Source: Sulfuricurvum sp. (GTDB taxonomy: Bacteria; Campylobacterota; Campylobacteria; Campylobacterales; Sulfurimonadaceae). From it: a stretch of 36,258 nt of DNA. Location: contig NZ_JAFLKV010000154.1 of NCBI RefSeq assembly GCF_019163035.1, forward strand, positions 1 to 36,258, read 5' to 3'. The translations under genes and the position numbers were made by a program. The notes beneath the pieces were generated by a model. It searched no databases and was not told the DNA's origin. It saw nothing but the letters and a program-made list of their open reading frames with translations. Below are positions 1 to 36,258 of the stretch, in pieces (position 1 is the first letter of the stretch; each line of letters begins with the position of its first letter).

Positions 1-124
1 AGAGGGTAAAGAGTACCATCGATACGATCGCCCATAATAGCCCAAATACAAAAAAGGGCTGATGGGGCTGGGATAGAAAATAGTTTTGTTTTTTAGGGGA
101 GGGTGATGTCGAAAAAGTAGACAT
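1..124 (-). CDS. nnrS: NnrS family protein, 5' end only (truncated by window edge)
   Basis: Not in the ORF track; translated by eye from ATG at 124: MSTFSTSPSPKKQNYFLSQPHQPFFVFGLLWAIVSMVLFTL. Matches NnrS N-terminus style (PHrPFF...LWA). SD-like AAGGAA upstream and an Fnr-like box at 179-192. Confidence 0.7.
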   Translation of the reverse strand, partial: MSTFSTSPSPKKQNYFLSQPHQPFFVFGLLWAIVSMVLFTL

Positions 125-178
125 TTTGGATTCCTTATAAAGTATGGGGGAGTATATCGAGATAGTCAAGGGGAGGTA

Positions 179-192
179 TTGACATAAATCAA
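179..192. promoter_or_regulatory. Crp/Fnr-family (FNR/DNR-like) box TTGACATAAATCAA
   Basis: TTGAC-N4-ATCAA, about 55 bp upstream of the nnrS start. Confidence 0.6.
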
Positions 193-255
193 TATAGATT
201 CAGCTATCCTGATCAAAAAATATCGTATCAAAGAGAAAGTTCTCCAGTATAGGGA

Positions 256-2283
256 TCATTTTTTAATAACTAATACCTGTGCTGATTTAAGGGCACTTTG
301 AGACGAAAAAGGGTCATTCAAAACAGGGACTAGAGTATTGATTGGAGTTTGCGGATAGCCAAATGGAGCAAAAAGATGTTTATATGCTAATTTTCCAAAA
401 CGTATGGGAAGTTCGAGAGTACCCAAATCATTTTTGATTATCACTGTATCTCCTACGTCTATTCCCATTTTTTCCGCTTCGTCTGAGTTCATTAAAAGAT
501 AGGGTTCTTCTTCCTCTTTTAATAGTTCGTTAGACAATCCTGTACGTGTCATAGTATGCCACTGTTTTTTTGTTCTTCCAGTAATAAGAATGAATTTATC
601 TGGATCAATCATGGATGTAGATGAGATAACGGGATGAAATTGAACTTTAGTCGATGTTGTAGCAAATATTTGATTGCTATAGAGCCGTTCTCCTCCCCAC
701 TGATACGATATGCTATTGTACTCTTGGGTACTTTGATCGCACAACCGATTTTCACTCAGCGCTTTATACTCATCATAAACTGCTTTTATATTCGTATACT
801 CAAAGCCCGAAAAACCAAGTTTTTGTGCAACAGAGTAGATAATATCGAGATCACTTTTAGATCCATCAGGAGCAGGTTTAAATGGGCGTATACGTTTAAT
901 ATAGCGCTCAGAATTGGTCATGCTCCCTTCCTTCTCACCCCATGTATGGGTTGGTAGTATCAAATTCGCCATTGCTGCGGTTTCACTCATAACACAGTCT
1001 TGAACAACTAAAAAAAGATCAGGAGAATTAAGGGCATGTTCTGTTTTATTAAGATCGGGAAGGGTAAGAAGAGGATTCGTACAGGTCACCCATAAAAAGC
1101 GGATATCTTTGGTAAGAATAGAATCGATAGCGTCTGTAATAGTGATACCCGGAATAGGGGAGATTGTATTATGAAAAAGGTTCCAATGGTTTTCGCATGT
1201 TTGTCGGTCCGATAGTGTCCGAACATCGCGGTAGCCTGGAAGTCCGTTTGATAGATAGCCAACTTCTCGCCCTCCCATTGCATTAGGCTGACCGGTGAGA
1301 GAAATCGGACAACCTCGGGAAGCATTAAGACGACCCGTTGCTAAAAAGAGATTCATAAATCCGATATTACGCATAACTCCATCGGTTGCTTGATTGAGTC
1401 CTTGGCACCATAACCCTACGATTTTTTTATCCGATGCAAAACACTGTACTATTTGTTCAGCGTTTTGTTGAGAGATGCCACACGCTTCGATTGCAGATTC
1501 AAATGAGATCTTTTGTGCTTCGGATAGAGTTTGTTCAAATCCCTCTGATACACGTCGTATAAAATCAATATCGCAGGCACTTTGTTTATGAAGCGCAGAA
1601 AGAATAGCATTGTAGAGTGTGGTATCGCTACCGCTGTTTAATCCGATCCACAAATCACTTTTTTCGGCGGTTTCGGTACGGATCGGATCAATGGTAATAA
1701 TAAGTGTTTCAGGGTGAGATTTTTTTCGTGCTAATATACGTCTAAAAACTACCGGATGAGCCCATGCAGGGTTTGAGCCACTTATTAAAATGACATCCGC
1801 GTCATCAATGTCTTTATAATTTCCGACCGGACCGTCGCTTCCAAACACCATTTTATGTGCAATGACGGCACTCGCCATACAGAGTCTGGAATTCGCATCC
1901 ACGTTGTTGGTTCCCAAATATCCTTTGATGAGTTTAGTGAAGAGATAGCTCTCTTCACTAAGGAGTTGCCCTGAGAGGTAAAAATAGAGGGCATTTTTGG
2001 GAAGTTGCAGGATATTATCGGCAATATAACTGAACGCTTTGTCCCATGATATGGGTTTAAACGGCTCATGTTTATGTTGACGGTATAGGGGAGTATTCAA
2101 TCGTGCAGTGTCGAGCACTTTTGCCATTTGAATGGGTTTAAAACAAAGCTCTCCCAATGTAGAAGGGTTCGATTTGTCTCCTTTTACTTTATAACTAGTT
2201 CCGTTGCATTCTACATTAAGAGCACACCCTGTCCCACAAAAAGGACAGCCGGTAGAAATTGTATTAGAGAGATTCATTCTCAC
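256..2283 (-). CDS. Assimilatory nitrate reductase catalytic subunit (molybdopterin oxidoreductase)
   Basis: N-terminal 4Fe-4S motif CPFCGTGCALNVEC...[29 protein letters not shown]; downstream of nirA/cobA. Confidence 0.88.
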   Translation of the reverse strand: MRMNLSNTISTGCPFCGTGCALNVECNGTSYKVKGDKSNPSTLGELCFKPIQMAKVLDTARLNTPLYRQHKHEPFKPISWDKAFSYIADNILQLPKNALYFYLSGQLLSEESYLFTKLIKGYLGTNNVDANSRLCMASAVIAHKMVFGSDGPVGNYKDIDDADVILISGSNPAWAHPVVFRRILARKKSHPETLIITIDPIRTETAEKSDLWIGLNSGSDTTLYNAILSALHKQSACDIDFIRRVSEGFEQTLSEAQKISFESAIEACGISQQNAEQIVQCFASDKKIVGLWCQGLNQATDGVMRNIGFMNLFLATGRLNASRGCPISLTGQPNAMGGREVGYLSNGLPGYRDVRTLSDRQTCENHWNLFHNTISPIPGITITDAIDSILTKDIRFLWVTCTNPLLTLPDLNKTEHALNSPDLFLVVQDCVMSETAAMANLILPTHTWGEKEGSMTNSERYIKRIRPFKPAPDGSKSDLDIIYSVAQKLGFSGFEYTNIKAVYDEYKALSENRLCDQSTQEYNSISYQWGGERLYSNQIFATTSTKVQFHPVISSTSMIDPDKFILITGRTKKQWHTMTRTGLSNELLKEEEEPYLLMNSDEAEKMGIDVGDTVIIKNDLGTLELPIRFGKLAYKHLFAPFGYPQTPINTLVPVLNDPFSSQSALKSAQVLVIKK

Positions 2284-4174
2284 TCTTTTCTAAAGCAGTA
2301 ACAATTTCGGTAAAAACTTGGTATCTATTCATCGGGTTAGGATGGATCATTCTTTCGATGATTGCCGTATAAGGGAGATACCGTTTATCGACCGTTTTGA
2401 GATCAAATGAAAACGGTTTTTTCCCCTCTAAAAAGGGGTCTTCGACCTCATAGGCTTTTATTCCGGTAATCGATTGAACCAGAGATAATCCATAGGCATA
2501 GATTTCATCACTCTCTTTATGGCTTCCTCCGTGGGATTTCAGATTAAAATGGAGGAGAGATTCAAGGGATTGAAGTGTAACCAAACGGTTCCATCGCATC
2601 AAAAAACCGATCGCATAGTTGCTGTAGCGGATTTGCAGGCGGTGGATAAAATGTTCCAAACTCTCTTTAGAGACGCGTAAATCACGGTACTCGCGCATCA
2701 ACTCGGCAACGAATTCGCGAGCCTCTTTGAGGACGATTCCTTTGAGCAACAGATGTGCTTCTTCTCCCTCACCGCTCAAGCTTCCGCCGATGAATATATC
2801 GACTCCGAGCACTGTTTTTCCGTTACGCGGTACTTTGCATCCGACAAACCCCAAATCTCCCGCACCGTGTACTCCGCATCCTTTGATACAGGCTGACCAG
2901 TAAAGGCGTACTTTCGTATCCTCTAAAGGTACTTCACGGCCCAAATATTTACCCATATCAATCGCGTTGGGTTTCCCCGGAATGACACCGAAAGGACAGT
3001 GTTCAGACCCTGCACAGGCGATGAGGTTCGCCATATAGGGTGAAGGGCGGTTCGGATACTTGGCAAAGAGAGGAGAGGTTAACGCATCGCCCTCATCCCT
3101 GATTCCGGTGATGATGAGGTTTTGCTCGATCGTGAGGCGGATAGCTCCGTTTTGTGACTGGGCAATTTTGGCCGCATGGAGGAGGTGAGTGCCGCTAAAT
3201 ACACCCGAGGGGACAGCGGCATAAAGGGCAAATGATCCATCATTTAGAGCAATTCTTCCATAATGATCTCCCCCTTCTAAACGGGTAAGGCTTTCACCCG
3301 CTTTAGGCATTGAATGCCCTAAATATTCTTCAATTGCATTTCTAAACTCACTCATCCCGACCGCTTCGATCAGAAACTTCAAACGGTTTTTATTGCGGTT
3401 ATCACGGAAACCATAGGTTTTAAAGAGTGTTGCCACCGCTTCAAAGACGTGAACCGCCTCGGATGGGGTAACAAACATATCGGCGTCATGCGCCAAACTT
3501 CCGACACGTCCTCCCAGATAAAGGTTAAAACCGTACATTCCCTCTTTCTGTGCGAGGGAAAGGGCAAAATCCTGACCGAAAATATTACAACGATTGCTGA
3601 GTGAACCGTTGATACCGATGTTGAATTTGCGAGGTAGTGTCGTAGTCCAATCGGGATTTTTTAAAAAGATAGATTGAATCTGCTCCATAATCGCTTTAGT
3701 GGAGAGTATGTTATCCATCGCCAAGCCATCGAGCGGATCGATGAGGATATTTCGGAAATTATCGACCCCCGTTTGATAGCTGGTCAGTCCGACCGCCTCT
3801 AAGAGTTTGAGTGATTCAGGAATATCTTCGATTGCGAGATAGCGCAGTTCGATCTGTTGGCGGGTCGTGATATCAATGTAGTCTTGACCAAACATCGACG
3901 TAACATATCCAACTGCCATCGCCTGCTCTACGCTTAAAGCTCCTCCAGCAATCCGTACACGGATCATAAACCGTTCAGGGGTAGCGGGTCGATCGAAAAT
4001 GCCGAAACTTTTAAGGACAAAATCTTTATCTTCATCGGTGATGGAAGCGTAGCCGCTTTTGGAATACCCTATGAGCCGTTCCCATGCTTCGGTCGCACTG
4101 AAGGCATCTTTGATCGATTCGGTTTTGTGTCGTTTGATACTTCGTTCAGCGTTAGCCTGCGCAAGCGATGTCAT
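2264..4174 (-). CDS. nirA: Ferredoxin-type nitrite reductase (siroheme/4Fe-4S) with C-terminal extension
   Basis: ACAGSEHCPFGVIPGKP and SACIKGCGVHGAGDLGFVGCK siroheme/FeS motifs; SD AAGGGGGA precedes internal Met at 4174, so the ORF-track start (4195) is probably too long. Confidence 0.88.
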   Translation of the reverse strand: MTSLAQANAERSIKRHKTESIKDAFSATEAWERLIGYSKSGYASITDEDKDFVLKSFGIFDRPATPERFMIRVRIAGGALSVEQAMAVGYVTSMFGQDYIDITTRQQIELRYLAIEDIPESLKLLEAVGLTSYQTGVDNFRNILIDPLDGLAMDNILSTKAIMEQIQSIFLKNPDWTTTLPRKFNIGINGSLSNRCNIFGQDFALSLAQKEGMYGFNLYLGGRVGSLAHDADMFVTPSEAVHVFEAVATLFKTYGFRDNRNKNRLKFLIEAVGMSEFRNAIEEYLGHSMPKAGESLTRLEGGDHYGRIALNDGSFALYAAVPSGVFSGTHLLHAAKIAQSQNGAIRLTIEQNLIITGIRDEGDALTSPLFAKYPNRPSPYMANLIACAGSEHCPFGVIPGKPNAIDMGKYLGREVPLEDTKVRLYWSACIKGCGVHGAGDLGFVGCKVPRNGKTVLGVDIFIGGSLSGEGEEAHLLLKGIVLKEAREFVAELMREYRDLRVSKESLEHFIHRLQIRYSNYAIGFLMRWNRLVTLQSLESLLHFNLKSHGGSHKESDEIYAYGLSLVQSITGIKAYEVEDPFLEGKKPFSFDLKTVDKRYLPYTAIIERMIHPNPMNRYQVFTEIVTALEKSENESL

Positions 4175-4934
4175 AACATTCCCCCTTGGATTCATAACGA
4201 TAGGTTGGGAGAACCTGTGCTAAATTGACGACATTTCCGAACACCAAGATAGCCGGTTTAGGTGCCGCTTTTGCAGCGATGATAAGTTCCCCAAGGGTGG
4301 TAATGATGGAGCTTTGGATGGCAGTGGTGGCATTGGAGATGATAGCAACGGGCAATGCGGAATCCACCCCTTTATCCAGTGCCTCTTTGACAATCTGACG
4401 GGTACGGCTGAGACCCATGAGGACGACGGTGGTGTGATCTTCGACACTTAACATCGGAATCCATGAGAGGTTAACCCGGTCTCCTGAGAGGTGTGCCGAT
4501 ACGATCGATACACCGGTACTGACACCGCGCGCAGTAGGTGCGATTCCGGCGGAAAGTGGACCGGATAGTGCGGATGAGAGTCCCGGGATAACTTCGGTCT
4601 CAATACCGTTTTTCGAAGCGTAAATCGCCTCTTCCGTTCCACGCCCAAAGATGTAGGGATCACCGCATTTGAGCCGTCCTACCGTGTATCCTTGTAACGC
4701 ATATTCAGTAATCATCGCATTGATCTGATCCTGAGGATAACTATGTTTTCCTTTCTCTTTTCCCACAAACACCACTTTGGTATGCGGGAGAATTAGATCA
4801 ATTATCTCATCGGTGAGGAGATGATCTATCAGTGCTATATCGAGTTTTTCAATAGTTTTAAGTGCTTTGAGTGTTAGCAGGTCTGCATCACCTGGACCGC
4901 ATCCAATCAAATAAAGTTTTCCACTCATCATCAT
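4152..4934 (-). CDS. cobA: Uroporphyrinogen-III C-methyltransferase (siroheme synthesis)
   Basis: KLYLIGCGPGDADLLTLKALKTIEKLD...GRLKCGDPYIFGRGTEEA...VIPGLSSA motifs. Start could be any of three tandem ATGs (4934-4926). Confidence 0.92.
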   Translation of the reverse strand: MMMSGKLYLIGCGPGDADLLTLKALKTIEKLDIALIDHLLTDEIIDLILPHTKVVFVGKEKGKHSYPQDQINAMITEYALQGYTVGRLKCGDPYIFGRGTEEAIYASKNGIETEVIPGLSSALSGPLSAGIAPTARGVSTGVSIVSAHLSGDRVNLSWIPMLSVEDHTTVVLMGLSRTRQIVKEALDKGVDSALPVAIISNATTAIQSSIITTLGELIIAAKAAPKPAILVFGNVVNLAQVLPTYRYESKGECYDIACAG

Positions 4935-5118
4935 CTCCTTAGAGTCTATATTCAGACTTTTTTATCTTTAAAAATAATAGTGTAAAATTGAGTAGATATA
5001 GGCAAGTTTTTGATTGTTTTTTAATCAGTTTAATGGATGTGAATGTATGAGCTAATAAATATGATATATTTGATTAGTAAAAATGAGATAATTCGCAAGA
5101 CCCGATTATAGGGATTTT

Positions 5119-5544
5119 CTAAATTCGTTTGATTCTGCGGTGTAATATATCTTCTTCAATTTCACTCAGACGCATAGCAGAGTACATCTCTATCATCTCT
5201 TGACGCCATACATCCCATTGGGCATGAAGAGCACATGGTTTTTCCGCTTCACAATCTCCGATTCCCAATACACATTCATCAAAAAAGGTTGTTCCATCAA
5301 CCGCTTCGATAATCGAGAGGAGGGTGATATCGGAGGCTTTGCGTGAGAGTGTTACCCCGCCAGCTGCTCCGCGCTGAGAGATCAGTATCCCCGCATGAAC
5401 CAGTTTTTGAAGTGATTTTGCCATAAAATGAAAAGGAAGTTCCAGTGCTTCACTAATCTCTTGTATTCGATGAAACTCATCGGCAGGTTTGGTGGAGAGC
5501 CATACGGTAGCTCGAATCGTATCTTGGCAAGCAGAGGAAAGCAT
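5119..5544 (-). CDS. Rrf2 family transcriptional regulator (NsrR/IscR-like)
   Basis: N-terminal wHTH and three-Cys motif ECVLGIGDCEAEKPCALHAQW typical of FeS Rrf2 regulators. Confidence 0.85.
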   Translation of the reverse strand: MLSSACQDTIRATVWLSTKPADEFHRIQEISEALELPFHFMAKSLQKLVHAGILISQRGAAGGVTLSRKASDITLLSIIEAVDGTTFFDECVLGIGDCEAEKPCALHAQWDVWRQEMIEMYSAMRLSEIEEDILHRRIKRI

Positions 5545-5554
5545 TTAAAAACCT

Positions 5555-7195
5555 TTATTTGGTAACGTACAGATAAAATGTGATCATTTCTAATAGTAAC
5601 AGAATTATAAATCCGATTTTATAAAAAGTAGCAGGGGAACGTTCGATTAGGGGGGTAGAGGTGCAAAAAAACGGCTTTACTTTTTCCGGCGATTTGAGAT
5701 CATAAAAAAGTTCTGAGTAGTGGCGGTAGCGTAATGTAGGGTCAATGGCGATGGAGCGCATAATGACCGAATCGAGCCAAAGAGGAATATTTTTATTAAA
5801 AGTTACTGGGCGTTTGGGTGATTTGAAGGTTGGGGTTTGAAACGGTTCAATCTCTCCATAAGGAAATTTTCCGCTAAGTGCCCAATAAAGTGTAACTCCG
5901 ATCGAGAAAATTTCGGTTGATTCGTTGATAGCACTCTCACTAAATCGTTCAGGTGCGAGATAGGTGGGTGTTCCTGCACGCGAAGCCGTCGAAAAAATCT
6001 CGACGATAGAGCCAAAATCAACCATTTTAAAATCAACCCCCGCTTCACCGTCACGTTGATAGACGAGAATGTTTTCGGGTTTGATGTCGCCGTGTACGAG
6101 ACCAAGATGGAGTAGATGGGCTTCTGCGCGATGGAGAAATTTGCCCAAAGCTATGGCATTGTCCACCGAGAGAGTACGGTTTTTGAGATACTCTAACAGA
6201 TTCACCCCCTCTATCAGTTCCATCAGGTAGTAACGCATACTACGATTTTCCGGTATCCATGCCTGTCCAAAGGCTTTGTGGGTAATTTGTTTGGCGTACC
6301 ATGCTTCGTGTACAAAGGCATCAAGAGCTTCGTCATCTTCCGCTTTCAACGGAAACTTTATCACATAGAGTTCTGAATCTTTAATGACTTTCCAAATACG
6401 TCTGTGCTCCATCATAGGAGAGAGGAGGGTATAGCCGTCGATGATTTGCCCCTCACTCAGGGTTTCAGGGATGATAAGGGGGGTATTTTTGATCGCATAG
6501 AGTGGATCGAGAGCTTCGATACGAAAAATCTGGAGGCTCATGTCATCACGATCTTTGAGATCGCAATTTTGGGTAGCGCTATAGATAATAGTCGAGGCAC
6601 CTAACCCTTTTTGGATCATATCAGTAAAGACGTTCTCCTCTAAGAGATTGTAGACACCATCACTGCACAGTATCAGGGTATCGCCGATGGCTACAGATGT
6701 GGTGAGTATGACCGGATCGATATTTTCACTCAATCCGCACGCAGAGGTTAAGACATGGGACATGTATTCATCATCCATCGTATGATCATTGCTGAGATGG
6801 CGAAGTTCACCCTCTTTTTTCAGTAGATAAATACGTGAATCCCCAAGATTGAGAGTATAGAGATTTTCCCCCTCGATCACAGCGAGACATAGGGTTGTTA
6901 GAAGCTCAATTTTCCCATACTGCGTCATTGATTCTTTGAAAAGGAGACTATTGATGTGGCGGGTAAATACCTCCATCGTTTTGGGAATATCCCAAGCACG
7001 AGGGCGGTTTTTGAACTGATCAATAAAAAATTTGACGCATTGGCGTGCGGCAGTTCCGCCACGTGAGGCACTTCCGACTCCATCGCATAACACGCTTATC
7101 AGCAGAGCATTATCGATGATGCTGTAGGCACAAGCGTCATCGCCTGTAGTGGCGTCTTTAGGAAGGATGAATTCGGAAGATTGTACTTTTAGCAT
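5555..7195 (-). CDS. Bifunctional PP2C phosphatase / Ser-Thr protein kinase with C-terminal TM helix
   Basis: PP2C motifs (GDDACAYS, CDGVGSASRGG, NLGDSRIYLL, LCSDGVYNLL) then kinase motifs (YVIKF, LVHGDIKPENIL, MVDFGS, GTPTYLAPE), terminal hydrophobic helix. Start chosen at MLKVQSS (7195), TAATG-coupled to narK. Confidence 0.9.
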   Translation of the reverse strand: MLKVQSSEFILPKDATTGDDACAYSIIDNALLISVLCDGVGSASRGGTAARQCVKFFIDQFKNRPRAWDIPKTMEVFTRHINSLLFKESMTQYGKIELLTTLCLAVIEGENLYTLNLGDSRIYLLKKEGELRHLSNDHTMDDEYMSHVLTSACGLSENIDPVILTTSVAIGDTLILCSDGVYNLLEENVFTDMIQKGLGASTIIYSATQNCDLKDRDDMSLQIFRIEALDPLYAIKNTPLIIPETLSEGQIIDGYTLLSPMMEHRRIWKVIKDSELYVIKFPLKAEDDEALDAFVHEAWYAKQITHKAFGQAWIPENRSMRYYLMELIEGVNLLEYLKNRTLSVDNAIALGKFLHRAEAHLLHLGLVHGDIKPENILVYQRDGEAGVDFKMVDFGSIVEIFSTASRAGTPTYLAPERFSESAINESTEIFSIGVTLYWALSGKFPYGEIEPFQTPTFKSPKRPVTFNKNIPLWLDSVIMRSIAIDPTLRYRHYSELFYDLKSPEKVKPFFCTSTPLIERSPATFYKIGFIILLLLEMITFYLYVTK

Positions 7196-8472
7196 TAAAT
7201 TCTTGCTCCTGATGTGGCACCCCATGTCGTGCGCCATCGTGTTTTAACCAAACTGATTCCCGATAAGGCAATCATCGTCATTACCGCAAAGATGACAAAT
7301 CCGGCTGTGTAGCCATCAAATGCTCCTTGTGACCATCCGAATGTTTTGATCAGAGCTGTTCCTCCCAATCCGCCTGCCATACCGATCAGACCCGTCATCA
7401 CACCGATATCTTTGCCGAAGCGCTGCGGTACGAGTTGAAACACCGATCCGTTTGCCATCCCAAGATTCGCCATAATCAGAAACATGACAACAATCGCTGC
7501 CCAAAACGGCAAGCTCACAAATGCACTGATGAGGGCTAAAACGATGATACTACCGTAAAAGACATAAAGCGATTTTATTCCCCCCATCTTATCGGCGATA
7601 GCTCCGCCCACCGGACGAAGGAGTGCTCCAGCAAAGATACACAATGCTCCGAAATATCCTGCAATAACTTTCACGTTCTCCTCGTTAATAACATCCAGAC
7701 CAAATGCGGACATATCGCTTTGATAGGTATTCATCAAGTACACTTTCATGTAGTTGGCAAATCCAATAAATCCACCAAAAGAGACAGAGTAAAAGAGATT
7801 AAACCACCATGTATCACGGTCACGCATTAATTTCAAATAATCACCTAGTTTTTTAGGATTTGGTTTATAGACAGATGCAGGGGCATCTTTTGCTAAGAAT
7901 ATATACGCGACGAGAACGATAAACGATAAGAGTGCACCGACGAGGAAGACTGCTTGCCATCCCCACACTTCGGCAATTTTAGGTGCAAATAAAAAGTCGA
8001 TGACAACACCGATATTTCCCGCACCCGCGATCCCTAAAACGGTTCCTTGTAAACGAGGAGGATACCATTGACCCGCTTGAGGTAATGCGACGGCAAACGA
8101 TGCCCCGGCAAAGCCCAGTCCTAAGGCTACGAATAACAACTGATCGTACGTAATGGTTCCTGCGCTGATATATCCGTAAAATAACGTTGCAATAACGATG
8201 ACTTGGGATACTAAAGCAGTTTTTTTAGGCCCGAATTTATCGACAAATATTCCCAGTACTAAACGCAGTATTGCTCCGGCAAGTACTGGAACTGCGAGCA
8301 GTGTCGCCGTTTGATCGGCATTCATCGAAAAACCGCGTGAGGTTAAAGACTCATTGATCTCCGTTGCAAGTGGCCCTAACATAGTCCACATCATAAAACT
8401 AAAGTCGAAATACAAAAAGGCGGCAAAAAGTGTTGGCCAGTGTCCCTCTTTTTTTAAATCACCGAATTTCAT
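7195..8472 (-). CDS. narK: Nitrate/nitrite MFS transporter (NarK/NasA type)
   Basis: 12-TM MFS protein; WYPPRLQGTVLGIAGAGNIGVV and GMANGSVFQLVPQRFGKDIGVMTGLIGMAGGLGG nitrate signatures. Confidence 0.9.
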   Translation of the reverse strand: MKFGDLKKEGHWPTLFAAFLYFDFSFMMWTMLGPLATEINESLTSRGFSMNADQTATLLAVPVLAGAILRLVLGIFVDKFGPKKTALVSQVIVIATLFYGYISAGTITYDQLLFVALGLGFAGASFAVALPQAGQWYPPRLQGTVLGIAGAGNIGVVIDFLFAPKIAEVWGWQAVFLVGALLSFIVLVAYIFLAKDAPASVYKPNPKKLGDYLKLMRDRDTWWFNLFYSVSFGGFIGFANYMKVYLMNTYQSDMSAFGLDVINEENVKVIAGYFGALCIFAGALLRPVGGAIADKMGGIKSLYVFYGSIIVLALISAFVSLPFWAAIVVMFLIMANLGMANGSVFQLVPQRFGKDIGVMTGLIGMAGGLGGTALIKTFGWSQGAFDGYTAGFVIFAVMTMIALSGISLVKTRWRTTWGATSGARI

Positions 8473-8569
8473 CTTCTCTCCTAATTAGGATTTTTTTATC
8501 CGAAATAATTGTAGTCTAAAAATGAGGAAAATGTCTACATATTTATGGTTAAAATTTAATCAGTGTAAA

Positions 8570-8836
8570 CTAGAGTGTTTTGAGTGAAGGTAGATAATAC
8601 GCTACAGCGATCATCGAGAGAATGAGGATGAGCCAAAGCGTTGGTATCAGTCTATAGCGGAGTCGAGTCTCTTTTAATCCCATAAAATAATCACTTATCA
8701 ATTGCCCTTTTAAAAAAGTGCTAATCAACAAAATGGCAACCAAAAACGTACTAATAAGCTTAAAATGTCCCAATGCATAAGCAAAAACCGATAAAACTGC
8801 CAAAATGCTCCAGATGGTTTCTGCTTTTAGGTTCAT
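8570..8836 (-). CDS. Small membrane protein, cytochrome-c-oxidase subunit IV / NorF-like
   Basis: About 88 aa from MNLKAETIW with three hydrophobic segments; adjacent to the NorE-like gene. Confidence 0.6.
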   Translation of the reverse strand: MNLKAETIWSILAVLSVFAYALGHFKLISTFLVAILLISTFLKGQLISDYFMGLKETRLRYRLIPTLWLILILSMIAVAYYLPSLKTL

Positions 8837-8844
8837 TTTGTCTC

Positions 8845-9444
8845 CTAGCGGATGATATAGACTAAGGGAAAGAGGACAATCCACAGCAAGTCCACTAAAT
8901 GCCAATAGATTGCACCTGTTTCAAGACCTCTATGCTCCTGAGGAGTGTAGCCTTGGACTTTTGTTTTTTGGTAGAGATTGAACAAGATTATGACACCTAA
9001 AGAGACATGCATAAAATGAAACATGGTCAATAGTAGATAAAACATGAAGAAGGTATTGGTACTGAGGGTAATGCCTTGAGCAAAGATATGAGAAAACTCG
9101 CTCAGCTTTAAAAGGAGAAAAAGTATACCAAAGAGGATAGCCAATAAAAGCCATTGTGAAGCGACAATACTTGATTTATAGCTAGTGTGTTGTGTCATGT
9201 TTTTAATTTTTTGGACGGCTTTTATGATAAAAAAACTGCTCGTGATTAAAATAAGGGTGTTAATAAATCCGATATTTTTGTTCAGTAGAAGTTGAGAGTC
9301 ATTAAACATTTGAAGATTGGCTCTGCGTGAAAATGCGTACCCTACAAATAAAAGTCCAAAGGTGACTAATTCTACGTAGACAATAATCCAAATCGCAAAG
9401 TCACCTGGCGGATAGGGCTCTTTTATATCTAAAACTTTAGGCAT
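8845..9444 (-). CDS. norE: Heme-copper oxidase subunit III-like protein (NorE-like)
   Basis: MPKVLDIKEPYPPGDFAIWIIVYVELVTFGLLFVGYAFSRR...MFHFMHVSLG...GAIYWHLVDLLWIVLFPLVYI is CoxIII/NorE-like. Confidence 0.8.
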   Translation of the reverse strand: MPKVLDIKEPYPPGDFAIWIIVYVELVTFGLLFVGYAFSRRANLQMFNDSQLLLNKNIGFINTLILITSSFFIIKAVQKIKNMTQHTSYKSSIVASQWLLLAILFGILFLLLKLSEFSHIFAQGITLSTNTFFMFYLLLTMFHFMHVSLGVIILFNLYQKTKVQGYTPQEHRGLETGAIYWHLVDLLWIVLFPLVYIIR

Positions 9445-10234
9445 TAATACTTTTTGTAAAATGGAGAGATATAAGCTTTTCAAGCACCTCTAAAACATCC
9501 TCTTCATCACTCAAAGATTCAACAATTGAATGGATGCATGCCTGATAGGGATCAAAGCCGTGGGCAATCAATTTCCCGGCATAAATGAGCAATCGTGTCG
9601 ATACCGCCTCTTGGATATCGCTGTCACTTAGTCGGCGGATTTCACCCGCAATAGCTACCAGTTTTTGGGCTATCGAGTCCTCCACACCGCTCTCCTTTAG
9701 GAGAATTTGTTTCTCAATTTCCGGCGAAGGATAATCAAAACTGAGCGAAATAAAGCGTTGTTTGGTACTGGGTTTCATCCCTTTTAATATATTTTGATAC
9801 CCCGGATTATAGGAGACGACCAACATAAAATCGGGATGGGCGGCGATCACTTCACCGGTACGATCAATGGGGAGAACCCGACGATAATCGGCGAGGGAGT
9901 GTAAAACGACCGTTGTGTCTTTACGCGCTTCAATAATCTCATCCAGATAGCAGATACCGCCGTTGCGCACCGCCTTCGTCAATGGTCCGTCTTGCCAATA
10001 TGTTCCGTTTTCATCGATAAGATGGCGGCCGACCAGATCGGCGGCGCTGAGATCATCATGACACACTACCGTGTAGACATCCCGTCCCAATTCTTCCCCC
10101 ATCGCTTCGATAAAACGTGTTTTTCCGCAGCCCGTCGGCCCTTTGATCAACACAGGGAGATTCATCCCCGCCGCCGCTTTGAAAAGCTCGATTTCGTTTC
10201 CTTGCGGCACATAGTACATTTTAGACATAGTCAT
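9437..10234 (-). CDS. norQ: NorQ/CbbQ family AAA+ ATPase
   Basis: Walker A GPTGCGKT, Walker B ICYLDEI, C-terminal CbbQ-type region; adjacent to norD. Confidence 0.92.
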   Translation of the reverse strand: MTMSKMYYVPQGNEIELFKAAAGMNLPVLIKGPTGCGKTRFIEAMGEELGRDVYTVVCHDDLSAADLVGRHLIDENGTYWQDGPLTKAVRNGGICYLDEIIEARKDTTVVLHSLADYRRVLPIDRTGEVIAAHPDFMLVVSYNPGYQNILKGMKPSTKQRFISLSFDYPSPEIEKQILLKESGVEDSIAQKLVAIAGEIRRLSDSDIQEAVSTRLLIYAGKLIAHGFDPYQACIHSIVESLSDEEDVLEVLEKLISLHFTKSINA

Positions 10235-10239
10235 TCCTT

Positions 10240-12005
10240 TTATTTAGTCAAATTCATATAGATTTCGGGTAACACTTTGGGGAGTTTTTTGGCATCACGG
10301 ATCACGGCATAGGAGTTTCGCCCGAAAAGGTAGGGGAGGTACTCTTTCGCATCGATATCGATCGTGATACAAAACGGGGTGATCCCTTTTTGTTTCACCT
10401 CTTCGATCGCTTTTTTGGTATCTTCTATCCCGTATCGTCCGTCGTAACGATCGACATCGTTTGGTTTTCCGTCACTGAGAATCAGCAGGAGTTTGTTGGC
10501 ACTTTGCTGTTTCTCTAAAATCTTGGCACTTTCGCGTATCCCAGCTCCCATGCGGGTGTAATACCCCGGTTTAATGGCATGAATCCGACCGCGAACGTTG
10601 TCGTTATAGCTCTCTTTGAAATTTTTAATGAGATGAAAGTTGACCTTCGTGTTTTTGATCGATGAAAAGGTATAGATGGCAAACCGATCTTGAAGACGGT
10701 GCAATGATTCTGAGAACACCATCAGGGCATCTTGTATCATATCGATAACGCGTATCTCTTGCGTGATTCCCGCTTCGGTGGAGAGGGAAACATCCGCTAA
10801 AATCAACGTGGACATATCTCTCGTCTTTCTCTCAAACGTCTCGAAAAATCGCTGCGGATGATTGGAGCGGTTCTGATGTCCTTTGTAATCGATCCAAGTA
10901 TCGATATTGATCTCATCGCCGTAAGGGAGGTTATCTCTTTTGATACGGTCAAGTTCCATCAGATCCAGCTCACTCTGGATACAGCGCATCATTTTTTCCA
11001 GCCGCTTCGGCAATTCGATGGGTTCGGTATGGAGAGAAACTATGGGTTTTATGCAGACATAGTTTTTGAGATAGACTTCATACTTGTAATCCCATTCATC
11101 AATAAAATGTCCTTTCCCCAAAGGATACTCTTCAATACTGTTGGCAGAAATATCCAAATCCATTTTGATCCGTGCGGAGAGGTTGGCATCTTTTTGCCCC
11201 AGCGTTATCTCATCTAAATCTTCGGCATTGTAGAGGGCATCTTCATCAAAACTGTCGTTTTCCTGCCGATCAACCCGCACTTGCTCCATAAAGCTCAAAA
11301 TCGATTCGGGCAAAAAGAGGAGCAGTCCATCCGTCTCTTTTTTATCATCGATCTGTTCGCTTTTTTTCTTCATCTGCAAGGTTTCACTCTTGCGTGGTTC
11401 GTCATTTTGTCTTTCAACGTCCTCTTCATCCTCTGTAGTCAGGAGCTTGCCAGAGGTAGAAAGAGAAGGATAAATCCACAAAGGATTGGGATAATTATCC
11501 GCTGATGAGCCTTCGGATGAAGATTCAATCGTGGATAATTCTGGATAATTGGTTATTAAAAAAGGGTGTGCATAGGCATAAAATTCACTGAAACCGGCGT
11601 ATTTTTCAATGAGACCATTCGCTGCATTGATATTCTCATTTTCTATCTTTTTTGTTTTGATATTTACGTTTGCCAGCATCGCGATCAACCAATAATAGTG
11701 CATCTCATTGTATGCTCTGAGGGGGAAATAGGACAGAGAGGAAGGGAGGTAAATCCCTTTTTCATCTTGCCAGGCAAGGAAAAAAGTTTTACCAGTTCCT
11801 GAAAACTTCTCTAACAGTGTTCGTGACGTTTTAATTGATCGTTTATCGGTAATATGAAGTTCTTTGGCTTTTTCACCCCCTAGGAGGTGATAAAAGAGCT
11901 TTAACCTTTTGGCAATGTCCGCAAATACGATCTCTTCCTCTTTAAAAAGACGAGACGCTTTTTTGGTGACATAGTGATCCCAAAACTTACCGACTTTTTC
12001 ATCCA

Positions 12006-12006
<1 letters not shown>
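10240..12006 (-). CDS. norD: NorD-like VWA-domain protein
   Basis: C-terminal VWA with MIDAS LADVSLST, LLILSDGKPNDVD(R)YDGRYGIEDT; between norB and norQ. Confidence 0.9.
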
Positions 12007-13397
<1,391 letters not shown>

Positions 13398-13844
13398 TTA
13401 TCCTTTAATGTTTGGCGGCCACTCTTGATTGTTGACACGAGATGTCCAAATCAAAAAGTCTGCAAGATTATTCACTTGTTCCGGTGTTAAATGAAACTGT
13501 GGCATTTTTCTTCTGCCGGGCGCTTCTAGCGGCTGTGCCGCCATCCAACTGGCTAGATACGTTTTAAATACGACTTCATCTCCTCCGCTTAAACGTTGAA
13601 ATGAATTTCCTAGTTCAGGAGCATAATAAGCCCCTTCACCCATAATGGTATGACAACCGACACAGTTGTTGTTTTCCCATACTTTTTTCCCTAGAGCCAC
13701 TGATTCCGTAATTTGGTCATCATGACTTAATTTCGGAATTTGCTTTACGGTATCAAAGGAAAGCCCTGTAAATACCAATATGGCAAAAAGTCCCCCACCA
13801 AAGTAAATATTTCTGGCCATATTTTTAGTAATACGCTCAGCCAT
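13398..13844 (-). CDS. norC: Nitric oxide reductase subunit C (cytochrome c)
   Basis: NNCVGCHTIMGEGAYYAPELGN; start chosen at MAERITKN (13844), with SD in the upstream CATAGGAG. Confidence 0.93.
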   Translation of the reverse strand: MAERITKNMARNIYFGGGLFAILVFTGLSFDTVKQIPKLSHDDQITESVALGKKVWENNNCVGCHTIMGEGAYYAPELGNSFQRLSGGDEVVFKTYLASWMAAQPLEAPGRRKMPQFHLTPEQVNNLADFLIWTSRVNNQEWPPNIKG

Positions 13845-14031
13845 TTCAACTCCTATGTATAATTCCACCAATAGGTAGTAATTGAAATGATACCCTAACA
13901 ATTTTAATTCTACCTTTAAATAGTATATAAATAAATTCTCATGAAGGATGCGATGAATTAGCAATATTTAAAATAGAAAAATTAATGAAATAGTGAAGAT
14001 TATTTGTTTAAAAGGGGGATAACAGAAGAGT

Positions 14032-14051
14032 AAAAACCCTCAAAAGAGAGG
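14032..14051 (-). terminator. Possible Rho-independent terminator after the small NrdD-like ORF
   Basis: Minus strand CCTC-TCTTTT-GAGG-GTTTTT immediately downstream of the stop at 14060; short stem. Confidence 0.45.
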
Positions 14052-14059
14052 TACATGAT

Positions 14060-14224
14060 TTAGGAAGCTTTTTGGCTTTCACAAAAATGGATTCGATCTT
14101 TGTGCTCTTGCTTTTTGCCGATATTAAAACTTTCAACCGGGCGATGGTAGCCCATAACACGTGTATATACAACGCATCGGGTACGTTTATCTGCATCCAT
14201 TTTTAATGATAGATTCGTTTTCAT
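14060..14224 (-). CDS. 54-aa protein resembling the C-terminal glycyl-radical segment of class III RNR (NrdD)
   Basis: MKTNLSLKMDADKRTRCVVYTRVMGYHRPVESFNIGKKQEHKDRIHFCESQKAS; RVMGY and RPV..FN.GKK.EHK.R match NrdD C-termini. SD AAAGGAG precedes ATG at 14224. Confidence 0.8.
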   Translation of the reverse strand: MKTNLSLKMDADKRTRCVVYTRVMGYHRPVESFNIGKKQEHKDRIHFCESQKAS

Positions 14225-14262
14225 AATATCTCCTTTGTAGTATTCGATTTGGATCCTCAAAT

Positions 14263-14347
14263 AGGAGTTCGTTCAAGCAGTATAGTGCTTTATCGGGGCT
14301 TACCTTAAGGAGGGTTTTTTTAATCTATACTGCTCGAACCAACTCCT
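14263..14347. repeat. 23-bp imperfect inverted repeat (2 mismatches, 39-nt spacer)
   Basis: AGGAGTTCGTTCAAGCAGTATAG (14263-14285) versus CTATACTGCTCGAACCAACTCCT (14325-14347). Confidence 0.85.
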
Positions 14348-14358
14348 CAAAAGAGGAG
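14343..14358. repeat. Perfect hairpin CTCCTC-AAAA-GAGGAG overlapping the right arm of the larger inverted repeat
   Basis: 6-bp stem, 4-nt loop, just downstream of the cytochrome c stop codon on the minus strand. Confidence 0.8.
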
Positions 14359-14362
14359 AACA

Positions 14363-14659
14363 TTATTTACTGATATGGGCAGCCAAAGTGGTTATTTGAG
14401 CATCTGTTAATGACATAACTTGCCCTTTCATAATCGCTTTTGACGCTGCACCGTAGGTACCGTCTTTGTATCCTTTGAGTGCCATGATAATTTGTGCACT
14501 GCTCATATCTTTGATGATTTTGCTTTTACCAAGTGCCGATTTTTCACCCTGAACACCATGACAGGCCGCACATTTTTTAAATAGATCCGTCCCTTCATCC
14601 GCCGAAGACGTACTCCATAGACCGAACAAAACACTTACCGCAACTAACACTTTTTTCAT
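14363..14659 (-). CDS. Small class I cytochrome c (c553-like), periplasmic
   Basis: Signal peptide and CAACHG heme site; C-terminal MSLTDAQITTLAAHISK. Confidence 0.9.
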   Translation of the reverse strand: MKKVLVAVSVLFGLWSTSSADEGTDLFKKCAACHGVQGEKSALGKSKIIKDMSSAQIIMALKGYKDGTYGAASKAIMKGQVMSLTDAQITTLAAHISK

Positions 14660-14714
14660 TGCAAACTCCTATATAAAGAATACGTTATTGTAAAGCGTTT
14701 ACAGAAGAAAGTCT

Positions 14715-14728
14715 TTGATATAGGTCAA
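14715..14728. promoter_or_regulatory. Crp/Fnr-family box TTGATATAGGTCAA
   Basis: TTGAT-N4-GTCAA about 56 bp upstream of the cytochrome c start. Confidence 0.6.
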
Positions 14729-15390
14729 TTGCGGAGAATTACAAAATGTTCAAGCAATGAATAATCGATTACGTGTTTGGAATGGGGGATATTCCCCAGC
14801 GTTTGGACATCATTGCGAAAAAGCTGCACGTAAAAAGGTCGCTTATAACCTTCACTTTTGAGTTTATTTGCCATGGTAATGATCTGGTCTTCAGTGAGTA
14901 GTTCAGGATGAAACGTTGTCCGTACTTCAAAATTAACGGAAGATTTTTTGATGAGATGAAAACTCTCCCAAAAACGGAGTTCACTTCCACCACCGCAGAT
15001 ACGTAGCATTTCGGAAGAGGGGGCTTTGTAATCTAGGGCGACATAGTCTAATAGACCCTTTTCCAAAAAGGATGAAATGATATCAGGTCGCATTCCGTTC
15101 GTATCGAGTTTAATCTTATATCCGAGGGCTTTGATGGAACGGCAAAAAGAGAGTAAATTGGGATAGAGTGTAGCTTCTCCGCCGCTGAGAACGACCCCTT
15201 CGAGGAGTCCGGCTCGCTTCGTTAAAAAGGAGAGAGCATCCGCTTCATCGATACGGGCAGAGCCTAGAACAATATCGGGGTTGTAGCAATAAACACAACG
15301 CAGATTGCACCCCGCAAACCAAAAAATGGCCGCAGGGATATCGGGAAAATCGAGTAGGGTAAAGGGGGTTAGATCATAAAGAGCTTTCAT
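14725..15390 (-). CDS. nrdG: Anaerobic ribonucleoside-triphosphate reductase activating protein (radical SAM)
   Basis: FWFAGCNLRCVYCYNPDIV (CX3CX2C), LSGGEATLYP; immediately downstream of nrdD. Confidence 0.9.
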   Translation of the reverse strand: MKALYDLTPFTLLDFPDIPAAIFWFAGCNLRCVYCYNPDIVLGSARIDEADALSFLTKRAGLLEGVVLSGGEATLYPNLLSFCRSIKALGYKIKLDTNGMRPDIISSFLEKGLLDYVALDYKAPSSEMLRICGGGSELRFWESFHLIKKSSVNFEVRTTFHPELLTEDQIITMANKLKSEGYKRPFYVQLFRNDVQTLGNIPHSKHVIDYSLLEHFVILRN

Positions 15391-15402
15391 GGGTTATGCA
15401 TA

Positions 15403-17505
15403 TCATGCAGACTCGCGGGCAAAGATTTCACTATCGCATTTCGGGCAATACTCATGCTCACCGTTGAGATAGCCGTGTACGGGACAGACCGAAAAAGTCG
15501 GAGTCACCGTGATGTAGGGAAGGCGAAAGTTGGTAATGACATTTTTAACCAAACGACGGCATGCTTCGCCGGAGCTCAACCGCTCGCCCATGTACAGATG
15601 CAAAACAGTACCTCCCGTATAGCGGCATTGAAGTTCGTCTTGAAGCGTTAGAGCCTCGAACGGATCAGAGGTGAGATCCACAGGAAGCTGTGAACTGTTC
15701 GTATAATAAATATTTTCTCCCTCACCCGCTTGGAGGATATCGGGATAGCGTTTGATATCTTCTTTCGCAAAACGATACGTTGTCCCCTCTGCCGGAGTCG
15801 CTTCAAGATTATAGAGGTTGCCGCTCTTTTCTTGGAATGTACGCATTTTTTCGCGCATATGATCGAGGATCGAGAGGGCGAACTGTGTTCCCCATTCGGT
15901 AGAGATATTTTCGGTATCGCAGCTCATATTACGGATCATTTCGTTCATCCCGTTGACTCCGATAGTCGAGAAATGGTTATGAAACCCTTTCAGATAACGG
16001 GCGGTGTAGGGATAGAGACCGCGATTAAACATGTCTTGGACAAAAAGCCGTTTTTTCTCTAATGTCGAATAAGAAATTTCAATCAGTGCATCCAACTCTT
16101 CCATCAACCGTGCATGATCGTCTTTGTATAGGTATCCCAATCGTGCCATATTGATCGTAACGACGCCGATACTTCCCGTCATCTCTGCACTTCCGAAAAG
16201 TCCGCCGCCACGTTTGAGCAGTTCGCGCAAATCAAGCTGTAATCGACAGCACATACTTCGTACATGCCCCGGTTTATAGGCGTCGGGATTGTCGATCGGC
16301 TGACCGTTTTCATCCCGAAGATATTGACTCCCTACAAAATTTTGAAAGTAGCTGGAGCCGATTTTAGCGGTGTTTTCAAAAAGGACATCGGTGTTGGGTC
16401 CGTACCAGTCGAAATCTTCGGTGATATTGACGGTGGGGATCGGAAACGTAAACGGGGCCCCTGTTGCATCGCCCTCACTCATGACTTCATAAAAGGCACG
16501 GTTGATTTGGTTCATTTCGCTCTGAAAATCAGAGTAGGTCAGATCGCTCATAACTCTTTTATCCCGTTCAAACAGTTTACGCTGATGATGGGCAGTAAAG
16601 GGAAAGTTATGGAACAGATGGATGTCCTTGCAGGTAGGAAATTGCAATGCAAGATCATCCGGAACCATCCAATCCAGTGTGATATTGGTAAAGGGTGACT
16701 GTCCCCATCGTGCCGGGACATTGAGGTTATACACAAACCCACGTATCGCTTTTTTTATCTCGATAAAAGAGAGCTCATCGGCAAAAACATACGGAGCCAA
16801 ATAGGTATCAAACGAGCTAAATGCCTGTGCTCCCGCCCATTCGGATTGTAAAATGCCTAAAAAATTGGCCATTTGTCCCAGCGCTTCTCGAAAATGGCGA
16901 GGGGGATTACTCTCCACTCGTCCCCGTACTCCGTTAAATCCTTCATTGAGTAGGGCTCTGAGGCTCCATCCGGCACAATAGCCTGTCAAACAATCAAGAT
17001 CATGAATATGGATATCGCCGTTACGGTGTGCGGCTCCTTCGTGAGGCGCGTAAACTTTATCGAGCCAAAAGTTAGCGATCACTTTGCCCGCGAGATTATT
17101 CACCAATCCGGCATTAGAGTATCCGGTATTGGCATTGGCATTGACCCGCCAGTCGGATTTGTGAATATACTCTTCGACACTTTGGGTGGAGTTGACGTAG
17201 GTCGTATCTTCTCCCAGTCCCAAGATATGTTCTCGCTGCATTTTATGTAAAAATCGATAGGTGATAAAGGATTTCATCACTTCGAAGTAGCCCGCACCGT
17301 AAAGAGTGCGCTCGATGAGATCCTGAATCGACTCCACATCCACTATACCCTCATGCAAAACACTAAACAATACTTCCGTCACGACGTTTTCGTCTAAAGG
17401 AACTGAAACACTTTTAAATGCTTTGGCAATGGCGTCTTCGATTTTAAAAGGGTAAAACGGCTCTGTAGAGCCGTCTCGTTTAAGAACATGTTTGATCGGC
17501 TCCAT
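15403..17505 (-). CDS. nrdD: Anaerobic (class III) ribonucleoside-triphosphate reductase, large part lacking the C-terminal glycyl-radical motif
   Basis: ATP-cone N-terminus (VLKRDGSTEPF), NrdD core (HIHDLDCLTGYCAGWSL, VNITEDFDWYGPN, GSIGVVTINMARLGYL), ends at VCPVHGYLNGEHEYCPKCDSEIFARESA* with no RVxGY. Confidence 0.93.
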   Translation of the reverse strand: MEPIKHVLKRDGSTEPFYPFKIEDAIAKAFKSVSVPLDENVVTEVLFSVLHEGIVDVESIQDLIERTLYGAGYFEVMKSFITYRFLHKMQREHILGLGEDTTYVNSTQSVEEYIHKSDWRVNANANTGYSNAGLVNNLAGKVIANFWLDKVYAPHEGAAHRNGDIHIHDLDCLTGYCAGWSLRALLNEGFNGVRGRVESNPPRHFREALGQMANFLGILQSEWAGAQAFSSFDTYLAPYVFADELSFIEIKKAIRGFVYNLNVPARWGQSPFTNITLDWMVPDDLALQFPTCKDIHLFHNFPFTAHHQRKLFERDKRVMSDLTYSDFQSEMNQINRAFYEVMSEGDATGAPFTFPIPTVNITEDFDWYGPNTDVLFENTAKIGSSYFQNFVGSQYLRDENGQPIDNPDAYKPGHVRSMCCRLQLDLRELLKRGGGLFGSAEMTGSIGVVTINMARLGYLYKDDHARLMEELDALIEISYSTLEKKRLFVQDMFNRGLYPYTARYLKGFHNHFSTIGVNGMNEMIRNMSCDTENISTEWGTQFALSILDHMREKMRTFQEKSGNLYNLEATPAEGTTYRFAKEDIKRYPDILQAGEGENIYYTNSSQLPVDLTSDPFEALTLQDELQCRYTGGTVLHLYMGERLSSGEACRRLVKNVITNFRLPYITVTPTFSVCPVHGYLNGEHEYCPKCDSEIFARESA

Positions 17506-17519
17506 AGAGTATTTTCCTT

Positions 17520-18746
17520 TTAAAATTTATAGCTAAGTTGGAGCCAGATTTTGCTCACATCTGCCGTATATCCGGTTACATCGCCGGCTTTAAAGTAGGC
17601 TGCTTTCGCAAGTCCGCTCAAACCTTTAATTCCAGGGATAGTATTGGTATAGAGCATATCCCATTCACTACCGAGATCACTTTTCCCGTTCATCGCTACA
17701 TCGGTTTCAAAATCATGATAAACAAGCATCGCTTTTCCAAAAGCAGGTGTTGTGTACCCGAGTGTTGCACTCGCATCGCATAATCCGCCCGCTGGCGTTG
17801 ATGCTAAAAACTTATCTGCCCATCCGTTGAACGCATGAAGTGTCCCTAATGGAGCAAAAAAAGCTGTTTTGTCATCACCTGCAGTGTGTCCGCTCAAGAA
17901 CTCATATCCCGCACCGGCAAGAATACCGTTGATATTAGCGAGAGCATCGAGATTGTAATACGAAGCATCGGCTTTTACATCTTGATTCGCAGGAAGATTG
18001 TTCGTGTCCCGTGATGCATCACCTTGGGTAGCATACTCTGCGCGGTAAGCGATTTTTGCCGAAGCAAGAGGTATATCTCCGGTCAAAGCCATTCCGATTG
18101 TGTCACTGGCGGAGGAGATCATGTAATCGTATGCTGTAACTTTGAGCATATCGCTCACTTTATACGCTCCGTTTAAGATGATGGAGTTGGTATCGCTCGT
18201 CCCTAAATCACTAACTGGAGCACGACCCCATACATAGGCACCAATGAGGGTTAGGTTATCAATGGTGCTGTCGCTGATCACTGCCGCATCAAAGCTTTGC
18301 ATCATTTGGCGCCAATCGACTGAACCGATAAAACGTTGATTATCAAGATTAATAACCTGTCGTCCTACTTTAGCGACTGTTTTTCCGAGTTTGTATTGAA
18401 GATAGGCTTGTGAAAAACGGGTTTGTTCAGGATCTACGACTTTATCGTACATCAATCCGTTTGATCCGCTGTCATAATGTTCACCGCCGATTGCTTGAAC
18501 GGTTGTTCCGTCCACTTTCATGCTCAATCCGTCAACTCCGAGCAGGTTTGCTTCTACCCCAAGTGTTGCACGTACGGTAAACGCATTAGCGTTGTCTTTT
18601 GTATTGCTCTCATCATCCACACTCTCATAACGCGGACGTATTTCTCCGTTAAACTTTGCGTTACTGAAAAGGGTAAATCCCTCTGCACTGAGTAGGTTTG
18701 GCAACAAGGTTAAAACAGCTATAGCTGATAAGGTGATTCTTTTCAT
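17520..18746 (-). CDS. Outer-membrane porin (Campylobacterota MOMP/OprD-like)
   Basis: Signal peptide, FNGEIRPRYESVDDE, beta-strand rich, terminal aromatic LQLSYKF. Confidence 0.8.
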   Translation of the reverse strand: MKRITLSAIAVLTLLPNLLSAEGFTLFSNAKFNGEIRPRYESVDDESNTKDNANAFTVRATLGVEANLLGVDGLSMKVDGTTVQAIGGEHYDSGSNGLMYDKVVDPEQTRFSQAYLQYKLGKTVAKVGRQVINLDNQRFIGSVDWRQMMQSFDAAVISDSTIDNLTLIGAYVWGRAPVSDLGTSDTNSIILNGAYKVSDMLKVTAYDYMISSASDTIGMALTGDIPLASAKIAYRAEYATQGDASRDTNNLPANQDVKADASYYNLDALANINGILAGAGYEFLSGHTAGDDKTAFFAPLGTLHAFNGWADKFLASTPAGGLCDASATLGYTTPAFGKAMLVYHDFETDVAMNGKSDLGSEWDMLYTNTIPGIKGLSGLAKAAYFKAGDVTGYTADVSKIWLQLSYKF

Positions 18747-18761
18747 CTTCTTCTCCTAAAG

Positions 18762-19124
18762 TTAAAATCGATCTTTCAGATCGCCGTTGTATTTAATATC
18801 TCTTTTAGTAGCGTTTTCATCATTTAGCCACTGAGGGATATCATTGCCTACTAACTCCAATTTATCACGCTCAGCATTGAGCTCGTCTTCGCTAAAAGCA
18901 AACGACATATCCGCTGAGATGACATGATCCATTTCTTGAATCTTGACGAGTTTCGGGATCTCTTCTTCGACACCCTCACCCTCTATGGTTACAATGATTC
19001 TCCCTTTTTCATCATGAAAATGGTAATCACAAAAATCAGCTGCTTTGAGAATTTCGACAACTTCATCGGTGTAGGTCGGGTTGGTTTGCACCACAATACT
19101 TGAAATATTCACGGTAGTCTCCAA
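18762..19124 (-). CDS. napD: NapD-like chaperone
   Basis: NISSIVVQTNP and NapD-type ferredoxin-like fold sequence; last gene of napAGHBFLD order. Confidence 0.85.
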   Translation of the reverse strand: METTVNISSIVVQTNPTYTDEVVEILKAADFCDYHFHDEKGRIIVTIEGEGVEEEIPKLVKIQEMDHVISADMSFAFSEDELNAERDKLELVGNDIPQWLNDENATKRDIKYNGDLKDRF

Positions 19125-20047
19125 TAATAAATTTTGTTTTCTTCGCCGGCACCGATCAGTCGGTGCTCATCGAGAAAAATGAGGGTGTCCAAAATTACAT
19201 CTCCACTTTGGAGACGGACGATTTTGGCTTTGGTTCCCGTATTAAATACCTGTAACTCATTATCCATTCCATCGGTATAAACCCCTTTTACACCGGATGG
19301 GCTGAGTCCTACTGCATAAACAAAAAAGTCCGTTTCGATAAAATAACTATCAGTTGGGCGATAAATACCGACACGTCGATCTTGTCCGGCGCTGAGAATC
19401 GTATTTTGTTTATAATCGATCCGATTGATATTATCAACGTTGATAGCATGCAGTGTTTTAATATGGCGTCCACTTTTAGCTTCAATCATCGTAATTTCAC
19501 CACTCTCATCGGCAACAGCAACAAGCGATTTTAAAGGACTTAATGCCATATCTCTAAACACTCCTCCACCTGCTTGAACTTGATATACAAGGGTGTTTTT
19601 TGAGATATCCATTAAAACAATGGTATCACCTGAGAGACCGAAGAGTAAATGATCTAAGTCAAGGAAACGGGCTTTTTTGATCAATAATCCGCGCCCGTTA
19701 TCAATAATTTTAATGCTCTTTCCATCACGGATCAAATAAACATTTCGAAAATCTCCGCCGCTTTCAGTGACCATTACGGTTGATCCTTTATAGTGATCAA
19801 CCGAATAAATTTTCGGTGAAAATAACTTCCCATCACGGCCTTTTATCTCAGGAACACGAAGGAGAGTCAACTTTTTAAAGGTTTTTGAATCAAATACATT
19901 GACCACTCCGCCATCGGTAGCCGCATAGATTTTTCCATCACTCATCACCATATCAGAAATAGATGCATCTGTTTTGATGACACTGGAAGGAAGAATCGCG
20001 GCATTAAGGGATAATGTCATTGCTACTAATAAAGCTAAAAAATTCAT
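19109..20047 (-). CDS. napL: NapL-like beta-propeller protein
   Basis: Signal peptide, WD-repeat-like sequence, position between napF and napD as in other Campylobacterota. Confidence 0.85.
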   Translation of the reverse strand: MNFLALLVAMTLSLNAAILPSSVIKTDASISDMVMSDGKIYAATDGGVVNVFDSKTFKKLTLLRVPEIKGRDGKLFSPKIYSVDHYKGSTVMVTESGGDFRNVYLIRDGKSIKIIDNGRGLLIKKARFLDLDHLLFGLSGDTIVLMDISKNTLVYQVQAGGGVFRDMALSPLKSLVAVADESGEITMIEAKSGRHIKTLHAINVDNINRIDYKQNTILSAGQDRRVGIYRPTDSYFIETDFFVYAVGLSPSGVKGVYTDGMDNELQVFNTGTKAKIVRLQSGDVILDTLIFLDEHRLIGAGEENKIYYWRLP

Positions 20048-20520
20048 CCTACAACCTCAATGGCTCCATTAGGGCACACTGCAATACAATAACCGCATGC
20101 GGTACATTTTTCCGGGATAATCACAGGACGAAACATCCCCTGGAAAACAATAGCATCTTCCAAACACGGATCTTTACAAGCGAAACAGATCGTATCGTGG
20201 TGGGACATACATATCATAGAGGTGATACGAGCCCGTCCTTGGATAAAACGATCCGGCTCATTTAAAACATTGGGCGTACATATTTCCATACATTTATGAC
20301 AATCACTGCACCCATTGGTTTTGAAATCCAGAAAGGGGATCCCTTTTTCATCACGATGGATAATGTTCTCTTCACACGCGCTTACACACATCCCCTCACA
20401 ACTGCGGCATTCATTAAACGTTGCCGCTATAGATGCATAGGGAGGACGAATGGGACCTCGGTTCTCTTTAAAAAGGGAACCCAAAGCACCAAAAAAATTG
20501 CGGCGTGTTGGTGTGGTCAT
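20044..20520 (-). CDS. napF: NapF ferredoxin-type protein
   Basis: Multiple 4Fe-4S motifs (CRSCEGMCVSAC, CSDCHKCMEIC, CTACGYCIAVCP); start chosen at MTTPTRRNFFG. Confidence 0.88.
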   Translation of the reverse strand: MTTPTRRNFFGALGSLFKENRGPIRPPYASIAATFNECRSCEGMCVSACEENIIHRDEKGIPFLDFKTNGCSDCHKCMEICTPNVLNEPDRFIQGRARITSMICMSHHDTICFACKDPCLEDAIVFQGMFRPVIIPEKCTACGYCIAVCPNGAIEVVG

Positions 20521-20521
20521 C

Positions 20522-21139
20522 TTATAATCCGTTTCCGACTTGTACACCGGCTTCAATCTCATCCATCAAATACGATTTATTTTTATGTTTTTGACCTTTT
20601 TTATCGGTGTAATCTGCTTTAAAACTACTCTCAACCCGTAGTTTTCCTTGCGTTTGCGGAGCATGACATTGAGTGCAGTTGTAGCGCCCTTGCCATAGTT
20701 GTCCATGAAGATCTTTTTTAATCATTTGATCGTTGCTTTCGGATTTGAAATTATCATCAGCATCCGATTCTACCGCAGGACGGAAATTAGTAAAATGGGT
20801 TTTCGGGATAGGTGTTGCCCCCATAGTGATTGCAACATCTGGCATATGACATCCCAGACATGCATTATTATTTTTGTCGATTTCACCCAAATCACTGATG
20901 TCATGGGGGATCATCGGCGGTGCATTTACATAGGCACGCTGAATTTTTTTAGAGGTTCCGGGTGCTTCTTTGTGGTAGTTTGTACCATCTGGGGCAGCAG
21001 TCTCTTCAGTATAAACTTCTGTTTTACGCATTCCCAAATCTTTTTCGTCTATACCGGCATTGACATTGCTTGCGGCATAGACACCGCTGATTAAAATACA
21101 AGCAGCTACTAGGCTACCGATGATTCGATTTGCTTTCAT
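20522..21139 (-). CDS. napB: Periplasmic nitrate reductase diheme cytochrome NapB
   Basis: CLGCHMPD and CTQCHAPQ heme motifs, signal peptide. Confidence 0.92.
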   Translation of the reverse strand: MKANRIIGSLVAACILISGVYAASNVNAGIDEKDLGMRKTEVYTEETAAPDGTNYHKEAPGTSKKIQRAYVNAPPMIPHDISDLGEIDKNNNACLGCHMPDVAITMGATPIPKTHFTNFRPAVESDADDNFKSESNDQMIKKDLHGQLWQGRYNCTQCHAPQTQGKLRVESSFKADYTDKKGQKHKNKSYLMDEIEAGVQVGNGL

Positions 21140-21951
21140 TCTTCATCCTTTGATTGTTTTAACTGACTTCGAATTGAAAATCCGAGCGCGTCTTCTTTAC
21201 AAACATCAACACATCTGCCGCAATTGGTGCATTCACCCATCAAGACACTCTCACTGCTGCGATTGATCATATGGAGCACCTCTTTTTCAGGACACACCGT
21301 GATACAATCTCTGCAATCGGTACATTTATTGGCATCATGGTGAACACGGATAAGGGAAAATTTACCGATAAGCGCATACGATGCACCTAGCGGACAAATG
21401 TAACCGCACCATCCATTTTCATGAACCAACAGATCAAACAAAAATATAACCGCTAACGCACCGCCTCCCATACCCATACCGAAAACGGCACCGCGATGCG
21501 CCATGGAAACAGGGCTGATCAGCTCAAATGCCGCCACCCCCATCACCGCTGACAAAACTAAACTCAAACCTAAAATCCAATATCGAAGCGAACGGCTAAT
21601 GTAAAACCGCTTTTGGATTTCTGACAATCGTAATTTACGACGCAGCCATGCGGCAGTATCGGTGATCATGTTAATCGGACACACCCAACTGCAAAATGCA
21701 CGGCCACCGATCACCCCGTAAAAGAAGGTGACTATAAGTGCTCCGAGGATGATATCCATCCCCAGTGTTGCACCGGTAACAGCGATTTGAACCACCGCAT
21801 ACGGATCAGCCAGTGGAACGACGCCTAACAGTGATGAGGCGCTGAGATCACCTCTGAGTATTTTCCATCCCCAGGCGTTGGCTCCGATATAGAGGAGCAA
21901 TACCGCAACTTGGGTAAACCGTCGCATAAAAAGGTAGCGATAATGTTTCAT
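21136..21951 (-). CDS. napH: NapH quinol dehydrogenase membrane component
   Basis: Four TM helices with CSWVCPINM / CGYICPLGA and two C-terminal 4Fe-4S motifs. Confidence 0.93.
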   Translation of the reverse strand: MKHYRYLFMRRFTQVAVLLLYIGANAWGWKILRGDLSASSLLGVVPLADPYAVVQIAVTGATLGMDIILGALIVTFFYGVIGGRAFCSWVCPINMITDTAAWLRRKLRLSEIQKRFYISRSLRYWILGLSLVLSAVMGVAAFELISPVSMAHRGAVFGMGMGGGALAVIFLFDLLVHENGWCGYICPLGASYALIGKFSLIRVHHDANKCTDCRDCITVCPEKEVLHMINRSSESVLMGECTNCGRCVDVCKEDALGFSIRSQLKQSKDEE

Positions 21952-22763
21952 TACAGCCCACTTTCGTCATTGAGTGAATCAATGGCACTTTTTTCGCTCA
22001 ATTTGGTTTTGGTGAGCTCATGCGGAACTTCTTTCTTGATACTATCAAGACGTTGTTCATCTTTAGGATCCCATCCTTTGATGTAATGATTTCCCGCTTC
22101 CCCCATCGCCAAGGCTCTAGGCAAGACGTAAATCGCCGCTTTTTGTGTGACACAGGCATGCTCGCACATACCGCATCCCGTACAAACATCCGCATGAACG
22201 ACGGGTTTGAGAAACGCATGTTTTCCGGTTCGCTCATTTTTAGAAAATTCAATCGTAATAGCTTGACCCATCAAAGGGCAGGCGCGATAACACGCATCGC
22301 ACTGAATCCCCCATGTCGCAATACACGATTCCTCATCGATAACCGCCAATCCCATACGGGCTCTGTTGATGTTTAGCTTGGCCTGCGCTTGGATATAGCT
22401 GCTAACCGATGATTCATTCAATGCACCGCTTGGGCATACCGGAACACAGGGTATGTCACTGCACATATAACAGGGAATTGTGCGTGGAGTAAAGTAGGGC
22501 GTTCCCAGAGGAAGATTATCTCCTGGTTTCGCCAACTTGAGCGTATCGTAAGGACACGCTTCCACACACAATCCGCATTTAATGCAGTTTTTAATGAACT
22601 CATTTTCACTCAATGCACCCGGAGGGCGTAAAACTAATGGAGCAGCTTTTACCTCTCCCACATAGGCACTCCATACCAACGCACCCATCGCACTTAGCCC
22701 AATACCTCTCGCGATGGAGAGGAGAAAGTAGCGACGATCGTTTGACGGAGAAGATTTCATCAC
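21951..22763 (-). CDS. napG: NapG ferredoxin-type protein
   Basis: Tat-like N-terminus (DRRYFLLS), four 4Fe-4S motifs; upstream of napH. Confidence 0.93.
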   Translation of the reverse strand: MMKSSPSNDRRYFLLSIARGIGLSAMGALVWSAYVGEVKAAPLVLRPPGALSENEFIKNCIKCGLCVEACPYDTLKLAKPGDNLPLGTPYFTPRTIPCYMCSDIPCVPVCPSGALNESSVSSYIQAQAKLNINRARMGLAVIDEESCIATWGIQCDACYRACPLMGQAITIEFSKNERTGKHAFLKPVVHADVCTGCGMCEHACVTQKAAIYVLPRALAMGEAGNHYIKGWDPKDEQRLDSIKKEVPHELTKTKLSEKSAIDSLNDESGL

Positions 22764-22771
22764 TTTGTCCG

Positions 22772-25561
22772 TTATGCTTTATAGATTTTGACAGCGCATT
22801 TTTTATGGTCGATTTGTTTGGAAATCGGGCAGGTATGATCCAAACAAACTTTATTGATGAAGACTTTTTCATCAAACCATGGAACAAATACGAGTCCGCG
22901 CGGAGGACGGTTACGACCCCGTGTTTCGACGTGCGCTTTTACTTTGCCGCGACGAGATTCGACCCACACCATATCCCCTTGTTTGACTCCCCGTTTTTCA
23001 GCATCTTTCGGATGTATATAACAGAGTGCTTCAGGGACGGCACGATAGAGTTCAGGAACCCTCATCGTCATTGTTCCGCTGTGCCAATGTTCTAACACCC
23101 GACCGGTACAAAGCCAGATATCGTAGTTGCTATCGGGTACTTCGGTCGGTTCCATGTATGGTCGGAAAAAGATTTTGGCTTTACCGTCCAAATGAACTTT
23201 TGTTTGATCGGTAACCCCTTGGAGATTACCCGATGGGATCTCTTTAAAGGCATGCCCGTAAAATGAGAACGGACCGCTGTTCGCTTTTTTCGCATACGGA
23301 TCGTATTTGGCGTTGTAGCGCCATGCGGTCTCTTTTCCATCCACAACCGGCCATTTCAAACCGCGTACTCTGTGATAGGTGTCAAAGTCGGCATAGTCAT
23401 GTCCATGTCCGTCACCGAATTTGCGGTACTCTTCCCATAGGTATTTTTGGAGGAAGAAGCCATACCCTTTAAATGGTTTGCCATCACTTCCGATGACGTT
23501 ACGTTTGTCCCCTTCGACTTCAGAGTTTTGGTATCCTTTACCGACCGGATCAGGCCATTTATAGCTTTTTGCAGTTGGATTGGCAAATAAAACATCATAA
23601 AGGGTATCGGTCTCCTTGTACCCCATCGCTTTTGCTGCACCCATGACATCCGGCAATCCATTATCAAGTCCTGGAATTCTTTGTGCTCCCCATACTTCTT
23701 TGATGGTAAATCGTTTAGAAAGCTCAACAAACTGCCATGTATCGGACATCGCGTCTCCGATTGGAGTGACCTGCTGACGCCAGTGTTGAGTACGACGTTC
23801 CGCATTACCGTATGCCCCCCATTTTTCATACATCATGGCACTCGGAAGGATCAAATCCGATACTTTCGCCGAAATCCCCGGATATCCGTCAGAGGTAACA
23901 ATAAAGTTATCCATTTCACGAGCGGCTTTGATCCAGTGCTCTGCATTGCCCGTATCTTGATACGGGTTACAAACGCTCACCCAGGCAAATTTCACTTTAC
24001 CGTCTTCAAGATCACGATGGATCTGAGTGAAATGGGATCCCGCTTTTGGATTGATTGTGCCGGCTGGAACATGCCAAATTTCTTCGGCTCTTTTACGATG
24101 GGCAGGGTTCATAACGACCATATCTGCTGGAAGACGATGACTAAATGTCCCCACTTCACGTGCGGTTCCGCAGGCGGATGGTTGACCGGTAAGAGAGAAC
24201 GCTCCACTTCCCGGTTTAGCTTGTTTTCCGAGAAGGAAATGGATCATATATGCTTGTTCGTTGACCCATGTACCACGGGTGTGTTGATTGAACCCCATCG
24301 TCCAGAAGGTGAGACATTTACGTTTTTTCTCGATGTAGAGATCGGCCATTTTTTGAAGTTTTACTTTGAAATCTTCAATGCTCTCATCAGGGTCACCTTT
24401 GGCAACATGCGCCGTATAATCAAGAGTATAAGGTGCAAGACCCTTTTTAAACTCTTCAAAAGTGATTTTCCAGTGTTTATTGGCATCATTGGTATTTTTC
24501 ATCTCGAGCGTATCACCCGCTTTGTAGCCCAAATAGCCTAAGCTGACACCCTCATCGGCGGTGAGAACTTTCGATTTTTGCTTGGCGGCGGTATCAAGTT
24601 CACTTTTTTTGTATTTTGGATGATGAATATCTTCGCGCAATCCGTAGCCGATATCGACGGGACCAGTAGCAAATATAATGTATTTGTTGACAAAATCCCA
24701 ATCAATCGCTTCGGGGTGGTTGTAAACAATCTCGCGGGCGATATAGTTGAAAATCGCTAAATCGGTATTAGGCTTAAAGATGATTTCGACGTCTGCAAGG
24801 TCCATCGTACGGTGTTTGTACGTTGAGAGAACGACTACTTGTACTTTATCTGGATTGCTGAGTTTACGATCAGAGACACGAGACCAGAGAATAGGGTGCA
24901 TCTCCGCCATATTCGAACCGAACGCTACAATCGTTTCAGCGAGTTCGATATCATCATAACATCCTGAGGGTTCATCTGCTCCGAAAACGTTCATAAATCC
25001 GGTAACGGCAGATGCCATACACAAACGGGCATTCGGATCGATATTGTTGGTACGGAAACCTGCCTTCATCAGTTTAAGAGCAGCGTTTCCTTCCAAAATA
25101 GTTTGTTGACCTGAACTGAACATGGCGATACCGGTCGGCCCTTTTTCTTTGAGGGCAGATTTAATCTGTACTTCCATTTCATCAAACGCACGTTTCCAGC
25201 TAATAGGTTTAAATTTACCATGCTTGTCAAATTGCCCTTTATCGTTCATCCGTAAAAGGGGTTGGGTCAGACGGTCTGCTCCGTACATGATTTTGGCATT
25301 AAAGTACCCTTTAATACAGTTAAGACCACGATTGACGGGAGCAAGCGGGTCACCTTTGACCGCAACGATACGGTCATCTTTAGTTGCCATCATGATTCCG
25401 CAACCGGTTCCGCAAAAGCGGCATGCCGCTTTATCCCAGCGCCATCCTGCTTGTGCTTGATTTGATGCGGCTTCTACGCTTGCAGGAACTGCTATACCAA
25501 CTGCGGATGCCGCTGCTGCTGCAGCGGCACTTTTTAAAAACTCTCTTCTATCCAATGACAT
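22772..25561 (-). CDS. napA: Periplasmic nitrate reductase catalytic subunit NapA
   Basis: Tat signal [33 protein letters not shown]...LNCIKGY, 929 aa. Confidence 0.97.
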
Positions 25562-25687
25562 TGAAAACTCCTTAATGAAATCACGTTCAATCCATACCGT
25601 AAAACGGGTAGACCCCTTAAGATTTCCTTATGCTATGAAATAACTCATGCACTTCAAACATTGTAAAGTAATTCAAAAAAAAAGTAT

Positions 25688-25701
25688 TTGACCTAAGTCA
25701 A
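25688..25701. promoter_or_regulatory. Crp/Fnr-family box TTGACCTAAGTCAA (perfect palindrome)
   Basis: Upstream of napA (start 25561). Confidence 0.7.
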
Positions 25702-25738
25702 AAGGGAAGAGAAAAGAGGAATGGATTTTGAAACGCTT

Positions 25739-26638
25739 TTAAGCGTTTCGGATGGCGTTGGCAGCTTCGAGGTTACTTTTGAGTTTTTTGAGGCGTTGGG
25801 CAGTATGATGTAGCTCTTCACTCACCTGTATCATCATATCTTCGCTTTGTTCTAGCAGTTCTTCGGTTTCAGGTGCAGATCGGATGAGTATCGCTGTGGC
25901 GGCTTCGCTTTTCTCGACGGCTTCGGTTGCATTTTGAATCGCTTCTTCGACATTGTGAAGAAAATATTCGATATGGGCACATGCGATATCGAGTTCATTG
26001 CCGCGTTGTTCACCGATGTTTTCATTACCGCTGATCGATTTTGAGTGTTCTAGAAATTTATCAAAATTTTGTTGTATCAGTAATGTTGTCCGTGCCATGT
26101 AGAGGATAACTCCAAACGAGATCAAGGCTAACATAATTTGGATTCGATGGGCAACAATCCGTTTCTCCATCATATACTCTTCGTATTGGGTAACCGCTTG
26201 ATCCATCAGTACTAAGGTGCGGTCTCCGTCATCATAGATTGTTTTGAGATCAAAAAGATTGTGATCCCCCTGCAAATAACGATCAATTAACCCACCCATC
26301 CGATTCCAGTGAGCATAGACATCCAGCATTGTTTTCTCGATTTTTTCGTTCGAAAATCCCTGATATTCAGCCGTTGCTGTACTGAGTTGCTTGAAATTAT
26401 GGTCAAACTCTTCTCGCGCAGATTGGAGTCTCTCATACGCTCCCTCTTCATCCAGAAGCAACCTATGAAGTTCTAGCACCGTCCGTTGAGAAAGCATACG
26501 CTGTTTTCCGGCGGTATTAATCACTTTAGCATCAAACTTTTGATCCGAATTAAGCCATATATCGACCAATATAATAGTAATAAGATTGAGAGAAAGAATC
26601 GCAACGATCCAGCGTACTTTAGTTGATATTGATTGCAT
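25739..26638 (-). CDS. Membrane sensor-like protein with PilJ/NarX-type P-box domain, no obvious output domain
   Basis: VINTAGKQRMLSQRTVLEL P-box-like motif, two TM segments, C-terminal coiled coil; abuts the upstream regulator gene (TAA-ATG). Confidence 0.75.
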   Translation of the reverse strand: MQSISTKVRWIVAILSLNLITIILVDIWLNSDQKFDAKVINTAGKQRMLSQRTVLELHRLLLDEEGAYERLQSAREEFDHNFKQLSTATAEYQGFSNEKIEKTMLDVYAHWNRMGGLIDRYLQGDHNLFDLKTIYDDGDRTLVLMDQAVTQYEEYMMEKRIVAHRIQIMLALISFGVILYMARTTLLIQQNFDKFLEHSKSISGNENIGEQRGNELDIACAHIEYFLHNVEEAIQNATEAVEKSEAATAILIRSAPETEELLEQSEDMMIQVSEELHHTAQRLKKLKSNLEAANAIRNA

Positions 26639-27295
26639 TTATAGTCCCTCGTTGAAATATCGCGTTAATTCTTCACGTTGTAAAACGATTGTTTTATGAT
26701 CTTCTTCCATAATCAGCCCTTTACGGATAAATTTAGCCAATACACGTGAAAGAGTCGCAGGTTGAATATTGAGCCGATAGGATATCTCTTGTTTCTTTAG
26801 TCGATTGTATAAATCCAAATGATCATAAAGCATCTTTGCCACTTTTGCAGTGACATCATAGACCATCCCCATACTCACCATACAATCCACACGTTGTTTT
26901 TGATCGGCGAGGATATTGACTAAATTAATCAAGAGCGATACATCGGTTTTGACTACTTCTTTAAAAGTTTTAAGATCGAATGATACCACACGACTCGGAA
27001 CCAAAAATTCTATATTACTAAAACAGCTGATACTATGACATTCGAGAGAACCGATATCCGTTAGAAGAGTTTGGTTTGAGAGGGTATATAAAAAGATTTC
27101 ATTATCAAAACGGTCAACTTTATAGAGTTTAACTTCCCCCTCAACGAGGAAATAGACGCGATTAATATCATCTTCTTCATAGACCAAAATATCAGATGTA
27201 TTATAACTTTTAAATTTGGCGGTCGAAGAGAGGAGGGATAATTTTAGAGGATCGCAATCTTTAAAAAAATCAAGATTCTCGAGTTGGAATATCAT
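26639..27295 (-). CDS. Crp/Fnr family transcriptional regulator
   Basis: cNMP-binding-like N-terminus and Crp-type HTH (EISYRLNIQPATLSRVLAKFIRKGLI); lacks the classical FNR N-terminal Cys cluster. Confidence 0.88.
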   Translation of the reverse strand: MIFQLENLDFFKDCDPLKLSLLSSTAKFKSYNTSDILVYEEDDINRVYFLVEGEVKLYKVDRFDNEIFLYTLSNQTLLTDIGSLECHSISCFSNIEFLVPSRVVSFDLKTFKEVVKTDVSLLINLVNILADQKQRVDCMVSMGMVYDVTAKVAKMLYDHLDLYNRLKKQEISYRLNIQPATLSRVLAKFIRKGLIMEEDHKTIVLQREELTRYFNEGL

Positions 27296-27350
27296 AACCT
27301 AACCTTTGTACATTAAACGCAAATGATAACTCAAATCCTCAATTTGATTA

Positions 27351-27364
27351 TTGATCTAAATCAA
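27351..27364. promoter_or_regulatory. Crp/Fnr-family box TTGATCTAAATCAA between crp/fnr and moaA
   Basis: TTGAT-N4-ATCAA in the divergent promoter region. Confidence 0.65.
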
Positions 27365-27420
27365 GAAGTCGCCTACCTGATTCGGCTACTATTTAGAAAT
27401 CGATAAATTGAGGATCATCT

Positions 27421-28386
27421 ATGTTGCGAGATCGTTATGACCGTAAAGTCACCTATTTGCGTGTATCGGTTACAGAGCGTTGTAATTTTCGATGTCGCTA
27501 CTGTATGGCTGAAAAACCCTTTAGTTGGGTCCCTAAAGAGAACTTATTAAGTTATGAAGAACTATTTTCATTTATTAAAATCGGTATTGATAACGGTATC
27601 CAAAAAATTCGTCTTACCGGTGGGGAACCGACGACCCGTGAGAATCTTGATGAGCTGATCGGTATGATCCATACCTATGCGCCGAATGTTGATATCGGAT
27701 TAACGACCAATGGCTTTTTACTTCCAGCACAGGCAGAGAAACTCAAATGTGCAGGGTTGCGACGTGTTAATATTTCACTTGATTCGCTAAATCGTGAGAC
27801 ACTTGATTATATCACACAAAAAGATGTGTTAGAACAAATACTAACTGGAATAGATGCTGCATCAGACGCCGGGTTATCTATTAAACTCAATAGCGTTATT
27901 TTACGAGGTATTAATGATCATGAAATAGTCCCCCTGTTTGAATATGCAAAAGAGATAGGTGCACAAATCCGCTATATTGAATACATGGAAAATTCCCATG
28001 CTCATGAAACACTGCAAGGTCTTCGAAGTGATGAGATTATCGAGGTATTGGGTAAATCTTATCCGTTCATTCCGATTGATAGAGACGAGAGTGGACCGGC
28101 AAATCTGTATGAAACACCGGATGGGTATCGGTTCGGAACCATCGAACCCCATCGCCACGATTTTTGCGCGACGTGTGATCGTTTGCGACTCACGGCGGAG
28201 GGAGATTTGATTGGGTGTTTATACTTCGAGGGGGCAAAAAGTATTAAAGAGGCGATACGTGAGGGCAATATTGCTAAAGCAACCCAAATTTTAGAGGATG
28301 TTGTGTTTAACAAACCCGAAAAAAACCTTTGGGGAATTGAAAACATCGAGATCTCTTCTCGTGCCTTTTACCGTACCGGAGGTTAA
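27421..28386 (+). CDS. moaA: GTP 3',8-cyclase MoaA (molybdenum cofactor)
   Basis: RVSVTERCNFRCRYCMAEKP, LTGGEPTTR, FCATCDRLRLTAEGDLIGCL, C-terminal GG. Confidence 0.95.
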   Translation: MLRDRYDRKVTYLRVSVTERCNFRCRYCMAEKPFSWVPKENLLSYEELFSFIKIGIDNGIQKIRLTGGEPTTRENLDELIGMIHTYAPNVDIGLTTNGFLLPAQAEKLKCAGLRRVNISLDSLNRETLDYITQKDVLEQILTGIDAASDAGLSIKLNSVILRGINDHEIVPLFEYAKEIGAQIRYIEYMENSHAHETLQGLRSDEIIEVLGKSYPFIPIDRDESGPANLYETPDGYRFGTIEPHRHDFCATCDRLRLTAEGDLIGCLYFEGAKSIKEAIREGNIAKATQILEDVVFNKPEKNLWGIENIEISSRAFYRTGG

Positions 28387-28390
28387 AATA

Positions 28391-28404
28391 TTGATTTGAA
28401 TCAA
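28391..28404. promoter_or_regulatory. Crp/Fnr-family box TTGATTTGAATCAA
   Basis: TTGAT-N4-ATCAA; overlaps the ORF-track TTG start, arguing for the GTG at 28456 as the true start. Confidence 0.6.
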
Positions 28405-28455
28405 TATCCATTATCCAAACTACCTTTATACTCACGAAAATTTAAAGGAGATCCT

Positions 28456-28896
28456 GTGACATGGATTTTGTATATTCATATCCTCTCAGCTTGTGCATGG
28501 ATCGGTGGAAGTATCGTATTGTTCGGACTTGGGGTATTTATTCGGGATAAGGCGACCCAAGAGGTAGTGTACGGTACTATTGGGCCGTTTTACGGCTATT
28601 TTGAAACAGTATGGCTACTTATTTTAATCTCTACTGGATTGGCATTAGGGGAGCATTTTCAACTTTTTAGTTTAATGAACAGCGATACGGAACTCGGACA
28701 TTATGTCGTATGGAAATTAGTGCTGGTTTCACTCCTCAGCATAGCAACGATGGTGCATCTTTACATTGCTTTTGCCACTCACAAGACAACCCGTACCTTG
28801 GTTCAAAAGTTCCTATCACGTGGAGGATCACTCGCCATTTTTCTCTTAAATTTGGCTATTTTATGGGTCGCGATCAACATCCGCTCTGCTTTGTAA
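28456..28896 (+). CDS. Small integral membrane protein (CopD/DUF2269-like)
   Basis: GTG start after SD AAAGGAG; ILYIHILSACAWIGGSIVLFGL then three further TM segments. Confidence 0.7.
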   Translation: MTWILYIHILSACAWIGGSIVLFGLGVFIRDKATQEVVYGTIGPFYGYFETVWLLILISTGLALGEHFQLFSLMNSDTELGHYVVWKLVLVSLLSIATMVHLYIAFATHKTTRTLVQKFLSRGGSLAIFLLNLAILWVAINIRSAL

Positions 28897-28906
28897 AGAA
28901 GAAGGT

Positions 28907-29332
28907 TTATGGATTAAATTTTTTTAATCCACCTTCAAGATAGATCACATGTTTAAATCCTAATTGTTTTAATCGCTGCGCTGCAAATACCGATCTTGGC
29001 TCCAATGCACAATAGACGACAAAGGTATCCTCTTTAGTGTATTTATCAAGTATCAGTTTCGGATATTTGATTTCTAGAAATCCCCGTGAAATTTTAACTT
29101 GACGGTCATAATTAATGGTGCTTTTTTCCCATTCATCCGGGTCTCTTACATCGAGTAGAATAATTTTTTGCTCAACCATCCACTCTTTTAACTTTTCTGC
29201 TTGAACCGGTTCCACTTGCATTTTGGCTTCTTTGAGCAGCACCTTTGTCTCATCGCTCAATATCGGTTCATTTGCCCAAAAGGTTCCAGATGCTAACAAC
29301 AATGGAAAAATGATCGTAATGATTTTTTTCAT
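28907..29332 (-). CDS. Periplasmic rhodanese-domain protein
   Basis: Signal peptide; KIILLDVRDPDEW, VVYCALEPRSVFAAQRLKQLGFKHVIYLEGGL. Confidence 0.88.
   Translation of the reverse strand: MKKIITIIFPLLLASGTFWANEPILSDETKVLLKEAKMQVEPVQAEKLKEWMVEQKIILLDVRDPDEWEKSTINYDRQVKISRGFLEIKYPKLILDKYTKEDTFVVYCALEPRSVFAAQRLKQLGFKHVIYLEGGLKKFNP
28911..28930. terminator. AT-rich hairpin GGATTAAA-TTTT-TTTAATCC between convergent genes
   Basis: 8-bp perfect stem at the junction; overlaps the 3' end of the rhodanese ORF. Confidence 0.45.
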
Positions 29333-29387
29333 GTTACTCCCTATATAAAATTTGAAACCATAGTAACTAAAGGGGAGGGGATCTATC

Positions 29388-29401
29388 TTGATTTAGGTCA
29401 A
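29388..29401. promoter_or_regulatory. Crp/Fnr-family box TTGATTTAGGTCAA between rhodanese and FmdE-like genes
   Basis: TTGAT-N4-GTCAA in the divergent promoter region. Confidence 0.6.
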
Positions 29402-29464
29402 GCTCAATACTTTTTTTAAAATGTAAAATAAGTAAAAATATAGAAACATAAAAGGCAGCTATCC

Positions 29465-30079
29465 GTGAGCAATACATCTTTTTTTAATAGTGTTCCCGTC
29501 ATCACTATGTATGATCCCCTAGCAGAAGTTCTGGGTGCGGCAAGTGAAGGAATTTTAGTATATACCTATGCAGATGCTGTCAAACTCGCAGGGCACTCCT
29601 GTCCAACAATCGCGGGGGTATATTTGATGATGCGAAAAGGGCTGAGTCTTTTATATCCGGATACTCTTCCTCTGCGAGGTGGAATCCGTGTTTCTATGCA
29701 AGGTCACGCAGGGGATGGAGTGGTCGGAGTGATGGCGAATGTCGCCTCATTGATTACAGGGTCTACTGAAATAAGCGGATTCCATGGGTTGGGCGGAAAA
29801 TATGACCGACGCGGGTTATTAACGTATGGAGCAGATATAAGAGGGGAAATGGCGTTAGAACGTATCGATACCGGTACGTGCATTTATCTCTCTTACAACC
29901 CAAAAATAGTTGTTGGGGATCCTATGCTGCAAGAGTGGTTAGGTATGATTTTATCTGACAAAGCAAATTTAGAGATTGAAAAATCATTCCAAAATGGATG
30001 GCAGGAGCGTGTTAAATCGATTCTTATTGATTACGCTGAACATCCTGCATTAGTTACTTATATTTTTGAGGAGAAATAA
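29465..30079 (+). CDS. FmdE-domain-like protein
   Basis: AGHSCPTIAGVYLMMRKGL...SMQGHAGDGVVGVMANV resembles the FmdE (formylmethanofuran dehydrogenase subunit E) domain; GTG start. Confidence 0.65.
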   Translation: MSNTSFFNSVPVITMYDPLAEVLGAASEGILVYTYADAVKLAGHSCPTIAGVYLMMRKGLSLLYPDTLPLRGGIRVSMQGHAGDGVVGVMANVASLITGSTEISGFHGLGGKYDRRGLLTYGADIRGEMALERIDTGTCIYLSYNPKIVVGDPMLQEWLGMILSDKANLEIEKSFQNGWQERVKSILIDYAEHPALVTYIFEEK

Positions 30080-30080
30080 T

Positions 30081-30488
30081 ATGATTAAAATAGGGTTATT
30101 TTTAAGTCTATCGTTATCACTTTTTGCAGTTGATGGGTATAGTGTTTATCAAAAAAAATGTATGAAATGTCATGTTGAAATCATGGAGAAATCGGAGGTT
30201 CTAAAAGTAATTCATACGCTAAAAGCACCTCCGATGATCGAAGTGTCTAACCGTCTTCGTGAAAACATCATCATAGCCGATGACGACCAAGATGTAAAGC
30301 GCCGAGTAACGATCGCTTTTATCAAAGATTATATTGAAAATCCGAGTGTACAATACAGTATGTGCCATCCAATGGCAATCGAAAAATTTGGAATTATGCC
30401 ATCTTTAAAAGGGAAGCTAAATGAGGTTGAAAAACAAGCGGTTGCAGAGTGGATTATCGATAGATATCGTGAGAGTAAATTTAGATAA
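30081..30488 (+). CDS. Monoheme c-type cytochrome-like protein
   Basis: Signal peptide MIKIGLFLSLSLSLFA, KKCMKCHVE. Confidence 0.75.
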   Translation: MIKIGLFLSLSLSLFAVDGYSVYQKKCMKCHVEIMEKSEVLKVIHTLKAPPMIEVSNRLRENIIIADDDQDVKRRVTIAFIKDYIENPSVQYSMCHPMAIEKFGIMPSLKGKLNEVEKQAVAEWIIDRYRESKFR

Positions 30489-30619
30489 TGTTTCAATATA
30501 ATTTATCTTAGGTTAATTAGAGATTTTGTTTATAAAATGGTAGTGGGTATGAAAAAAAGCGGCTAAAAAATACAGAATAGATATTACGAAGTAGGGGGAA
30601 CTTTAGATTTGTATACCTC

Positions 30620-30829
30620 CTAACTTGCGGCTTCAATGGTATTAGATTCGATAAATTTGAGTAATGCTGCTCTGCTGACATGAATTTTATTCCCGATTTT
30701 TACAATCTCCAACTCTCGATTGGATATCAGTTTTTTAGCCATATCTACTTTAATCAATCCCAGTTCTTCGATTTGTCTAAGATTAAATAATATAGCATTT
30801 GGGATCAGTTCGTCAAAGTTCGTTTTCAT
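30620..30829 (-). CDS. Small HTH / excisionase (AlpA/Xis-like) protein
   Basis: MAKKLISNRELEIVKIGNKIHVSRAALLKFIE is an AlpA/Xis-type wHTH; start chosen at MKTNFDEL (30829). Confidence 0.65.
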   Translation of the reverse strand: MKTNFDELIPNAILFNLRQIEELGLIKVDMAKKLISNRELEIVKIGNKIHVSRAALLKFIESNTIEAAS

Positions 30830-30910
30830 GGGTGGTTCTCCTATCATTTGGATTTTGGGTATGAGTAATTTCTCAATAGAGTGGAAGTGTTAAAATTTTT
30901 ATACAGAAGC

Positions 30911-31825
30911 TTAGTAGCTTCGTATTGGTGAATGATAGATTACGCCAAAATCACGGTCATAATAAATATGCAGTAGATAATCTATAAAACTAGCAATATA
31001 TGCCATATTCGGATACAACCTGTATTCTTCAAACCCTAATCTTTTAATCTCACGTCTTTGAGGGTTTTTGTAGTTGTTATAAGCGTCTATTTTTGAACTC
31101 TTTATTTCAATATCCTCAAAGTACATCACATGATATCGATGCAAAGCATTCTGAATAGGGGTTATATCAAAGCCATATTTATTAAAAAAAGCCGATTGTA
31201 ACTTTATCTCGAATCTCGTAATATTGTATGAAAGTCCCTCTTTGAGCCTTTTATCGTAAAGATATGACCTCAATATCGCTTTGTTCCGCTTACTTTCTTC
31301 AATATTCTCAATATAGGTCGTTTGGTTCTCATAAGTTTGCGGTTCACCAACCCTCCAATAGTTCGTTTTAGGAGATTTTTTCGTACAGATAGCCAACATA
31401 TGCTCAAAGGAGACATTAGTATCTATAGCAACATCAAGTTCTGTAAATTTGAAAACTATTTGATTGCTATTAAGGTAAGCGCATATAAATGCCAAAATAT
31501 TATTTGATTGCTGATCAGCATCATCGTTGTAGCTTTTCAATCCTGCGAACTTTACAGAGATGTAGTATCTGATCACGGCGTAACCGTTTACTATAGTCCT
31601 AGAGCTACCTGTGTTAATAGTAAGCAAAGTTGTTTTATTCGCATATAGCGAATATTCAATCTTAACAATATCAGTGGGTTTGTTTTGATAAACATCTTTT
31701 GAATCCGCATAGAATCCAAATGTACTAATGTAATTCAACAAATCATTCAGTATCATCTTTTGTATTACTGAGTCATTGCAGTCTATCTGTACGGTTACGG
31801 TGTCTATGTAAGTTTCGTAGTCCAT
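30911..31825 (-). CDS. Replication initiation protein-like (Rep_trans / filamentous-phage RstA-like)
   Basis: FTELDVAIDT...TTYIENIEESKRNKAILRSYLYDKRLKEGLSYNITRFEIKL resembles Rep_trans-type initiators by motif order. Confidence 0.5.
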   Translation of the reverse strand: MDYETYIDTVTVQIDCNDSVIQKMILNDLLNYISTFGFYADSKDVYQNKPTDIVKIEYSLYANKTTLLTINTGSSRTIVNGYAVIRYYISVKFAGLKSYNDDADQQSNNILAFICAYLNSNQIVFKFTELDVAIDTNVSFEHMLAICTKKSPKTNYWRVGEPQTYENQTTYIENIEESKRNKAILRSYLYDKRLKEGLSYNITRFEIKLQSAFFNKYGFDITPIQNALHRYHVMYFEDIEIKSSKIDAYNNYKNPQRREIKRLGFEEYRLYPNMAYIASFIDYLLHIYYDRDFGVIYHSPIRSY

Positions 31826-31895
31826 TGTTTTATCCTAAGTGATGGATAAAGGAATAAATTGAACTGACTATCTACGACTCTTTTTATGTACTCTA

Positions 31896-31916
31896 ATGTC
31901 ATATTTGGTATGACAT
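31896..31916. promoter_or_regulatory. Inverted repeat ATGTCATA-TTTGG-TATGACAT upstream of the Rep-like gene
   Basis: 8-bp perfect arms in the intergenic region 71 bp upstream of the ORF start. Confidence 0.55.
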
Positions 31917-32089
31917 ATAGGTCTATATTATAGAGACGAAAAATTATGCGAAAATCTGCTGGATTGATTCGCTAATTTATATGTCCGTTTTTATCCCTTT
32001 TCACTACATAGGCAACGTTAAAAAAAATAATCACACATATATTTATTTGTAGGGCTATATAGGCTAAAAGAAAGGGATATCCCTTTCTT

Positions 32090-32386
32090 TTAACACTTGA
32101 TCTTAGAAAACGGTGTGGGCATAAACGATTCATCCCGCTCCACCGAAATACCCAAAGAGCCTTGAAGTGATTCCAACTCTTCAAGCGAGATGTAGCCAAA
32201 CTCAGATTCCAATCCAATGACATAGCCGAAGCATAAGTTGTGATCTTCTTTTGAAATCTCAGTGACGTACCACGTCCATTTTGTGCTTGGAAGAAAAAGC
32301 TTGATATGGCATATCGGATCGGGTGTTTCCTCGGTTTCATACAGATCGGGGATAGTGTTAAGCAATTCTTGCGGTATTAATGTCAT
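32090..32386 (-). CDS. DUF2958-like protein
   Basis: TLIPQELLNTIPDLYETEETPDPICHIKLFLPSTKWTWYVTEI...FGYISLEELESLQGSLGISVERDESF. Confidence 0.8.
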   Translation of the reverse strand: MTLIPQELLNTIPDLYETEETPDPICHIKLFLPSTKWTWYVTEISKEDHNLCFGYVIGLESEFGYISLEELESLQGSLGISVERDESFMPTPFSKIKC

Positions 32387-32395
32387 TAATTGCTC

Positions 32396-32614
32396 CTATA
32401 GCTCTAAGTGGCGTATCATGTCGCCCACATACTGTACGGCTATAACTTCTTTGAACCCATGCTCTAAAAGATAGTCTTGATTGTGTTTAAAGCTCACAAA
32501 TGCTTCAAAAATATTATCACCTTCCCCGTCACCGAGGATTTGCATGTTGTGCAGCTCTTTGTGATTGGGATCAAACGTGAATCCCTCTAAGGTAAAGAAT
32601 AAAAACTTTTTCAT
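32396..32614 (-). CDS. Small conserved accessory-element protein
   Basis: MKKFLFFTLEGFTFDPNHKELHNMQILGDGEGDNIFEAF...; start chosen at 32614, overlapping the upstream gene end. Confidence 0.6.
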   Translation of the reverse strand: MKKFLFFTLEGFTFDPNHKELHNMQILGDGEGDNIFEAFVSFKHNQDYLLEHGFKEVIAVQYVGDMIRHLEL

Positions 32615-32615
32615 C

Positions 32616-33305
32616 TTATGCCGCTTGTTGTTCGATTGGCTTGTACCACTGTTTAGATTTCCCGTCCCATCGGAAGCCAAATGATTTGATACTGTCCTTT
32701 TTCGAAAAGAGATCATCGCCCGTAACGATAAGATACTCTCCTTGCGTCACGACGGACAATCCAATATTATAGAGTGATGCGTAATCTTGCGGTGTAGCGT
32801 TTTGAAGCTGTTTCGGCGGTTGGGATGAATGCTGTTTTGGGGGTTCTAATTGTGCAGGTGGTTGATTACCATAAGATCGGCTTTTACCGCCGTAAAGACT
32901 ATTGCCAAACTGATTTCCGAAGCTACGGAAACACCGTTTGAGTGCATCGGTCACTGCTTCCTTTGCTCCACCTTCGTGTGCATCGGCTAACGATTTGGCA
33001 ATTCCCGTTCCGAAACCGACATCTTCACGACTGACGTGTTTGGTATGGAGATGATCGTAGACAGTAAGAGATACAATAGCTTTATAGCCCACTACGAGGT
33101 TTTGTTTTTCGTTGGTTTCTTGGGAAACGTGTTCGAGTGTTGATACGCTATAACTCCAGTGACCATATCCGAATATCTTATTCGCGGTATCGATAATGTC
33201 AAACCCCTCCAGATAGGAGAGACTGACGCTTCCTTTTTCACGGGTTTTAATACGGCTTGGATCGAGATCATATGAGAGGACTTGAATTATTTTTTCATTA
33301 AGCAT
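32616..33305 (-). CDS. Rad52/Rad22-like single-strand annealing protein
   Basis: YLEGFDIIDTANKIFGYGHWSYSV...REDVGFGTGIAKSLADAHEGGAKEAVTDALKRCFRSFGNQFGNSLYG. Confidence 0.88.
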   Translation of the reverse strand: MLNEKIIQVLSYDLDPSRIKTREKGSVSLSYLEGFDIIDTANKIFGYGHWSYSVSTLEHVSQETNEKQNLVVGYKAIVSLTVYDHLHTKHVSREDVGFGTGIAKSLADAHEGGAKEAVTDALKRCFRSFGNQFGNSLYGGKSRSYGNQPPAQLEPPKQHSSQPPKQLQNATPQDYASLYNIGLSVVTQGEYLIVTGDDLFSKKDSIKSFGFRWDGKSKQWYKPIEQQAA

Positions 33306-33314
33306 GAGAGCCTC

Positions 33315-33902
33315 CTATGCCGCTTCTTGGTTTTCAACCAATGTAAGCAGTTCGGTGGCTTGATTATTAGCGTGTGAATGTCTGGCATTAACTTTAATGC
33401 GAGCGGGTATTTGTTCGGTGATTACCCCGACCTCTACATATTGATCTACTTCGTTCATACTCTCTAAGGTGGACATCGCTTCACGAACCGCTTGCTCATC
33501 GACTACGACACTGCAATATCCTAATTGGATAAGAGCTTGCTCATCGATGATCTTGAATGTTTCTGCGAGTTTAGTTTTTGAGGGGGTAATGGTGATACTA
33601 GAGATCACCGTGCCATCAAGTCTATCAATCCCGTATTCTGATAATACGGTGGCGATTGCTTCCAGTGCAACGGTTTTAGCATCGGAGAGAGACTTTTTTA
33701 ATGCACTCATCTCTTTAATATCTTCGGAGAGATAATCGATTTTATTCTGGATTTCTTGGATGCTGAGACCGATATAATCGGCTTTAGTATAATAAGGTTT
33801 ATCGGACTCCAATACTATACGTAATTGATTTTTAAACCATTCTTGTTTATCTGATTTGACGTTTTGCATTTCGATAACTAAGCGGTAATCGGTTGTTTTC
33901 AT
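33315..33902 (-). CDS. Phage/plasmid-type accessory protein, weakly Gp157-like
   Basis: Coiled-coil N-terminal half and DGTVISSITITPSKTKLAETFKIIDEQALI; between the Rad52-like gene and DUF932. Confidence 0.4.
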   Translation of the reverse strand: MKTTDYRLVIEMQNVKSDKQEWFKNQLRIVLESDKPYYTKADYIGLSIQEIQNKIDYLSEDIKEMSALKKSLSDAKTVALEAIATVLSEYGIDRLDGTVISSITITPSKTKLAETFKIIDEQALIQLGYCSVVVDEQAVREAMSTLESMNEVDQYVEVGVITEQIPARIKVNARHSHANNQATELLTLVENQEAA

Positions 33903-33915
33903 GGGTGGTTTCCTT

Positions 33916-34725
33916 TTATGCGGCTAATAGTAGATTGGGTTCTTTGATCGATGCTATACGCTCAGCGATATCCCAGAGACCTTGATTGACATCTACATCT
34001 TTAGAGATAGAGGTAATCTCACGGCTAGTAAAGCGTCTACCGCTCTCTTTGTTAATACCTGAGACGTTTCCTCGAAGTAGATTTTCTTGGATAACATTGA
34101 ATACGGTATAAAGATCATTTTTGGAATCTTGCTCTCTGTGCGGGACTAATAAATCCCGATGATCGATTTGTAAATGGTTTTCAAACCGTAGGGGAATCGC
34201 ACTAAGGGCGAAAGACTCTTTTTCAAAGGAGCTTAATTCAATTGATTCGAGTTTGCTGATCTTCTCCATCAGTTTAGGCTTGATAGCGGTGATGCTTGCA
34301 ACGGCTGCGGCGACATCGTTATCGCGATCACCTAGATGTTTGATTTTATAGCTTTCAAAGACGCTCTCAGCGACTACAAGACCGTTACTACATACAAAGC
34401 GGAATATTCCCGCTGAGATCGTAAAGCTTTTACTACGGTCGTGCGAGTTGAAGAGTATTAATTCAACGGCATTGTCTTGTGGTACTAAGAGATCGTCGAA
34501 GTGACGGAATCGTACAAGGTGTTGTTGATATCCTTCTTTATCGGCATCACGAACGGAAGCTTCCGAAACTGACATTGGGTACCAGTTGTTGCGGCGGATT
34601 TCATCGATAACCTCGATGGTCGGGATGAAGCAATATTTTTCACTTACTTCGCGGTGAGGTTCTTGCGTGAAGAGTGTTGGCGCTTGCTCTTTGAGTTTCT
34701 CGTTGGATAATGGGATAGCTGACAT
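33916..34725 (-). CDS. DUF932 phage/plasmid-related protein
   Basis: Length, RNNWYPMSVSEASVRDADKEGYQQHLVRFRH, FRFVCSNGLVVAESVFESYKIKHLGDRD, VFNVIQENLLRGNVSG. Confidence 0.85.
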   Translation of the reverse strand: MSAIPLSNEKLKEQAPTLFTQEPHREVSEKYCFIPTIEVIDEIRRNNWYPMSVSEASVRDADKEGYQQHLVRFRHFDDLLVPQDNAVELILFNSHDRSKSFTISAGIFRFVCSNGLVVAESVFESYKIKHLGDRDNDVAAAVASITAIKPKLMEKISKLESIELSSFEKESFALSAIPLRFENHLQIDHRDLLVPHREQDSKNDLYTVFNVIQENLLRGNVSGINKESGRRFTSREITSISKDVDVNQGLWDIAERIASIKEPNLLLAA

Positions 34726-35096
34726 GGGGTTTTCCTTTGTATGGTTATTTAGTAATTCAAGAATTAAGATCCAAAGGATTTTTCTTGGATAGATTGTTGA
34801 CTACGATGGTAGCGACAGCGATTGCGACGGTTAAACACTTCGTGATGGATAGCATGAGGCTCCTTGGTGGGGATTCGTTGGTTGATTACAGTGTGATAAT
34901 ATGGGTTTGTAATGAGGTGGAAATCAAGTTTAGTAGGGTTGCTTAGGGGTAATTGTGGCTCATCAGCGGGGAATCTCTAGCTATTCAGCAGTATACTGTG
35001 TGAAGCTCGCCAAATAGTAAATGGTATTTAGAGCTTATGTTGATATGGGAAGAGCAAAAGTCGTGGCTAGTTTAGGGATGATTTTTTAGATCGTTG

Positions 35097-36080
35097 TTAT
35101 GATTCGAATATCTCTTCCACATCTTCAACCGATAAATATGTAATATGTGCAATATCTGCAATGGAATACGTATCTAACACTTTGTTGGGATTTAATTTAA
35201 TAAATTGTATTAATTTTGAAGCAATATCATTCCTAATTCGCTTTTCCATATTGGTCGATAAATCATAAGCTTTAAAATTTTTATTTGGTCTGTATACAAA
35301 ACTTTTAAGTTTCTTACTCTTTGGAGTACAAGTTATACTTTTATCCCCAAAACTCTCTCGAAAATACCGTCCAGTTTCAGTAGGATTAGCTTCAGGCTTA
35401 AAGAAATATAATCGATAAAGATGCATGGCAAGATTAGACGTTAAAAGATTTTTATGCTTTAAAAGTTCAAGATCTTCATTGATTTTACCATTTAGATCTT
35501 TATCTAGATAACTATCGTATCTAAAAAATCTTTTAATAAAATCGTTTCTATACTTTATAAAATCACTCAGATACGGTTTCAACTCATCATTTTTAAGCAA
35601 CGCTATAAGCCCTTGCTTCGTAGTATCAAAGCCATTAAGGTAGTAATTTAAACAATCAGGAAAGCCTATAGGCTCTATATCTTGAATTTTACTGGTCGAA
35701 ATTTTATTAAATGTATCAACCGCGTCTTCTTCTAGTGCAAAAAGTATCTTTTGACCTTTATCACTAAAAAAATTCATTAATTGCGTTATTTCGGAAACAG
35801 AGTTGGCATCTACTAAAAAAATAAAATTTTTTATACTTTCTTGCATTGATCTTTTAAATATAACATTATCAACATTTTGAATATACTCTTTAAGATATGA
35901 TCGTTTGTTTATATCTGATATATGACAATTGAAGCTTCTGTGAAAACAATTTAAATTATAATGAATTGTCTCGTTCTTTGACGATTCACAAAACAGTAAT
36001 ACAACTTCTTTATTTTCACAATTACTATATAAATTAGTAAACCAATTTAAAAGTAATATTTTTCGCATTGCATCTTTCAC
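35097..36080 (-). CDS. Orphan hypothetical protein with possible C-terminal HTH
   Basis: Continuous 327-aa ORF, low-GC; C-terminus LDTYSIADIAHITYLSVEDVEEIFES looks HTH-like. Confidence 0.55.
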   Translation of the reverse strand: MKDAMRKILLLNWFTNLYSNCENKEVVLLFCESSKNETIHYNLNCFHRSFNCHISDINKRSYLKEYIQNVDNVIFKRSMQESIKNFIFLVDANSVSEITQLMNFFSDKGQKILFALEEDAVDTFNKISTSKIQDIEPIGFPDCLNYYLNGFDTTKQGLIALLKNDELKPYLSDFIKYRNDFIKRFFRYDSYLDKDLNGKINEDLELLKHKNLLTSNLAMHLYRLYFFKPEANPTETGRYFRESFGDKSITCTPKSKKLKSFVYRPNKNFKAYDLSTNMEKRIRNDIASKLIQFIKLNPNKVLDTYSIADIAHITYLSVEDVEEIFES

Positions 36081-36120
36081 ATCAACTCCTAAAATAGAAA
36101 TAATAACATAGAATCTATAA

Positions 36121-36144
36121 TTGATATAGTAGAATAAATATCAA
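36121..36144. repeat. Inverted repeat TTGATAT...ATATCAA
   Basis: 7-bp arms (36121-36127, 36138-36144) 41 bp upstream of the orphan ORF start. Confidence 0.55.
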
Positions 36145-36151
36145 TATAACT

Positions 36152-36179
36152 AGTTCATAACCAGTTATGAACTTTTTTT
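36152..36179. repeat. Perfect inverted repeat AGTTCATAAC-CA-GTTATGAACT followed by T-tract
   Basis: 10-bp arms (36152-36161, 36164-36173) then TTTTTT; plus-strand terminator or operator. Confidence 0.7.
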
Positions 36180-36258
36180 GTTTATAATATAATTTCAATA
36201 TAGATAAAAATTAATATAATATAATTAATTTATTATAATTATATTATATTTATAAAAC

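Follow-up and report, generated by a model that had tools for sequence, protein, structure and literature searches.

The inverted repeat that lies between a small cytochrome c gene and a short glycyl-radical ORF in the window (the whole stretch of 36,258 nucleotides from Sulfuricurvum sp. analysed here) belongs to a structured RNA, whose helices carry compensatory changes across relatives. Judged by sequence searches, this RNA is a previously unlisted one, conserved across sulfur-oxidising Campylobacterota. We consider it somewhat probable that it represents a new family of FNR/CRP-regulated small RNAs (sRNAs) of Sulfurimonadaceae, hosted in a 3'UTR or stand-alone, with an anti-Shine-Dalgarno (anti-SD) loop that would act without Hfq.

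Structure and covariation of the RNA element

The arms of the inverted repeat (14263–14285 and 14325–14347) pair over 23 bp with two mismatches, one of which becomes a G-U pair when read as minus-strand RNA, and enclose a 39-nt spacer that includes the palindrome CCTTAAGG (14303–14310). These features agree with the initial annotation, as do the 6-bp hairpin sharing an arm (CTCCTC-TTTT-GAGGAG, at 14358–14343 on the minus strand) and the placement of the element between the stop of the cytochrome c gene (14363) and the SD sequence of the small radical ORF. The folding that it had proposed as a check gave −45.7 kcal/mol for the minus-strand RNA, far more stable than shuffled sequences (z = −5.68; none of 200 shuffles as stable).

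Positions 14362–14264 of the minus strand form two adjacent hairpins, P1 with 6 bp and P2 with a stem of ~20 bp, and the complete element (14264–14362, minus strand) matches positions 1–98 of the 98 positions of covariance model R2 (95.9 bits, E 3.1e-20; 94.8 bits with model R1). P1 (CUCCUC-UUUU-GAGGAG, 14343–14358, minus strand) is followed by the 5' arm of P2, with the core GAGCAGUA (14325–14347, minus strand), whose lowest bases overlap the 3' strand of P1 in the window element; the 3' arm of P2 (14263–14285, minus strand) is supported by the arm pairing, the fold and the covariation. The loop holds an anti-Shine-Dalgarno-like motif, CCCUCCUUAAGG (14303–14314, minus strand), which is predicted to be unpaired and whose CUCC is conserved in the loops of the family.

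In an alignment of 12 sequences, 12 of the 19 pairs had both partners changed without loss of pairing, the covariation score being 0.533 as against 0.284 in shuffled alignments and 0.09–0.17 with slid partners, and the same helices were recovered independently by RNAalifold. With 20 sequences, 92.6% of the cells were paired, double changes occurred in 12 of 19 pairs (75 cells) and the score was 0.550 (0.262 in shuffles, with 0 of 500 reaching it, and 0.06–0.16 when slid); since this larger alignment was fitted to the model, the 12-sequence test and RNAalifold are the cleaner evidence. Double changes in the 20 sequences were present at all 6 pairs of P1 (covarying helix 1) and at 6 of 13 pairs of P2 (covarying helix 2, 93.8% of cells paired). 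Conservation and covariation in relatives, on which the initial annotation had made its reading depend, were thus both found. The minus strand is favoured, because G-U cells are more numerous in the sense reading (28) than in the antisense reading (8), and the orientation of the promoters described below agrees with it. Downstream of distant cytochrome orthologues the sequence differs, and the architecture repeats: a short P1, a long P2 and, in a large loop, a motif of the CCUCCUU type.

The element belongs to the cytochrome c gene

The nearest named relatives of the genome place it in Sulfuricurvum. The window carries a nitrate/NO respiration cluster, comprising napA/G/H/D genes, a porin gene, nrdD, nrdG, the cytochrome c gene, the element, the NrdD radical segment and norC/norB; a CRP/FNR protein is also encoded in the cluster (26639–27295). 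The gene directly upstream of the element encodes a small c-type cytochrome (98 aa, 14363–14659, minus strand; PF00034), of which the RNA is the 3'UTR. On the other side lies the small radical ORF (NrdD glycyl-radical C-terminal ORF, 54 aa, 14063–14224, minus strand; PF13597 positions 531–562), a neighbour outside the element.

A search of the genus recovered the element at 79–96% identity in five relatives, always directly 3' of the small cytochrome c orthologue. In four of these genomes (G026, G014, G020 and G022) the element is followed by genes for a TonB-dependent receptor, a CRP/FNR-type regulator and a nirS-like cytochrome cd1, all three named by sequence resemblance, and the radical ORF is 4.7–4.9 kb away. 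Only in the window genome and in G007 does the radical ORF directly follow the element, and in the window it does so because the TonB receptor/CRP/nirS block is missing; in other Sulfuricurvum genomes it precedes nrdG and the cytochrome gene. On the basis of this synteny, we assign the element to the 3'UTR of the cytochrome gene. The initial annotation had considered a leader or attenuator of the radical ORF, a role that finds no support, since the element tracks the 3' end of the cytochrome gene and its linkage to the ORF is not conserved.

A more general cis-acting leader, in which P1 and P2 would form a switch or the CCUCC loop would mask the SD sequence of whichever gene comes next, is improbable. 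In the clade of the window the 3' strand of P1 does overlap the base of P2, forcing P1 costs ~8 kcal/mol (−36.2 versus −44.0), and a CRP/FNR gene begins a short distance beyond the RNA in some Sulfurimonadaceae. Nevertheless, the downstream genes are unrelated (TonB receptor, napA, moaA, CRP regulator or a convergent gene, with roughly ten convergent cases) and some of them have an FNR box of their own. The mutually exclusive pairing described initially comes down to a few bases that overlap locally in the clade of the window; elsewhere P1 and P2 stand side by side and are compatible, so a P1/P2 switch is not conserved.

Distribution of the family

Model R1, built from cytochrome-hosted copies only, revealed that five genomes have a second copy elsewhere, at unrelated loci 3' of a moaA or GGDEF-type gene, and that another genus has one following a cytochrome c gene; by the same search, some Sulfuricurvum genomes are without the RNA, a point against the sRNA reading. 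Using model R2 at a cut-off of E ≤ 0.02, where the weakest matches include chance ones such as L182, the two-hairpin RNA was matched in ~33 of 228 Sulfurimonadaceae genomes, belonging to 6 of 18 genera. We inspected 36 copies, including two weak model matches (G003a and G021a, 14–15 bits) that were taken in on synteny: 25 follow a cytochrome c gene of the same type, 7 are stand-alone and 4 come after another ORF, porin-like in three cases by sequence resemblance. The weak matches L168, L169 and L182 lie in coding regions and were judged to be due to chance. A sample across the class yielded no convincing copy beyond Sulfurimonadaceae; its sole weak match (G610) is an A/T hairpin without the context of the RNA, which we also attribute to chance.

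Rfam 15 gave no match in the window and nothing plausible at a relaxed E-value on five loci, and a literature search, to which most subscription journals were external, found no published account of the RNA. In the cultured type strain Sulfuricurvum kujiense DSM 16994 the RNA is present and unannotated, on pSULKU01, with the c-type cytochrome gene SULKU_RS13155 on one side and napA on the other.

The copy number speaks against a MITE, a REP or another mobile repeat, or a chance structure, an explanation we regard as barely credible. The inverted-repeat shape and the presence of up to three loci in some genomes would suit it. However, genomes carry one to three copies, mostly at orthologous sites, with compensatory changes in two helices, and in its own assembly (155 contigs, 88% complete) the element is single-copy, the sole other model match being the antisense of the same site. 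The genome-wide copy search suggested at the outset hence does not point to a repeat element, and the proposed MITE-like remnant is abandoned.

In G030 the cytochrome-associated copy has lost P2 and the stand-alone copy was kept. The window genome shows the reverse: the RNA is retained at the cytochrome gene, and moaA (stop at 28386) and the next FNR box (28391) leave no room for one between them. These opposite arrangements fit redundant copies acting in trans.

Some further arrangements were observed. At 28386–28396 of the window an FNR box lies 4 nt after moaA and no stand-alone RNA is present, whereas in G026, G022 and G021 moaA is followed by one. Genome G003 contains three RNA loci (L148 and L189 among them): one in a cytochrome 3'UTR, one stand-alone and one after an outer-membrane-type ORF that is convergent with a cysG-like gene. 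At the end of the cytochrome c orthologues of G033 (L100) and G029 (L099), one different hairpin takes the place of P1 and P2.

FNR-type promoters

A perfect TTGAN6TCAA box was present in all 32 cytochrome-hosted and stand-alone copies, directly upstream of the host gene in the former (25 of 25) and of the RNA itself in the latter (7 of 7). For the cytochrome host genes the box is mostly 57–72 nt before the start codon, and for the stand-alone copies it is 60–65 nt before P1. In three stand-alone copies read by eye (L160, L148 and L173), a TATAAT sequence follows 22 nt after the box, which is the class-II FNR geometry, and the transcription start of stand-alone copies is predicted to fall ~10 nt before P1. 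The window copy has the box TTGACCTATATCAA (14715–14728, minus strand) 69 nt before the start of the cytochrome c gene, followed, at the same 22-nt spacing, by a −10-like TACAAT (14687–14692, minus strand). From these boxes we infer that the RNA has a regulator of the FNR/CRP type. The window contains 7 perfect TTGAN6TCAA boxes, where 1.5 are expected (none of 100 shuffles reached 7). Several of them precede napA, moaA and the cytochrome gene, nitrate-respiration genes being among those preceded.

The stand-alone copies with their own FNR-type promoter are the reason why we favour a small RNA, one of the possibilities listed initially; its structured nature is supported by the covariation, and it would be transcribed and released as an sRNA and act in trans on SD sequences. 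The same copies, beginning ~10 nt after the predicted start, are difficult to reconcile with a factor-independent terminator or a generic 3'-end hairpin of the cytochrome transcript. Its position at a 3' end, its strong stem and the T-rich tails seen in some copies (G026, G012 and G293) resemble such a structure. Nevertheless, among the 36 inspected copies most have no intrinsic terminator with a U-run 3' of P2, and a loop of 39 nt that contains a conserved motif is unlike a terminator, so that this explanation is very unlikely.

The loop motif and its putative targets

CUCC is found in the loop of 34 of the 36 copies, and the loop motif has a predicted mean unpaired probability of 0.89, against 0.43 over the whole RNA. 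The stems diverge between clades and the loop motif is kept.

The genes that may be recognised by this loop are candidates only: ccoO (cbb3 oxidase) and a nuoG-like gene, both of them conserved hits of a target prediction by SD complement. In most genomes of the clade of the window the SD sequence of ccoO (UAAGGAGGGG) is perfectly complementary to the loop, with predicted duplexes reaching −20 kcal/mol; in G020 this SD is weaker. However, genomes that lack the RNA conserve the ccoO SD equally well, and there is no covariation between it and the loop; for this reason ccoO is kept only as a candidate target. The 8-nt loop complement before a start codon (AAGGAGGG-N2-9-ATG) was not enriched over a reversed-pattern control in six genomes. 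Furthermore, CCUCCUU fits generic SD sequences, which counts against the sRNA reading.

Because most copies lack a U-tract, the SD complement is not enriched and the ccoO SD sequence is kept without the RNA, the main rival is a cis role in the processing of the cytochrome mRNA. P2 would then be a site for RNase III or other processing, or a barrier to 3' exonucleases, stabilising the message or separating it from the downstream genes, and the loop motif would bind a protein or be incidental. A stem of ~20 bp is an ideal RNase III substrate, and 25 of the 36 copies come directly after the same cytochrome c gene. This role is nevertheless rather unlikely, as the stand-alone copies lack a cytochrome gene and have an FNR-type promoter to themselves, the CCUCC of the loop is conserved despite changing stem sequences, and in G030 it was the cytochrome copy that lost P2, a stand-alone copy being kept.

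No Hfq was detected in 10 genomes by a search that did detect the controls of E. coli and B. subtilis. Since Hfq was not found, the long stable stem could replace the chaperone.

Comparison with known regulatory RNAs

Several characterised sRNAs resemble the proposed family in part. RoxS/RsaE of Firmicutes is induced by NO via the redox regulator ResDE, and its C-rich regions bind SD sequences and inhibit translation initiation of redox and TCA genes (PMC5419742). By description, the family of the window is similar in its C-rich loop, its FNR/CRP-type box and its denitrification neighbourhood, whereas RoxS/RsaE belongs to a different phylum and has a different regulator and fold, and RoxS is not hosted in a cytochrome 3'UTR. 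NmsRA and NmsRB of Neisseria meningitidis are paralogous sibling sRNAs that carry anti-SD motifs and act as translational repressors of TCA genes (PMC5362039); the RNAs described here differ in having the motif in the loop of a ~20-bp stem, FNR-type promoters and dispersed copies. In Rhizobiales, SmelA075 and SmelA099 present the conserved anti-SD sequence CCUCCUCCC in hairpin loops with divergent stems (PMC3927594), just as the loop motif is kept here while the stems diverge, but these alphaproteobacterial RNAs have three or four hairpins, each with the motif. In sequence and structure the family also differs from FnrS and AniS, and the Hfq on which enterobacterial FnrS relies was not detected in the genomes examined here.

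FnrS and AniS are under FNR control, and the enterobacterial FnrS uses Hfq. Both are made under oxygen limitation, FnrS in enterobacteria and gonococci and AniS in the meningococcus (PMC5362039).

Within Campylobacterota, the proposed action on SD sequences can be set against that of RepG, for which we know of no FNR-type box or cytochrome host. This Helicobacter pylori sRNA is described as targeting G-rich mRNA leaders (PMC8295292); its target is a G-repeat rather than SD sequences.

Putative role in the respiratory switch

We propose that the FNR/CRP-type promoter would fire under low oxygen or during nitrate/NO respiration, giving a short cytochrome c mRNA whose 3'UTR is the RNA (in the window) or the RNA alone (at other loci). 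The P1 hairpin and the long P2 stem would constitute a stable scaffold that holds the CCUCCUU loop open, and the loop would pair with strong SD sequences (AAGGAGG) of other mRNAs, blocking the start of translation without Hfq. The RNA is thus probably switched on with nitrate or low-oxygen respiration and would block the ribosome-binding sites of other messages. More speculatively, this Hfq-independent, FNR/CRP-induced family of anti-SD sRNAs might block the translation of genes for aerobic respiration (ccoO of the cbb3 oxidase, NADH dehydrogenase) and thereby turn the respiration of sulfur-oxidising Campylobacterota from oxygen to nitrate/NO; its embedding in the 3'UTR of a nitrate-cluster cytochrome would allow message and regulator to be made together.

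Hardly any regulatory RNAs are known from free-living Campylobacterota, and the genomes examined here have no detected Hfq. The family offers an FNR-type promoter of its own, dispersed paralogues and a single obvious functional loop, and its presence in the cultured S. kujiense DSM 16994 makes post-transcriptional control of the oxygen-to-nitrate switch testable.

Other features of the window

The class III ribonucleotide reductase of the window is split: the 700-aa NrdD (15403–17505, minus strand) stops short of the glycyl-radical motif, which is supplied by the separate ~54-aa ORF at 14063–14224 on the minus strand (TRVMGYHRPVESFN). This small radical ORF was present in 79 of 80 fetched loci (L011–L090), mostly from Campylobacterota and some from Bacteroidota, and in S. 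kujiense it is annotated as nrdD in RefSeq. The right end of the contig (30911–36080) contains ORFs of mobile-element or phage appearance, Rad52-like and DUF932-like when judged by eye.
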